The notes under the pieces are model-generated. The model worked only from the letters and a program-made list of their open reading frames with translations. It ran no database searches and was not told where the DNA came from. From positions 47,027-111,026 of the forward strand of contig SVLN01000002.1 in NCBI GenBank assembly GCA_015067925.1: 64,000 nucleotides of DNA, read 5' to 3'. Made by a program: the position numbers and the translations under genes. This document shows, in pieces, positions 1-64,000 of the stretch (the first letter of the stretch is position 1; each line of letters opens with the position of its first letter). Origin of the DNA: Oscillospiraceae bacterium. Its GTDB lineage: Bacteria > Bacillota > Clostridia > Oscillospirales > Oscillospiraceae.

Positions 1-495
1 GATGGATTGCTGCTGCTTCTGAATACAGTGGGCGGCGACATTGAAGCAGGTCTTGCCATCGCGGAACTGATTTCCGGTATGCGCAAACCTACTGTCTCGC
101 TGGTGCTTGGTGGCGGTCACTCCATTGGTGTTCCGCTGGCTGTGTGTGCAAAAAAATCCTTCATCGTACCCAGCGCAGGGATGACGATTCATCCCGTACG
201 CATGACCGGTACGGTCATTGGTGCGCCTCAGACCTATGCGTATTTTCAAAGATCACAGGATCGTATCGTGGAGTTTGTTACAGCCAACTCTCACATCTCC
301 AAGGAAAAATTCCTGGAGTATATGATGCAGACCGGAAGCCTTTCCAACGACGTGGGTACCATGATTTACGGAAAAGAGGCGGTTGCCTCTGGACTGATTG
401 ATCGGATCGGCGGTCTTTCTGATGCCCTGGAAGCGCTTCATCGAATGATTGAAACATCACGAAAACGAAAGGAAAAACAGATTCGAGGGAAATAG
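1..495 (+). CDS. ClpP-family serine protease (TepA-like), 5' truncated by the window edge
   Basis: GGDIEAGLAIAELI, GGGHSIGVPLAVCA and MTIHPVR segments resemble ClpP/TepA; no start inside window. Confidence 0.8.
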   Translation, partial: DGLLLLLNTVGGDIEAGLAIAELISGMRKPTVSLVLGGGHSIGVPLAVCAKKSFIVPSAGMTIHPVRMTGTVIGAPQTYAYFQRSQDRIVEFVTANSHISKEKFLEYMMQTGSLSNDVGTMIYGKEAVASGLIDRIGGLSDALEALHRMIETSRKRKEKQIRGK

Positions 496-558
496 GGCGG
501 CATGAATGCCGCCTCTGTCCAATAGGATGAATTATCAAGAGTTTTAGGAGGCAATATA

Positions 559-1380
559 ATGTCGTTCTTCTCAGCATTTTTTCTTGGCCTGGTGCAGGGC
601 GTTGCAGAATTTCTGCCTATTTCTTCCTCGGGCCATCTTGCTTTTTTTCAAACTTTCTTCCAGATGGAAGAAGCAGATCTCTTTTTTGATGTGCTGCTGC
701 ATCTGGGTACTTTGATTGCTGTATTCTTCGCGTATCGTGAAGATGTAAAGGAGCTGATCGTATCGTTTTTCAGCTTCTTTAAAAAGCAGACGCCGCAGCA
801 GCTGCGCAAGACCCGTCCCGGCAAACGAATGATCTTGCTTCTGATTGTGGCGACGCTTCCGTTGGTTGCCATTCTTCCCGTTAAAGATTACATCGAATCC
901 CTTTACGCCAACACCTTTGTGGTTGGTTTTGCTCTGATTGCAACCGGTTTGATTTTGTTCTTCAGCGACCGTTATTCTAATGGCCGGAAAGCTGAACGGG
1001 ACGCTACGCTGCTTGATGCGCTGGTTGTGGGCATCGGACAGGCTATTGCGGTCATGCCCGGTATTTCCCGCTCCGGCACATCCATCTCTGCCGGTCTGGT
1101 AAGAGGTTTTGACCGTCAGTTTGCCATTCGCTTTTCCTTCCTGCTGTCGATCCCGGCAGTCCTGGGTGCGAACCTTTTGAGCTTGATTGATGCCATTCAG
1201 GACGGCATCAATTGGAGCCTGATGCCCATTTATCTCGTGGGTGTGCTGACGGCAATGGTTTCCGGCTACGCTGCAATCCGGCTGCTTCGTTACATTACCA
1301 GCAAATCCAACTTCGGCGGCTTTGCTTATTATTGCTGGGGCGCCGGCCTGGTTACGATTCTGCTGTCCCTGTTTTCCTGA
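559..1380 (+). CDS. uppP: Undecaprenyl-diphosphatase
   Basis: GLVQGVAEFLPISSSGHL and PGISRSGTSI motifs; multi-TM. Confidence 0.96.
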   Translation: MSFFSAFFLGLVQGVAEFLPISSSGHLAFFQTFFQMEEADLFFDVLLHLGTLIAVFFAYREDVKELIVSFFSFFKKQTPQQLRKTRPGKRMILLLIVATLPLVAILPVKDYIESLYANTFVVGFALIATGLILFFSDRYSNGRKAERDATLLDALVVGIGQAIAVMPGISRSGTSISAGLVRGFDRQFAIRFSFLLSIPAVLGANLLSLIDAIQDGINWSLMPIYLVGVLTAMVSGYAAIRLLRYITSKSNFGGFAYYCWGAGLVTILLSLFS

Positions 1381-1426
1381 ATTGACCAATACGAAAGAAA
1401 CTGTTTTCTGAATAGGAGCTACATAA

Positions 1427-4030
1427 ATGGCAACGACACGTGGAAAGCACTCAAAAACCGCATCCAAAACTTCTACAAAGGGGAAGAGCAGCAGCAAAAA
1501 GAAGACTGCTGCCGAGCCCAAGGGCAGACCGATCAGAAGAGAGGTCTGGTCTTTTGTATGCCTTCTTTTGGCCGTACTGTGCGTATTCGGCTGCTTCAGA
1601 GTGGATGCCGTTCTGATTAATGTAATCACCAAGGCCTGTAAGGGCTTCATTGGCGGTGGTTTTTACGCGATGCCGATTTGTTTGTTTATCTGCTTTGTGA
1701 CCCTCCTGATGCATGAGGGAAGACCCGTAAAGGCCAGGGTTATTTGTGCCTTGATCGTAACGGTCTGTGTTGGTGCGTTGGTGCATTTGTTCTCTGCCAA
1801 GACCAATGTGGAGTGGTCCGTGAAGATTTTCGCGGATCTCTGGAATGGCGGTAATGCCGGTACAGCTGGCGGCGTACTCTCTGGTTTCCTGGCGATGCTG
1901 CTGAAGCTGCTTATCAGCAAAGCGGGCGCCATCATTGTGTTCCTGGTTGCCGCGTTGGTTCTTGCTCTTTACAGCATGAATATGACGCCCATGAGCATCA
2001 TTCGAGCCATTCACAATCGGCCCCGTCCGGAGTACAAACCGCCTGAGGAGCCGATTCCTGATACTGCGGAAACCATTGTGAATCATGTTGCGCAGAAACG
2101 GATCGAGCATAATGAACGCAAGGAGCAAAAGCGTGTCCAGCGTGAGAGTTTTGACTTTGATCTGCCGGTTGATGGTCCTGTTGCTGACGCGCGCAAGCAG
2201 CGTCAGGCTAAAAAGGAAGAGAAGAAGGAAGTTGTTTCTCCCGATGCCTACCTGATTGCCAGAAAGGCGATGGAGGATGCTGCAAAAACTTCTTCCAAGA
2301 AATCCGAACCTGAATTGAAACCACATCCCGAGGTTGAGCAGCTCATTCGGGAAGAAGAGGCGGAACAGACCCAGATTCCGGACGTTGTAGCGGATAATAT
2401 TGCCCAGATGCCGCCGCTGGAAATGCCTGAACAGCAGCAGAAGGTGCGGCCTGAGGAGGCTGCTCAGGCTGCGGCAGAAGTGGCTGCGGAGATTGCCATG
2501 CAGGAAGAACCCCAGCAGGTTTATTCCTATCCGCCCGTTGAACTTCTGAATAATCCGGATTCTGCTCTTGTAGACGGCACGGAAGAGATGCGCGTCAACG
2601 CTGAGCGTTTGAATTCCACCCTGAGAAGTTTCTCCATTGAAGCTGAGATCATCAATGTCACTCGTGGTCCGTCCGTGACACGGTATGAGCTTCGCCTGCA
2701 TGAGGGCATCAAACTCTCAAAGCTGACCAACCTGGCTGATGATATCGCCCTGGCTCTGGGTGCCAGCGGCATCCGCATTTCTGCTATCCCGGACAAGATT
2801 TCCGTGGTTGGCATTGAAGTGCCTAACCGACTGGTCAGCACTGTTCATATTCGTGAGGTCATTGACTCCGACGAGTTTATGAAGCATAAGAGCAAGATTT
2901 CCTTTGCTGTGGGCAAGGATATCGGCGGTAATCGAATTGTGGGCGATATTACGCGCCTGCCGCATCTGCTCATTGCCGGTACCACCGGTTCGGGTAAGTC
3001 CGTGTGTATGAACAGCCTGATCATCAGTCTGCTCTATAAGGCCAAGCCGGATGAGGTCCGTTTGATTATGGTGGACCCCAAGATGGTCGAATTGGGCATT
3101 TACAACGGCATTCCGCATCTGCTGATCCCTGTTGTTACCGATCCCAAAAAGGCTGCAGGCGCCCTGCAGTGGTCTGTCAATGAGATGATGCGCCGCTACC
3201 GCCTGATGGCGGATGTGGGCGTCCGGGATCTGGAAGCCTACAACAAGGTTGCCGACAAGCAGGAAGATCTCAAGCATATGGAGCAGATCGTGGTTGTCAT
3301 CGACGAGTTGGCCGATTTGATGCTGGTTGCTGCCAAGGAAGTGGAAGAATCCATCTGCCGTATTGCCCAGATGGGCCGTGCTGCCGGTATGCACCTGGTC
3401 ATCGCTACCCAGAGACCCTCTGCCGATGTCATCACCGGCCTGATGAAGGCCAACATCCCGTCCCGCATTGCCTTTGCTGTTGCCAGTGCCATGGAATCGC
3501 GCATCATTCTCGATGCCAGCGGCGCGGAGAAACTTGTGGGCAAGGGCGATATGCTCTATGCACCCCTTGGCTTTGGCAAACAGCGCGTGCAGGGCTGCTT
3601 CATCACCGATAAAGAAGTGCAGGCCGTTGTGGATCATATCAAGAACGCAACCACGGCTAACTACTCCGATGAGGTCATGGCCCAGATCGAAAAGTCCGCT
3701 GAACAGACGGGCAAACAATCTGCAGCATCCGCCTCCGGTGCGGCTCTTGAGCCGATGGACGAGTCTGACGAACTGCTTCCGGCTGCTGTAGATGTGATCC
3801 TGGAGACCGGTCAGGCGTCCGTTTCCATGCTCCAGCGCCGTTTGAAGCTGGGTTACGCTCGGGCGGCACGCATTGTGGATGAAATGGAGGAGCGCGGCTA
3901 TGTTGGTCCCTTTGAGGGCTCCAAGCCCCGTCAGCTGCTTATTACCAAAGAACAGTGGGCAGCCATCCAGAGCGGTGTGCCGCTGGAGGATCTGCAGGAA
4001 AATCCTCCTGTGGAGGAAGAGATTCCCTAA
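1427..4030 (+). CDS. FtsK/SpoIIIE DNA translocase
   Basis: N-terminal TMs, long linker, Walker A GTTGSGKSV, C-terminal winged-helix gamma domain. Confidence 0.96.
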   Translation: MATTRGKHSKTASKTSTKGKSSSKKKTAAEPKGRPIRREVWSFVCLLLAVLCVFGCFRVDAVLINVITKACKGFIGGGFYAMPICLFICFVTLLMHEGRPVKARVICALIVTVCVGALVHLFSAKTNVEWSVKIFADLWNGGNAGTAGGVLSGFLAMLLKLLISKAGAIIVFLVAALVLALYSMNMTPMSIIRAIHNRPRPEYKPPEEPIPDTAETIVNHVAQKRIEHNERKEQKRVQRESFDFDLPVDGPVADARKQRQAKKEEKKEVVSPDAYLIARKAMEDAAKTSSKKSEPELKPHPEVEQLIREEEAEQTQIPDVVADNIAQMPPLEMPEQQQKVRPEEAAQAAAEVAAEIAMQEEPQQVYSYPPVELLNNPDSALVDGTEEMRVNAERLNSTLRSFSIEAEIINVTRGPSVTRYELRLHEGIKLSKLTNLADDIALALGASGIRISAIPDKISVVGIEVPNRLVSTVHIREVIDSDEFMKHKSKISFAVGKDIGGNRIVGDITRLPHLLIAGTTGSGKSVCMNSLIISLLYKAKPDEVRLIMVDPKMVELGIYNGIPHLLIPVVTDPKKAAGALQWSVNEMMRRYRLMADVGVRDLEAYNKVADKQEDLKHMEQIVVVIDELADLMLVAAKEVEESICRIAQMGRAAGMHLVIATQRPSADVITGLMKANIPSRIAFAVASAMESRIILDASGAEKLVGKGDMLYAPLGFGKQRVQGCFITDKEVQAVVDHIKNATTANYSDEVMAQIEKSAEQTGKQSAASASGAALEPMDESDELLPAAVDVILETGQASVSMLQRRLKLGYARAARIVDEMEERGYVGPFEGSKPRQLLITKEQWAAIQSGVPLEDLQENPPVEEEIP

Positions 4031-4038
4031 CCTAACAA

Positions 4039-4064
4039 CCCCGCGGAAGAACTCTTCCGCGGGG
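4039..4064. terminator. 12-bp perfect hairpin between convergent ftsK and crp/fnr genes
   Basis: ccccgcggaaga-ac-tcttccgcgggg; no U-tract. Confidence 0.5.
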
Positions 4065-4073
4065 TCCTGAATG

Positions 4074-4673
4074 TTATAGAGCGAGGTCTAAGAGATGAAT
4101 TTCTCCATAACCGGTGCAGATTTTTTCTTCCTCCCGTAAGGAGCGCAGAATTCTGCTTACGCTGATTCTGCTCAGGCTGCAGGCGTCGGCAATGGCCTCC
4201 TGGGTGGTTCGGACGCTGCCATCCGCGCGCGCCTGGGATCTCAGATAGGCGCACACCCGTTCGTGGGCGCTCAAAAAGGCCATGCTGCCCACGTGCTCAG
4301 AGAGCATGCGGACTGTTTCGGAGAGGTATTGCAGCATTTCAATGGCAATGTAAGGCTTCTCGTCGATGGCGCGGAAAATATCTTCCTTGCGAAAGCGGAT
4401 GATCTCGCTCTTGCTCAGAGCGATTGCTGTGGAAATGCGCGGCTTTCCCTCAAAAAAAGAGGCTTCGCCGAACATCTCGCCGGGGGAGAAGACGCGCAGA
4501 ATCTTTTCTTCCCCGGTGTCGGAGAGAATCACACTCTTGACGCTGCCGCTCATGAGGTAATACATATACTCAGGGTCCTGGCTTTGCAGATATATAACCG
4601 TTTTTTCCGCAACAGCCTGCATTGAGCCGTAGGGAAGAAGCTCCTTCCAGCGCTCAGTTTGGGAAAAATTCAT
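4074..4673 (-). CDS. Crp/Fnr family transcriptional regulator
   Basis: cNMP-binding fold (GEMFGEASFFEGKPRISTAIA) plus C-terminal HTH (TQEAIADACSLSRISVSRILR); start MNFSQTERW chosen. Confidence 0.9.
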   Translation of the reverse strand: MNFSQTERWKELLPYGSMQAVAEKTVIYLQSQDPEYMYYLMSGSVKSVILSDTGEEKILRVFSPGEMFGEASFFEGKPRISTAIALSKSEIIRFRKEDIFRAIDEKPYIAIEMLQYLSETVRMLSEHVGSMAFLSAHERVCAYLRSQARADGSVRTTQEAIADACSLSRISVSRILRSLREEEKICTGYGEIHLLDLAL

Positions 4674-4707
4674 GGAAATCATACCTTTTTTAAAATATTT
4701 TTTCAAT

Positions 4708-4723
4708 TGTATCACATGATACA
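4708..4723. promoter_or_regulatory. Perfect palindrome TGTATCA-CA-TGATACA in the divergent crp/fnr-leuC promoter region
   Basis: 7-bp perfect inverted repeat centred at 4715.5. Confidence 0.55.
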
Positions 4724-4776
4724 TTCATTTTGCAATCCCTATGCCATAATGGAACAAACAAAAGGGGGAACACCTT

Positions 4777-6036
4777 ATGGGAATGACAATGACACAGAAA
4801 ATTCTGGCGGCACACGCCGGAAAAGAATCGGTTAAAGCGGGTGAACTGATCGAAGCAAAGCTGGATCTGGTTCTTGGCAACGACGTAACTGCACCCGTGG
4901 CCATTACTGAGTTTGAAAATGCCGGTTTTACCGAAGTGTTTGATAAGGACAAAATCGCCATCGTCCTTGACCACTTCACGCCGTGCAAGGATATTAGCGC
5001 TGCGACGCTTTGCAAGCAGGCCCGCGATTTTGCCAGAAAGCATGAGATCACGCATTTCTTTGATGTGGGTAATATGGGTATCGAGCATGCGCTGCTGCCC
5101 GAAAAGGGCCTGATCGCAGCAGGTGAGTGCTGCATCGGCGCTGACAGCCATACCTGTACTTACGGCGCTCTGGGCGCTTTCTCCACCGGCATCGGCTCTA
5201 CCGATATGGCCGCTGGTATGGCCGCCGGCGTTGCCTGGTTCAAGGTGCCTTCTGCCATTAAGTTCAACCTGACCGGCAGGCTGAAGCGTTGGGTCTCCGG
5301 CAAGGACGTGATTCTTTATATCATTGGCAAGATCGGCGTGGATGGTGCTCTTTACAAGTCCATGGAGTTCTCCGGCCCCGGTGTTGCGGAGCTTAGCATG
5401 GATGACCGCTTCACCATCGCCAACATGGCCATCGAAGCAGGTGCCAAGAACGGCATTTTCCCGGTGGATGCTAAGACCATCGCCTATATGGAAGGCCGTG
5501 TGAATCGCCCCTACACCGTGTATGAGGCCGACGAGGACGCAGAATATGACGAGGTCATTGAGATCAACCTCTCTGATATTGAGCCGACTGTGAGCCTTCC
5601 GCATCTGCCCAGCAATACCAAGCCTGTTTCCGAGTGCACTGACCTTCAGATCGACCAGTGCGTCATCGGTTCGTGCACCAACGGCCGTATTTCCGATATC
5701 CGTATCGCGGCTCAGATTCTCGAGGGCCGTCAGATCGCACCTTATGTGCGCTGCATCGTGATCCCAGCTACCCAAGAAGTTTATCTGCAGGCCATGAACG
5801 AAGGCCTGTTGGAGATCTTTGTCAAGGCTGGCGCCGTTGTTTCCACACCCACCTGCGGTCCGTGCTTGGGTGGCCATATGGGCGTTATGACGGCAGGGGA
5901 GCGCAGCGTTTCCACCACCAACCGCAACTTTGTTGGTCGCATGGGCCATGTTAAGAGCGAGGTCATCCTTGCATCCCCGGCTGTTGCTGCTGCTTCTGCC
6001 GTTCTGGGCCGCATTGGTACCCCGGATGAACTGTGA
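4777..6036 (+). CDS. leuC: 3-isopropylmalate dehydratase large subunit
   Basis: Aconitase family; [18 protein letters not shown]. Confidence 0.93.
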
Positions 6037-6053
6037 GAAAGGAGAGAGTTACT

Positions 6054-6548
6054 ATGAAACTGACCGGTAATGTTTTTAAGTACGGCGCCAACGTTGACAC
6101 CGACGTTATCATTCCTGCTCGTTATCTCAATGCTCCGGATCATGCGGCTCTGGCCTCTCACTGCATGGAGGATATCGATCCCGAGTTCGTAAGCAAGGTG
6201 CAGCAGGGCGATATTATGGTCGCCAGCTGGAATTTCGGCTGCGGCTCTTCCCGTGAGCATGCCCCCGTTGCCATCAAGGCTTCCGGCATCAGCGTTGTCA
6301 TCGCCTCCAGCTTTGCCCGCATTTTCTACCGCAATGCCATCAACATCGGACTGCCTATTATGGAGTGCCCGGAAGCTGCTGATGCCATCGCCGCCGGCGA
6401 TAAAGTTTCCGTGGATCTGGATACCGGCCTGATTACCGACGAGACCACCGGACAGACCTTCCAGGCTGCCGCGTTCCCGGAGTTCATCACCGGTATTATC
6501 AACGCTGGCGGTCTGCTGAAATCCCTGAAAGCGAGGCAGAACGGATGA
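6054..6548 (+). CDS. leuD: 3-isopropylmalate dehydratase small subunit
   Basis: [18 protein letters not shown] motif; start after GAAAGGAGAG. Confidence 0.93.
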
Positions 6549-7615
6549 ATTATAAGATTGCTTTGATTCGCGGCGACGGCATCGGCCCTGAGGTCGTTAC
6601 CGAAGCCGTCAAGGTCATGGACGCTGTTGGCCAGCGCTTTGGCCATACGTTTGATTACACGGATGTTCTTCTGGGCGGCTGCGCCACGGATGCCGTTGGC
6701 GTTTCTTATCCGGAAGGCACCGCCGAAGCCTGCAAGGCTTGCGACGCAGTTCTGCTGGGCGCCGTCGGTGGCCCGAAGTGGGACGGTCGTCCGGCTGAGC
6801 AGCGCCCGGAGACGGCACTTTTGGCCATCCGCAAGGATCTTGGCCTGTATGCCAATCTCCGCCCTGCGACTCTCAGACCCGCTCTGGCGGATGCATGTCC
6901 CCTGAAGAAGGAAACTGCTGAGAAGGGCATTGACCTGATGATGGTGCGCGAACTCACCGGCGGTATCTACTTCGGTAAGCGTGATCGCTATGACACCGAA
7001 GATCGCGGCGTGGAAGCAACTGACCTTATGGCTTATTCTGAAATGGAAATTGAGCGCATTGGCCGCCGTGCCTTTGAGCTTGCCCGTCTGCGCCGCAAGA
7101 GCGTTGCCAGCGTGGATAAGGCCAATGTGCTGGAAACCAGCCGCCTGTGGCGCAGCGTGATGCATCGCCTGGCGGAAGAGTATTCCGATGTGGAGTACCG
7201 TGATGTTCTGGTGGATAACTGTGCTATGCAGCTGGTGAAGGACCCCGGACAGTTTGACGTTGTTGTGACGGAGAATATGTTTGGAGATATCCTCTCGGAT
7301 GAAGCCAGCATGATCACCGGTTCCATCGGCCTGCTGCCCAGCGCCTCGATTGGCGATACTGCCCCGGGCCTTTATGAGCCGATCCATGGTTCTGCTCCCG
7401 ATATTGCCGGTCAGGATAAGGCGAATCCCATTGCTACCATTCTATCCGTTGCCATGATGTTCCGCTACTCCTTTGATCTTCCCAACGAGGCAAAGGCAGT
7501 GGAGGAGGCTGTGGACGCCGTTCTTGCCGAAGGTTGGCACACCGCTGACTTTGATGGCCAGGGCGATGCCATTGGCACCAAGAAAATGGGCGACCTGATT
7601 GCTGCGAAAATCTGA
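6545..7615 (+). CDS. leuB: 3-isopropylmalate dehydrogenase
   Basis: [25 protein letters not shown] overlap with leuD. Confidence 0.95.
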
Positions 7616-7620
7616 TTCTG

Positions 7621-7656
7621 AACCCCTTCCGCACAAGCGGAGGGGGTTGCTTTTTT
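7621..7656 (+). terminator. Rho-independent terminator after leuB
   Basis: aaccccttccgc-acaa-gcggagggggtt-gc-tttttt. Confidence 0.9.
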
Positions 7657-7687
7657 ACAAATATATCCGTTATGATGCAGAATTCTC

Positions 7688-7716
7688 TTGCGCTTTTACG
7701 CATAGGCAGCTATAAT
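7688..7716 (+). promoter_or_regulatory. SigA-type promoter upstream of the CorC-like gene
   Basis: TTGCGC-17-TATAAT. Confidence 0.6.
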
Positions 7717-7762
7717 AGACGATGTATAATCTGCAAAAATTGAATTGGGAGTTGATACCTGA

Positions 7763-8794
7763 ATGCTCGAAGACAGTATACCTCGAAGTATTATCGCACT
7801 GATTATACTCAATTTGTTGGGTGGCTTTTTCTCCGGTGCGGAGACAGCCTTTTCCTATGCCAACCGCATTCGCATCAAGCGCAAGGCCGAAGAGGGAAGT
7901 GCCAACGCCAAACGTGTACTGAAAATCCTGGACTCGTTTGATCGTTTCCTTACCACGATCCTCATAGGTACAAACATCAGCCACGTTCTGATTTCCTCCA
8001 TCGCTACGGTGGTGGGCGTGCAGCTTCTGGGCGCTGCAAAGGGTCCCGTTGTTGCAACGGTCGTGATGACGTTGATCGTTTTCTTCTTCTCGGAGACGAT
8101 CCCCAAGAACTTTGCCCGCGTGAATGCAGATGCCTATTCGTTGGTTTCATCCTTGCCGCTTCGTATTATCATGCTGATCTGCACGCCTGTTTCCCTGATT
8201 TTCTCCGGATTCAGCGCGATTGTAAAGCGGATTGTGGGCACGAAGAAAGAGCCGACCATGACAGAAGACGAATTCGCCGCTGTCATTGAGGATGTTGAGG
8301 AAGATGGCTTGTTGGAGCCCGAAGAGAGTGCCCTGATTCAGCATGCAATTGAGTTCTCCGACAGAACAGCTGCAGAAGTCATGATGCCCATCGAGCAAAT
8401 TGCCGGTATCGAGATTTCTGCCACTGCGGATGAGATCAAGAATATCGTGCTTTCCACGCAGTATTCCCGCCTGCCTCTGTACAGAGATACCAAAGATGAT
8501 ATCCTCGGCGTCGTTCGCACGAAGGATCTGCTTTGGGCCCTGATGCGGGAGGAAGAACCGAATCTCGCAAAGTACATGACCCCGCCGTATTTTGTTCCTG
8601 CGGAAACGAACCTTGACCTTCTGTTTGAAGGCCTTGGCCGCCGCAGAAGAACCCACATTGCCTTTGTTATGGGCGAAAACGGCGTAAGCGGCTTTGTGAC
8701 GATGGAAGATATTCTGGAAGAACTCGTGGGCGATATTTACGCCGGCAGCGATGATACAACGCCTCTGGCTGCGCAGAAGGAGGGACAGGTATGA
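7763..8794 (+). CDS. CNNM/HlyC/CorC family membrane protein (CBS pair)
   Basis: N-terminal CNNM TM domain, CBS region (YSRLPLYRDTKDDILGVVRTKDL). Confidence 0.88.
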   Translation: MLEDSIPRSIIALIILNLLGGFFSGAETAFSYANRIRIKRKAEEGSANAKRVLKILDSFDRFLTTILIGTNISHVLISSIATVVGVQLLGAAKGPVVATVVMTLIVFFFSETIPKNFARVNADAYSLVSSLPLRIIMLICTPVSLIFSGFSAIVKRIVGTKKEPTMTEDEFAAVIEDVEEDGLLEPEESALIQHAIEFSDRTAAEVMMPIEQIAGIEISATADEIKNIVLSTQYSRLPLYRDTKDDILGVVRTKDLLWALMREEEPNLAKYMTPPYFVPAETNLDLLFEGLGRRRRTHIAFVMGENGVSGFVTMEDILEELVGDIYAGSDDTTPLAAQKEGQV

Positions 8795-10062
8795 AGTGGT
8801 TGCTTTATGTGTTCCTGGTCTTCCTGGTAGCGTGTTCTGCGTTCTTCTCGTCATCTGAGATTGCCTTTGCGACGATGAATAAAATCCGCCTGGAAAAGAA
8901 GGCGGAAGAGGGAAGCCGCAGTGCGAAAATTGCCGTATATATTTTCGACCATTTTTCCCATTTTCTGTCCACAGTTCTTGTGGGCAATAACCTGGTAAAC
9001 ATTGCGTTTTCCTCGGCTATGACTGTCATTTGCCTGGAACTGTTTACCGAAAATGCAAGCCTTTACACGACGCTGATCACCACCGTGATTCTGCTGATTT
9101 TCGGTGAGATCTGCCCGAAGATCATCGCCACTGTTGTGGCGGATAAATGGGTCCTTGTGATTGCCATTCCTCTGAGAATTCTGATGTTCGTGTTCTCTCC
9201 GGTCGTGGTTCTGGTTTCCTGGATCGTCCAGAAAATCGAGCCCCTATGGACCCCCAAGGATGGTGAGAACAATTATACTGATGAAGATCTGGTCAGTATG
9301 GTTGAGGCCATTGAGGACGAGGGTGTCATCACGGAACGCGAGGGCGATTTGATCAAGTCTGCCATTGAGTTCTCGGACATCATGGCCCAGGAGATCCTGA
9401 TCCCCCGCGTTGATATTGCAGCCTTCGATATTGACGATGATATTTCTGAGCTGCTTCAGGACGAAGAGCGCATGAGTTATTCCCGCATCCCCGTTTATGA
9501 GGAGTCTGTGGATAACATCATTGGCGTGATCTCTACCAAGCGACTGATCAAGCGTGTTCTGATCGATGGCGTTGAGAACCTGAATCTGCGGGAGCATCTG
9601 AGTCCTGTGCTGTTTGTACATCAGACCAAGAGCGTTTCCGATATTCTTCTTGAACTGCGTGAGAAGAACCTTCATATGGCAGTCGTCATTGATGAGTTCG
9701 GCGGAACCATGGGTATCCTGACTTCTGAGGATATCATGGAAGAAGTCGTGGGCGATATCTACGACGAATCCGATGATGTAGAGCAGGATGTGGTCCCCTC
9801 TGGCGAGAATGTATTCACAGTGGACGGCAGCATGAACATTGAAGATATGTTTGAAACCGTCGAGTTTGAACCCAAGGATTTCGACACGGAATACACCACC
9901 GTCGGCGGCTGGGCCATGGAAATGCTGGACAAGTTGCCCGATGAGGGCGACAGCTTCACCTATGATCGTCTGACCGTCACCGTTACGGAAGTGGACGACA
10001 AACGTGTGGAGTCCCTGCGTGTGGAGATTGAGCCCCTTCCGGAAGAGGAAGAGGAAGATTAA
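8791..10062 (+). CDS. CNNM/HlyC/CorC family membrane protein with C-terminal CorC_HlyC domain
   Basis: Same family as upstream gene; overlaps it by 4 bp; FDTEYTTVGGW C-terminal domain. Confidence 0.9.
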   Translation: MKWLLYVFLVFLVACSAFFSSSEIAFATMNKIRLEKKAEEGSRSAKIAVYIFDHFSHFLSTVLVGNNLVNIAFSSAMTVICLELFTENASLYTTLITTVILLIFGEICPKIIATVVADKWVLVIAIPLRILMFVFSPVVVLVSWIVQKIEPLWTPKDGENNYTDEDLVSMVEAIEDEGVITEREGDLIKSAIEFSDIMAQEILIPRVDIAAFDIDDDISELLQDEERMSYSRIPVYEESVDNIIGVISTKRLIKRVLIDGVENLNLREHLSPVLFVHQTKSVSDILLELREKNLHMAVVIDEFGGTMGILTSEDIMEEVVGDIYDESDDVEQDVVPSGENVFTVDGSMNIEDMFETVEFEPKDFDTEYTTVGGWAMEMLDKLPDEGDSFTYDRLTVTVTEVDDKRVESLRVEIEPLPEEEEED

Positions 10063-10067
10063 CTTTC

Positions 10068-10099
10068 AAAATGCTGCACCTTTTGGTGCAGCATTTTTT
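10068..10099 (+). terminator. Rho-independent terminator
   Basis: aaatgctgcacc-tttt-ggtgcagcattttttc. Confidence 0.92.
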
Positions 10100-10189
10100 C
10101 TTTACAAATCGGAAGTTGTGTGTTATTCTTCAGCTATCAATTTGCGCCGCATCCGCCAAGCGCGGAGCGACAGCAGGAGGTAATTTAAT

Positions 10190-10771
10190 ATGAAAACATC
10201 CGCAAAGGTCCACAAAATCGTCGGCCTAGGTCTGTTCACAGCCATTGTGTTTGTGCTGCAGATGCTGGGCGCATTCATCCGTTTCGGTCCCTTCTCCATT
10301 TCGTTGGTGCTGGTTCCGATCGTTGTCGGTGCTGCTATGTACGGTGCTGCCGGTGGCGCGTGGCTGGGCTTCGTGTTCGGCATGGCAGTCATTATCTCCG
10401 GTGATGCAGCGGCCTTCCTGGTGGTCAATCCCCTGGGTACCGTTATCACGGTTCTTGGAAAGGGCATAGCTGCCGGTCTTGGCGCGGGACTTGTTTATCA
10501 GCTCGCAGCAAAGACGAATCGCTATGTTGCAGTTGGTGCATCCGCAATTGTCAGCCCCATTCTCAATACCGGCCTGTTCTTTGTAGGCTGCCTGGTGTTC
10601 TTCCTGCCGACCATTGCCGGCTGGGCCAGTGCTGAAGGTTATGCCGGAAATGCAGTCCAGTACGTGATCTTTGTCATGATTGGGCTGAACTTTATCGTGG
10701 AAATGGCCATCAATGTGGTACTCTGCCCGGTCATCCTGCGTATTCTGCGTGCGGCAGGCTTGAAAAATTGA
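10190..10771 (+). CDS. ECF transporter S component (substrate unknown)
   Basis: Six-TM small hydrophobic protein with ECF S-component-like motifs (GPFSISLVLVPIVVGAAMYG). Confidence 0.75.
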   Translation: MKTSAKVHKIVGLGLFTAIVFVLQMLGAFIRFGPFSISLVLVPIVVGAAMYGAAGGAWLGFVFGMAVIISGDAAAFLVVNPLGTVITVLGKGIAAGLGAGLVYQLAAKTNRYVAVGASAIVSPILNTGLFFVGCLVFFLPTIAGWASAEGYAGNAVQYVIFVMIGLNFIVEMAINVVLCPVILRILRAAGLKN

Positions 10772-10830
10772 CTAAATTATACACAATTTGAATTTTCATT
10801 TTTTGGAAATTGCATACTTTTGATGAAAAG

Positions 10831-10929
10831 CTCTGCATGAGTCGTCTTTCTCTTGATTTTTTGCAAGTTGTTGACTATACTGTTGTAGTATTATCTTGCA
10901 ATTATGGAAAGGAACGATCTCATGCAGAG
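10831..10929. repeat. Nested, nearly concentric inverted repeats surrounding promoter and start codon
   Basis: CTCTGCATGAG (10831-41)/CTCATGCAGAG (10919-29) and TTGCAAG (10861-67)/CTTGCAA (10895-901), both perfect. Confidence 0.75.
10853..10881 (+). promoter_or_regulatory. Predicted promoter of the aminotransferase gene
   Basis: TTGATT (10853-58)-17-TATACT (10876-81). Confidence 0.5.
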
Positions 10930-12118
10930 TTTGTCTTCTGTTGCTTCCTCCGCCCGCGCATCCGCCACTTTGGCCATTGACTCCCAGTTTAAGAAAATGC
11001 GCGCTGACGGCATTGATGTTGTTGGTTTTGGTGCAGGTGAGCCCGATTTTAATACACCCGATCACATTACCCAGGCTGCAATTCGCGCCTTGATGGACGG
11101 CAAAACCAAGTATACTGCCGCCAGCGGCCTTGCTGAACTGAAGCAGGCGGTCTGTTACCGCATGAAGGAAGACCTGGGTCTTGACTATACTGCCGAGAAC
11201 GTTTGCATTGCCAGTGGCGCAAAGCACAATGTGTTCCTGGCTCTGCAGGCGCTGATTAATGTCGGTGATGAGATTATTCTTCCCGCGCCTTACTGGGTCA
11301 GCTATATCGAAATGATCCGTCTGGCAGGCGGTTATCCCGTTGTCATTAAGACCACCGAGGAAACCGGTTTCAAGATGACGGTGGAGCAGTTCAAGGAATC
11401 GATCACCCATCGCACCAAGTGCCTGATCCTCAACAACCCGTCTAACCCAACCGGCATGCTCTACTCTGAAGCAGAGCTCCGTGAAATTGCCGAGATCTGT
11501 GTGAAGCACAACATCTACGTCATTGCTGACGAGATTTACTACACTCTTGTCTATGATGATAAGCCGTTTACTTCTTTTGCCTCCCTGGGCGAGGAAATCA
11601 AGAACCTGACGGTTCTGATCAACGGCGTTTCCAAGTCTTATGCCATGACCGGCTGGCGTATTGGCTACTCTCTGGCCAATAAGGAGATCACCGGTGTCAT
11701 GAGTCGCTATGTCAGCCATTCCACCGGTGCCCCGGCCACCTTTGCCCAGTGGGGCGCGGTGGAGGCTCTGACCGGCCCGCAGGATGCTGTTTATGAAATG
11801 AAGGCCGCTTTTGAGCAGCGCCGCAATTATCTGGTGGAGCGCATGAATCAGATTGAAGGTGTCAGCTGCCTGATGCCCGAGGGTGCATTCTACGTGATGA
11901 TGAACCTGAAGGACCTGATGGGCAAGCAGCTCTACGGCGTGACGGTTGACGGTGCCGACACCTTTGCAGAGCTTTTCCTGCAGCATGGCCTCGTTTGTGT
12001 TGTTCCCGGAACGTCCTTTGCTGCACCGCAGTACGTTCGTTGGAGCTATGCCACCAGCATGGAGAACATCAAGGCCGGTCTGGATCGACTGGAGAAGTTC
12101 CTGAAAGAAGGCAAATAA
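10922..12118 (+). CDS. PLP-dependent class I/II aminotransferase (aspartate aminotransferase-like)
   Basis: NNPSNPTGMLYS, GVSKSYAMTGWRIGY; start with SD AAAGGAAC. Confidence 0.92.
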   Translation: MQSLSSVASSARASATLAIDSQFKKMRADGIDVVGFGAGEPDFNTPDHITQAAIRALMDGKTKYTAASGLAELKQAVCYRMKEDLGLDYTAENVCIASGAKHNVFLALQALINVGDEIILPAPYWVSYIEMIRLAGGYPVVIKTTEETGFKMTVEQFKESITHRTKCLILNNPSNPTGMLYSEAELREIAEICVKHNIYVIADEIYYTLVYDDKPFTSFASLGEEIKNLTVLINGVSKSYAMTGWRIGYSLANKEITGVMSRYVSHSTGAPATFAQWGAVEALTGPQDAVYEMKAAFEQRRNYLVERMNQIEGVSCLMPEGAFYVMMNLKDLMGKQLYGVTVDGADTFAELFLQHGLVCVVPGTSFAAPQYVRWSYATSMENIKAGLDRLEKFLKEGK

Positions 12119-12123
12119 TCAAG

Positions 12124-12151
12124 AACCGGCATAGTATGGACTATGCCGGTT
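12124..12151 (+). terminator. Terminator hairpin after the aminotransferase gene
   Basis: aaccggcatag-tatgga-ctatgccggtt then tactttatt. Confidence 0.75.
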
Positions 12152-12180
12152 TACTTTATTCCTTTATTTTGATAAAGTGA

Positions 12181-12209
12181 TTGACAAGGCAAAGAATTGG
12201 CGCTATAAT
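12181..12209 (+). promoter_or_regulatory. Full-consensus SigA promoter of serC
   Basis: TTGACA-17-TATAAT. Confidence 0.9.
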
Positions 12210-12280
12210 CTCCGTAATAATTGAAGCCCTTGTGGGGGTAGCAGGGGAGTCCCTGCGATAGTTCAAGGAGGTCAACAACT

Positions 12281-13366
12281 ATGAAGTACGATCGCGTTTA
12301 TAATTTCTCCGCCGGCCCATCCATGCTTCCTGTGGAAGTTCTGGAGTCTGTGCGTGACAACATGCTCAACTACGAAGGCAGCGGCATGAGTGTTATGGAG
12401 ATGAGCCATCGTTCTAAGGTCTATGAAAAGATCATTGGTGAGGCTGAGGCCAACCTGAGAGATCTGATGGGTATTCCTGAAAACTACAAGGTCATGTTCG
12501 TTCAGGGCGGCGCCACTCTGCAGTTCGCTATGCTGCCGATGAACCTGATGAAGAACAATGTTGCTGATTATATCGTCACCGGCGCCTGGTCCAACAAGGC
12601 TTATGCCGAGGCCAAGAAGTATGGCAAGATCAACCTGATCGCTTCCAGCAAGGATAAGAACTATTCTTACATTCCCGATGTTTCCGATCTGCCCATTTCC
12701 GAGGACGCTGACTACGTTTACATCTGCGAGAACGAGACCATTCACGGCACTACCTTCCGTGATCTGCCCAACACCAAGGGTAAGATCCTGGTTGCCGACC
12801 AGAGCTCCATGTTCCTGTCCAAGCCCGTTAATGTCGCTGACTATGGCGTCATCTACGGCGGCGTACAGAAGAACGTCGGTCCTGCCGGTTTGTCCATCGT
12901 CATCATGCGCGAGGATCTGATCACCGATCAGCTGCCCGAGTATGTTCCCACTTACATGAGCTACAAGATTCATGCCGACAACGACTCCATGTACAACACT
13001 CCCAACTGCTGGGCCATTTACGTCTGTGGTGAAGTGTTCAAGTACCTGAAGAAGATCGGCGGCCTGGAAGAGATGAACCGCCGCAACGAAGAAAAGGCTA
13101 AGGTTCTGTATGACTTCCTGGATGCAAGCTCCATGTTCAACGGCACCGTTGAGAAGCAGTTCCGCTCCCTGATGAACGTTCCCTTCGTCACTGAGTCTGC
13201 TGAGCTGGATGCAGAAGTCGTTGCCGCCACCAAGGCTGCTGGTTTTGACAACCTGAAGGGCCACCGCTCCGTGGGCGGTCTGCGCGCTTCCATCTACAAC
13301 GCCATGCCCAAGGAAGGCGTTGAGGCACTGGTCGATTTCCTGAAGGATTTCGAGGCAAAGCACTAA
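12281..13366 (+). CDS. serC: Phosphoserine aminotransferase
   Basis: YNFSAGPSMLPVEVLE, GVIYGGVQKNVGPAG, LRASIYNAMP. Confidence 0.96.
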   Translation: MKYDRVYNFSAGPSMLPVEVLESVRDNMLNYEGSGMSVMEMSHRSKVYEKIIGEAEANLRDLMGIPENYKVMFVQGGATLQFAMLPMNLMKNNVADYIVTGAWSNKAYAEAKKYGKINLIASSKDKNYSYIPDVSDLPISEDADYVYICENETIHGTTFRDLPNTKGKILVADQSSMFLSKPVNVADYGVIYGGVQKNVGPAGLSIVIMREDLITDQLPEYVPTYMSYKIHADNDSMYNTPNCWAIYVCGEVFKYLKKIGGLEEMNRRNEEKAKVLYDFLDASSMFNGTVEKQFRSLMNVPFVTESAELDAEVVAATKAAGFDNLKGHRSVGGLRASIYNAMPKEGVEALVDFLKDFEAKH

Positions 13367-13379
13367 TTGCTGTTAAGAA

Positions 13380-13410
13380 CGCCCCGACTCAGATGAGTCG
13401 GGGCGTTTTG
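13380..13410 (+). terminator. Rho-independent terminator after serC
   Basis: cgccccgactc-agat-gagtcggggcg-tttt. Confidence 0.92.
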
Positions 13411-13418
13411 CTATTTAT

Positions 13419-14498
13419 TTAGCATTCTGCCAGGCAGCGGCGAATCAGCTGATGCTGACGCTTGACCAACAGAACCTCGTTGAGGGTGTGAGGAACGGAG
13501 CGCTGGCCTTCCAGCTCAGTAGAAATGTAGCCCTTATAACCGCCATCCACCAGAGCCTTGATGTAACGAGGATAGTCCACCTCGTCGCACGTCAGATCTT
13601 CGTCGATCCAGTAGAGCTTACCGTGGACGTAGCACAGGCGGGAAGCATACTCCTGCACCGTAGCGGGCGGGGTGATGTTCTTCTTGTTCAGGGCATTCAT
13701 GCCAAAGAAGTTTGCGCCGGTGAGAATGTTCATTTCAATGTCGCTGGCGCCCATTTCCTTGATCTTGGCCTCGACCTCGTCCCAATCCACATCGTTGTTG
13801 CCGTCGAAGGTGTAGGCCTTGCGGGACATCGCACGCAGATACTGAATGATCTCGCGCTTGGCACCGCGGCGAACATAGTTTTCCTCCTCCATGGGGGACA
13901 TATCGCGGAACAGCCCGGAGAAGTCCAGCATCAGACCGCCGCCTTCGTAGCAGCCAGTCTTTTCAATGGCATCAAGGAAGTCGTCATTGCCGCCGTCCTC
14001 CAGCAGGCCGGGTGCGTGAACTTCCAGAGCCATCTTCACGCCCATTTCTTCTGCGTAGGGCAGCAGGCGGGCGAAGGTCTCAGCGTTGACGGTGGTCATC
14101 TGCGGAGTGTGGCCGCCCCACATGCCGTTGTGGCCGGTGTGGCTCAGACGGATGAACTTGCAGCCCAGCTTCTTGGCAGAGCGCAGATACTGCATGGTTA
14201 CATCAAAGATTTCGTCATCGTTTAAGTACTTGTTGGGATCTTTCCAGAAACGGCGGTCAGCAAAGTGCTCGTAGCAGACGGGCTCAATGCCGGTGTCATG
14301 CAGCGCCTGGAACCACTCGTTCAAGAATGCATCGGAAACATAGGGGAAGGTGGGGATCAGTGTTTCGCCGAACAGTTCCACACCCGTGCCGCCTGCACCG
14401 CGAATGGCGGTCAGAGCGCCGACTAGGTCCATATCACCACGCCAGATGGCTTCCTGATAGGAATACAGGGATACGCCGAGCTTGATATCTTCTTTCAT
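13419..14498 (-). CDS. Sugar phosphate isomerase/epimerase-type TIM barrel; candidate C-glycoside deglycosidase alpha subunit
   Basis: Xylose-isomerase-like TIM barrel with E/D/H/E candidate metal ligands (ALEVHAP, LDFSG, YVHGKLY, STELEGQ); adjacent to a beta-subunit-like gene. Confidence 0.7.
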   Translation of the reverse strand: MKEDIKLGVSLYSYQEAIWRGDMDLVGALTAIRGAGGTGVELFGETLIPTFPYVSDAFLNEWFQALHDTGIEPVCYEHFADRRFWKDPNKYLNDDEIFDVTMQYLRSAKKLGCKFIRLSHTGHNGMWGGHTPQMTTVNAETFARLLPYAEEMGVKMALEVHAPGLLEDGGNDDFLDAIEKTGCYEGGGLMLDFSGLFRDMSPMEEENYVRRGAKREIIQYLRAMSRKAYTFDGNNDVDWDEVEAKIKEMGASDIEMNILTGANFFGMNALNKKNITPPATVQEYASRLCYVHGKLYWIDEDLTCDEVDYPRYIKALVDGGYKGYISTELEGQRSVPHTLNEVLLVKRQHQLIRRCLAEC

Positions 14499-14512
14499 TT
14501 CTTGTACTCCTC

Positions 14513-15013
14513 TCAAAGAATGGTAATGTCTTTTTCGCAGCAGGCTCTTGTGTTATAATGGTCACGAAGAGCGACGCCGTACTTCACGTGATGCACATCC
14601 TGCTCGATGCCACCGGGAATAGCCAGGAAGATACGCAGGTAGTCCTGATACTTCCACATCCAGTTGTTGTCAAACAGACCAGTGCCAAGATCAGACAGGG
14701 GGAAATCGCGGCCTTCGTACCAGACGTACTTTACTTCGTCCGGGATCCACTGGCCGTCCACCTCGAAGCCGATGGCTTCGATCTGGTTCATGGGAAGCGC
14801 GCGATAGCCGGGGATGCGGACATCCAGGCAATAACCGATGCAGACGCCGTCCTTATAGACGTTTCTGCCGTAATCAGCCAGCAGGCGAGGATTCCAACGG
14901 GCCTTGGGATCGCCAAAGTCTTCGATCTTGTCGAAGGCAGGCGAGGGGAAGAAGAACGGATTGTCGTCGCCGAAGCGAACGATTTTTTTGATGTTCAGCG
15001 GTGCTTTATCCAT
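14513..15013 (-). CDS. DUF6379-like protein; candidate C-glycoside deglycosidase beta subunit
   Basis: vykDGvcIGYcLdVRIPgYRalPmnqIEaigfevDGqwip resembles small beta subunits of C-deglycosylation enzymes. Confidence 0.6.
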   Translation of the reverse strand: MDKAPLNIKKIVRFGDDNPFFFPSPAFDKIEDFGDPKARWNPRLLADYGRNVYKDGVCIGYCLDVRIPGYRALPMNQIEAIGFEVDGQWIPDEVKYVWYEGRDFPLSDLGTGLFDNNWMWKYQDYLRIFLAIPGGIEQDVHHVKYGVALRDHYNTRACCEKDITIL

Positions 15014-15116
15014 GCGATTAGGTCCTTTCGTAGTTTGCTTGTGAATGATTGATATATCAAATCATCCTTTTATATTATAGCGAGCAATGTTCTTTGCGTC
15101 AAGAAAGAGGTGCGTT

Positions 15117-15620
15117 ATGAACGAGTCAATATTCATAAAGAAAACACATTCGCCTGTGGGGCCGCTGACGCTTGCCTGCACAGACGATTCCGTATGCGGC
15201 TTGTGGTTTGAGGATGCCAGATTCTATCTTTATGGCTTGCCACAGAACGTCATAGAAGCAGATCATCCCATGCAAAGAATTCTGGAGAATTGGTTGGAGG
15301 AATACTTCGCAGGGAATAAGCCGACAATTGATTTCCCAATCAGAACATTCGGATCTGCTTTCCAGCGTTCTGTGTGGGAACAATTAAGGAAAATACCATA
15401 CGGGCAAACAGTTAGCTACGGACAGATTGCGAAAGTCCTGCTTGATCAAACAGGCAAAAACGTCTCTGCCCGGGCTGTGGGCGGCGCTGTGGGGAGAAAT
15501 CCCTTGAGTATCGCAATTCCCTGTCATCGCGTGATCGGCGCAGACGGAAGCCTCACAGGCTATGGGGGAGGTTTGGATCGTAAACGGTTCCTGCTTCAGT
15601 TAGAAGGAATGATGTTATAA
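15117..15620 (+). CDS. ogt: Methylated-DNA--[protein]-cysteine S-methyltransferase
   Basis: IPCHRVIGADGSLTGYGGGLDRKRFLL active-site motif. Confidence 0.95.
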   Translation: MNESIFIKKTHSPVGPLTLACTDDSVCGLWFEDARFYLYGLPQNVIEADHPMQRILENWLEEYFAGNKPTIDFPIRTFGSAFQRSVWEQLRKIPYGQTVSYGQIAKVLLDQTGKNVSARAVGGAVGRNPLSIAIPCHRVIGADGSLTGYGGGLDRKRFLLQLEGMML

Positions 15621-15660
15621 AAAAAGAGCCTCCCGTTTGCGGGGTGTTCGTAAAACAGTT

Positions 15661-15698
15661 AATCCGACCTATGGTTGCAATCATAGGTCGGATTTTAT
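15661..15698 (+). terminator. Hairpin terminator
   Basis: aatccgacctatg...cataggtcggatt-ttat. Confidence 0.8.
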
Positions 15699-15727
15699 GT
15701 TACGCACTGGCGCGGCAGCGCCCAGGG

Positions 15728-15773
15728 CTCCCTTGTGTAAAGGGAGCTGTCAGCGAAGCTGACTAAGGGATTG
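15728..15773. repeat. Left terminal inverted repeat of the DUF559 element
   Basis: Reverse complement CAATCCCTTAGTCAGCTTCGCTGACAGCTCCCTTTACACAAGGGAG matches the right copy; contains two hairpins. Confidence 0.85.
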
Positions 15774-16118
15774 CTTTACCGCAGCATCGATATACTCACA
15801 AACTCCACGGAAATTTCTGCCGACTTCGTTGTTGGGAATACGAATGACTCTCAGACCATACCCCTCCAGAAAAGCGGTGCGGTCTGCATCTTTTTTAACG
15901 TTTCTATCCTCATAGTGTTGAGAACCGTCCAACTCAATGACGAGTTTTGCTTCTGCGCTATAGAAATCGGCGATATATTTTCCCAGCACCTTTTGCCTGG
16001 AAAAACGGACAGGGTAGGAACGCAGAAAATCATACCATAGGTGCCGTTCTTCCCTGGTCATTTCTTTTCGCAGCTGTTTTGCCAAAGGAACCAACTGCTT
16101 ATTGTACTTTGACTGCAT
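15750..16118 (-). CDS. DUF559 domain protein (endonuclease-like, Vsr/PD-(D/E)XK fold)
   Basis: MTREERHLWYDFLRSYPVRFSRQKVLGKYIADFYSAEAKLVIELDGSQHYE; start MQSKYNKQ with SD GGAGGG. Confidence 0.88.
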   Translation of the reverse strand: MQSKYNKQLVPLAKQLRKEMTREERHLWYDFLRSYPVRFSRQKVLGKYIADFYSAEAKLVIELDGSQHYEDRNVKKDADRTAFLEGYGLRVIRIPNNEVGRNFRGVCEYIDAAVKQSLSQLR

Positions 16119-16120
16119 GA

Positions 16121-16171
16121 CAATCCCTCCGTCACGGCTTACGCCGTGCCACCTCCCTTTACACAAGGGAG
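16121..16171. repeat. Right terminal inverted repeat of the DUF559 element
   Basis: CAATCCCTCCGTCACGGCTTACGCCGTGCCACCTCCCTTTACACAAGGGAG. Confidence 0.85.
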
Positions 16172-16258
16172 GCTTTGGTGCGGTGCGAAATCGCAGATCG
16201 CACAATACACCGAAAGGTGTATAGAAGTGCGCCCTTTATCAGTTCGACAAATTGGAAT

Positions 16259-16570
16259 TTACTCAACTGTAACACTTGTTGCTACAAGCAAGTTTGTTTG
16301 TTCTTCGATTGCACTTTCCACAATTACTTTATCTCCAATTTTGGCATTGGTTTCGCAATCCTTTGTAAGCCAAAGGCAAATATCTTCTTCATCAGTAGAA
16401 ATTGTGATGTATGCACGACTTTGTCTATTTCCTTCGTTTACAACACTCATTGCTCTATCGGTAACTGTTCCAGAATAAGTTTTTTCTGACCCTTCTACCA
16501 ACTTGCTACCACAACCAGCCAAAGCAAGTATGCAAACCAAAAGCAAGAGTAATGTAACCAATCTTTTCAT
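16259..16570 (-). CDS. Small predicted lipoprotein, unknown function
   Basis: MKRLVTLLLLLVCILALAGC signal peptide with lipobox. Confidence 0.7.
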   Translation of the reverse strand: MKRLVTLLLLLVCILALAGCGSKLVEGSEKTYSGTVTDRAMSVVNEGNRQSRAYITISTDEEDICLWLTKDCETNAKIGDKVIVESAIEEQTNLLVATSVTVE

Positions 16571-16647
16571 ACAATCACACTCCTTTGTCAAATTCCGATT
16601 TATCGATTTGTTTAATCATATCATATGGCTTCAATATATGCAAGAAC

Positions 16648-16675
16648 AGTCCCGGCAGACATTACTGCCGGGACT
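16648..16675 (-). terminator. Hairpin downstream of ppdK
   Basis: agtcccggcag-acatta-ctgccgggact. Confidence 0.55.
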
Positions 16676-16725
16676 GAAGCTGTCTTATGAGCACCCGCCT
16701 TTTGGGAGGCTCTTCTTCTAAAAAC

Positions 16726-19350
16726 TTACTTGTTGTTGATCGCAGCCTGAGCAGCAGCCAGACGAGCGATGGGAACGCGGAACGGGGAGCAGGAGACATA
16801 GGTCAGACCGATCTTGTGGCAGAATTCCACAGTGGAGGGGTCGCCGCCATGCTCGCCGCAGATGCCCAGCTTGATGTCGGGACGGGTCTCACGGCCCAGC
16901 TCGGAAGCCATCTTCACCAGGCGACCAACGCCGATCTGGTCGATCTTGGCAAACGGATCAGACTCGTAGATCTTGCGGTCGTAGTAGGACGGCAGGAACT
17001 TGCCGGCATCGTCACGGCTGAAGCCGAAGGTCATCTGGGTCAGGTCGTTGGTGCCGAAGGAGAAGAACTCAGCGGACTTGGCAATGACGTCCGCGGTCAG
17101 AGCAGCGCGCGGGATCTCGATCATGGTGCCAACTTTGTACTTCATGTCGCTGCCGGCCTCTTCGATCAGTTCCTTAGCAGCCTGATCAATGACACTCTTT
17201 ACGAAGTCCAGCTCCTTGACCTCGCCAACCAGCGGGATCATGATTTCGGGCTCGATCTTCCAAGCCGGACGACGGGCACGGACAGCCAGAGCGGCCTTGA
17301 TGATTGCAGTGGTCTGCATCTTGGCGATCTCGGGATAGGTGACAGCCAGACGGCAGCCACGATGACCCATCATCGGGTTGAACTCGTGCAGGGAAGAGAT
17401 GACGCTCTGCAGGTGCTCTTCAGAGATCTTCATTTCCTTGGCCAGAGCCTTGATGTCGTCGGGATCGGTGGGAACGAACTCATGCAGGGGGGGATCCAGC
17501 AGACGGATGGTAACGGGGTTACCCTTCATGGCCTCGTAGATGGCCTCGAAGTCGCCCTGCTGATAGGGCAGCAGCTTGGCAAGAGCCTTCTCGCGCTGCT
17601 CAACAGTCTCAGAGACGATCATCTCACGGATGGCGGCAATGCGGTCAGCCTCGAAGAACATATGCTCGGTACGGCACAGGCCGATGCCTTCGGCACCGAA
17701 GTTCAGAGCTGTAGTAGCGTCGCGCGGGGTATCGGCATTGGTGCGAATCTGCAGCTTGCGGAACTTGTCGGCCCAAGCCATGATGCGGCCAAATTCGCCG
17801 GCGATGGTGGCTTCGGTGGTGGCAATGGCTTCGCCGTAGATGTTACCGGTGGAACCGTCGATGGAGATCCAGTCGCCTTCCTTGTAGACCTTACCGGCCA
17901 GCTCGAAGGTCTTGTTCTCTTCGTCCATCTTGATGGCGCCGCAGCCGGAGACACAGCAGGTGCCCATGCCGCGGGCGACGACAGCAGCGTGGCTGGTCAT
18001 ACCGCCGCGAACGGTCAGGATGCCCTGGGCGTAGTTCATGCCCTCGATGTCCTCGGGAGAGGTTTCCAGACGGACCAGAACGACCTTCTTGCCTTCCTTG
18101 CCCCACTCGGTGGCGTCTTCAGCAGTGAAGACCACCTGGCCGCAGGCAGCGCCGGGGGAGGCAGCCAGGCCCTGGCCGATGGGGGTAGCAGCCTTCAGGG
18201 AGTCGGCGTCGAACATGGGATGCAGCAGGCTGTCCAGGCTCTTCGGATCGATCATGCAGACAGCTTCTTCTTCGGTAATCATGCCTTCGTCCACCAGATC
18301 GCAGGCGATCTTCAGAGCGGCAGCAGCGGTACGCTTGCCATTACGGGTCTGCAGCATGAACAGCTTCTTGTTCTCAATGGTGAACTCCATATCCTGCATA
18401 TCACGGTAGTGATACTCCAGCTTGTCGCAGATCTGAGTGAACTGCTCATAAACCTCAGGCATGACCTCAGCCAGCTGATCGATGGTCTGGGGAGTACGGA
18501 CGCCGGCAACGACGTCTTCGCCCTGGGCATTCATCAGGAATTCGCCGAACAGCTTCTTCTCGCCGGTGGCGGGGTTACGGGTGAAAGCAACGCCGGTGCC
18601 GGAGGTCTCGCCCATGTTGCCGAAGACCATTTCCTGCACGTTAACAGCAGTACCCCAGGAAGAGGGGATGTCGTTCATACGGCGATAGTAGTTGGCGCGG
18701 GGATTATCCCAGCTGCGGAAGACGGCCTTGATGGCGCCCATCAGCTGCTCCTTGGGATCCTGGGGGAAGTCGGTACCCAGCTTGGCCTTATACTCGGCCT
18801 TGAACATCTCGGCCAGTTCCTTCAGGTCACGGGCGGTCAGCTCGGTGTCCAGGGTGACGCCGCGCTTTTCCTTCATCTCGTCGATGAGCTGCTCGAAGTA
18901 CTTCTTGCCAACTTCCATGACGACGTCGGAGTACATCTGGATGAAACGGCGGTAGGAGTCATAAGCGAAACGAGGATTCTTGGTCTTCTTGGCGAAAGAC
19001 TCAACAACCTTGTCGTTCAGACCCAGGTTCAGAATGGTATCCATCATACCGGGCATGGAAGCGCGGGCGCCGGAACGAACGGAAACCAGCAGGGGGTTGT
19101 TCATGTCGCCGAACTTCTTGTCGGTGGTCCACTCCAGCTTCTTGATGTAGTCCATGATCTGGGACTCGATCTCTTCGTTGATGGTGCGGCCGTCTTCGTA
19201 GTACTGGGTGCAGGCCTCGGTGGTGATGGTGAAGCCGCGGGGAACGGGCATGCCCAGATTGGTCATTTCGGCCAGGTTAGCACCCTTGCCGCCCAGCAGT
19301 TCACGCATGGAGCCGTTGCCTTCAGAAAACAGATAGACATACTTTTTCAT
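16726..19350 (-). CDS. ppdK: Pyruvate, phosphate dikinase
   Basis: LLGGKGANLAEMTNLGMPVPRGF, GGMTSHAAVVARGMG, GICGEHGGDP. Confidence 0.97.
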   Translation of the reverse strand: MKKYVYLFSEGNGSMRELLGGKGANLAEMTNLGMPVPRGFTITTEACTQYYEDGRTINEEIESQIMDYIKKLEWTTDKKFGDMNNPLLVSVRSGARASMPGMMDTILNLGLNDKVVESFAKKTKNPRFAYDSYRRFIQMYSDVVMEVGKKYFEQLIDEMKEKRGVTLDTELTARDLKELAEMFKAEYKAKLGTDFPQDPKEQLMGAIKAVFRSWDNPRANYYRRMNDIPSSWGTAVNVQEMVFGNMGETSGTGVAFTRNPATGEKKLFGEFLMNAQGEDVVAGVRTPQTIDQLAEVMPEVYEQFTQICDKLEYHYRDMQDMEFTIENKKLFMLQTRNGKRTAAAALKIACDLVDEGMITEEEAVCMIDPKSLDSLLHPMFDADSLKAATPIGQGLAASPGAACGQVVFTAEDATEWGKEGKKVVLVRLETSPEDIEGMNYAQGILTVRGGMTSHAAVVARGMGTCCVSGCGAIKMDEENKTFELAGKVYKEGDWISIDGSTGNIYGEAIATTEATIAGEFGRIMAWADKFRKLQIRTNADTPRDATTALNFGAEGIGLCRTEHMFFEADRIAAIREMIVSETVEQREKALAKLLPYQQGDFEAIYEAMKGNPVTIRLLDPPLHEFVPTDPDDIKALAKEMKISEEHLQSVISSLHEFNPMMGHRGCRLAVTYPEIAKMQTTAIIKAALAVRARRPAWKIEPEIMIPLVGEVKELDFVKSVIDQAAKELIEEAGSDMKYKVGTMIEIPRAALTADVIAKSAEFFSFGTNDLTQMTFGFSRDDAGKFLPSYYDRKIYESDPFAKIDQIGVGRLVKMASELGRETRPDIKLGICGEHGGDPSTVEFCHKIGLTYVSCSPFRVPIARLAAAQAAINNK

Positions 19351-19729
19351 GTGTTTACTCCTTATATCCAAATTTGCTTTTGAAAACGAATTGAGTTGGA
19401 TTGTTGCTTTTGGCAACGAATTGAAAACCGAAACCAAAGAATTTAGATTTTCGGGAAAATCTGAAAAATCGGAAAAATAGTCCAAATATGAAAAATAAGG
19501 AACTGTTGCTTTTGCATATTTCCGACTTTAGACAGAAGTTCGCAAATCCGCCGCGAAAAGAGCATTTTTATCCACGGTTAATATACAGCATTTTCCGCTT
19601 TTACGCAATCCAAAAGAATTGTAACACGACGGGTAATTTTTAAGCATTGTTTGTACAAAATGCACAAAAAATGACAGCAAAAGAGGGAATCGTTGCGTAA
19701 TGCAACTTCTTTCTTTTGCTGTCATCGAC

Positions 19730-20254
19730 TTAAATACTTCTTCTCATCTTACGAGATGACCACAGGAAATACCAGACAATCAGTAAAACTACTGCCATTT
19801 CCAGCAGAATTGGAATACATTTATCTGCATGGGCGTTTGCTATCAGCAGGCCAATGCCGATGGCAAGAACCAGAGCTGCAGCCAGGAAAATGTAGGCACA
19901 GGTACGGAAAGAACTCGCTAATTTTTTGCGCCTTGCAACTAGAAGATCACGCTGCGGCAGTTTTGGCTCACTGCCGGTGAGCGGAGTCCGCCAGATGAAA
20001 TAGCCTGAAAGGTGTGCGCATAGTTCCCAACCAAGGCTTTCCCACTGGTCTCGATAGGAAGGAAGTGCGTTCTTATTATAATCCACAGCAAAGCGGAAAT
20101 TACGGCTTTGAGTAGGGAAGAGGGTCAAAAGCAGAGAATTTTGCATGCCCATGGTATCCAGATTCTTACCCTCATTGGAAAGTTTCTCCAGTTTCTGTTC
20201 CAGACCAATCAGAGTCGGGTAACGGAGCAAGGGAAATAAAAGAAGCTGTTTCAT
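19730..20254 (-). CDS. DUF2812-like membrane protein
   Basis: Cytoplasmic domain (YRDQWESLGWELCAHLSGYFIWRTP) plus two C-terminal TMs. Confidence 0.6.
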   Translation of the reverse strand: MKQLLLFPLLRYPTLIGLEQKLEKLSNEGKNLDTMGMQNSLLLTLFPTQSRNFRFAVDYNKNALPSYRDQWESLGWELCAHLSGYFIWRTPLTGSEPKLPQRDLLVARRKKLASSFRTCAYIFLAAALVLAIGIGLLIANAHADKCIPILLEMAVVLLIVWYFLWSSRKMRRSI

Positions 20255-20256
20255 GC

Positions 20257-21240
20257 TCAGGCGTTCTCCTTTAAAGTCATCACATAGGCAGGATCCTGGC
20301 AGATGGGGCGTCCAAAACCAAAGAACTGTACGTCGGTTTCATCGGCAATTTTCTGCATCACAGCAAGAGAACGGTTACCGCCGGTGAGAATCACAGGGGC
20401 TCCGGTCAGCTTTCTAAGCTCGGCTGCATAGCCGCGGAAGTAAGACTGACTCTCTGGAGTCGAAGCATCCTGCATCAGATTACCGCCGCTGACTTCAATG
20501 ACATCCACGCCGTTCTGGAGCAGCAGCTGGGATGCAACCAGGCTGTCTGCCTCCGTCAGGCCGTTTTCACCGGCGTCGGAGGAGTTGATCTTAGCCCAGA
20601 TGGGGAAATCATCGCCTACCGCTTCGCGCACCCGACGAGCAACCATGCACAGGAAACGAGCACGGTTTTCGATGCTGCCGCCATAGGCGTCAGTGCGGAT
20701 GTTTTTATCCGGAGACAGGAACTGGCTGAGCAGATAGCCATGGGCTGCGTGCAGCTCCACACCGTCAAAACCGGCGGCCTTACAGCGGCTGGCTGCAGCG
20801 GCAAACTCATCGGCCAGGAAGCTCATATCATCTTCCGTCATTTCCACGGGCATAATGCCGGTGCCGGGGTGCTGAATGGCAGAGGGTGCAAAGACGTGAT
20901 CGTTTCCTTTGTTGGCAGGACCGCAGGCGCCGCCGTAGACGATCTGGCAGACGATGCGCACATTATAGCTGTGTACCATCTCAATCAAGGGACGATAAGT
21001 ATCCACCAGAGAATCGTCATGCATGCCCAGCATGTTGGCAGCAGGATGCTCCACAGGGTCAACGGTTGTAAAACCGGTCAGAATGGTGCCGATGCCGCCT
21101 TTGCACAGATCCTCGTAGTGATCGTAAACAGCCTGGGCAGGAACACCGTTTTCCGCGGTCTTTTCCCAACAGGCCGCACGGATGAAATGATTCTTTACAT
21201 TCAGACTGCCAAGCTTGGCAGGGGAATACAGATCGATCAT
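20257..21240 (-). CDS. NADH:flavin oxidoreductase (old yellow enzyme family)
   Basis: FDGVELHAAHGYLLSQFLSPDKNIRTDAYGGSIENRARF. Confidence 0.93.
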   Translation of the reverse strand: MIDLYSPAKLGSLNVKNHFIRAACWEKTAENGVPAQAVYDHYEDLCKGGIGTILTGFTTVDPVEHPAANMLGMHDDSLVDTYRPLIEMVHSYNVRIVCQIVYGGACGPANKGNDHVFAPSAIQHPGTGIMPVEMTEDDMSFLADEFAAAASRCKAAGFDGVELHAAHGYLLSQFLSPDKNIRTDAYGGSIENRARFLCMVARRVREAVGDDFPIWAKINSSDAGENGLTEADSLVASQLLLQNGVDVIEVSGGNLMQDASTPESQSYFRGYAAELRKLTGAPVILTGGNRSLAVMQKIADETDVQFFGFGRPICQDPAYVMTLKENA

Positions 21241-21373
21241 AATACACCTCAGAATAGATTGAATTAAAATAATTGTATGTGCTTTTGAAACCTCTGTCAA
21301 GGAAAAAACGAAACGCAGAAATACTGCTTGATTTTTTGAAAAAGACCTGATATAATACTCAGGCAATTGAGAT

Positions 21374-21449
21374 GGAAGCGTAGCTCAGCAGGGAGAGCGC
21401 CTGCTTCACACGCAGGAGGTCATCGGTTCGAGCCCGGTCGTTTCCACCA
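21374..21449 (+). tRNA. tRNA-Val (anticodon CAC), CCA encoded
   Basis: Cloverleaf: acceptor GGAAGCG/CGTTTCC, anticodon loop TTCACAC, GGTTCGAGCCC T-arm, ACCA end. Confidence 0.95.
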
Positions 21450-21502
21450 GATTTTGGAGCAAGCTAAGCTTGCTCCATTTTTTATATCAAGGAGATGAAA
21501 CG

Positions 21503-21934
21503 ATGCGCTTTCTAACAAAAGAAGTTTACAGTTCTATCGCCAGTAGAAAGATGGATAGTTCGCATGCTAACTTAATATCGGAAGCGTATCAAAAAGAATT
21601 TGAAAAGCAGAATATAGATTCTGAAATTCCGCAGCAGCTGATTCGTCTGCACGATCAGGAAATTGAACAGCTCATTCTGACAGAAGATCACACAATGGTG
21701 CTGCGGTTTAAGGACTACGGCTGGGGCGCAGATCAACTGGTGCTGCATAACGCAAAGGTATTAACAATGGATTGCTGGCCGGAAGATCTGCATTGGCTTT
21801 ACCATGAGCTTTTCCGAGCTAAGAGAAATAAAAATGAGTATGAGCTGCACATCTTACTAAGCGGCAGAGGATTTAGTGCGTATGATCTGATCGTGCAGTG
21901 TAAGACAATCGAACTGAAGATGAATCAAAAATGA
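21503..21934 (+). CDS. DUF4085-like protein of unknown function
   Basis: N-terminal MRFLTKEVYS and overall pattern. Confidence 0.5.
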   Translation: MRFLTKEVYSSIASRKMDSSHANLISEAYQKEFEKQNIDSEIPQQLIRLHDQEIEQLILTEDHTMVLRFKDYGWGADQLVLHNAKVLTMDCWPEDLHWLYHELFRAKRNKNEYELHILLSGRGFSAYDLIVQCKTIELKMNQK

Positions 21935-21981
21935 GCAATGCCTATTTATAGTATTGAATCCGCCTTATTCTGAGCAGGCGT

Positions 21982-22054
21982 TGGCAGTTGGGCCTTATAA
22001 GGGCCTTGGAAGGCACATTGCGCTTTCGAGGGACCCCTTGAAAGCCAACTGCCA
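21982..22054. ncRNA. Candidate structured RNA or small inverted-repeat element (multibranch fold)
   Basis: 10-bp closing stem TGGCAGTTGG/CCAACTGCCA enclosing two or three internal hairpins. Confidence 0.4.
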
Positions 22055-22069
22055 TTAATAATCCGCTTT

Positions 22070-22101
22070 GAACGCAACAAAATTTTTATTTTGTTGCGTT
22101 C
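22070..22101. repeat. 14-bp perfect inverted repeat with 4-nt loop
   Basis: gaacgcaacaaaat-tttt-attttgttgcgttc. Confidence 0.9.
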
Positions 22102-22190
22102 GAGATGTTCATGTGTTATAATGGATTTACAGAGCAGCCGCCACTTCCCTCTGGCTGGCAGTATCTGAAATTGAAGCCGGTGGTGTAATT

Positions 22191-23186
22191 ATGCCTGACT
22201 TTACCGATTGCCCGCAGATCCTGCGCGAGTTTCTGGCCTACCATGATACGATCAAAGGCCAATCCCAAATGACAATTCAGGAATACTATTTGGATCTTCG
22301 TCTGTTTTTCCGCTTTATGTGGATGGTTAAACACGAGATGCCCTATTCCACGAATCTGGATGAGCTTTCTATCAAAGCTGTGGATCTGAACTTTATTCGT
22401 TCCATCTCCACAACAGATATCTACGACTTTCTCTCCTTCCTGGCCAACAATCGGCCAAGGGATCCGGACGGTGCCAGCAATGACAAAGGCATTGGTTCTG
22501 CTGCTCGTGCCCGAAAACTCTCGGCAATTAAATCCTTCTATAAATACTTAACAGTACGAACAAAACAGTTGGATACCAACCCGGTTCAGGATTTTGAGTA
22601 TCCAAAACTACGCAAAAGTCTGCCAAGATACCTGACTTTGGAACAATCTCGGGCACTTTTGAATGCTGTTGACGGCCCCAACAAGGAGCGAGATTACGCC
22701 ATTTTAATGATTTTCCTCAATTGCGGCATCCGTCGCTCAGAGCTGGTCGGCCTGAATCTGACAGATATTTCTGAAGATCGAATCCGCGTGGTGGGCAAAG
22801 GCAATAAGGAGCGCATTGTGTTCATGGGCTCTGCCTGCCGCCGGGCTATTGACGCGTATCTACCCATTCGGGAAAAGATGGTTTTGACAGACAACAAGGC
22901 TCTCTTTGGTTCCCGGGATAAAAACCGCATCAGCGTTACAGCGGTGCATCGCCTTGTGAAGAAGCATCTTCTTGCAGCGGGATTGGACGCCTCTACCCTC
23001 TCGGCGCATAAGCTGCGCCATACGGCAGCGACTTTGATGCTCTCCAATGGCGTGGATGTCAAGACGGTGCAGGAAGTTCTGGGGCATGAGCATCTGAACA
23101 CCACCGAGGTCTACACGCACATTGAAAACACCGAGCTGCGTATCGCAGCCGAGGCCAATCCCCTCTCCAAATTTGAATCGGAATAA
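22191..23186 (+). CDS. Tyrosine recombinase (XerC/XerD family)
   Basis: CGIRRSELVGL, LSAHKLRHTAATLMLSNGVDVKTVQEVLGHEHLNTTEVYTH. Confidence 0.93.
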   Translation: MPDFTDCPQILREFLAYHDTIKGQSQMTIQEYYLDLRLFFRFMWMVKHEMPYSTNLDELSIKAVDLNFIRSISTTDIYDFLSFLANNRPRDPDGASNDKGIGSAARARKLSAIKSFYKYLTVRTKQLDTNPVQDFEYPKLRKSLPRYLTLEQSRALLNAVDGPNKERDYAILMIFLNCGIRRSELVGLNLTDISEDRIRVVGKGNKERIVFMGSACRRAIDAYLPIREKMVLTDNKALFGSRDKNRISVTAVHRLVKKHLLAAGLDASTLSAHKLRHTAATLMLSNGVDVKTVQEVLGHEHLNTTEVYTHIENTELRIAAEANPLSKFESE

Positions 23187-23223
23187 CCGTAACCACCCGT
23201 ACTTTGGTACGGGTGGTTTTTTC

Positions 23224-23252
23224 TTGACTTATCGGAAACGGACTGATATAAT
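23224..23252 (+). promoter_or_regulatory. SigA promoter upstream of the AbrB-like gene
   Basis: TTGACT-17-TATAAT. Confidence 0.85.
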
Positions 23253-23293
23253 GGTTATACAAGTTATACTAGTATTACAATTGAGGTGAAAAA

Positions 23294-23569
23294 ATGAAAG
23301 ATGCATTTGGACAGCAGCTTTATATGGGCTCGGCAAAGGTCGGTCCCAAGGGACAGATCGTGATCCCCAAGGAAGTGCGGGAGATGTTCGGAATCGAACC
23401 CGGGGATAATGTGATTATCCTGGCAGATGCCAATCGCGGCATTGCCATTGAGCGTACCGGTTTCTTCCGGCGTGTGGCAGATGCGGCCTTTGATCGAAAT
23501 GGGATCACCTACTCTGACCTGAGTCCCATTCCCGCAAAGAAAGAAGATGACGAAGATGATCAGACTTGA
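23294..23569 (+). CDS. AbrB/SpoVT-type transcriptional regulator
   Basis: AKVGPKGQIVIPKEVREMFGIEPGDNVII. Confidence 0.9.
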   Translation: MKDAFGQQLYMGSAKVGPKGQIVIPKEVREMFGIEPGDNVIILADANRGIAIERTGFFRRVADAAFDRNGITYSDLSPIPAKKEDDEDDQT

Positions 23570-24284
23570 GAATCTAACAAAGCAGTACGGCAAACTGACT
23601 GCTGTGGATCAACTCAATCTTGAGATCCACGAAGGTGAACTGTTTGCTCTTCTGGGTGTGAACGGTGCTGGCAAAACGACCACAATCAAGCTCCTCAGCT
23701 GTTTGAGCAGCCCCACTTCCGGGACCGCTTTGGTGGGCGGATACGATGTTACGACGGATCCGATCGAGGTGAAGAGAATCATTGCGGTTTCTCCCCAACA
23801 GACCGCGGTTGCTCCCAATTTGAATGTTCGGGAAAATCTGGAACTGATTTGTGGTGTGCACGGCTACTCTCGCAAAGATGCGAAAGATATGACGGAACGA
23901 GTGCTTGAGGAGTTTGGCCTTCAGGAAATTGCAGCTTCCCGGGCAAAAACGCTCTCCGGTGGCTGGCAGCGCAGACTCTCCATTGCCATGGCATTGATCT
24001 CAAATCCGAAGGTGCTCTTCCTGGATGAGCCTACCCTGGGTCTGGATGTTTTGGCCCGCCGTGAACTGTGGAATGCGATCCGCAGCTTGAAGGGAAAGGT
24101 GACCATTGTACTGACGACCCATTATCTGGAAGAGGCCGAGGCTCTTTGTGACCGGATTGCAATTATGTCCAAAGGCCGACTCCGCGCCTTGGGAACGGTA
24201 GAGCAGCTCAAAGCTCAGACCGAAACAGATTCATTGGAAGATGCTTTTCTTGCGCTCAATGAGAAAGGCGGTGAGGCAAAATGA
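23556..24284 (+). CDS. ABC transporter ATP-binding protein
   Basis: Walker A GVNGAGKTTT, LSGGWQRRLSIAMAL, LFLDEPTLGLD. Confidence 0.95.
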   Translation: MIRLENLTKQYGKLTAVDQLNLEIHEGELFALLGVNGAGKTTTIKLLSCLSSPTSGTALVGGYDVTTDPIEVKRIIAVSPQQTAVAPNLNVRENLELICGVHGYSRKDAKDMTERVLEEFGLQEIAASRAKTLSGGWQRRLSIAMALISNPKVLFLDEPTLGLDVLARRELWNAIRSLKGKVTIVLTTHYLEEAEALCDRIAIMSKGRLRALGTVEQLKAQTETDSLEDAFLALNEKGGEAK

Positions 24285-25009
24285 TGCTCTGCTTTGCCCG
24301 TAGATGTTTGAAAGAGATGCTACGTGATCCGTTGACGGTTCTGTTTGGCATCGGCTTTCCTGTTGTCGTGTTGCTGCTTTTGTCATTGATTCAGGCTAAC
24401 ATTCCTGTGGAGCTGTTTGCGCTGCCCTCCCTTACGCCGGGCATTGCTGTGTTCGGACTCTCGTTTATTTCGCTGTTTTCTGCTCAACTCATCTCCAGAG
24501 ATCGCACAACCGCGTTTATGCTGCGGCTTTATACGTCCCCTATGCGTGCAGCTGATTTTATCCTGGGTTATACCCTTCCCCTACTGCCTCTTTCCATTGT
24601 ACAGATGGCCGTTTGTTTTGTTGTCGCAATGATTCTCGGACTTCCTTTTTCCTGGAATGTTTTCCTGACAATTGTGGTTCTGATCCCAACGGCGCTGGTG
24701 TTCATAGCTCTGGGCCTTCTGTGCGGCAGCATCATGAACGAAAAGCAAGTAGGTGGTCTGTGCGGCGCGCTGCTCACCAACCTGAGTGCCTGGTTGTCGG
24801 GCACCTGGTTCAGTCTGGATCTGATGGGAAGGACGTTCAGACGCATTGCCTTTTCCATGCCATTTGCCAGAGCAGTGGAAGCCGGAAGAGCTGTAATGCG
24901 TGGCGATTTGCGTGAGGTGTTACCAGATCTGATCTGGGTCATCTGCTGGGCGATCGTATTGTGCATTCTGGCTGTGATTTGTTTTCGCCACAAAATGCGT
25001 GATGAATAA
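24281..25009 (+). CDS. ABC-2 type transporter permease
   Basis: Six-TM pattern, overlaps ATPase gene by 4 bp. Confidence 0.88.
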   Translation: MMLCFARRCLKEMLRDPLTVLFGIGFPVVVLLLLSLIQANIPVELFALPSLTPGIAVFGLSFISLFSAQLISRDRTTAFMLRLYTSPMRAADFILGYTLPLLPLSIVQMAVCFVVAMILGLPFSWNVFLTIVVLIPTALVFIALGLLCGSIMNEKQVGGLCGALLTNLSAWLSGTWFSLDLMGRTFRRIAFSMPFARAVEAGRAVMRGDLREVLPDLIWVICWAIVLCILAVICFRHKMRDE

Positions 25010-25010
25010 G

Positions 25011-25043
25011 AAAAGACCTGATACCTCGGTATCAGGTCTTTTT
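25011..25043. terminator. Bidirectional terminator
   Basis: aaaagacctgatacc-tcg-gtatcaggtcttttt. Confidence 0.9.
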
Positions 25044-25044
25044 G

Positions 25045-26415
25045 TTACGGTTCTTTGTCCACAAGAGCAGCTTCTACCGCTTCGCGGATGTTTCTGGCGC
25101 GCAGTAACGTCAAGCCTTCGGGAGCAGTAATATCCGCGGTTCCCTGTCGGGGAATAATACAGCGCTTGAAACCGAGACGGGAGAGTTCGCTGAGCCGCTG
25201 CTGCAAATTGCTCACGGCGCGAAGTTCGCCGGTTAGACCGACTTCGCCGATGGCGGCCAGGTGTTCATCCACCGCCTGATCTCTGCCGGAAGAAGCAATT
25301 GCGATGACAACAGGAAGATCGGAGGCAGGCTCATCCAGCGTCAGACCACCAATGACATTTACATAAGCATCAAAAGCAGAAAGATTCATCCCTGCACGCT
25401 TTTCCATCACCGCCAGCAACAGATTCATGCGGTTGTAGTCAATGCCCACGGAAGTTCTGCGAGGCACGTTGAAGGTCGTGCGCGCCACAAGCGCCTGCAC
25501 TTCTGCCAGAATGGGACGGCTGCCCTCCATCACGCAGGCAACACAGGTGCCAGGCGTTCCCTTTGGGCGACCCGAGAGCAGCATTTCCGAGGGATTTGGT
25601 ACCTCCACCAGACCGGATTCGTCCATTTCAAAGACGCCGATTTCATTGGTGGAGCCAAAGCGGTTCTTCTCAGCGCGCAGCAGACGATAGCTGTTGGTTC
25701 GTTCGCCTTCAAAGTACAGAACGCAGTCTACCATGTGCTCCAATACCTTCGGACCTGCAATGGAACCTTCTTTGTTCACGTGGCCAACGACGAATACCGT
25801 CACCCCTGTCTGTTTGCACAGCTGCATCAGTATCATGGTGCAGTCCTTGACCTGGCTGACGCTGCCGGGGGCAGAATCGTTTTCCGGGCGGTACATGGTC
25901 TGTACCGAGTCAATGATAACCACCTCAGGATCCAGGGCGCTGATTGCTTCCAGCGCATTGCCAAGATTGGTTTCCGAGAGAACGAACAACTTATCCGTAT
26001 GTACCTGCAAGCGATCCGCGCGCAGTTTCAGCTGATGCTCGGATTCCTCACCGGAGATGTAGAGAACAGACTGCTCCTTGCAAATCTGCTCGCAGATTTG
26101 CAGCAGCAGGGTGGATTTGCCGATACCCGGTGCACCGCTGACCAAAACCAAAGATCCCTTCACAGCACCGCCGCCCAGCACGCGATCAAGTTCTCCCATG
26201 CCGGTAAAAAAGCGAAGCTCGCCGGTGCCGGTGATCTCATGCAGGCGCTGAGGAGTCCTGGCCACAAAGCCCGAACTGCCGCCGGATGCCTTTTTTGCAG
26301 AGGATTCCTTGAATTCCACAATGGTATTCCAGGCGCCGCAGGCGGAACATTTGCCCTGCCATTTCATGGTTTCGTTGCCGCATTCCGTGCAGACATAGAC
26401 GGTTTTAGATTTCAT
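25045..26415 (-). CDS. radA: DNA repair protein RadA
   Basis: N-terminal zinc finger CTECGNETMKWQGKCSACGAWNT, Walker A GAPGIGKST, KNRFGSTNEIGVFEM. Confidence 0.97.
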   Translation of the reverse strand: MKSKTVYVCTECGNETMKWQGKCSACGAWNTIVEFKESSAKKASGGSSGFVARTPQRLHEITGTGELRFFTGMGELDRVLGGGAVKGSLVLVSGAPGIGKSTLLLQICEQICKEQSVLYISGEESEHQLKLRADRLQVHTDKLFVLSETNLGNALEAISALDPEVVIIDSVQTMYRPENDSAPGSVSQVKDCTMILMQLCKQTGVTVFVVGHVNKEGSIAGPKVLEHMVDCVLYFEGERTNSYRLLRAEKNRFGSTNEIGVFEMDESGLVEVPNPSEMLLSGRPKGTPGTCVACVMEGSRPILAEVQALVARTTFNVPRRTSVGIDYNRMNLLLAVMEKRAGMNLSAFDAYVNVIGGLTLDEPASDLPVVIAIASSGRDQAVDEHLAAIGEVGLTGELRAVSNLQQRLSELSRLGFKRCIIPRQGTADITAPEGLTLLRARNIREAVEAALVDKEP

Positions 26416-27133
26416 TCTCCTGTATCTCCTTTGGTGCAAGCTCGTAAAGCGCCGATGCGATGACCAGCGCGAGTTTCGTTTGGTATTGAGAGGTTTGCAG
26501 CTTTTCTGCTTCCTGCGGATTGGATAGAAAACCGCACTCCACAAGAATACCGGGGTTTGTAATTTCCCGCATCAGAAAGATCGTATCAGCGGCGCCCTTT
26601 GCCTTCCGGTTGTTTCCGGGATCCAAAGAGGCAGCAAGCCTGGTTTGCAGCAAGTTAGCCAGCTCCTCTGCAGGTGCAATGGCGTTATAAAACACCTGCG
26701 CGCCGGAGTACTTTGACTCCGGGAATTGATTCTGGTGTATGGAAACCAGAAAACCTCGGATCGTTTCGTTCACAAGTTTCACGCGGTTGTGAAGATCCGA
26801 GACTTTTTTCTCCGAAAACGTTTTGCAGCCGGGCGAATAGATTGCCGTATCATCCCGCCGAACCAGGACGGTGTCCATGCCCAGCAGGTGCATCAGATCG
26901 TCCAGCTTTCGGGTCACGGCCAGATTGATGCCGCTTTCCTGCACGCCATCGGCTGTACAGGCACCGCCATCCTCGCCGCCATGCCCGGCATCGAGAACAA
27001 AAACGTAAGACTCGGGCATACTTTCTAGCGACACTGCAACAGAAGTCTTTCTGATCCATATACCACTCAGAGCTGCAGTGAGTAAAATAACGGCTGCAAA
27101 TAAAACCAGTGTTCGGTTCGGAATTCGAAACAT
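26405..27133 (-). CDS. cwlD: N-acetylmuramoyl-L-alanine amidase, CwlD-like
   Basis: VFVLDAGHGGEDGGA, LVSIHQNQFPESKYSGAQVFY, ILVECGFLSNPQE. Confidence 0.85.
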   Translation of the reverse strand: MFRIPNRTLVLFAAVILLTAALSGIWIRKTSVAVSLESMPESYVFVLDAGHGGEDGGACTADGVQESGINLAVTRKLDDLMHLLGMDTVLVRRDDTAIYSPGCKTFSEKKVSDLHNRVKLVNETIRGFLVSIHQNQFPESKYSGAQVFYNAIAPAEELANLLQTRLAASLDPGNNRKAKGAADTIFLMREITNPGILVECGFLSNPQEAEKLQTSQYQTKLALVIASALYELAPKEIQENEI

Positions 27134-27282
27134 GGACAAACACCTCCAAAGAAGCCTATGCCCATTTTCTCCATTATAGCACGAGAGTATTTCTGAGCAA
27201 AGCAAAACTTTGCACACAGATATCAGCTGTGTCATAAAATGTCGTGGAACCTCGGTTCCAAAACGCTGAAGGAGGCATTTGC

Positions 27283-27855
27283 TTGGATCAGAATACGCAA
27301 TCACTGCGTCCGCGCATCACTCCTCGTCCGCCAAGGGATGACGACGCGTTCAACAGGCCGCAGCTGATGGACGACCAGCCGGCGGTTGAGGCTGCGACGA
27401 TGATGAAGAGGAAAAACGATTCCGCAACGCTGCCGAAGGAATTGACCGGCATCCTGCCGGAAAACGCTCCGTTGGCAAATCCTTATGTTCCGTTCCAGCG
27501 AGAGGGCAGCCGCAAGTACGAACTGGACCAGGGCCTGATTCGCGGAACCCTGTTCCCCGGCCTTGATCTGCCGTTTATGGGCATGGTTAACACCAAGGAG
27601 AAAAACACGCCCCTGGCGGAGCTGCAGGCATTGAGCTTTGCTCTGACAGAGCTTGGCATGTATCTGGATACTCACAGAAAAGACAAGGAAGCGCTGGCGC
27701 TCTTTGAGAAGTATGCAAAACTCTATGACGAGGGCATGAAAGAATACGAACGTCGCTGTGGACCGCTGCAGCTGCGCAACGCCGGCGGCAGCGAACAGTT
27801 TGACTGGACGAAGGATCCGTGGCCCTGGGAATACAAGGCAAACAAGGAGGGCTGA
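27283..27855 (+). CDS. Spore coat CotJA-CotJB fusion-like protein
   Basis: CotJA-like LANPYVPFQ.....GLIRGTLFPGLDLPF followed by CotJB-like LQALSFALTELGMYLDTH...WPWE; TTG start with SD AAGGAGG. Confidence 0.75.
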   Translation: MDQNTQSLRPRITPRPPRDDDAFNRPQLMDDQPAVEAATMMKRKNDSATLPKELTGILPENAPLANPYVPFQREGSRKYELDQGLIRGTLFPGLDLPFMGMVNTKEKNTPLAELQALSFALTELGMYLDTHRKDKEALALFEKYAKLYDEGMKEYERRCGPLQLRNAGGSEQFDWTKDPWPWEYKANKEG

Positions 27856-27859
27856 AAAG

Positions 27860-28456
27860 ATGTTCATTTATGAAAAGAAATTGCAATACCCTGTCAAGAT
27901 TGATCGGCCCAATCCGAAACTGGCGTCTGTGATTATCAGCCAGTACGGCGGCCCTGATGGCGAATTGGGTGCTTCTCTGCGCTATCTCAGCCAGCGCTTT
28001 TCCATGCCGACACCGGAATTGAAGGCGCTTTTGACGGACATTGGCACAGAGGAACTTGGGCATCTGGAGATGGTCAGCTCCATCGTGCATCAGCTGACCC
28101 GGAATCTTACTGACGCTCAGATCGAGACCAGCGAGTTTGCCCCCTACTTCGTGGATCACACCACGGGCGTGTATCCCCAGGCAGCCGGTGGTTATCCCTG
28201 GAGTGCCGCTACCATGCAGGTAAAGGGCGATCCCATCACAGACCTGACGGAAGATTTGGCGGCAGAGCAGAAAGCTCGCACAACCTATGACAATCTGCTG
28301 CGCCTTTCCGATGATCCGGACGTCAACGACGTGCTGCGCTTCCTGCGGGAGCGGGAGGTTGTGCACTTCCAGCGCTTCGGCGAGGCCATTGAAAAGCTGC
28401 GCGAGCGCCTGAATATGAAGAACGTCTATTTCATGAATCCCGCCTTCGATCGCTAA
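27860..28456 (+). CDS. cotJC: Spore coat protein CotJC / manganese catalase family
   Basis: MFIYEKKLQYPVKI, GGPDGELGASLRYLSQRF, GTEELGHLEMV. Confidence 0.93.
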   Translation: MFIYEKKLQYPVKIDRPNPKLASVIISQYGGPDGELGASLRYLSQRFSMPTPELKALLTDIGTEELGHLEMVSSIVHQLTRNLTDAQIETSEFAPYFVDHTTGVYPQAAGGYPWSAATMQVKGDPITDLTEDLAAEQKARTTYDNLLRLSDDPDVNDVLRFLREREVVHFQRFGEAIEKLRERLNMKNVYFMNPAFDR

Positions 28457-28462
28457 AAAGAA

Positions 28463-28488
28463 ACCGGCTCACCCATCGGTGAGCCGGT
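28463..28488. terminator. Hairpin between convergent genes
   Basis: accggctcacc-catc-ggtgagccggt. Confidence 0.7.
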
Positions 28489-28493
28489 CAATC

Positions 28494-29924
28494 TTATTTG
28501 TAGTTCTTTACAAAGTACTTGTAAAATGCAGCAGCTTCCGCGATGGCGGAGACATCAATGTTTTCGTTCACAGCATGAATGCTTGCCAACTGCTTTGATG
28601 ACATTCTGGTGGGAGCAAAGCGCAGAACGCAATTGCAGATGGGCGTCAGCTTCCAGGCATCGGTGCCGGCCGGAAGAATGTACGGAGCCGCAGGATAGCG
28701 CGGGAACACTTTTTCGATGCAGTCCATGGCGTAGGCATAGGCTGCGGAGTTAAGATCAGCGGGATCGTAATACTCCTCGTTCTCAATCTCCACTTCCACA
28801 CCGTATTTCTTTGCAATCATGCGGAATGCATCCAGATCTTTGCGCAGATCCTCTTCGTTGACATTGCGCAGCAGCGCATTGGCTGTGCAGACTTTCTCCG
28901 TCATGCCGCCTTCGATCTTCTGGAAGGTGCAAACAGTTCCGACCATACCGCCGGCTGTTGCGTTGATGCTGGGTAGAACCTTCTTCAGGATTCCGCCAAA
29001 GAGCCATAGGTTGCAGAACAGCACATTCATGGGAAACCCACAATAAGGTGCCAGACGCCGGAACATTTCCGTTACCTGAGGATTCAGGCGCAGAATAAAA
29101 GGCTTTTTGGTGCTGATTTCCTGAATGAAGGCGCTCATGCGCTCCACAGGGTTGTTCTTGTAGCCGGTAAGGCTGATGTGGCTGCTTTCTGTGGTTGCCT
29201 TGCAGATGAGTCTGCAGCGGCCTTTTTCATGCACGGCGACCATGGCGCACTTTTCACAGTTCATGTTGCCCAGGGGCGGATCGACAATTGCGCCGCCTTC
29301 GTCCATAATAACTTCAAAGATAATGCCCTGTTCACGGAACCATGCCAGGGCCGAGGGAATGCCGTCTCCACCCAGTTCTTCGTTATGGGACGATCCAATA
29401 TAGAAGTTGACTTCCGGCACGAAGCCCTCTGCAAGCAGCTGCTCGGCTGCAAATAGAATGGCACACAAAGAGCCCTTGGTATCTGCCGCGCCACGGCCAA
29501 AGATCGCACCATCCACAACTTCGCCGCCAAAGGGATCGTGGGACCATTCTTCTGTTGCGGCCACAACATCATGATGACTCATCAGCATAATATTGCGCGA
29601 AGAATCTTTGCCGGGAATCTTATAGATCCAGCAATCGTCGGAAAAGCTGTAACGCTCAGCCTTTTCGTGCAGCAGCGGAAATTGTTCCTTCACCACATCA
29701 CGCAGTTTGGCAAATTCCGTATCATCGTAGCTTCCCTTCACGGAAACGGTCTTGCACCGCAGCATTTCACGCAGAGAATGGGCATACGATTCCAGTTCCT
29801 TGTCGGAAAAGGTGGGATGCTCCCCTATTAATTTGCGCGCAGAGGCGGTTTTGATCGCCGTATTCAAAGCAAGAACCAAGAGCAGCGCCAAAATTGTGCC
29901 CAGAATAATCCATAAAACGATCAT
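28494..29924 (-). CDS. M20 family peptidase (N-terminal membrane anchor)
   Basis: LMSHHDVVAA, FGRGAADTKGSLCAILFAAEQLL, SHNEELGGDG. Confidence 0.92.
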   Translation of the reverse strand: MIVLWIILGTILALLLVLALNTAIKTASARKLIGEHPTFSDKELESYAHSLREMLRCKTVSVKGSYDDTEFAKLRDVVKEQFPLLHEKAERYSFSDDCWIYKIPGKDSSRNIMLMSHHDVVAATEEWSHDPFGGEVVDGAIFGRGAADTKGSLCAILFAAEQLLAEGFVPEVNFYIGSSHNEELGGDGIPSALAWFREQGIIFEVIMDEGGAIVDPPLGNMNCEKCAMVAVHEKGRCRLICKATTESSHISLTGYKNNPVERMSAFIQEISTKKPFILRLNPQVTEMFRRLAPYCGFPMNVLFCNLWLFGGILKKVLPSINATAGGMVGTVCTFQKIEGGMTEKVCTANALLRNVNEEDLRKDLDAFRMIAKKYGVEVEIENEEYYDPADLNSAAYAYAMDCIEKVFPRYPAAPYILPAGTDAWKLTPICNCVLRFAPTRMSSKQLASIHAVNENIDVSAIAEAAAFYKYFVKNYK

Positions 29925-30046
29925 AATGATTCCTCCCTTTTCTTATTTTCAGTATATCACCTGAAGTTCCTGCCGTCAAACCTTGCCCCCGGGAAGTTTG
30001 CATGCTATAATAACCGGGATGTAACGAAAGAAAGAGAGTGAGTTCC

Positions 30047-31429
30047 ATGCGTAACGCCGCAAAGGCACAGACCTCTAAGGTTGGCAAACTGGAAAAACTG
30101 GGTTTTATGACCTTCTCCACTGCCAGTAACGTCGTCTTTAACTTCAAAGATCTGTTCTATCTGTTCTTCCTGACCAATGTCATGGGCATCAAGATCGCCC
30201 ATGCCGGTATCATCACCGCCGTCGGCATTGTCTGGGACGCCATCAACGATCCGCTGGTGGGCTTCTGGGCGGTCAATCACCGTTTTAAGAACGGCGAAAA
30301 GGTTCGTCCCCTTGCCCTGTGGTGCGCTGTGCCCTGGGCCATTACTGTTGTGTTGATGTTCACCTGCTTTGATGTTGCCTATGGCCTGAAGCTTGGCATC
30401 GCCATGGCAATCTACTTCCTGTTTGAGCTGTTCAACACCTTTGCTGCCATTCCCTATAACTCCATGGGCAGCCTTGCTACCAATATTGACGCAGACCGCA
30501 GATCCATCAACGTCTTCCGCAACCTGGGCGGCTGTATTGGTTCTGCCATCGGCGCGGTTGCCATGTATCCCCTGCTGGACCTGTTCGGCGGTCTGGATGA
30601 AGCGGGCAACATCATTCAGGGCGACCCCGGCAAGAACGCCTTCTTCTACGCTGCCATCGTGATGGGTGTTGTGTGCATTCTCGGCAGCTTTGCCCATTAC
30701 TTTACCACCCGCGAGCGCGTGCAGCAGGAAAGCGAAGATCAGAGCAAGATCGGCATCATTACTGCCTTCCGTATGCTCCTTGGCTGTCGCAGTTGGGTGA
30801 TGAATACCCTGTATGTGCTTTGCTACGGCATGCTGAACCTGCTGATCATGAGCACCATCAACTACTATGCTACATACGTCATCGGCTCTTCCTCGGCAGC
30901 GACGATCATTATGGCTTTGTACTTAGTAGTTTCCGTGGTGTTCTCCATCCTGAGCATCCCCATTGATAAGAAGCTCGGCCGTCGCAAGACCATGATCAGC
31001 TCTGCCCTTGTGTATGTGCTGGGCAAGATCTGGTTTGTGATCAACCCGTTCTCCATGGGTGCAATTCTGGTCAACGCCCTGACCGTTGCCTATGCCATGA
31101 CCCTGGCCTTCGTTCTGTTTAATACCAACCGCAACAACATTGCTGATCTGATTGAATGGAAGAATCATCGCCGTATCGACTCTCTGGTCAGCACCTGCGA
31201 TAATCTGGCCAGCAAGCTCAGTAAAGCCGGTGCAAACCTGATGATGACCGGTGCGCTTGCCGCCGCCGGCTTTGATGCAGCGCTGTCTACCCAGCCGGTT
31301 GCTGCTATCAACACCATCAATGCCATGCTGGGCTGGGTGCCCATGATCATTGCCGTCGTGATGCTGGTTGTCGTGTTCTTCCATCCCATCGAGAAGGACA
31401 TGGCCGCCATGCGGGCGGATAAGGAGTAA
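30047..31429 (+). CDS. MFS transporter, GPH (glycoside-pentoside-hexuronide:cation symporter) type
   Basis: DAINDPLVGFWAVNHRF motif, 12-TM pattern. Confidence 0.85.
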   Translation: MRNAAKAQTSKVGKLEKLGFMTFSTASNVVFNFKDLFYLFFLTNVMGIKIAHAGIITAVGIVWDAINDPLVGFWAVNHRFKNGEKVRPLALWCAVPWAITVVLMFTCFDVAYGLKLGIAMAIYFLFELFNTFAAIPYNSMGSLATNIDADRRSINVFRNLGGCIGSAIGAVAMYPLLDLFGGLDEAGNIIQGDPGKNAFFYAAIVMGVVCILGSFAHYFTTRERVQQESEDQSKIGIITAFRMLLGCRSWVMNTLYVLCYGMLNLLIMSTINYYATYVIGSSSAATIIMALYLVVSVVFSILSIPIDKKLGRRKTMISSALVYVLGKIWFVINPFSMGAILVNALTVAYAMTLAFVLFNTNRNNIADLIEWKNHRRIDSLVSTCDNLASKLSKAGANLMMTGALAAAGFDAALSTQPVAAINTINAMLGWVPMIIAVVMLVVVFFHPIEKDMAAMRADKE

Positions 31430-31432
31430 ACC

Positions 31433-32875
31433 ATGCTATATGTTTTGCTCTGCCTGATTGCCGCACTTGTCGTATGTCTTGTCGTTGCATTGGTTCGCGC
31501 TGTTCTGATCAAAGCTCCCGCGCGCGTCAGCTATGTGCCGGAAGTCACGCAGGAAGAATGCAACGTTGCAGCACAGAAATTGGGCGATATGATCCGTGTA
31601 AGTACTGTTTCGAAACATGAGTATGAGGATCTTTCCGATTTTTATCGTTTTCATGCGGAACTCGAGCGCCTCTTCCCTCTTCTGCATGAAAAGCTGGGAA
31701 AGACCGTCCTGAACGGAACGCTTCTGTACCGTTGGGAAGGTTCCGACCCGAAAAAGAAACCAATTCTTCTGATGGGCCACCAGGACGTGGTTCCCGCTTC
31801 TGACGAAGGCTGGAGCGTTCCGGCCTACAGTGGTCAGGTCAAGGACGGCAATCTCTACGGCCGCGGCGCTCTGGACTGCAAGAGCACCATGTATGTGCAG
31901 CTTCAGGCCGTTGAGGAACTGCTGACTGAGGGATTTGTACCGCCCTGCGATGTGTATCTGGAATACTCCATCAACGAAGAAACCGGCGGTGACGGCGCAG
32001 CTGCCGCCATGCGCTATCTTTGGGGCCGGGGCATTGAGCTTGCCCTGGTCATGGATGAAGGTGGCGCGGTCATTGAGCAGGCTGTGGACGGCATGGATCG
32101 TCCTTACGCTGTGATTGGCATTACGGAAAAAGGTTATATGGATCTGAAGATTACCGCCCGCGGCAAGGGAGGTCACAGTTCCACCCCGCCTCGCAATACC
32201 CCGGCAGCGCGTCTGTTCGCCTTTGCCAATGAGATTGAGCGCAAGCGTCCGTTCAAGAAGAAGCTGTTGCCTGAAGCCGTGCAGATGTTCCGTGCCATGG
32301 CGCCGTCGTTCAAGTTCCCCATGCGCTTGGTTCTGGGCAACATCTGGCTGTTCAAGCCTCTTCTGATGGCCCTGATGCCCGTGGTTTCTCCCTTTGGTGA
32401 GGCGGTCATGGCCACCACTTGCTGCTTTACCATGATGGAAGGCTCCTCCGCTGCCAACGTGATACCCAAAGAGCCGTACCTGGTTGCCAATCTGCGAACC
32501 ACTGTGCATCAAGGATGTAAGGAATCCCTGGCTGTGATGCAGAAGTACGCAGATAAGTATGACCTGGAAATTGAAGTTTTGCTGCAGCGGGATGCCTCCC
32601 CTGTTTCCAACATTCATTCTAAAGAATACGCCTACGTTCTCGAATGCATCCAAAAGCACTTCCCGGATGCCGGTGCCGCGCCTTATCTGATTATGGGCGG
32701 CACGGACTGCCGTCATTTCCATGCCCTGACGGAGAATGCCCTGCGTTTTGCTCCGGTTCGCATGAACTACCAGCAGAATGCCAGCTGCCATGCAGTGGAT
32801 GAAAATGTCACGGTAACGGCTTTGGCTGAAGGTGTTCGCTTCTTTAAGATGCTTTTGAAAGATTACCCGTTTTAA
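31433..32875 (+). CDS. M20 family peptidase, paralogue of 28494..29924
   Basis: LMGHQDVVPA, YGRGALDCKSTMYVQLQAVEELL, SINEETGGDG. Confidence 0.92.
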   Translation: MLYVLLCLIAALVVCLVVALVRAVLIKAPARVSYVPEVTQEECNVAAQKLGDMIRVSTVSKHEYEDLSDFYRFHAELERLFPLLHEKLGKTVLNGTLLYRWEGSDPKKKPILLMGHQDVVPASDEGWSVPAYSGQVKDGNLYGRGALDCKSTMYVQLQAVEELLTEGFVPPCDVYLEYSINEETGGDGAAAAMRYLWGRGIELALVMDEGGAVIEQAVDGMDRPYAVIGITEKGYMDLKITARGKGGHSSTPPRNTPAARLFAFANEIERKRPFKKKLLPEAVQMFRAMAPSFKFPMRLVLGNIWLFKPLLMALMPVVSPFGEAVMATTCCFTMMEGSSAANVIPKEPYLVANLRTTVHQGCKESLAVMQKYADKYDLEIEVLLQRDASPVSNIHSKEYAYVLECIQKHFPDAGAAPYLIMGGTDCRHFHALTENALRFAPVRMNYQQNASCHAVDENVTVTALAEGVRFFKMLLKDYPF

Positions 32876-32880
32876 GAAAA

Positions 32881-32913
32881 AACAGCCTGCTGCATACTGC
32901 AGCAGGCTGTTCT
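32881..32913. terminator. Bidirectional terminator
   Basis: acagcctgctgca-tac-tgcagcaggctgt. Confidence 0.88.
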
Positions 32914-32917
32914 AATT

Positions 32918-33874
32918 TCACCAACCACCCGGACACTCGTCCAGCAAGTTTAGTTGCGAGAAGATGGAAGAAACTATTTGGCGATAAGAATCCACGTCTC
33001 TTGCCTTGAGAAGGTCCTTGCGATGGGAATCGCAATCTGCAAAGCTGTGGCTGAGGTAAAACCAGAGTTCTTTCATGCGCCGCATGGCATTATTTCGGTC
33101 TCCGAAGCGCTCAGAGTAGCCATCAAACAGCCGGTCGTGGAACTCACGCAGGATTTTCACGTCTGAAGAAGTACCGGAGCGAATCTTCCCTGCCAGGAAC
33201 GGATCGGCAATCAGGCCTTGTCCAATCATAATGGAGTTTACCTGCGGGAAGCGTTGTTCACACGCCTGAAAATCAGAAGCGGTCACAATGCCGCCATTGA
33301 AGCAAACGGGATTCTTGCTCTTCTGCAGTGCTTTTTCAAATTCCTCCGTGCGAATAGGGTGCTTGTAAAAGTCCTTGCGCACTCTGGGATGGATGATGAG
33401 CTCATGAATCGGGTAGCGATTATAGATTTCCAGAATGGCATCAAATTCCTCGGGATCTTCCACGCCCAAGCGGGTTTTGACAGAGATGGCACAGCTGACA
33501 CCGGAAAAAATGCCGTCGAGAAACTGATCCAGTGCCTGCAGGTCGGAGAGCATGCCGGAGCCCTTCTTCTTAGCCGTTACCGTACCGGATGGACAGCCAA
33601 GATTGATGTTCACCTCAGCATAACCCATCCGCTGCAGCTTCCAGACTGCCCAGATCACATCATCTGCGACCTTGCTCAGAAGCTGCGGCACCGCTTGGAT
33701 GCCCTCGTTGTACTCCGGTGCAATTTCCCGCAGATCTTTTGCTGTGAATTTATGTTCCTTGGTAGGCGAAACAAAGGGAATGTAGTACCGATCCACGCCC
33801 GGAAAATATTCATGATGCAGCTGCCGGAACAGCGACGTTGTCAGGCCCTCCATTGGGGCAAAATCCAGACGCAT
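32918..33874 (-). CDS. tRNA-dihydrouridine synthase family protein
   Basis: LDFAPMEGLTTSLFRQL, NINLGCPSGTVTAKKKGSGML, FNGGIVTASDF, IGQGLIADPFL. Confidence 0.92.
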   Translation of the reverse strand: MRLDFAPMEGLTTSLFRQLHHEYFPGVDRYYIPFVSPTKEHKFTAKDLREIAPEYNEGIQAVPQLLSKVADDVIWAVWKLQRMGYAEVNINLGCPSGTVTAKKKGSGMLSDLQALDQFLDGIFSGVSCAISVKTRLGVEDPEEFDAILEIYNRYPIHELIIHPRVRKDFYKHPIRTEEFEKALQKSKNPVCFNGGIVTASDFQACEQRFPQVNSIMIGQGLIADPFLAGKIRSGTSSDVKILREFHDRLFDGYSERFGDRNNAMRRMKELWFYLSHSFADCDSHRKDLLKARDVDSYRQIVSSIFSQLNLLDECPGGW

Positions 33875-33885
33875 AAATTCCCTCT

Positions 33886-34299
33886 CTAAATTAAAATCCC
33901 GTCGCAGTGATCGATCTCGTGCTGAATGATCTGGGCGGTGCGGCCTTCATAAGTCTTTCGTCTTATTTGGAACGCTTCGTTCTGATATTCTACCTTGATG
34001 GAGCGGAAACGCTTGGTTTTCCGCACCCCGTCCAGGGACAGGCAGCCCTCTTCCGTTTCGTACACGCCGGAGGAACGGATGATTCTGGGGTTATACATGA
34101 GGTTGTACTTTCCTAATTCATCCACAAAGATGATGATGCGCTTATTGACGCCAATCATGTTGGCAGCCATGCCGACGCAGCCTTCCTTATGGGCATCCAG
34201 GGTATCATAAAGATCCTGCCCCACCGAAAGATCTTCTTTTGTGGCGGGAACAGCGTTCCGAGCCAGGAAGATCGGGTCTCTCATAATCGGTTTTACCAT
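33886..34299 (-). CDS. def: Peptide deformylase
   Basis: GCVGMAANMIG, EEGCLSLDG, IIQHEIDHCDGILI. Confidence 0.95.
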   Translation of the reverse strand: MVKPIMRDPIFLARNAVPATKEDLSVGQDLYDTLDAHKEGCVGMAANMIGVNKRIIIFVDELGKYNLMYNPRIIRSSGVYETEEGCLSLDGVRKTKRFRSIKVEYQNEAFQIRRKTYEGRTAQIIQHEIDHCDGILI

Positions 34300-34306
34300 A
34301 ATAGCC

Positions 34307-34699
34307 TCACTTCGAAAATGCTCCGCTCTTTAGATGCGAAAGAAATTCAGCATCCGCGGGGCAGAATGAATACTGATCAATCTCTTCCGTGGTGATCCAA
34401 CGAATATCGTTATGTTCCAGCATCTTGGGAGTGCCCTCTTTGATGTGGGCGCGGAAGAAGGTCAGGTGCACTGTCAGATCCGGATACTCATGTGTCAGAG
34501 ACATGATTTCGTCCTCGACTTCAATCAGCACATCCAGCTCCTCTTTGCATTCGCGAATAAGGGCCTCGGCCTTGCTCTCACCAGACTCGACCTTGCCGCC
34601 CACAAATTCCCAATGAAGGCCCCTTGCCTTGTGCGCAGGGCGCTGACAGGCAAGAAAATGATTGCCGTCCCAGATCAGGGCAGCCACAACTTCTGTCAT
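34307..34699 (-). CDS. NUDIX hydrolase, MutT/8-oxo-dGTP diphosphatase-like
   Basis: WEFVGGKVESGESKAEALIRECKEEL Nudix box. Confidence 0.94.
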   Translation of the reverse strand: MTEVVAALIWDGNHFLACQRPAHKARGLHWEFVGGKVESGESKAEALIRECKEELDVLIEVEDEIMSLTHEYPDLTVHLTFFRAHIKEGTPKMLEHNDIRWITTEEIDQYSFCPADAEFLSHLKSGAFSK

Positions 34700-34846
34700 A
34701 GAAAAACCATCTTTCTTTCGTATATTGTTCTCATTATAGAATCCTGCGTAAAACTTGTCAATTTGTATTTCCGTTGGAAAATTTCACGCAAAACAGATGC
34801 AAGTATGATACAATAAGGGTGCACCCTTTAATTGGGAGGGATTACC

Positions 34847-35500
34847 ATGATCAAAATTTTAATTGTGGAAGACGAAAGACCAATCGCCAACCTGATCGAT
34901 ATGAATCTGACCGCCTGCGGCTATCGCTGCAGCTGCACCTATGACGGCCTTTCGGCTGCGGATCTGATTGAGCAGAATCATTACGATCTGATTCTTTTGG
35001 ATATCATGCTGCCGGGATGCAGCGGCTATGACCTGCTGCCCCAGATCCGTCCCACCGGAACTCCCGTGATTTTTATTACCGCAATGGATTCCGTTGCCGA
35101 TCGCGTGACCGGTTTGCGCGCAGGCGCTGACGACTATCTGTGCAAACCCTTCGAAATTGTGGAGCTTATTGCGCGGGTGGAAACAGTTCTGCGCCGCAGC
35201 GGCAAGATGGATGACTTGATCACGGAAGACGATGTGGTAATCGATATGCGCTCCATGATTGTTACCAAGGCGGGCCAGCCGGTGCAGCTGACGAAGAAAG
35301 AATTTGAACTTCTTCTTCTGTTCATCCGAAACAAGAACATCGCTTTGTTCCGCGAGACGATTTATGAGAGAGTTTGGGAATCCGACTATCTGGGCGACAG
35401 CCGCACGGTGGATCTTCACGTACAGCGCTTGCGTAAAAAACTTGGCTGGCAGGACAAGCTGACGGCCGTTTATAAGGTCGGATATCGTCTGGAGGGATAG
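34847..35500 (+). CDS. Response regulator (OmpR/PhoB type)
   Basis: Receiver domain DLILLDIMLPG, winged-helix C-terminus. Confidence 0.95.
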   Translation: MIKILIVEDERPIANLIDMNLTACGYRCSCTYDGLSAADLIEQNHYDLILLDIMLPGCSGYDLLPQIRPTGTPVIFITAMDSVADRVTGLRAGADDYLCKPFEIVELIARVETVLRRSGKMDDLITEDDVVIDMRSMIVTKAGQPVQLTKKEFELLLLFIRNKNIALFRETIYERVWESDYLGDSRTVDLHVQRLRKKLGWQDKLTAVYKVGYRLEG

Positions 35501-35503
35501 CAT

Positions 35504-36910
35504 TTGAAACTGGCGCTGAAAATGATTCTGTCCACCGTTCTGGTGGTCTGCATTTCGCTGACGGTTACTGCGTATTTGCTGGTGCAGAGCAGTTTCTCAA
35601 CCTTGCTGAACAATCGAATTGAAAGCGCCACAGAGGAATCCAGACAGTTCTGTATGATGTTGGGCGCTCTTTCGTTGGGACAGATGGGCCTTGGCACAGA
35701 ACCGATCGATGCGGTGCAGGCGGCGCTGAGTTCTTCATCGGCCCTGAAGGAGCAACGATACTTTATTGAAGAGCCCACATCTGAACGAACCTTCCGCAAC
35801 GAACTGATCAGCTCAGATGCATTGTCGACGGACCTGCTGGAGGCCGGCTCCGATACGATCTGTTATCAGATTGGCAAAAACGGTACCGGCTACGAGATTA
35901 CAACGCTTAGCTCCTTTTCTCTGAATAACACCGTATTCTATGTCACGTTGCAGCGAAACCTGAGTGATGTTTATGCGTTGCGATCGCAGAGTCTTCGGCA
36001 ATGCAGGATCATCGTGATCATTGCCATTGCCGCCGGTTCTTTGATCAGCGCATTGTTTGCTGCGCTGCTGACTCGTCCGCTTCATCGGCTTTCCCGGTCC
36101 ACTAAGCAGATTGCCGGTGGTCTATACAGCAAACGCGCCAACGTGTCATCAAAGGATGAAATCGGCGAGTTTGCCAGGGACTTTAACAGCATGGCAGACT
36201 CTCTTGAGAGCAAAATTGAAGAGCTGGCTGATGCCGCCCAGCGACAGAAGGACTTTACCGCCAGCTTTGCCCATGAGCTCAAGACGCCTCTGACCTCCGT
36301 GATTGGCTATGCCGATACCCTCCGCAGTCGCGCGCTGTCACCGGAGCATCAGATGAACGCCGCCAATTATATCTTCACGGAAGGTAAGCGACTGGAGGCC
36401 ATGTCCCGTTCCCTTCTGGATCTGTTTGCCCTGGAGAAAGCAGCGCCTGTTATGCATAATGTACCTGCTGAACAGATCGCCGATGCGGTTGCGGAGAGCA
36501 CAGCGTCCATCATGCAGGAGAAGAATATTACCCTTCAGTTGCAGGCACAGCCTGCAACCTTAAAAATTGAACCGGAACTCATCAAAACGCTTCTATATAA
36601 TCTTCTGGATAATGCCAGAAAGGCCTCTGAACCCAATAGCAGCATCGATCTGATCGGCTCGCTGGAGGAAAACGGCTACCGGTTCACGGTGCGCGATCAC
36701 GGCAGAGGCATTCCTGCTGACGCCTTGGCGCGCATCACAGAGCCGTTTTACATGGTGGACAAATCCCGTTCGCGCTCCGAGGGCGGCGCCGGTTTGGGCC
36801 TTGCTTTGTGCCAGCGGATCGCGCAGGCCCATCATACTGCTTTGCAGTATGAGAGTGAGGAAGGCGTTGGAACCACGGTCAGTTTTCTTCTGGAGGTGAG
36901 CGCAGAATGA
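35504..36910 (+). CDS. Sensor histidine kinase (HAMP, HisKA, HATPase_c)
   Basis: SFAHELKTPLTSVIGYADTLRS, DNARKA, GRGIP, GGAGLGLALCQRI. Confidence 0.95.
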   Translation: MKLALKMILSTVLVVCISLTVTAYLLVQSSFSTLLNNRIESATEESRQFCMMLGALSLGQMGLGTEPIDAVQAALSSSSALKEQRYFIEEPTSERTFRNELISSDALSTDLLEAGSDTICYQIGKNGTGYEITTLSSFSLNNTVFYVTLQRNLSDVYALRSQSLRQCRIIVIIAIAAGSLISALFAALLTRPLHRLSRSTKQIAGGLYSKRANVSSKDEIGEFARDFNSMADSLESKIEELADAAQRQKDFTASFAHELKTPLTSVIGYADTLRSRALSPEHQMNAANYIFTEGKRLEAMSRSLLDLFALEKAAPVMHNVPAEQIADAVAESTASIMQEKNITLQLQAQPATLKIEPELIKTLLYNLLDNARKASEPNSSIDLIGSLEENGYRFTVRDHGRGIPADALARITEPFYMVDKSRSRSEGGAGLGLALCQRIAQAHHTALQYESEEGVGTTVSFLLEVSAE

Positions 36911-37641
36911 AAAAACATACCTTGGTTTTTCTTGTTTTGCTTCTCTCCAGCGCTTTGATTGCTGTGTTTCTGCCCGGAATTCTGCTGAAACTGCAGGATT
37001 CTCAGCAAGTGGATCAGCTGCAGTACGCCCCAAGTACCCACTACAGTTTCCGCTCTGATGAGCAACGTCTTTCTTTTGTAGGTCGACTCAACGCAGTTTC
37101 GGGCAATAACAGCAGCATCGTTCCCCTGGAAACGGAGTCAGTCTCCCATACCTACGGAGATCGTGAATCCATCCTTGAGAGAATCAATGATGAACTGGAC
37201 TATTTCTGTTCTACGGTTATGCCGTCTCTGCCGGAGCAGTTCTACCCGCAGCTTCCGTCGGATACGTATCTGCACTTTGAGTTTATTCTCGATAATGCTA
37301 CCATGCAGGGCTTTATGTTCTGTGTGGCGGAATGTTCCCTATCTCAAGGTGATATGTACCTGATTGTCGACATGCAGAGCCGTCGTATCGTTCAGTTGGA
37401 GCTTTACAACACTCCCCTTTTCCCGAAAATCTATGACTATTTTACCCTGCGCATCAGCGATAATCTTGCAGAGTACTATGATCTTTCCCTGGTAAGCAGT
37501 GAGTTCTCGGTGGATGCCCTGAATATGCTCCTTGGCGGCGGCGGACAGGCCGGAAAGCTGGTTTTCAAAGATGATTCGCAGGAAATCGTATTCTCTTTCT
37601 CCTGTTGGCAGGACGGTTTGCTCTTTTATCCCGGAACATAA
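36907..37641 (+). CDS. Hypothetical membrane-anchored protein co-transcribed with the two-component system
   Basis: N-terminal TM; ATG overlaps the kinase stop by 4 bp. Confidence 0.7.
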   Translation: MKKHTLVFLVLLLSSALIAVFLPGILLKLQDSQQVDQLQYAPSTHYSFRSDEQRLSFVGRLNAVSGNNSSIVPLETESVSHTYGDRESILERINDELDYFCSTVMPSLPEQFYPQLPSDTYLHFEFILDNATMQGFMFCVAECSLSQGDMYLIVDMQSRRIVQLELYNTPLFPKIYDYFTLRISDNLAEYYDLSLVSSEFSVDALNMLLGGGGQAGKLVFKDDSQEIVFSFSCWQDGLLFYPGT

Positions 37642-37642
37642 G

Positions 37643-37676
37643 AAAAGACAGAGGCTTTTGAAAGCCTCTGTCTTTT
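37643..37676. terminator. Bidirectional terminator
   Basis: aaagacagaggcttt-tga-aagcctctgtctttttt. Confidence 0.92.
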
Positions 37677-40316
37677 TTAATCTTTATCCTTTGCGCGCAG
37701 TTCTTCCAATCGCTGCTGTAAAGCCTCGTTCTCTTCCAGACGCGTCGGCCGATCCTTACGGGAAAGATCCTGAATGACGTTTTTGATCTGTCCCAGGACC
37801 GAATCCACTTCATCCCGGAACAGGCGTGCAGAGATGCGCTCTGCGCCGTGACCAAGGATAATCAGCTGCTCAATACCGTCAGATGTAGCGACACGCACAT
37901 GCCGGCGGCCGGAAAGCCTGTAAGTGGTCTTTTCGATATACTGGTCTGCCGTTTCCGCCTGTTTGGTGTAGACCACATAAATCTCATCAAAGCGGCTGAC
38001 GGAGCCAAGATGATTCTTTACTTTGTAAGCGTCGAATACCAGAATCAGATTACACTTGCGATACGCCTGATAGTTGGCGAGAATATTCATCAGCGCTTCC
38101 CGGGCAGCATCAATATCCTGTTCTGCCAGCTGCTTCAGATCATCCCAGGCAAAGAGAATGTTGTAGCCGTCCACCAGAAGAAACTCTTCTGATGTCGCCG
38201 AAGAAGCGATATGGCGATCCAGGCGTTCGTATCTTCTGGACGATTGGGAGTAAAGCCAGTCACGACGCTGCACAGCGCCATAGGTGCGCTCAAAAATTGC
38301 TTCCAGTTCACGATCATCCGGGAAACCTGCTGCCGCTCTGCGCGCAGCAGGCGCCTGCTGGGGCGCTGCATCTTTCTTGGGTGCTTCCAGGCAGGATGGC
38401 AGATGCATATAATCGTGTACCTGATCCCAGGGCACAATAAAGCCGGCGCCATGGGCGCAGAATACAGAATCAGGCGTATTTTCCAGATCCCGCGCAGCAT
38501 CGTACTGTGCCTGCGCAACGATTTCATCCTGATTATGACAGGGTGCGTAACCCGCACTGACGCAGCTGAGTCTACCAAGGCCTCTTGTGTAAGAGGCAAC
38601 CTCAAGGGCATAGCCCTGCAGGCTCTGCACAGGCACAGTGCCGCTGAGAATGGTCATCTCATCTTCTGTTATTGGAGCGTCCACCTGGGCGCACATGCGC
38701 TGCAGATCGGTCATAGCACGGCCCATATTGGTCGTGGGTACTTCCAGGGTGAAACGGTACATCGGCTCTAACAAAAGACTTTTCGCCTTCATCAGACCCT
38801 GCCGCACCGCACGATAGGTAGACTGACGAAAATCGCCGCCCTCCGTATGCTTCAAGTGGGCTCTGCCCGCACACAGGGTGATGCGCAGATCCGTAATCGG
38901 CGCACCGACAAGTACGCCGTAGTGCTCTTTTTCTACCAGATGGGTCAATATGAGGCGCTGCCAGTTGCGATCGAGTATATCTTCGCTGAGATTGGTATCA
39001 AAAATCAGTCCGGTGCCGCGCTCCAGCGGCTGCAAGAGAAGGTGCACTTCCGCATAGTGACGCAGAGGCTCAAAATGGCCCACGCCTTCCACAACATCCG
39101 TGATGGTCTCCCGATAGACGATCTGTCCGGCGTCGAACTCCGCTGCCATCTGGAAGCGATCGCGGATGCGCTCACGCAGAACCTGCAGCTGCACCTCACC
39201 CATGAGCTGCACATGGATCTGCCCGGTGTGCTCTTCCCAGGAAATGCGTAGCATTGGGTCCTCGTCTTCCAATTCCCGCAGCTGACGCAGGGCAATGGTG
39301 GGATCCGTTCCCTCCGGCAGGATCACCCGATAGGTCAGTACAGGCTCCAGCTGAGGCGGCTCACCGCCCGGTTCAATGCCAAGACCCTGGCCCGGCCAGG
39401 TATTGGTCAAGCCCGTTACAGCGCATATAGCACCCGCCTCCAGTTCGTCGGCTAACTGAAAACGCTGACCGGAATACAGACGCAGCTGATCGGCTTTCTC
39501 GTTCCAGCGTTCGCCGTCTTTCATTCCGTTCAGAACTGTTTTGACCATCAGTTTGCCGCCGGTGATCTTCATGTGGGTGAGTCTGGCACCCTGGGCATCC
39601 CGGGATATCTTGAAAACTCTGGCGCCAAAGATTCTTGGATAATCTTTGAACAGTGTAAAGTGCTTTAACGCAGCGAGAAGCTCCTCCACCCCCTCCAGAC
39701 GGAGTGCAGAACCGAAGAAACATGGAAATACCGCCCGGCGGGATACGAGGCGGGCGATGGTATCGTTGTCAATGCTCCCGGATTCCAGATAGGCATTGAG
39801 CACATCATCCCCACAGAGAGCCAGGGCTTCATTGCGCACATCATCCTCTTGGGAGAAATCCACGCAGCGGCTGTCGAGCTGCTGCAAGGAAGTCATCAAA
39901 GCATCTCTTCCGATTCCCGGAAGATCCATCTTGTTGATAAAAAGAATTGTGGGAATCTGGTGTCTTGCCAGAAGATTCCACAGGGTTCGAGCATGGGACT
40001 GCACGCCATCCGTTCCGCTGATGACCAGAATGGCATAGTCCATCACCTGCAGCGTGCGTTCCATCTCCGTAGAAAAGTCCACATGACCCGGTGTGTCCAG
40101 AATGGTGAACTGTTTGTCGTCAAGGGGCATGATCGCCTGTTTGGAGAGGATCGTAATACCGCGCTTGCGCTCCAAATCATCTGTATCCAAAAATGCATTG
40201 CCATGGTCCACGCGGCCGAGCTTGCGCACGACTCCGCTCTGATACAGCATGGCTTCCGTCAGCGTTGTTTTGCCGGCGTCCACATGGGCCAGAATGCCCA
40301 GCGAAAGATTCTGCAT
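37677..40316 (-). CDS. Tet(M)/EF-G-like translation-factor GTPase fused to C-terminal YacP/Rae1-like NYN endoribonuclease domain
   Basis: GTPase: HVDAGKTTLTEAML, ERKRGITI, DTPGHVDF, NKMD. C-terminal ~170 aa: EEFLLVDGYNILFAWDDLK...VFDAYKVK...TADQYIEK...VATSDGIEQ. Confidence 0.9.
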   Translation of the reverse strand: MQNLSLGILAHVDAGKTTLTEAMLYQSGVVRKLGRVDHGNAFLDTDDLERKRGITILSKQAIMPLDDKQFTILDTPGHVDFSTEMERTLQVMDYAILVISGTDGVQSHARTLWNLLARHQIPTILFINKMDLPGIGRDALMTSLQQLDSRCVDFSQEDDVRNEALALCGDDVLNAYLESGSIDNDTIARLVSRRAVFPCFFGSALRLEGVEELLAALKHFTLFKDYPRIFGARVFKISRDAQGARLTHMKITGGKLMVKTVLNGMKDGERWNEKADQLRLYSGQRFQLADELEAGAICAVTGLTNTWPGQGLGIEPGGEPPQLEPVLTYRVILPEGTDPTIALRQLRELEDEDPMLRISWEEHTGQIHVQLMGEVQLQVLRERIRDRFQMAAEFDAGQIVYRETITDVVEGVGHFEPLRHYAEVHLLLQPLERGTGLIFDTNLSEDILDRNWQRLILTHLVEKEHYGVLVGAPITDLRITLCAGRAHLKHTEGGDFRQSTYRAVRQGLMKAKSLLLEPMYRFTLEVPTTNMGRAMTDLQRMCAQVDAPITEDEMTILSGTVPVQSLQGYALEVASYTRGLGRLSCVSAGYAPCHNQDEIVAQAQYDAARDLENTPDSVFCAHGAGFIVPWDQVHDYMHLPSCLEAPKKDAAPQQAPAARRAAAGFPDDRELEAIFERTYGAVQRRDWLYSQSSRRYERLDRHIASSATSEEFLLVDGYNILFAWDDLKQLAEQDIDAAREALMNILANYQAYRKCNLILVFDAYKVKNHLGSVSRFDEIYVVYTKQAETADQYIEKTTYRLSGRRHVRVATSDGIEQLIILGHGAERISARLFRDEVDSVLGQIKNVIQDLSRKDRPTRLEENEALQQRLEELRAKDKD

Positions 40317-40386
40317 ATATGGTTTCCTCCTGTGCCGGAATTCCGACAGCGCTATTGTAGCACAACTGCGGGGATTCGTCAAAAAA

Positions 40387-40413
40387 GAAGCACCCCGGGA
40401 ATCCCGGGGTGCT
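40387..40413. terminator. Hairpin between minus-strand genes
   Basis: gaagcaccccggga-atcccggggtgctt. Confidence 0.65.
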
Positions 40414-40423
40414 TTACAATGCA

Positions 40424-41674
40424 TCATTGACCTGTTTCGGCACCGTTTTCAGCACCGGATTCAGCGCCGCCGCCCACAGCCTTGCTGCAGCGGACAATGC
40501 AGCTGAGCTTCACAGTGTCGTTGATTGTGACGTGCAGGTTTGTGGTACCGCTGGTCAGAGCGGTGACAATACAGGTATCCTTGGCAACCACAATGGAGGC
40601 AATCTCCGGATTGTCAATGGTCCAAACAAAGGTATCGGTCATCAGGTTGGCGTTCTTGACCTCAACTTCCACCTGTTCACCGTTGAACATCATGGTAAAG
40701 TCGGTAATGCTCAGAGAGTAGCCGCCGGCCTGAGTATCGGTTTCAGCAGAAGAGCCGCTTTCAGACTCAGCAAACGCCAGACGGACAATGCACTCTGCGC
40801 GCTCACTGCCGCAGGTGGCAATGATCTTCACGCTGCCGTTGTTCTTGCCGTTCACAGCGGTGACCTTACCATTCTGGTTGACAGTGGCGTAAGCCTCGTC
40901 AGAAGAGGTCCAGACAATCTCTTCATCGCAGTTGGACGGATTCAGCGTCGCCTTGATGGTGAAGCTCTCACCTTTGCTGAAGAGAGTAACGTCGGTGTAG
41001 TTGAGGCTGATGCTCGTGCAGGGATACTGCGGAACCACAGGCTCGTCGGGCTCATCCGGATCGTCATCGGGATCAACGGGCGGATCCTGCTCGTCGGGAT
41101 CCACAGGAGGATCCTGGTCATCGGGATTTACGGTAGGATCATCCACCGGATCCTGATTGACATCAGGATCATCCACAGGAGGCTGATTCTCATCGGGATT
41201 GACGTCAGGCTGCTGGTTATCGTTCACGCCGGGGTTGACGTTCAGATTCTCATCGGGGATGGGATCACTCTCGTCAGGAAGCTGGGGCGTCTTATCATCC
41301 AACGGAAGAGAAACCTGATCCTCTGGATCATCCTTGCCGTCAAAGAAGCCAAGAGAATAACCGATAAACGCCAAACCGACCACCAGCGCCAGGGCCAGCA
41401 CAACGCTGATCAGCGCAGTCATCCAACGGGGCGTGGGATTGCCATCTTCTTCCTCGTTGTCTTCGATTTCTTCCTCGATCACCGGTTCGGGTTTCTGGCG
41501 TTTGGGACGCACGGGTGCAACCGGTGCAACGGGCGCTTTGGGAGCAGGCGCAGGTTCAGCCTTTTGGGGTTCGTCAGTTTCAATGATATCAGCGTAAGAG
41601 CCGCCGCACAGGGGGCAATGCTCGGTTTCAATCGGGTAGAGTGTATCACAATAAACGCATTTCTTTTGTTTCAC
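40424..41674 (-). CDS. Membrane protein: N-terminal zinc ribbon, TM, Asp/Pro-rich linker, Ig-like (BIG2-type) domains
   Basis: CVYCDTLYPIETEHCPLCGG; one TM; D/P repeat; CTSISLNYTDVTLFSKGESFTIKATLNPSNCDEEIVWTSSDEAYATVNQNGKVTAV; GTG start with SD GGAGGG. Confidence 0.75.
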   Translation of the reverse strand: MKQKKCVYCDTLYPIETEHCPLCGGSYADIIETDEPQKAEPAPAPKAPVAPVAPVRPKRQKPEPVIEEEIEDNEEEDGNPTPRWMTALISVVLALALVVGLAFIGYSLGFFDGKDDPEDQVSLPLDDKTPQLPDESDPIPDENLNVNPGVNDNQQPDVNPDENQPPVDDPDVNQDPVDDPTVNPDDQDPPVDPDEQDPPVDPDDDPDEPDEPVVPQYPCTSISLNYTDVTLFSKGESFTIKATLNPSNCDEEIVWTSSDEAYATVNQNGKVTAVNGKNNGSVKIIATCGSERAECIVRLAFAESESGSSAETDTQAGGYSLSITDFTMMFNGEQVEVEVKNANLMTDTFVWTIDNPEIASIVVAKDTCIVTALTSGTTNLHVTINDTVKLSCIVRCSKAVGGGAESGAENGAETGQ

Positions 41675-41842
41675 GCAAATCCCTCCATTCGTTGTGCTGA
41701 AACAATGCATTGGGGTAACATAATACGACGATATTCTATCACATTTTTTCCGTCCTGCCAAGTGTTCTTCCGGTGATTCCTCTATTGATTTTTTTCGAAT
41801 TCTATCATAAAATGAAACTATCTATAATTTGGAGGAATCGCT

Positions 41843-44572
41843 ATGCCTGAGCCAAAGTTTCTCTCTCCCCTGATGGATGGCCTGGAGTTCGGCGCCTGCG
41901 TTCAATCGGAAGGCTCAAAAAGCGTTTATCTGATGCGGGACACCAAGAACGGAACGGTGTATCTGCTGCGGGTATTCTGTATGCCGGAATCTGTAAAGCA
42001 GCTCGACGCTCTGGTGTTCTCCGGCGCTGTGGCTGACCGCGCAGAAGCGCTTCGTTACTATACTGATCAAATTCTCGAACTGCGCCGCACGCTGGAAACC
42101 ATCAAAGGGTTTGCGGATTTCACCGGCGTTCAGGTCCATACGGATTATCAAATTGACCAGCTTCCCGATGACCAGGGCTTTGCTGTGTATGTGCTTGCTC
42201 CGTATCTGCCCACTCTGGCCCAGCATCTTGGTATGAATGCCATGTCTATGCTTGAGGCGCTAAACCTTGGTATTGATTTGAGCGATGCGCTGTTTGCCCT
42301 TCATGAGTCCGGCTATCTTGTGCAGAATGTCTCACTGGAGAACATTTTGATCACGCCCAAAAATCAGTTTGTGCTCTCCAATCTGGCCATCGCAAACCTG
42401 GACCGATTGGAATTCGGCACCATCTCCGACGATCAGGTTTCTTCCGTTTCTGCACCGGAACTGCACGGCTTGATTCCGAGTTTCAAGCATAATTCCGATG
42501 TGTATGCTTTGGGCATGGTGCTCTATTACATCTTCAACGGCAATCACGCGCCCTTTGTGGATGAAAACACCACTCCCGCGGCTGCGCTCAAGCGCCGCAT
42601 TGAGGGCGAGGCGCTCCCGGCGCCGATGTATGCCGATTATGAACTCGGTGAAATCATTCTCAAGGCCTGTGCTTTCGCTCCAGAGGATCGTTATCAGGGG
42701 CCCGATGAGCTGAAAGCGGCCCTAACGCAGTACATGAAGCGCAATCCCGTTACCGATTCTCTGATTGTACCGCCGATCAATTCCGAACCGGATGAACTGG
42801 TGCTCGATGAGTTCGAGGACTTTGCTGAGGCAGATGCTCCTGTGAACTTTGCTTCGGCCGAAGAACTCGACGAAAGCTTTGTTGCGCATCTCTCCCCTTC
42901 TGCGGCTCCTGTTCCAGTGGAGGAGGAAGAGACCGACGAAGATGCCCTGCTGAATCAAAAGCTGGATGAGCTGATTCCGGAAGCTGCAGTTTCTGAGCCC
43001 GAAGCTGTGCAGGAACCCACCGTACAGAAGAAGCATAAGAGAAACTATCTCGTTGCTCCTATTCTTTCTGTTTGCGCAATCGTCGCTTGTGCTGCTGTGC
43101 TGCTGTTCTTGTTCCTGCGGCCGAAGCCCATCAACGTGGAATTCCTGAATACCAGCAACATTACCTCCACGCAGCTCTCTGTCTCGCTGCAGTTGGCGTC
43201 CAATGCTCAGATTCCCGTGGACGAAGAGGGCAATTCCACACTGGTAATTACCTGCTCGGATGCTTACGGAAATGTCCTGCGCCAGGCCTTCGGCGGTAAT
43301 GCAGTTACCTTCTCTGATCTGCTTCCCGGTACACAGTACACCATCGGCGTGGAAAGTACCACCGGTAAGGAGCTCACCGGCCGCACCAGCATCAACGCCA
43401 CCACAACACCGGCTGCGGTTCTCAATGCAATTACGGTTTCTGATCTGAGCGACAGCGCTGTTACCATCACCCTGGCTGTCAGCGGCCATAGTCCCGAGCA
43501 GTGGACCATTCACTGCCAGGGCGAGGGCCTGGAACCTTTGAATCATACCTTCAGCGGCAATTCCATTCAGATCTCCGGTCTGGTATCCAACACTACCTAC
43601 ACCTGCAGCTTTGAGGATCCCTCCGGCGGCCCGCTGACCGGTGAAAATACCGTTACCTTCACCACAGAACCTCGCCTGACCCTGGAATCCTTCGTCGCAA
43701 CAGAATCTACAGTTGATTCCATCCGCCTGGCATGGACCTACTCCGGTGATAAGCCGGACAGCTGGAACCTGCGATGCGAAGGCTCTGACGGTTCTGTGAT
43801 GGAAAAGACGGTGGAAGGCCTTTCCGTCAACATTGAAGATCTTGCATTTAATGTTTCCTACACCTTTACCCTGACTGCAGTCGGCATGCAGCCCACTGCC
43901 CTGTCTGTACTGCAGATCTCCACTGTCAGCACCCGAATTGCTTCCTTTGAGGCTTCCGCCGACAGTGTCAGCAGCATCACCGCAAAATGGGTGATCGAAG
44001 GCAGTGAGGATTCAAGCGAATACCTCATCAAGCTGCGTATCTCCGGAATGGATGGAGAAACCTATTATCCTGTCACGGGTAACGAGATCACCATCACGGA
44101 TCTGATCAGCCAGACCAATTACATTCTGGAACTGCTGGATGCCGCCGGCAATCCCATTACCGGTGAGAATCTCCTGTATGTACGCACGCCCGTGGCTGAA
44201 AAGTTCACCGATTATGGCTGCACAAACATCTACAGAGCACTCTATCTGGAACCCAGCAAAGAAAACTGGACCAAGGTGGATCTGAAGACCCTGCGCAAGA
44301 GCTTCTCCCCCGGCGAGGGAATCGTAATGGCCATTGAATCTATCGACGGCGTGAAGAAAGCAGATCTGGAAGTCGATGTGCAGTTTGTGATTCGCAACAG
44401 CGACAATCTGCCCGTTGCTGTTCAGAGCAGAACCACGCAATGGAACGACCTGTGGCAAGGAAAAACCATGTTTGAAACGGCCCCCAAGGCTCCCGATGAA
44501 ACGGGTAAATACACGTTGGAGCTCTACTTCAACGATCGCATGCTGACCAGCTACGAATTCACGGTTGAATAA
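41843..44572 (+). CDS. Membrane protein: N-terminal Ser/Thr kinase-like (predicted pseudokinase), TM, FN3-like repeats
   Basis: VSLENILI (HRD region), APELHG, SDVYALGMVLYYIFNG; TM YLVAPILSVCAIVACAAVLLFLFL; repeated FN3-like units. Confidence 0.82.
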   Translation: MPEPKFLSPLMDGLEFGACVQSEGSKSVYLMRDTKNGTVYLLRVFCMPESVKQLDALVFSGAVADRAEALRYYTDQILELRRTLETIKGFADFTGVQVHTDYQIDQLPDDQGFAVYVLAPYLPTLAQHLGMNAMSMLEALNLGIDLSDALFALHESGYLVQNVSLENILITPKNQFVLSNLAIANLDRLEFGTISDDQVSSVSAPELHGLIPSFKHNSDVYALGMVLYYIFNGNHAPFVDENTTPAAALKRRIEGEALPAPMYADYELGEIILKACAFAPEDRYQGPDELKAALTQYMKRNPVTDSLIVPPINSEPDELVLDEFEDFAEADAPVNFASAEELDESFVAHLSPSAAPVPVEEEETDEDALLNQKLDELIPEAAVSEPEAVQEPTVQKKHKRNYLVAPILSVCAIVACAAVLLFLFLRPKPINVEFLNTSNITSTQLSVSLQLASNAQIPVDEEGNSTLVITCSDAYGNVLRQAFGGNAVTFSDLLPGTQYTIGVESTTGKELTGRTSINATTTPAAVLNAITVSDLSDSAVTITLAVSGHSPEQWTIHCQGEGLEPLNHTFSGNSIQISGLVSNTTYTCSFEDPSGGPLTGENTVTFTTEPRLTLESFVATESTVDSIRLAWTYSGDKPDSWNLRCEGSDGSVMEKTVEGLSVNIEDLAFNVSYTFTLTAVGMQPTALSVLQISTVSTRIASFEASADSVSSITAKWVIEGSEDSSEYLIKLRISGMDGETYYPVTGNEITITDLISQTNYILELLDAAGNPITGENLLYVRTPVAEKFTDYGCTNIYRALYLEPSKENWTKVDLKTLRKSFSPGEGIVMAIESIDGVKKADLEVDVQFVIRNSDNLPVAVQSRTTQWNDLWQGKTMFETAPKAPDETGKYTLELYFNDRMLTSYEFTVE

Positions 44573-44574
44573 GA

Positions 44575-44612
44575 AAGAAGATGACGAAGTAAACGCTTCG
44601 TCATCTTTTTTC
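44575..44612 (+). terminator. Terminator after the pseudokinase gene
   Basis: aagatgacgaag-taaacg-cttcgtcatctttttt. Confidence 0.92.
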
Positions 44613-44693
44613 TCAGCAGTCAACTTGCATTTTACACAAAAAAGCTGTATAGTTTATGGCAAGAAATCCTATCTCGAAAAGGAGAAATTTACG

Positions 44694-45671
44694 ATGAAAA
44701 ATGCTGTCAAGCGCATCGGTGTTCTGACCAGTGGCGGAGACGCCCCGGGCATGAATGCGGCGGTTCGTGCCGTGGTTCGTGCGGCCCACTCCCGTGGAAT
44801 TGAGTGCATCGGCATTCGCCGCGGCTACAGTGGTCTGATCAGTGGCGATGTTCTGAGATTTGAAGATACTTCGGTCAGCCATATCATCAACCGCGGCGGT
44901 ACCATCCTGTATACCGCTCGCTGTGACGAATTCAAAACGGAGGCCGGACAGCAAAAAGCCGCCGATACCTGCAAGCTTCTTGGTCTGGATGGTCTGGTTG
45001 CCATTGGCGGCGACGGTACATTCCGCGGTGCCCAGGCACTAAGCAAGTATGGTATCAGCGTTTGCGGTATCCCCGGCACCATTGACAATGACATCCCGTG
45101 CTCTGAGTATACCATTGGCTTTGACACCGCCTGCAACACCGCCGTTGACGCCATTGACAAGCTGCGCGATACGATGCAGTCCCACGAACGCTGCAGCGTG
45201 GTAGAAGTTATGGGCCGGCACGCAGGCCATCTGGCTCTGTATGTGGGTCTGGCTTCCGGTGCAACTGCTGTGTTGGTGCCGGAGAAAAAAATCGACTTTG
45301 AAAATGACGTAGTGGAAAAGATTCGCAGCGCTCGCATCAGCGGTAAGACCCACTTTATGATCGTGGTTGCCGAGGGCGCCGGCAGTGCAGTGGACATCGC
45401 CCAGAAGATCCACGAAGCCACTTCCCTGGATCCGCGCGTTACCGTCCTGGGTCACATTCAGCGCGGCGGCACACCCACCGCGCGTGACAGAGTCTCTGCT
45501 ACCCGTATGGGCTACCACGCTGTGGAGGTCCTGGCCAAGGGTTTGACCAACCGCGTTGTCTGCAAGAAAAACGGTGCGATCACCGATATGGACATTGACG
45601 AGGGTCTTGCAATGAAAAAGACCATCAAGCAGCATGAATTCGCTGTTCTGGACGCCATGACCGGTCTTTAA
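44694..45671 (+). CDS. pfkA: ATP-dependent 6-phosphofructokinase
   Basis: GVLTSGGDAPGMNAAVR, PGTIDNDIP, EVMGRHAGHLAL. Confidence 0.96.
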   Translation: MKNAVKRIGVLTSGGDAPGMNAAVRAVVRAAHSRGIECIGIRRGYSGLISGDVLRFEDTSVSHIINRGGTILYTARCDEFKTEAGQQKAADTCKLLGLDGLVAIGGDGTFRGAQALSKYGISVCGIPGTIDNDIPCSEYTIGFDTACNTAVDAIDKLRDTMQSHERCSVVEVMGRHAGHLALYVGLASGATAVLVPEKKIDFENDVVEKIRSARISGKTHFMIVVAEGAGSAVDIAQKIHEATSLDPRVTVLGHIQRGGTPTARDRVSATRMGYHAVEVLAKGLTNRVVCKKNGAITDMDIDEGLAMKKTIKQHEFAVLDAMTGL

Positions 45672-45677
45672 ACAAAC

Positions 45678-45717
45678 AAAAACAGGCAGTATCAAAAGGA
45701 TACTGCCTGTTTTTATA
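45678..45717. terminator. Terminator after pfkA
   Basis: aaaacaggcagtatc-aaaag-gatactgcctgttttt. Confidence 0.92.
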
Positions 45718-45722
45718 TCCTG

Positions 45723-45748
45723 TCGTCCCGATTGGGACGGCTTTTTTT
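45723..45748 (+). terminator. Second tandem terminator overlapping the 3' end of xerD
   Basis: cgtccc-gatt-gggacg-gcttttttt. Confidence 0.6.
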
Positions 45749-46628
45749 ATGCACGCGGATGGAATTTCTGATAAACGGATTTAAGGTTCTGCTTCACAAG
45801 CTGCGCATAGATCTGCGTGGAAGAGATATCACTGTGCCCCAGCATCTCCTGAATAGAGCGCAAATCGGCACCATTCTCCAGAAGGTGTGCTGCAAAGCTA
45901 TGGCGAAGCGTATGCGGTGTAATATCCTTATTGATCTGAGCAGAGGCCTGGTAGTGCTTAATCAACTTCCAGAAGCCCTGACGAGACATACGCTCACCGG
46001 ACATGTTGACAAACAAAGCCGTTTCGGAGGAAGAAGCAATCATCTTCGGCCGAGCGGTTTCCATGTACTGACGAACCGCTTTCACAGCAGCAGCGTAGAG
46101 CGGAATGATCCGATCTCTGCCGCCCTGGGAGCATCGGATAAACTCCGCAACGAGATTCACATCAGAAACATCCAATGCAATCAACTCACTGACGCGAATA
46201 CCGGTTGCATACAACAGCTCCAGCATCGCTTTATCACGGAATCCCTTCAGATCCGTGCACTTCGGCTGATCAAGAAGAAGCTCGACCTCCTTGCCAGTCA
46301 GGATTTGCGGAAGTTTCTTCTCAACCTTCTGGGTTTTGATTTGATGAACAGGAGTACGATCAAGAATCCCCTGCTGAACCAGATAAGAGAAGAATGATTT
46401 CATAGACGCAAGGGCACGAGAAACCGTGGAAGCGGATTTTCCAGCATCCGTCAGGTGCTGCAGATAATCCGTAATCGAATCATTCGTAATATCACAAAGT
46501 GAAAGATCCTCACTGTCACAGTAGTCGAAAAACTGGCTCAGATCCCGCAGATAGGAAGAAACGGTGTTGGCAGAGGAATGCTTTTCATTCACAAGAAATG
46601 CGCGAAACGCATCGAGATATTGCTGCAA
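45747..46628 (-). CDS. xerD: Tyrosine recombinase XerD
   Basis: YATGIRVSELIALDVSDV, ITPHTLRHSFAAHLLENGADLRSIQEMLGHSDISSTQIYAQL. Confidence 0.94.
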   Translation of the reverse strand: MQQYLDAFRAFLVNEKHSSANTVSSYLRDLSQFFDYCDSEDLSLCDITNDSITDYLQHLTDAGKSASTVSRALASMKSFFSYLVQQGILDRTPVHQIKTQKVEKKLPQILTGKEVELLLDQPKCTDLKGFRDKAMLELLYATGIRVSELIALDVSDVNLVAEFIRCSQGGRDRIIPLYAAAVKAVRQYMETARPKMIASSSETALFVNMSGERMSRQGFWKLIKHYQASAQINKDITPHTLRHSFAAHLLENGADLRSIQEMLGHSDISSTQIYAQLVKQNLKSVYQKFHPRA

Positions 46629-47041
46629 AGATCATCACCACCTTTCGGAAAAATGGGGTCAAAGAAACTGCCGCACTTCATTTCTAAAAAAGAAAACTGT
46701 ACGGCAGGTAGGAAACACAATTCTGTATTACGGTTACCGGAGGTCTTCGATTAAGAACGTGTTTACTATACCGCAAAAATGCTGAAATTTCAATGAACTT
46801 TTCGCCATTCGATTCTTTTTGTGGATTATGCTAAAATCTTATGTAAATCGCGTTATGTCAACCTCGTAAACCCAGCGATGATACATCCTCACTTAGCGTC
46901 AGGCAACTACAAGATGTAGTTTCCTTATTTCTGCAAAATTGGAAAATCTAGCTTTCAATCACAATCGTGGCACACGTTGTGCAGTTCGACGATGGCTTGG
47001 CGTTGCGTCGCCATTTTGTTCGATTTCGGCATTTTGCACAA

Positions 47042-47428
47042 CTACCTCCTTTTCCGATGTGAGCGCGCTCCGGTCGGAACAAAAGATGCTACGACTCCGC
47101 ACCCCAGAATCCCCAGGGCCATCGGCATGCTTGTATGATTCCATGCTCCGAAGAAGGCAGCTTTTATCAGCACAAGGCAGCCGAGATAAATTGCTGCGCT
47201 GGCGAAACATGTCACCAGCAGTTTCCCCTTCTGCATTCTTCCTGCTGCAACACTCCCTGCGAAGCTTGCCAGCAGTGCTATGATTATACCGGCTACTGCG
47301 ACGCTCTGTTCCGGGATCACACTTTTTCCGATCAGTAGTGCCGCCAGAATGCTTAGAAGCAGCATAACAATCAGCGATATAACAGCACCAAGAATCATGC
47401 TTTTCCACATTGGTCGAGTTTGTTCCAT
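47042..47428 (-). CDS. TIGR04086-like four-TM membrane protein
   Basis: Four hydrophobic segments, position next to yajC-tgt. Confidence 0.7.
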   Translation of the reverse strand: MEQTRPMWKSMILGAVISLIVMLLLSILAALLIGKSVIPEQSVAVAGIIIALLASFAGSVAAGRMQKGKLLVTCFASAAIYLGCLVLIKAAFFGAWNHTSMPMALGILGCGVVASFVPTGARSHRKRR

Positions 47429-47487
47429 ATTCCCCTCCCCTTTCGGTTCAGTATATTCGAAACTTGTCCCGACATGACTGCAGATAA

Positions 47488-47527
47488 AAAAACAGCGCCT
47501 GAGGAAATCCTCAGGCGCTTCTCTTTG
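47488..47527. terminator. Terminator after yajC
   Basis: gcgcctgagg-aaat-cctcaggcgc flanked by A- and T-rich runs. Confidence 0.85.
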
Positions 47528-47812
47528 TTATTTCTTCTTGGTTTCCACAGGAGCGGACTCGTTGGAAGAGATCGCCCAGCGGGCAAACTCAATACGAACG
47601 CGGTCGGCGCTGGTTTCCAGAACGATCTTGTCGTCCTTAATGTGAACGATCTGACCGATGATGCCGCCGATGGTGGTGACGTTGTCGCCAACCTTCAGGC
47701 TGCTGCGCATGGTTTCGATCTGCTTCTTCTTCTTGTTCTCCGGACGAATGAGCAGGAAGTAGAACACAACAAAGATCAGTACAAGCATAATAATGCTGCT
47801 GGCCATTTCCAT
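47528..47812 (-). CDS. yajC: Preprotein translocase subunit YajC
   Basis: FYFLLIRPENKKKKQIETMRSSLKVGDNVTTIGGIIGQI. Confidence 0.93.
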   Translation of the reverse strand: MEMASSIIMLVLIFVVFYFLLIRPENKKKKQIETMRSSLKVGDNVTTIGGIIGQIVHIKDDKIVLETSADRVRIEFARWAISSNESAPVETKKK

Positions 47813-47881
47813 GATGAAATTTCCTCCATTACAAAATTACTCATATTATAGCGTCAGGACGCTGAATATGCAAGGGTAAAA

Positions 47882-49024
<1,143 letters not shown>

Positions 49025-49149
49025 TCAATAGAAATAGGAAGCATCACCGTAGCTGATAGGTTATGTGATATTCACTTCTATTCAGCAGATGACAATTTTC
49101 TGTGCAATCGATTATAGCATAATTTCAGAACTTTTCAAGCCAAGACAGA

Positions 49150-49183
49150 AGAACAGCGCAGCAGGTTTCTGCTGCGCTGAACA
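49150..49183. terminator. Hairpin between the toxin gene and tgt
   Basis: cagcgcagcag-gttt-ctgctgcgctg. Confidence 0.65.
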
Positions 49184-49456
49184 TCAAAACAGATCGCTAT
49201 GGGTTCCGGTACGCATAAGGTACAGGACGAGCGCTTCATTGTGTACGCGATACACCAAAAGCCAATCTGGCGCCAAATGGCACTCTCTGCATCCCGCATA
49301 ATCTCCGCTTAAAGCATGGTCCCGGTTCTTTTCAGGCAGAAGTTCCTGCCTTGCAAGTTTGTCTACGACTTCATTTAATATTTCAAAATTATAGCCGCGT
49401 CTTGCTGCCAGTTTTAAGTCCTTTTTGAATCTGTTAGAAAGAACAACTTCAAGCAT
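49184..49456 (-). CDS. RelE/YafQ-family toxin
   Basis: NRFKKDLKLAARRGYNFEILNEVVDKLARQELLPEKNRDHALSGDYAGCRECHLAPDWLLVYRV. Confidence 0.93.
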   Translation of the reverse strand: MLEVVLSNRFKKDLKLAARRGYNFEILNEVVDKLARQELLPEKNRDHALSGDYAGCRECHLAPDWLLVYRVHNEALVLYLMRTGTHSDLF

Positions 49457-49730
49457 CGCCTAAGACCTCGCTAAGTGCATCAGTGAACGAACCGTATCTC
49501 TTATACTTTTCGGGATGCGCCATCATTTCGTGGAGTTCGTCTAATGCCTCTCTGGTTGCAGAGTTTGGAACATCTAAGCGCACTTCAAAAGGAATTCGTT
49601 GTTCCCTAATCGCCTGCCGCAGAAAAATGTTGACAGCGGTGGATAAGTCAAGGCCAAAATCCGCGAATAACTCCTGGGCCTTCACCTTAATTTCGGCGTC
49701 GAGGGAAATGCTGGTAGAAACTTTTGCCAT
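49449..49730 (-). CDS. RelB/DinJ-family antitoxin
   Basis: STSISLDAEIKVKAQELFADFGLDLSTAVNIFLRQAIREQRIPFEV; overlaps toxin by 8 bp. Confidence 0.93.
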   Translation of the reverse strand: MAKVSTSISLDAEIKVKAQELFADFGLDLSTAVNIFLRQAIREQRIPFEVRLDVPNSATREALDELHEMMAHPEKYKRYGSFTDALSEVLGDA

Positions 49731-49755
49731 TTGAGATCGCTCCTTTCTTTACTTT

Positions 49756-49784
49756 ATTATACACGATTCTTGCCACCATGTCAA
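49756..49784 (-). promoter_or_regulatory. Full-consensus SigA promoter of the relBE-like operon
   Basis: TTGACA-17-TATAAT on minus strand. Confidence 0.9.
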
Positions 49785-49812
49785 TATGATATACATATAT
49801 TTTGGCAAGAAT
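49766..49812. repeat. 10-bp perfect inverted repeats flanking the -35 of the TA promoter
   Basis: ATTCTTGCCA (49766-75) / TGGCAAGAAT (49803-12). Confidence 0.9.
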
Positions 49813-49814
49813 GT

Positions 49815-49839
49815 AAAGAAGGCCGGGACGAACCCGGCC
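49815..49839 (-). terminator. Terminator at the end of the accessory gene array
   Basis: Minus strand: ggccgggt-tcg-tcccggcc-ttcttt. Confidence 0.85.
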
Positions 49840-49851
49840 TCCCAGCTTGTA

Positions 49852-50130
49852 TTATCGCTTGTCGCTTGTTTTCAAGGTGCTGCCGTCCTGTCGGACGCGG
49901 TTCACAGCGTAGATAACATCCACGACCTTCCGATCTCCTTCGAGCCGTTCCAGGGATTCCTCAGCAGCCTTAATGGCATCCCACAGTGCATAGAACGTGT
50001 ACACTCCCCTGCCGGCCTTTTCGGCATATTCTGGCTCAATGTCGAAGTCGAGGTAGGTGCTCTCGATCGCAAACATAAGCGCGTCTGCCTTTCTTACCGA
50101 GTCGATGGCGTCATTCAGATTTTTGTTCAT
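49852..50130 (-). CDS. Hypothetical protein (accessory array)
   Basis: 92-aa ORF with SD, bounded by promoter and terminator. Confidence 0.65.
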   Translation of the reverse strand: MNKNLNDAIDSVRKADALMFAIESTYLDFDIEPEYAEKAGRGVYTFYALWDAIKAAEESLERLEGDRKVVDVIYAVNRVRQDGSTLKTSDKR

Positions 50131-50275
50131 GTTGTTTCTCCTTTGTCTGAGATAGTCGATACTCGGACACCGGATGTAAGAACATCTTCTTCTCTGGATG
50201 AGGCGGGCGGGGTGCTGTTACGGGTCCTGTGCGAGCATCCAGGATATTTCACCCGTTTTTGCTTTCCGCACGGTT

Positions 50276-50303
50276 ATTCTACCATTTCTCATCATTTGGT
50301 CAA
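50276..50303 (-). promoter_or_regulatory. Promoter candidate for the last gene of the array
   Basis: TTGACC-16-TAGAAT on minus strand. Confidence 0.5.
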
Positions 50304-50723
50304 TGAAGCATGAGTCAGATTCGATAAGATGTCTTCTGCGTCTTCTTCTTTGTTGTCCAGGCATAAGCTCAAAAGATACAGACTGTCTTTGACTGTCATG
50401 ATATGCCTCGGTGTTACGTCCGCCCTGACTGTGTCCAGGTAAAGCTGTTCGATCTGATGCTTTGTAAGACCTGATTTCTCCGCAGCATTTCGGATCGATG
50501 GAAGAATTGCGCGGTCGATTGTTGACCTACAGCAAACGCCGCTCAGTTCTATGTAGAAAGCAAGCATCAACACCTTCAGTTTGTCGGTGTACTTTCCTTC
50601 TTTTCCGAGCAATGCTCCCATACTCTTCAGATCAAATGCGAACCAGTCAAGCATACCTGCTTTCAGATGCCGCCGGCACTCCGCCGACAGTCTGGCGAAC
50701 TCTTCATTGTTGGCATAGCTCAT
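50292..50723 (-). CDS. Hypothetical protein
   Basis: Start MSYANNEEF preceded by SD (GGAGGAAGAGTC). Confidence 0.65.
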   Translation of the reverse strand: MSYANNEEFARLSAECRRHLKAGMLDWFAFDLKSMGALLGKEGKYTDKLKVLMLAFYIELSGVCCRSTIDRAILPSIRNAAEKSGLTKHQIEQLYLDTVRADVTPRHIMTVKDSLYLLSLCLDNKEEDAEDILSNLTHASLTK

Positions 50724-50841
50724 GACTCTTCCTCCTGTAAAAAAGCGGCGCGTGATTGCGCCGCTTATATTATATACCTGCTTTCTTCTGATGTGAAGCT
50801 CACAGTGCGAGAAATTAGATGGCCGCCCGCAGCAAATGATT

Positions 50842-51036
50842 TTACTCTTCATGAGTGTTGGAGGGTTGCTCCCCGTTTATCGGCTGTGAGGTCGCTTGAA
50901 CGTCTTTGGCGAGGTGCTCCATCACCAGTTTTTCAGAAGGGACAAATCGAAGTGACGCTGCGTGTGTGCCGTGGATCTGTACACTGAGTTTGCCAAGGTC
51001 AGGCCATTTATATTCGATGTTCTTTTGATTCTTCAT
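50842..51036 (-). CDS. Hypothetical small protein
   Basis: 64-aa ORF overlapping the upstream gene in the co-directional array. Confidence 0.5.
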   Translation of the reverse strand: MKNQKNIEYKWPDLGKLSVQIHGTHAASLRFVPSEKLVMEHLAKDVQATSQPINGEQPSNTHEE

Positions 51037-51283
51037 TCAACAGAACCTCCTTTGCCTTATCGACATTGATGATGCCAAGAGTGGACAGGTATGCGATAAC
51101 GCTTTCTGGGGATCGATCAACACCGTTCTCCCCTGCCCATCCGGCAAACATCTTGCTCAGCTTTCTCCGCTCTGAGAACGCAAGCATATTGAGCTTCTTC
51201 TTTTTCTTGAATTCCTGAATCGGCCGGAAAAAGTATGTGTCGTTTTGTCCTTGGAATACTGCTTTAGGCATCAGAGGTTTCAT
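51008..51283 (-). CDS. Hypothetical protein
   Basis: ORF in co-directional array; exact start uncertain. Confidence 0.55.
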   Translation of the reverse strand: MKPLMPKAVFQGQNDTYFFRPIQEFKKKKKLNMLAFSERRKLSKMFAGWAGENGVDRSPESVIAYLSTLGIINVDKAKEVLLNEESKEHRI

Positions 51284-52235
51284 CGTCCCACCGTTCAAGT
51301 GTGTACTTGCCAATTACGGGAGCCAGAGGCATTCGGCCGCCGAGTACACTGCACAAAGCCTCTGCTGCGCTGTAATCGCATTCAAAGCTGTCGCATATGC
51401 AAGTTCCCATCGCTAAACCTCGTTGGGTTTTTACCATAACTTTATCATCCTTTTTCAGTTTCTTGTCTTCCGGCACACAGAACAGCAGCTTCTGTCCGGC
51501 AGGATTATGCGTTATGACAACGATGTTCATGGTTGTATTGTCCTCCTTTGTTTCTGAATCTTTTTTTATCGCTTCTAACAAAGCGTCTCCGATCTGGTTG
51601 TATTGTTGATGAATTGCTTCAAATGCATCGTCCCACACCGAATCATGGTCATGCTCGACTCCTACCGCCACATGAGCGAGTTCATGGGCCAGGACTTCGA
51701 CAGCGTCGAGAACGCCAATGGTGGGCTTCACGAAGACATCAATGGTTCCGTCATCTCCAAAATTAGTCAGTCCAAACACTTCAGATCCATCTTCTGCGTC
51801 CCTGATTTCAGGCTCCCAATAAACTGAGCAATCCTTATCCGGGTATAGGTTCTTAAAGGCCAGCCAGACAAGGGCGAACGGATCAAACCCAAACGGGCTG
51901 AGTAAGAAGCGATGTTTCTCTTCTCGCATCTTCAAGACGGATTCCGCAGTTTTTGTAGCACGGAGCTGTTCGATCTCCTTGCGTAGTTCGTCGCACTTTT
52001 TAACGTGCCAAGTGCATCGCTCCATCCAGTTTGTCAACTCAAGCGGGACGTTCGGCTCGACGAACTCATTGAACAGATCTACGACTTCCTGTAGCTCCTC
52101 GTAAGAGATACCAGTATTCTCGTAGGCAGCGAGACGATCAATTGCATCTCCCCAACAGTTTGCCTGAGTGTCTGATGCGGTTTTCTTCCCGTCGATGCAC
52201 CAGCGTTCGTCATGCTGATAAGTAAGTCGTTCCAT
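51264..52235 (-). CDS. Mosaic protein with zincin-like HELAH motif and a C-terminal beta-rich domain
   Basis: DAIDRLAAYENTGISYEEL N-terminus; EVLAHELAHVAVGVEHDHD; start MERLTYQHDERW. Confidence 0.7.
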   Translation of the reverse strand: MERLTYQHDERWCIDGKKTASDTQANCWGDAIDRLAAYENTGISYEELQEVVDLFNEFVEPNVPLELTNWMERCTWHVKKCDELRKEIEQLRATKTAESVLKMREEKHRFLLSPFGFDPFALVWLAFKNLYPDKDCSVYWEPEIRDAEDGSEVFGLTNFGDDGTIDVFVKPTIGVLDAVEVLAHELAHVAVGVEHDHDSVWDDAFEAIHQQYNQIGDALLEAIKKDSETKEDNTTMNIVVITHNPAGQKLLFCVPEDKKLKKDDKVMVKTQRGLAMGTCICDSFECDYSAAEALCSVLGGRMPLAPVIGKYTLERWDDETSDA

Positions 52236-52245
52236 TATGCTCTCC

Positions 52246-52743
52246 TTATCTTCCGGTGCTGCCAAAACCGCCGACACCCCGATCGGTCTCTGGGAGCGAA
52301 TCGACGAGAACAGGATCGGGCGTAAGTACGGGAACGATGCAGAGCTGCGAAATCTTGTCTCCGCGTTTGACCTCATAATCCTTATCGCCATGATTGTACA
52401 GCTTAACGGTGATAGTTCCAGTATAGCCGACATCAATGACGCCATCACTAGTGATATTGTGCTTCACATTGAGTCCCGATTTCGATTTCAAAAAGCCGGC
52501 CGTCACTAATGTCTGCACAAACATTCCATCGCTGACGTTAAACGTCGGCAACTGAACACGAACGCCGGTATCGAAGTTGGCACTGCCGCCGGCAGGGACA
52601 ACCTTGTCTTCTCTGGAATACAAATCGAGGCCGGCATCGGTTTTATGTGCCCGTGTCGGCATGATTGCACCATCGTCCAAAACAACGTGCAGTTTGAAAA
52701 GATTGCTTCCTAACTGACTCGGTCTTGCTGTAAAAAAACTCAT
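52246..52743 (-). CDS. dut: dUTP diphosphatase
   Basis: ThDAGLDLYS, GVIDVGYTGTITVKLYN, RGDKISQLCI, RGVGGFGSTGR. Confidence 0.95.
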   Translation of the reverse strand: MSFFTARPSQLGSNLFKLHVVLDDGAIMPTRAHKTDAGLDLYSREDKVVPAGGSANFDTGVRVQLPTFNVSDGMFVQTLVTAGFLKSKSGLNVKHNITSDGVIDVGYTGTITVKLYNHGDKDYEVKRGDKISQLCIVPVLTPDPVLVDSLPETDRGVGGFGSTGR

Positions 52744-53228
52744 GATTTTTCTCCTTCTAATTCTTTATTGTTGAACATAAAGTGCAATGTTTCTGCGAGG
52801 TAGTATTCATCCAAGCCGAAACCTACAGATGCGTTGCATTTTACCATTCTTGCCTGATGCTCTTCAGAGACGTATTCATCATCAAAGACGAGATAGCCAG
52901 TTATTTCTGGGTGCTTGTCTAGGTACTGAGAGATTTCATCACCTCGCGTCTTGTTGTCCATAACCGGCGTTCTTCCGAGGATTTCGATACCGCTTCGAAG
53001 CCCACCTCTGACGAGCATCTCATCGTAGTCATCGTGAAGGCGCCATGTTGATGTAACGACAATCTTGTACCCGAACTGCTCGCAGAATTCAGAAACCCAC
53101 TGGACAGCTTGTTCATTGTTCACCTTGCCGTCCCATGGATGCCCGTATCTGCATTTCCACTGGCCATCTTTTTGATGCCATCGCGGCGTATTTACGACAC
53201 CGTCATAGTCAAGAAAGATGACGTTCAT
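52740..53228 (-). CDS. HAD-like phosphatase (HAD_SAK-type pattern)
   Basis: FLDYDGVVNT, VVTSTWR, TRGDEISQYLDKH, YLVFDDEY. Confidence 0.8.
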   Translation of the reverse strand: MNVIFLDYDGVVNTPRWHQKDGQWKCRYGHPWDGKVNNEQAVQWVSEFCEQFGYKIVVTSTWRLHDDYDEMLVRGGLRSGIEILGRTPVMDNKTRGDEISQYLDKHPEITGYLVFDDEYVSEEHQARMVKCNASVGFGLDEYYLAETLHFMFNNKELEGEKS

Positions 53229-53464
53229 TTGCCACCATCCTTTCTTCTATAGATCGGGTCATCTTTCCCAAGAACGGGATAATCGGTATCTCCGCCTTTC
53301 TTGATGACGACCCGATATAGCTTGTTTTTTCCTCTCCGCGACCGATTAGCCAAGGCATAGAAGCTGTCGATGCTTGCGCAGCCGAGTGTCTTTCTGCACT
53401 CTCGGGCATTGCCTCTGGCGAGCAATTCACCTGTGTACGCGGAGTATATCTCGTAGTAATTCAT
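53225..53464 (-). CDS. Small phage/ICE-type protein (MNYYEIYSAYTGELLARGNARECRKTLG)
   Basis: 79-aa ORF overlapping the next gene by 4 bp. Confidence 0.6.
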   Translation of the reverse strand: MNYYEIYSAYTGELLARGNARECRKTLGCASIDSFYALANRSRRGKNKLYRVVIKKGGDTDYPVLGKDDPIYRRKDGGK

Positions 53465-53573
53465 TTCTTAACATCATCCTTTCCATCGTGTGTGTTCTAA
53501 GCGACCACATCGTAAAACGCTGCCTAAAAACAGTTTCCAGACCCTGGAGCGAGTCGGAATGATGTAGGGTATG

Positions 53574-53951
53574 TCAGCTTCCGCAGGAATCGCTGCCTTC
53601 AGGCTGTTCATCATCGTTCTGCTTTGCGCCGTCATACATAGATGCCAATTCGTTGTACTCTTCAGAAGAAATGTAGCCTCTTCTCCGCTGCTGCTTCCAA
53701 TAGGCCATGACCTCATTGTATTTGGCTTTGAGCGACTTAAACCGCTCATACACAGGGTTCAGTTCGGAGCAAACTTGATGGAGTTCATTCCGCTTCTCTT
53801 CAAAATTACGAACAAGCTCATAGCTAGGCGCACGGCCAATATCTTCAGAGCCGCAGATACAGCAAAACCTCGGAGCTTTCCCCTGTACTGAGAATTCGCT
53901 CCGACATTCTTTGCATATCCACTTTTGCTGACGGCCTCTCGCCATTTCCAT
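53574..53951 (-). CDS. Zinc-ribbon protein with coiled-coil-like C-terminus
   Basis: WICKECRSEFSVQGKAPRFCCICGSEDI. Confidence 0.6.
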   Translation of the reverse strand: MEMARGRQQKWICKECRSEFSVQGKAPRFCCICGSEDIGRAPSYELVRNFEEKRNELHQVCSELNPVYERFKSLKAKYNEVMAYWKQQRRRGYISSEEYNELASMYDGAKQNDDEQPEGSDSCGS

Positions 53952-53957
53952 CCCTCC

Positions 53958-54233
53958 TTATTCAGGCATCTCTCCTGACATTGCAACGGCCAGCCACTGT
54001 TCGGCACCAATTCTATCGCCCTTATTGAGAGCGATGCCGGCCATGTGGGCCGCAATTTCCTGAATGACATATCGTTCTTCGCGTCCTGGCGCACACGTTT
54101 TGGACATATTGCCTTTGCTTACGCCACCGTCATAGACGAAGTCGAAGCGGAACCGATTGTTGGTCTCCTTGGCATTTCGGATCTCTGCACCATCAGGGAG
54201 CTTCTCAATTAAGATATCAAGCAACGTCTTCAT
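53958..54233 (-). CDS. Hypothetical protein
   Basis: 91-aa ORF; 1-nt overlap with upstream gene. Confidence 0.6.
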   Translation of the reverse strand: MKTLLDILIEKLPDGAEIRNAKETNNRFRFDFVYDGGVSKGNMSKTCAPGREERYVIQEIAAHMAGIALNKGDRIGAEQWLAVAMSGEMPE

Positions 54234-54814
54234 CAGGTTCCTTCTTTCTTGTGATTCTCGATCAGATTGAGGACTTCGCCAAAGGTGAGGCCAGCAGCCA
54301 CCAGTTCATCCTCAAACTTCTTGTACTCGGCTACAATATCGGGCGTTAAGCCCGTGTCTTCGTACTGAGCAAGGCGCTCATAGATGTCTGCATTGCATCT
54401 GGTGAGGTCGACGCAGTTATAGCACGGGACATTGCTCCATTCCTGGTTCTTCGGGTAATGGCAGACACGCTCGATGCCTAATTCGTTTCTTCGGGTCTTA
54501 CGCCAATCCTCAATGATGGTCAATGCGCTGTGACGAGCTCGCACCATATGTTCCTTGTGACCGATCCGATATGTGACGAGGTACAAGATGTCTCCCATTT
54601 CTTCGGCATACTCATCGCGGAAATCAGAGACTACGCCCTTCTCTCCGCTCGGGAGCTGAACGAGAGTTCCAGCCGGAACCACATAGTCTTCGATGTCGAT
54701 GTCAAAGCTACCTCCGCACTCTGGGCAGGCGGTGTGCCAACCGAGCATATCTTTGCTTGCTCCGGTAAGTTCAAAGAACTCACCGCATTGCAGACAATCG
54801 CAGTATTTCTTCAT
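54233..54814 (-). CDS. Mosaic zinc-ribbon protein with C-terminal RLAxYEDTGL module
   Basis: CDCLQCGEFF...CPECGG; YERLAQYEDTGLTPDIVAEYKKFE. Confidence 0.65.
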   Translation of the reverse strand: MKKYCDCLQCGEFFELTGASKDMLGWHTACPECGGSFDIDIEDYVVPAGTLVQLPSGEKGVVSDFRDEYAEEMGDILYLVTYRIGHKEHMVRARHSALTIIEDWRKTRRNELGIERVCHYPKNQEWSNVPCYNCVDLTRCNADIYERLAQYEDTGLTPDIVAEYKKFEDELVAAGLTFGEVLNLIENHKKEGT

Positions 54815-55023
54815 TCACCTTCATCCTCCTCCGCTTCTTCGTCGAGCCAAAGGTCGATTGCCTCATCGCACCAAGCTCCTTCACACACCGGATTCTGAGG
54901 GCTCAGGTTCTTGACGATCTCGCGGTTGCAAATATCGCATACGCTTTCGCAGTAGTAGTCCATGATGGTTTCATCATCTTCGGCGATTCCCAAACTTTTC
55001 AATTTTTCCCTGTTTGTTCCCAT
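54811..55023 (-). CDS. Small Cys-rich acidic protein
   Basis: CESVCDICNREIVKN...CEGAWCDEAIDLWLDEE; ATGA overlap downstream. Confidence 0.6.
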   Translation of the reverse strand: MGTNREKLKSLGIAEDDETIMDYYCESVCDICNREIVKNLSPQNPVCEGAWCDEAIDLWLDEEAEEDEGE

Positions 55024-55035
55024 GTTTATCTCCTA

Positions 55036-55308
55036 TTAGTCGACGCTGACGTACCACCAGCCAGTGAATTTATCTACTGTCCCCTCAGCTTCATCTTCCT
55101 TCGGGTCGTAATAGCCTGTGTTGACATACTCGAAGCCGAGGTCTTCGAGGAAATTCGCCAGATGGTTTGCAGCCTCCTCTGTCTTGCAGAGGATCTCCGT
55201 CCCATCAGTCCAGTATCCGTGCCGGCTCTGGTCTGCATATTTCTCCAAACAGCGGACGAGGTACGTCCAGGATTTCCGCTCCATTAGCTCAAATAATGTT
55301 TCGTCCAT
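55036..55308 (-). CDS. Hypothetical protein
   Basis: 90-aa ORF in array. Confidence 0.6.
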   Translation of the reverse strand: MDETLFELMERKSWTYLVRCLEKYADQSRHGYWTDGTEILCKTEEAANHLANFLEDLGFEYVNTGYYDPKEDEAEGTVDKFTGWWYVSVD

Positions 55309-55317
55309 AGCGCCTCC

Positions 55318-55617
55318 TCACTCAAAAAAATGGTTCGCTTCGATAGCCTGACGAATCGCTTCTTTCTGCGATTCAGTTAGCTTTGCCGTTTCACCAGCGC
55401 CAACGTTCAAGCATCGAAGGTTGGCAAGAACTGCACGTTCGCCATCATCAGAAAGCCGATAAAGACTCGCATGATGCGCTGTCGCTCTAAGGCCATTGGG
55501 ACTGTATGTTAAATACGGCAAAGCGCCCGGAGCAAACGGTCTAACGATTTCAAAAACCTTCTTTCCGTTCGGATCCTTTGGGTCGTCATAGAAGCCGGCT
55601 GCAAAGTAAATGGGCAT
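55318..55617 (-). CDS. Hypothetical protein
   Basis: 99-aa ORF in array with SD. Confidence 0.6.
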   Translation of the reverse strand: MPIYFAAGFYDDPKDPNGKKVFEIVRPFAPGALPYLTYSPNGLRATAHHASLYRLSDDGERAVLANLRCLNVGAGETAKLTESQKEAIRQAIEANHFFE

Positions 55618-55621
55618 CTTG

Positions 55622-55876
55622 TCACTCCTCCTTCAACAGAGTAATCTTTCTGCCACAATACTCCTCATTGAACCAGAGGCGCTCGACACCTGCGTAATCG
55701 CCGGTCTCAACATTCTTGATAATGATGTACTGGCATCCGCAGCCATCAAAAGGTGCATAACCGACAAACTCGTACTCCTGCGCAGGCCGATTTTTCGGCT
55801 GTGCGATAAAGCGGTCGCCGGTCTTCAGAACGGGAGCATACACTTCTTCTGTGATGGAGATTTTTTCTCTTTCCAT
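55622..55876 (-). CDS. Hypothetical protein
   Basis: 84-aa ORF in array with SD. Confidence 0.6.
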   Translation of the reverse strand: MEREKISITEEVYAPVLKTGDRFIAQPKNRPAQEYEFVGYAPFDGCGCQYIIIKNVETGDYAGVERLWFNEEYCGRKITLLKEE

Positions 55877-56107
55877 TTACATTCTTCCTTTCAACGCAGT
55901 CTTGATGATGATATCCATGTTGTTCTCGACCAAAAACCACATATCTTCCAGTCGCCCCTCTAGCATATCTTTCAGATTTTTTCTGACCGCCTCAGGCGTC
56001 ACTGTGCTAGTGTGTCTGGCCGAAAGAATAAGATCATCAAACGTCAGACTGTCGAGGATATTGTCGCTCGGGATCAGATCGTCTCCGAGTCTCCAATTAC
56101 GCTCCAT
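55877..56107 (-). CDS. Hypothetical protein
   Basis: Start MERNWRLGDD; abuts downstream gene. Confidence 0.6.
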   Translation of the reverse strand: MERNWRLGDDLIPSDNILDSLTFDDLILSARHTSTVTPEAVRKNLKDMLEGRLEDMWFLVENNMDIIIKTALKGRM

Positions 56108-56309
56108 GCGGCACCTCCAGAAGAAATCTTTTGATTTCGTTGTTGGACAGCCCGATCGTACCGCCAAGCATTTGTTGCAGAAACAGATACCGGTCGTGTC
56201 TTTCTTTAATGCGTTCTGCGTATTGAAGAACATTATCGATCAACCGTCCAGCTTCTCCGCTGATGCTATAGTTTTTCTGGATGTAGGTCAGTGTTTCGCA
56301 TCGGTTCAT
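56097..56309 (-). CDS. Hypothetical protein
   Basis: 70-aa ORF with strong SD AAAAGGAGG; first gene of a putative transcription unit. Confidence 0.65.
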   Translation of the reverse strand: MNRCETLTYIQKNYSISGEAGRLIDNVLQYAERIKERHDRYLFLQQMLGGTIGLSNNEIKRFLLEVPHGA

Positions 56310-56315
56310 TTTCCG

Positions 56316-56379
56316 TTACCTCCTTTTAACCTTACCATTTGGTAATTAGTGGGTAAGGTTATCTATACTTTACGTTACC
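56316..56379. promoter_or_regulatory. Operator-like cluster: five TTACC/GGTAA half-sites upstream of a minus-strand unit
   Basis: Half-sites at 56316, 56332, 56341, 56352, 56375; aaccttacc...ggtaaggtt inverted repeat. Confidence 0.5.
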
Positions 56380-56439
56380 ACGCCTACCTACCGTGTCAAT
56401 AGATGCATCGATATTTTGCGAAGTATTTCGATGACATCT

Positions 56440-56838
56440 TCATGTGCATTTATAGCCGAGTTCCGCCGCGACTTTTCGAGCGCTCAAGACTTTATCGATG
56501 GCTTCGACCCACAAATCGTTCTCCGCAATGTTGCAGTTAAAAATGCGGTTGTATATCGTAACAAAGTGCGCTTTCAGTTCCCTGGCATCCAGGTAGCTGA
56601 TACCATAATCTTCTTCAAATGCGGCAAGGTCTTCCGCTTCGCCGGGACCGGCATTTTCAGGATTATCGCCGAACTCAGGTCCATCGTAACCAAAAACGAA
56701 ATAGTTCAAATGCCGTAAGGCATCCTCTTCCTGGAAGCAATGCTCCCTATAAGCATAGGCTGCATCGATTTCTTCTTTGGTCATGACATACTGGACGCCA
56801 TTGTGTACAAAATGGATCAGCTCATTTTTGTTGCTCAT
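56440..56838 (-). CDS. Hypothetical protein
   Basis: Start MSNKNELIHF with SD. Confidence 0.6.
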   Translation of the reverse strand: MSNKNELIHFVHNGVQYVMTKEEIDAAYAYREHCFQEEDALRHLNYFVFGYDGPEFGDNPENAGPGEAEDLAAFEEDYGISYLDARELKAHFVTIYNRIFNCNIAENDLWVEAIDKVLSARKVAAELGYKCT

Positions 56839-57455
56839 TTTTCTTCCCCTTCTTTCAATTCGTAGCCGCAGATTGCGAGGCAATCAAACATATCAACAGT
56901 GCGGATTTCATAGTTGTACCAGACATTTCCGCATTTGCAATGTGTCGCCCGCTGCTTGACGGCCCAGACCGTTTCTCCAAGAAAATTCAACTTTTCGATT
57001 TTCTCTGGCTTTTCATATTCTGCATCAAATATCCAGTTTTCATAATAGCCGTTGTATCCGGCCGCGTCGGCGTCTTTCATCAGCCACGCCTTCCAGTCAT
57101 AATAATGAGTCAGCTTGTAGCGGTCAGCGATATCTTTTGCCAGATTTCTAATGGCCTCATAGCTGAATGGGGCGATTTTTTCGGCCACGGTATCCATGTA
57201 CCCATCTACCTTGATGATGGTTTCCTGGAATAACGGCTGCCCTATGCGATCGATTGCGCGAAGCACGAGCCCCTCCCTGAGAGGACAGTCCGCTTCATAT
57301 CCGCCAGACCATTTTGACGAGGTCAACCAACGAACGTGTTCGTTATCACAAGGCTGACGGACAAATACAGCACCGGTTTCAATGCAACGATACAGGTCTT
57401 CCGCGTCCTGATTGGCATAGAATTTGAGAGTTCGTTCTTTTCCCAGAACTACCAT
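56835..57455 (-). CDS. Hypothetical protein
   Basis: 206-aa ORF; ATGA overlap. Confidence 0.6.
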   Translation of the reverse strand: MVVLGKERTLKFYANQDAEDLYRCIETGAVFVRQPCDNEHVRWLTSSKWSGGYEADCPLREGLVLRAIDRIGQPLFQETIIKVDGYMDTVAEKIAPFSYEAIRNLAKDIADRYKLTHYYDWKAWLMKDADAAGYNGYYENWIFDAEYEKPEKIEKLNFLGETVWAVKQRATHCKCGNVWYNYEIRTVDMFDCLAICGYELKEGEEK

Positions 57456-57895
57456 GAGTAGCCTCCTCTCTGGCGGAGGGCCTTTGCAGCCTTTTTCAAA
57501 CCGTGCTCCAGACGCGGATCGGCTTCGATATCTTCTTGCGTATAACCAAGCGCATCAAGTGTGTCTTCATATGTAAGGGTGTATCCGTATTCATGATTCC
57601 AAAGCTCATACAGGAACATATCGTAGATGAAACCATCGCCCGTCTCATCAGAAGCAATGGCTTCCTTCCATTCCCTGTTATGCCGATCGATCAACTCGCG
57701 GAATGCAGGAGCATCTTCTTTGAGGACAAAACCGCCCCAGCCGATGGCTACGATCTGCTCATGGTAGTTCTCAGGGTCAAGATTCAGCTCTTTAATTTTT
57801 CTGTCGATCTGCTCCTGCCCGAAGGCAAAGTGCATGGGGAAAGCGTTCGTTTCGGCCTCAAACCGATCTCTGAGCTCTGTGTAAGAATTTTTCAT
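57449..57895 (-). CDS. Hypothetical protein
   Basis: 148-aa ORF in array. Confidence 0.6.
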   Translation of the reverse strand: MKNSYTELRDRFEAETNAFPMHFAFGQEQIDRKIKELNLDPENYHEQIVAIGWGGFVLKEDAPAFRELIDRHNREWKEAIASDETGDGFIYDMFLYELWNHEYGYTLTYEDTLDALGYTQEDIEADPRLEHGLKKAAKALRQRGGYSW

Positions 57896-58128
57896 TTCTT
57901 GAATTCCTCCAATACTTCATCTGTATCACCGCACACTTCGATGACCAAGTCTTCGCCATCAGCAAAAATGTAAGTAATTTCATATTCGTCCCTTTCAGGC
58001 GCGTCTCCGGGAACTTCAAATAGTTCGCGCAAAAGGGTGGTGGCCTGTTTCAGATTGCTCCAGCACTGAAGCATGACCCGATTGCCCTGTAGCTCAGTGA
58101 CGTTTGCCAAAAGTTCATTTACCGTCAT
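57892..58128 (-). CDS. Hypothetical protein
   Basis: 78-aa ORF; ATGA overlap. Confidence 0.6.
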   Translation of the reverse strand: MTVNELLANVTELQGNRVMLQCWSNLKQATTLLRELFEVPGDAPERDEYEITYIFADGEDLVIEVCGDTDEVLEEFKK

Positions 58129-58140
58129 TTCCTATCCCTC

Positions 58141-58281
58141 CTATTCGTCAAGTTCGATGTTGATATCATCTGCATCGTATGTCCATGCCGTTTCGCCGGC
58201 ATATTGCATTGCCTCCTCTTCGCTGTCCGCCTCAACGGTTAAATAGACGACAGAAGTGACCTTCAATTTATACTCCTTCAT
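58141..58281 (-). CDS. Small protein MKEYKLKVTSVVYLTVEADSEEEAMQYAGETAWTYDADDINIELDE (absent from the ORF track)
   Basis: 46-aa ORF with SD GGAGG filling the gap between two genes; DpnD/PcfM-like sEEEA pattern. Confidence 0.55.
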   Translation of the reverse strand: MKEYKLKVTSVVYLTVEADSEEEAMQYAGETAWTYDADDINIELDE

Positions 58282-58290
58282 ACAGCCTCC

Positions 58291-59076
58291 TTAATACCAA
58301 ATCAGATGGATACCGCCGATCTGATCGATTCTATCCATAATGGAGTCCACAAGCGAGGCGTCCTTTGGCCATCCATCACGGTTCCACTCAGCGATGCGAG
58401 CTTCCAGTGCTTCGTCCTTGACCGGGACAACGAAGTCGCAGCCGAAGTTGTATACCGTTTGGCCTGTGTATTCTTCGTAGACACTTCCCTGACCGGAAGT
58501 CACCGCTTTCCGTCGTTCGTTATTGTGGATATTCACGTCTCCGAGGTAGCAAGTGCCATATCTTAGCTTGTAAGCGGCGATCAGCTCCCGGTTCGTGTCA
58601 TTCACGAACTGATCTGCTTCCTGGATGGCGTACAGCCCGCCGGCGTAACGAATGTATTCCCGCAGCTTTTTCTTGATGAGTGCGAATCTAACATCACCCT
58701 CGATCACTTCTTTCCATCTAGTATAAGACCGAAGGTCGAGCTTCCCGAAGTTCGCAAAGTCATAATTGAAATGGCCGTTGACATCGGTGTTTTCAAAGCA
58801 CCAAAAATGGTCTCGGTAAATATACTTGTCGTCGATGTGATACGGCAGGTCTTCAGCCTGAGCCCGAGAGTATCCCATCATCTTCTGTTTGTCCACCTCG
58901 CAATTATGCGCGTGGTCTTCCTGCGTATAAAACAGCACCGTGTTCGGATCGTGGTCTGCATGATAGTTCGGGCGGTAGCAGACAACATCGAGCTTTTCTG
59001 CAAGCCCATTAAGAAATGCCTGCTGTTCTTGATACCGATATTCCTGAGTTGTGGTTCGTTCAATTTTCCGCTTCAT
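58291..59076 (-). CDS. Hypothetical protein
   Basis: Start MKRKIERTTTQEYRYQ with SD AAAGGAG. Confidence 0.65.
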   Translation of the reverse strand: MKRKIERTTTQEYRYQEQQAFLNGLAEKLDVVCYRPNYHADHDPNTVLFYTQEDHAHNCEVDKQKMMGYSRAQAEDLPYHIDDKYIYRDHFWCFENTDVNGHFNYDFANFGKLDLRSYTRWKEVIEGDVRFALIKKKLREYIRYAGGLYAIQEADQFVNDTNRELIAAYKLRYGTCYLGDVNIHNNERRKAVTSGQGSVYEEYTGQTVYNFGCDFVVPVKDEALEARIAEWNRDGWPKDASLVDSIMDRIDQIGGIHLIWY

Positions 59077-59344
59077 GTGTTGTCTCCTTTTTGATTTCTG
59101 TCTGGTGCTTGAAAATGGGCGTTTCGTGAGTGTCATCGAATACGAGCGTAAACAACCCGCGCCCATCTTCATAGTCGATGGAGCAAAGAACCTCTTCCGT
59201 TCCGTCTGCCCGGACGAGCGTCACGTCCAGCGCGGCCCACTTTCTTGTGTCGCCCTGGAAGGCCCAGACATCGCCGTCGCAGGTTTCAACCTTGACGTAG
59301 GCGCCGTCTGGCAGGTCAAACGCTTTCGCTTTTTCTACCGTCAT
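59060..59344 (-). CDS. Hypothetical protein
   Basis: 94-aa ORF overlapping neighbours. Confidence 0.6.
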   Translation of the reverse strand: MTVEKAKAFDLPDGAYVKVETCDGDVWAFQGDTRKWAALDVTLVRADGTEEVLCSIDYEDGRGLFTLVFDDTHETPIFKHQTEIKKETTHEAEN

Positions 59345-59525
59345 TTTTGCTATCCTTCTTTCTTTTCCGTATCGGCTCGAAACACTCTTGTGTCAGAATG
59401 TTTGGCCTTCGTCCTGTATCTTCAAATAACTGGCAGGCCGGGTATGGGTTGTATCCTTGGCCAGGTCTTGTCATCACCTTATAGTAATGAGCACATTTTC
59501 TACATTTCATTTCGGTAATTTTCAA
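59316..59525 (-). CDS. Small Cys-containing protein
   Basis: MKCRKCAHYYKVMTRPGQGYNPYPACQLFEDTGRRPNILTQECFEPIRKRKK. Confidence 0.6.
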   Translation of the reverse strand: MKITEMKCRKCAHYYKVMTRPGQGYNPYPACQLFEDTGRRPNILTQECFEPIRKRKKDSKNDGRKSESV

Positions 59526-59565
59526 TAATCACACCGGTAATCTTTGGGCATAAATTCAAAAAGGG

Positions 59566-60066
59566 TCAAGCGATGTATCCGAACAGAGCTTCTAAATCGT
59601 CCCGGCTCTTATCATGCCAGTTAGCCCTATAGCTCAGGAATTCGGCACTAGGGAGCACTTTATATCCACTTTCGCTTGTGTCGATCCGCTTTCCATTTAC
59701 GAAGAAATCGTACAGAAGAACGGAGTAACCATTGATTTCTCGGTTCAGCTTCAGCTCAAACAGATTTCCGCAGGATGTGCGATGCCAATAATTCATGCCG
59801 CTCCAGGAGCCATCCTTAACGGCCATGCCTCGGATAAAAGCTGCGGCGGGGATGATGTTCTGCATCACCCATTCAATTTCAGCCTTTCTGGCCTTCTTCA
59901 TCTGTTTCTCGTGCTCCTTGACGGTAATGACCCGAGCCATGCGGTAGGCATATTCTTTAGTCATCAGACTGGACTCCATATAAATGGCTTCCACCCGCTT
60001 GTATTCCTTATAGGATTCCTCATTATCGACTGCGCCCGTACCTGCAAGAAACTCACTGTATAGCAT
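59566..60066 (-). CDS. Hypothetical protein
   Basis: 166-aa ORF with SD AAAGGAG. Confidence 0.65.
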   Translation of the reverse strand: MLYSEFLAGTGAVDNEESYKEYKRVEAIYMESSLMTKEYAYRMARVITVKEHEKQMKKARKAEIEWVMQNIIPAAAFIRGMAVKDGSWSGMNYWHRTSCGNLFELKLNREINGYSVLLYDFFVNGKRIDTSESGYKVLPSAEFLSYRANWHDKSRDDLEALFGYIA

Positions 60067-60220
60067 CTATATTTCTCCTTTTTGGGGTGATTTCCTGTAG
60101 TTTTATCGTACTATTACTATAACTGACCTACCGCAAAAGTCAAGTGTTAACGATGATTTTGCAGAATTATTTTTATAGGATAAACAGTTCGGTTTATTTC
60201 TAGCGCAAATCAAAGCAAAA

Positions 60221-60252
60221 AATCTCCCTCCGGTCGAACCAGAGGGAGAATA
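60221..60252 (-). terminator. Terminator downstream of the HTH-like gene
   Basis: Minus strand: ctccctctggt-tcg-accggagggag-attttttg. Confidence 0.85.
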
Positions 60253-60266
60253 GTTCTTCTGTTCAA

Positions 60267-60761
60267 TTACTGATGCTCGCGGAAAAGTTCAGTTCCGTAT
60301 TTTTCAATGAAAGCTGCGGCTTCGGCAGATGAAACCGGACTAATGCGATCTTTGACGCCTTCCCAGCTTGAGTATTCCGCGAAGAAGTATTTGCCTTCAT
60401 CATCGACGTAAAGCTCAAGGGCTTTGCCGTCGTTGTATTCGTTCACGCCATCAGCATAAAAGTTGTTGGCAAGAACTTTGGCGTTTGCGGTGTCGTACTT
60501 CACTTTATTAACCATGCAGCGGACGCGGCGGCCATAGGAAACCTTAGGAAATTCAATCACTTCGCCAGAATCGCGCTTAGAAAGAATTACATCTACGCCG
60601 ACTGCGTCCAACAATTCAAGAAGATCGTCGGCTCTGAGCGATTCCCGAGCCAGCTTTCCGTTGAGCTGCTGCGGAGACCAACTGATCGCTTTTGCGCCAT
60701 CTGCCTGGGTGATGCCAAGCGAACGAAACACCATAGTAAGTAGTTCTTTTGACTTCATCAT
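60267..60761 (-). CDS. XRE/HTH-like phage-type regulator
   Basis: MKSKELLTMVFRSLGITQADGAKAISWSPQQLNGKLARESLRADDLLELLDAVGVDVIL. Confidence 0.7.
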   Translation of the reverse strand: MMKSKELLTMVFRSLGITQADGAKAISWSPQQLNGKLARESLRADDLLELLDAVGVDVILSKRDSGEVIEFPKVSYGRRVRCMVNKVKYDTANAKVLANNFYADGVNEYNDGKALELYVDDEGKYFFAEYSSWEGVKDRISPVSSAEAAAFIEKYGTELFREHQ

Positions 60762-60788
60762 TCCACCTCCAAATGATGTATTTTCTCC

Positions 60789-60817
60789 ATAATACACCAT
60801 TCCGCTGATGGAATCAA
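60789..60817 (-). promoter_or_regulatory. Promoter of the HTH-like gene with inverted repeat in the spacer
   Basis: TTGATT-17-TATTAT; ATTCC-atcagc-GGAAT in spacer. Confidence 0.6.
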
Positions 60818-60843
60818 TATTTTGCGCGAAATCTCTCAACCGT

Positions 60844-61221
60844 TTATTTCTCCTCTTTTCTACCTGGAATCATCGGAATCGCACCTTTGTATACGCCTGC
60901 CATTTTAAGACGACGTAAAGCTGCAATCTGTCTATTCGTGACTTTCGGCGCAATGCAAAAGTCATCCCACACAGAAATGCTCCCGCTTATTTTCAGAAGC
61001 CATACAAGATAGTCTCCATAGTATTCTCTTGGACAAAGAGCATCCAGCTCCTTCCTCGTAAGACCATAGCACTCACAGGCGAGCGCTGCCGCCTTTTCCT
61101 GATGCGAAGGGACGGCATAAACGATCTCGCCGCTTGGGCGAATGAGCACTTCCAAATAATTTACGAAGTTCTTCTTGTGCAATTCAAGATCGAAGTCTGA
61201 GTGCAGTCCGTATTCTGCCAT
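60844..61221 (-). CDS. Hypothetical protein directly downstream of mazF-like gene
   Basis: 125-aa ORF starting adjacent to the upstream stop codon. Confidence 0.6.
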   Translation of the reverse strand: MAEYGLHSDFDLELHKKNFVNYLEVLIRPSGEIVYAVPSHQEKAAALACECYGLTRKELDALCPREYYGDYLVWLLKISGSISVWDDFCIAPKVTNRQIAALRRLKMAGVYKGAIPMIPGRKEEK

Positions 61222-61686
61222 TTAGTTCACCTTGAGAATTCGATTGAGGATGTCTTCATACGTCATCTTGTAGGTGTTTCTTTCAGCAACAATCGTGCTG
61301 ATGTCTACTGTATCGACGCTTGGCTTGTTCGATTGGCTTCTAAATCCATCCAGGCCCAAAGAAATCAAGAGCGCCTTGTCTACTTCTTCCATCTCATACG
61401 GTGTCGCCTGGGCAATCCAGTCCCCCAAACGGCTAGTGGCGACGCTCGTAACCTGTTCGCACAAAGCAGTGCTTACTCTTTTTGCGCTTGTAATTCTGAC
61501 GTGAGTCGGGAGCGGTGCTTTCGCCCTGCTAGTGAGAAACACAACTTCAACAACCTCACTATTCTGATTGTTCCGGTCATTCGAAACAACGATTGCAGGA
61601 CGATCGGCTCCCTGTTCACTGCCGCAAACAGGTCCTTCCTTGTGAATGTAAAAAATATCGCCTCGTTTAATGTGAAAAGAACTCAT
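61222..61686 (-). CDS. PemK/MazF-family toxin
   Basis: IKRGDIFYIHKEGPVCGSEQGADRPAIVVSNDRNNQNSEVVEVVFLTSR...THVRI. Confidence 0.9.
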   Translation of the reverse strand: MSSFHIKRGDIFYIHKEGPVCGSEQGADRPAIVVSNDRNNQNSEVVEVVFLTSRAKAPLPTHVRITSAKRVSTALCEQVTSVATSRLGDWIAQATPYEMEEVDKALLISLGLDGFRSQSNKPSVDTVDISTIVAERNTYKMTYEDILNRILKVN

Positions 61687-61811
61687 ATATTTCTCCTTTT
61701 ATGGGGCGTTTGACGCCAACGTATAGGTTTTTTATCTTTCTGGTAAAAGTATTCCCAATTATCATAAAGTCGGTTGCTTGGGCCTGCCATTTGATTTCTG
61801 GTAGGCTTGGG

Positions 61812-62069
61812 CTATTTGAGCCCGAGACCTTCAAGTGGAATGAATCTACAATTGTCAGTTGCAAATTCAGCAACGTAGCGCATGGCGATGAGAGCAAGCT
61901 GCGCATCGCTCCTGAATTCTTCTGCATCCTGCTTTCCCATGCCATCGTTGTTCTGCTTCAGCAGCATATTCTCAACGAAGGTGAAAACGACCTCTAAGTT
62001 TTCTGCGGCTTCCAGCCACACATCTCTCGGAAGAGGCTGCCCAATCTGAATGTCTACGATTTCTGCCAT
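61812..62069 (-). CDS. Hypothetical protein
   Basis: 85-aa ORF in array. Confidence 0.6.
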   Translation of the reverse strand: MAEIVDIQIGQPLPRDVWLEAAENLEVVFTFVENMLLKQNNDGMGKQDAEEFRSDAQLALIAMRYVAEFATDNCRFIPLEGLGLK

Positions 62070-62347
62070 CCTTGAATCATCTCCTCTGTTGTTCTTCCGG
62101 CAGGAAGCCCACGCTTGCGACGGTCTTTCTGCCAGTTCTTATATACCTTCATATCGCGCTCGTCGATGCTGTACCCGCAGCCTCCAGTGCTCCGATCATA
62201 TATGAGTAGCGGTCTGGGATAGTCTTTCTTCCTTGCGCGGAGCACCTCGTAGTCGCCTTTTGGCTCTTCCAATGTCCATCCGCTTCGGATAAGGTACTCT
62301 TTCAGATCATCCAGCATCCCGTGCTTGACGGTGGTTCGGTTCTTCAT
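62054..62347 (-). CDS. Hypothetical protein
   Basis: Start MKNRTTVKHG; ATGA overlap upstream. Confidence 0.6.
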   Translation of the reverse strand: MKNRTTVKHGMLDDLKEYLIRSGWTLEEPKGDYEVLRARKKDYPRPLLIYDRSTGGCGYSIDERDMKVYKNWQKDRRKRGLPAGRTTEEMIQGWQKS

Positions 62348-62670
62348 CCTGCACCATCCATTCTGGCGCCGCAGTCCTGGCAGTATCTCGGGAGCTTTTC
62401 GGGATCGTCGGTTCCGTCGTCGATGCAGTAGTTGCACTCAGAGCAATACCAAACATCGTACACGATCTCTCCGTCGGCGTATCCGTCGCCCTCTCCGATC
62501 CAATGTCCGGTTTTGACTTCCGCCACATTTGAGAGAGGGAAGTTTTTGACTCTTTCGACGCCTTTCAATATGCCGTTTGCCAGCTCGATCTGGCCGCAGG
62601 CCGCTTTTCTGTCGGCGTACTCTCTCATGTCTTTTATCAGAGCTTCACGCTCGACATACTCCTTGTTCAT
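62344..62670 (-). CDS. Phage-type zinc-ribbon protein
   Basis: EREALIKDMREYA...VKTGHWIGEGDGYADGEIVYDVWYCSECNYCIDDGTDDPEKLPRYCQDCGARMDG. Confidence 0.65.
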   Translation of the reverse strand: MNKEYVEREALIKDMREYADRKAACGQIELANGILKGVERVKNFPLSNVAEVKTGHWIGEGDGYADGEIVYDVWYCSECNYCIDDGTDDPEKLPRYCQDCGARMDGAG

Positions 62671-63494
62671 GTCATATCCTCCATGTAGGTTGCCGCTTCC
62701 CTCATCAAGCCACGGTCGGCATAGTAGCCATAGAGAAATTCTTTCTGCGCTTTGGTCAACGGCCTCACGCTGTTCGCAGTGACCTTAGCTACACCCTTTG
62801 CAGGGTTATGCAGGAGTACCCATCCACGATCCACAAGGATGTCGCCTTCCTCGCCGGTCCATACGCAGTGCGTATTACCTTCGTTGTCGATCCAGGTTTC
62901 GGTATCTTCCCCGATCCATCCAAGCTCGATTACTTTGTGATGTGCCCATCCCTGATGCTCGCCCCACTCAACCGGATAAAACTCGCCGTTCGGAGCAAGC
63001 CATCCATAGTTGTCGGTGTGACCTTCTCGCTCGATGGCATCCTGCTTCATATAGCTGTTGAGCATTGCGGACGCAACAGGATCTTCGTCCTCGTCTTCGC
63101 CAACGCCAGCATCCGAAAGCAGGTAGCCTCTGCCGCTGTCGATCAGATAGTTCGTCAGAGCGTAATACTTGTCCTCAATTTCCCGGCACTCTTTCTCCAA
63201 CTTCTTGACCTTTCGGTTCCATCTGCCGATGTAATCTCCGACGAGATCCTGGTTGTCATCGACCATTGCGTAGGTCTCATCTGCGGTGTTGCCAATGAAC
63301 TTCGCTCTACCGGATACGACCTTAAAAGCGAGTTCGGACAGCTCCTCCCTGCTCTTGTCGGTTCCGCACATACAGCTCAGCAGGAACTCCTCGACAACGC
63401 TCCACGGTTTCCCTTCGAGCCAGAGCCATTCACGAGCGGTTCTGGTTACGAACTCGCCGGTGATTGCAAACGATAAACTCCGTTCTTCAGACAC
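62667..63494 (-). CDS. Hypothetical protein
   Basis: GTG start (VSEERSLSF) after AAGGAGGG, coupled to upstream gene. Confidence 0.6.
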   Translation of the reverse strand: MSEERSLSFAITGEFVTRTAREWLWLEGKPWSVVEEFLLSCMCGTDKSREELSELAFKVVSGRAKFIGNTADETYAMVDDNQDLVGDYIGRWNRKVKKLEKECREIEDKYYALTNYLIDSGRGYLLSDAGVGEDEDEDPVASAMLNSYMKQDAIEREGHTDNYGWLAPNGEFYPVEWGEHQGWAHHKVIELGWIGEDTETWIDNEGNTHCVWTGEEGDILVDRGWVLLHNPAKGVAKVTANSVRPLTKAQKEFLYGYYADRGLMREAATYMEDMT

Positions 63495-63759
63495 AGTCTT
63501 CCGCCCTCCTTGTAAACGCCCCGCAGGGCTCGTCATCGCAGGTTGCGAACCTGTCTTTGTGGTAGCACCAGCCATCGCCGTTGGCATACTCATCGGCGAA
63601 TGTCTCGCATCTTCCGCAGCGGATGAGCTCGGGGTGCTTCAGTGCATACAATGCGAAGCGGATCGCCTCATCCTGCTCATCGCTGAAGCTGGAGAGAAAA
63701 CCGAGGCTGTCAATCTCGAAGATCTCCTCGATCACCGCAATCGCTTTCTTCCTATCCAT
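63487..63759 (-). CDS. Small Cys-rich protein
   Basis: RCGRCETFADEYANGDGWCYHKDRFATCDDEPCGAF. Confidence 0.6.
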   Translation of the reverse strand: MDRKKAIAVIEEIFEIDSLGFLSSFSDEQDEAIRFALYALKHPELIRCGRCETFADEYANGDGWCYHKDRFATCDDEPCGAFTRRAEDCV

Positions 63760-64000
63760 CATTGGTGTCGCCTCTCTTTCTTGCATGGAAAGTGATGCCT
63801 CCGCCAAGGTGGTCGATCTTGAAGACCTCATACTTGAGCCAGGGCGGCGAGCCCTTATAGAGGCGAGCATCAAAACTGCCGTGTCTTCCGCCGGTCATTC
63901 GGCCGTTCTTCTGGTATTCGGGTTTCATATATCCGAAGCTCGGGCTCTTTTCGCCGATGGCCCATCCGTGCTCGTCTACCACCTTGTAGAGCGGGCACAT
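63752..64000 (-). CDS. Hypothetical protein reaching the window edge
   Basis: 82-aa ORF, MCPLYKVVDEHG...; ends overlap next gene. Confidence 0.55.
   Translation of the reverse strand: MCPLYKVVDEHGWAIGEKSPSFGYMKPEYQKNGRMTGGRHGSFDARLYKGSPPWLKYEVFKIDHLGGGITFHARKRGDTNDG

Follow-up and report, generated by a model that had tools for sequence, protein, structure and literature searches.

A small nuclease gene that takes its ribosome-binding site from one inverted repeat and its stop codon from the other raises two questions: Firstly, whether gene and repeats together form a mobile unit; and secondly, whether the nuclease acts on the very repeats that enclose it. The gene in question lies within a 64-kb stretch of DNA (hereafter, the window) on contig C34 of a 1.58-Mb Oscillospiraceae assembly that is 78% complete. 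It occupies positions 15750 to 16118 of the minus strand and encodes 122 residues (MQSKYNKQLVPLAKQ...AAVKQSLSQLR) that match the Pfam domain DUF559 with an E-value of 2.3e-29. The sequence at 15728-15746, CTCCCTTGTGTAAAGGGAG, recurs as its exact inverse, CTCCCTTTACACAAGGGAG, at 16153-16171 (19 of 19 bases), within arms (15718-15752 and 16147-16181) that are 83% complementary overall in an inverted-repeat search. Even with up to three mismatches allowed, this outer 19-bp palindrome has only these two copies in the window, and none appeared in 100 shuffles.

Each end of the unit comprises two hairpins and a short tag facing the gene. On the stop side, the outer hairpin (15727-15747; closing pair G-C, subtype A) is followed by an inner hairpin (15749-15763) and by the tag CAATCCCTTA (15764-15773, minus strand), which lies within the coding sequence; the stop codon TGA (15752-15750) falls inside the inner hairpin and the residues QSLSQLR are encoded by the repeat. 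On the start side, the tag CAATCCCTCC (16121-16130, plus strand) is followed by an inner hairpin (16133-16148) and an outer hairpin (16152-16172; closing pair C-G, subtype C). The nuclease ATG (16118-16116, minus strand) sits 2 nt to the gene side of the CAATCCCT tag that begins at 16121, and the Shine-Dalgarno motif GGAGGG, contained in the complement of the tag as the minus strand of 16125-16130, lies 6 nt from it. The original prediction, made from the sequence alone, had described the identical inverted termini, the start codon 2 nt inside the right repeat, the Shine-Dalgarno motif in that repeat and the stop in the left one, and direct reading and inverted-repeat search found all of these exact to the base. 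With its ribosome-binding site in the start-side repeat and its stop codon in the stop-side repeat, the gene in this lineage would be hard to move without its repeats. Between positions 15500 and 16700, Rfam returned no match to a known RNA element up to an E-value of 1. A defence system identity for the locus was considered and rejected, the matches from PADLOC being weak only.

The repeats are not confined to this unit. In the source genome the outer hairpin occurs at nine sites with no more than three mismatches: two form the unit, six form three inverted pairs that enclose no gene (contigs C4, C50 and C24), and one lies at the end of contig C13. In the gene-less pairs the tags face inward as they do in the unit, with 14 to about 66 nt between them. 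A second DUF559 gene of the same genome, on contig C2, is likewise bracketed by a two-hairpin repeat, of flavour CTCTCCC as opposed to the CTCCCTT of the window. Read outwards from the gene, a typical repeat consists of a tag (CCCTC, CTCTC or TCATC), the motif [A/C]GTC, the inner hairpin and an outer hairpin with a pyrimidine-rich 5' arm. These repeats are REP-like in the wide sense, being multi-copy, palindromic, tagged and mostly arranged as inverse pairs. Those of Deinococcus are built from the same kinds of part in another order, with the small hairpin outermost.

The two inner stems of the unit differ in sequence while retaining their pairing (GTCAGC-gaa-GCTGAC at 15749-15763, plus strand, against CACGGC-ttac-GCCGTG at 16133-16148), a change that had been described as covariation-like from this single pair and that proved real at the scale of the family. 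Across 134 distinct repeats, 77% have an inner stem of at least 5 bp, compared to 7% once the 3' halves are swapped between repeats, and 88 different inner sequences retain pairing of at least 5 bp, showing that the hairpin structure is conserved through compensating changes. Only two combinations of the base adjoining the tag and the base that closes the outer stem occur, A with G (63 times) and C with C (50 times), and these define the two subtypes; subtype C is commoner at the start side (25:10) and subtype A at the stop side (33:13). The tag mostly faces the gene (35:9 at the start side, 46:11 at the stop side) and correlates with the flavour of the outer stem, and wherever both sides have a full repeat (20 loci), the two ends are without exception of the same flavour. 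As a side observation from the 134 repeats, the G-rich tag resembles the outer stem's 3' arm in mirror image (GGGAGG and GGAGGG; GGGAGAGG and GGAGAGGG).

To what extent, then, do DUF559 genes and such repeats belong together? PF04480 matches occur in 34 of 121 genomes of the window's family, and 132 DUF559 loci were assembled from these genomes, from plasmid and phage loci and from one scan of named genomes, the last three providing the evidence from outside the Clostridia. Represented among the loci are Alphaproteobacteria, Deinococcus, Cyanobacteria and their non-photosynthetic relatives, and a CPR bacterium. For a score that ignores flavour, the 200 nt preceding the domain were aligned locally to the reverse complement of the 200 nt following it: scores of at least 18 were reached at 62 of 125 DUF559 loci, at none of 749 random positions and at 4 of 362 other ORFs of the same loci. 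In a scan for eight hairpin flavours, which were defined after inspection of the loci and on which the inverted-repeat score does not depend, a hairpin lay within 200 nt on at least one side at 113 of 132 DUF559 loci against 31 of 791 control positions, and the same flavour lay on both sides at 64 of 132 against 1 of 791; the sample leans towards relatives of the window protein, so that these rates are not bacteria-wide frequencies. At 19 of the 132 loci no hairpin of the scanned flavours was found, and at least eight of these carry another inverted repeat. The association of DUF559 with the repeats is thus well supported and far above chance. The two outcomes that would have spoken against the original prediction, a repeat missing from the rest of the genome and DUF559 genes that never accompany it, did not occur. 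The frame of gut Clostridia in which the original prediction had placed such hairpins was too narrow, for the association extends beyond them and involves several flavours of repeat.

Repeat flavour also follows the lineage of the nuclease. On a DUF559 protein tree, flavour changes 33 times compared to a mean of 69 and a minimum of 62 after shuffling, although resolution of the tree is poor, at about 103 columns, and the shuffles leave host relatedness in. Host relatedness was therefore addressed by comparing DUF559 copies within genomes. The repeats of the two DUF559 genes of the source genome are unlike each other (score 8), yet each gene's repeats match those found at its closest protein relative from another genus (scores of 34 and 58). 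Most other genomes with well-separated copies have the same pattern, with the exceptions of G001, G012, G065 and G118. Covariation of repeat flavour with nuclease lineage is thereby well supported.

The enzyme itself is related by profile to 3hrl, a DUF559 structure (6e-33), and to 3r3p (3e-6), which we take to be the homing endonuclease I-Bth0305I (PDB name 'Mobile intron protein'). The catalytic domain is shared with I-Bth0305I and the Vsr fold, but the DUF559 protein is free-standing and short, lacks the long DNA-binding arm and any intron or intein, and is bracketed by inverted repeats of its own. Residues E14, E52, D54, H58 and R70 are present in all 130 DUF559 sequences compared, and D41 and D67 in 98-99%; with a homologous catalytic domain and conserved acidic and histidine residues, the protein falls within the EDxHD/Vsr-like family. 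Ratios of dN/dS between 0.03 and 0.14 (window clade and a second pair) indicate that the protein is under strong purifying selection to stay functional, with its putative active site intact. A DUF559 gene has previously been assigned to the EDxHD homing endonucleases (PMC9403480).

Taken together, the most economical reading, and on balance a probable one, is that of a REP-like element whose homing-type DUF559 nuclease would act on the cognate repeats that bracket its own gene. Under such a mechanism, the nuclease would recognise the tag and hairpin and would cut or nick at the recognised repeat, whereupon host repair or replication would copy either the whole unit or a gene-less repeat pair. 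The latter would be the non-autonomous counterpart, comparable to a REPIN in relation to its RAYT.

Repeat abundance is linked to the nuclease, albeit imperfectly. The 121 genomes of the family contain 929 matches to the hairpin repeats, against 143 for a control, with a median of 8 repeats per genome in the presence of DUF559 and 1 in its absence; at least five repeats occur in 22 of 34 genomes with DUF559 and in 14 of 87 without (odds ratio 9.6). An alphaproteobacterial (Sphingomonas) plasmid carries its cognate repeat 25 times, against none for the backward control. The link is not absolute: repeat-rich genomes without a detected DUF559 gene include G097 (139 repeats) and G049 (87), some assemblies being incomplete, and G049 lacks a RAYT-like gene as well. 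Such genomes would be expected if DUF559 were a passenger, a selfish or useful nuclease (serving mismatch repair or defence, for instance) carried passively by repeats that something else moves. That the nuclease acts on the repeat is something we infer, and a DUF559 protein of C. crescentus, VsrA, has been connected with both DNA damage and the methylation of cytosine (PMC12907096). A passenger need not, however, come with lineage-specific flavours, yet flavour tracks the nuclease both across genera and within one genome; nor should it be singled out for bracketing, when the other ORFs of the same loci are so seldom enclosed and RAYT-like genes never are (below). Passive carriage is consequently considered unlikely.

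Less probable still is that REP transposases of the Y1 (HUH) type move these repeats in trans, as they do GTAG REPs, with DUF559 inside by chance. Genomes with divergent, RAYT-like Y1_Tnp genes do have more repeats (at least five in 16 of 22, against 20 of 99 without), and DUF559 and these genes each remain significant for repeat number after stratification by the other. Against this reading, DUF559 predicts repeat number independently of the RAYT-like genes (stratified permutation, p 4e-4), whilst canonical Y1 genes have no effect (p 0.86), none of 19 divergent Y1_Tnp genes is bracketed by these hairpins, and the window's own genome has no Y1_Tnp match, in an assembly 78% complete. The divergent Y1_Tnp genes have peculiarities of their own: those at L237-L254 encode a variable insert (for example VGADALGGP, VGAIHESP or VGATCGRP) that looks like a translated repeat, and inverted repeats of another type occur at four loci (L235, L236, L243 and L253).

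By analogy, the DUF559 unit resembles a RAYT-REP system in its workings but is not one itself. In both, palindromes with a short unpaired tag stand mostly in inverted pairs, the gene lies between two inverted repeats, gene-less pairs are found elsewhere in the genome, and flavour goes with gene lineage. The unit differs in its enzyme, a nuclease of EDxHD/PD-(D/E)XK type of about 120 residues without the HUH fold of Y1 transposases; in its double hairpin with a pyrimidine-rich 5' arm; in its tags, which are CCCTC, CTCTC or TCATC with [AC]GTC rather than GTAG; and in that RAYT-like genes of the same genomes lack these repeats. The REP/MITE-like interpretation first put forward, with its parallel to RAYT-REP, accordingly holds as a likeness, on account of the gene-less pairs and lineage-matched repeats, and fails as an assignment to the RAYT system itself, in view of the different fold and of RAYT-like genes that go without these repeats.

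That the unit is, or was, mobile is well supported, beginning with two operon junctions in Deinococcus. In the plasmid-borne hpa operon of Deinococcus NW-56, a DUF559 unit with inverted ends lies antisense between an oxidoreductase gene and hpaE; in that of D. proteolyticus, also on a plasmid, an antisense unit with inverted ends identical at 51 of 53 positions lies between hpaB and the oxidoreductase gene. Neither insert is present in D. ficus or D. deserti, and in D. radiodurans these junctions are free of DUF559. Inverted ends have thus been carried into unrelated sites, as in a transposon, and since the junctions entered have no visible repeat, transposition with carried ends fits better here than strict REP-to-REP homing. 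No target-site duplication was recognised when the Deinococcus junctions were examined by eye. An ordinary inverted-repeat transposon, in which DUF559 would itself be the transposase (by cut-and-paste or nick-and-copy, with carried ends and no homing step), would account for the near-identical ends of D. proteolyticus at a junction without such a repeat in other species and for the MITE-like gene-less pairs, but is improbable given that no target duplication was recognised, that the ends are conserved in fold and not in sequence, and that the catalytic family is known for homing and repair, not transposition. With MITEs and insertion sequences the unit shares inverted ends and versions with and without the gene; it departs from them in that no transposase fold was found, no target duplication was seen, and the sequence of the inner stem varies freely while its fold is kept.

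A second line of evidence for mobility comes from the cassette in which the unit is found. In the window, its outer boundary is marked by the motif E1, AACTGTTTTACGAACACC (15643-15660, minus strand), with a hairpin next to it on the inner side (15661-15694), recognised by comparison with loci of related genomes that carry the unit; locus comparison and pattern search identified the other boundary, E2, AAATTCCAATTTGTCGAACTGATAAAGGGCGCACTTCTATAC, at 16219-16262 (minus strand). The cassette also carries variable cargo, here a small lipoprotein gene (16259-16570, minus strand, if translation begins at the first ATG; the ORF as called mechanically begins at 16591) and at the second DUF559 locus of the source genome a MazG-like gene in its place. 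The E2-E1 context is common to both of these loci and to loci of several other Clostridia genera. Empty sites had been proposed as a check on the unit, and pattern search of the 121 genomes turned up copies of the context that hold nothing (L168), a solitary hairpin (L175), a gene cut short (L181), a gene-less repeat pair joined as GAGTTGT-CAATCCC (L180), or the full unit in one or the other of two flavours; these copies of one context lie at different places, and orthology of the sites is not proven. Elsewhere, two DUF559 copies of identical protein sequence (L092 and L095) lie at different places of one assembly. Contig C13 of the source genome (L001) stops within a repeat adjoining an E1 motif, and a further copy of the unit may therefore have been lost in an assembly gap.

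The core of E2, GGGCGCACTTCTATAC, was also seen by eye to precede MobA/MobL-like relaxase or associated ORFs (L157, L159, L163, L165 and L182), from which E2 may be an origin-of-transfer region. A classic integron attC site, by comparison, has no sequence support as an explanation of the E1/E2 context, E2 resembling instead the region upstream of relaxase genes.

The E. coli gene ycjD (L184 and L219; sapF-ycjD-fabI) also belongs to DUF559, and related repeats, CCCTCACCC..GGGAGAGGGTTAGGGTGAGGG, come after it. The query region matches a median of four places per genome and is covered to at least 80% in 3365 of 5426 genomes. Five sampled records that match only in sapF have efflux genes in place of ycjD. 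A clean insertion polymorphism was rejected for this locus, since strains without ycjD have the eefRABCD efflux operon there, an alternative also reported in PMC12817139.

It is worth noting that REPs are among the commonest bacterial repeats, and that RAYTs are, to our knowledge, the only enzyme family so far tied to their spread. The present observations suggest a type of small mobile DNA not described before, whose repeats travel with, and are probably spread by, a homing-type nuclease instead of a REP transposase. Among the 14 papers on DUF559 in the open full-text literature, which takes in neither subscription papers nor preprints, no listed title or abstract connects the domain with REPs or inverted repeats. 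Were a second enzyme family, unrelated to RAYTs, to travel with cognate repeats, DUF559 ('unknown function') would gain a concrete and testable role, many of the hairpin repeats seen in gut Clostridia, Sphingomonads and Deinococcus would be accounted for, and the question of how REPs arose would be open to experiment with a 122-residue protein and a 50-bp substrate.

One further class of repeat bears on how widely such an arrangement might apply. REPs tagged with CGTC are palindromes found in several phyla, mostly as head-to-head pairs, and apparently have no dedicated transposase (Di Nocera 2013, PMC3733652). Tagging, pairing and breadth of phyla are shared with the CTCCC-type repeats described here, but stem, loop and tag are unlike: the CGTC class is characterised by a terminal CGTC motif, an 8-9 bp stem and a CCA tail, an architecture from which the repeats here differ, and CCGTC occurs among them in one subtype only, between tag and inner stem. 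Among the control ORFs of the DUF559 loci, the best-scoring was a small GIY-YIG gene (L102:429-759) that lies between two inverted TGTCATTGCGAG repeats, beside an apparent gyrB. GIY-YIG genes in general were rejected as a second REP nuclease, none of 30 UPF0213-like genes of the family being bracketed, which confines the lead to the L102-type subfamily. On the strength of few loci, that subfamily is a possible dedicated enzyme for CGTC REPs. A broader proposal, that homing-type nucleases spread whole superfamilies of repeats (the CTCCC type by DUF559 of the EDxHD family, and CGTC/TGTC-tagged REPs by a GIY-YIG subfamily), is tentative and seems to us somewhat doubtful; were it true, REPs would be traces left by a number of nuclease families of separate origin, which have converged on a hairpin-bracketed life style. 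In a small sample, relatives of the L102 gene in Planktothrix, Rhizobium, Spirosoma and Azospirillum (L226-L229 among the loci) have CGTC/TGTC-type palindromes around them, a fifth relative, in Sinorhizobium, has a different repeat, and the gene of Azospirillum lipoferum is located between sufB and sufC.
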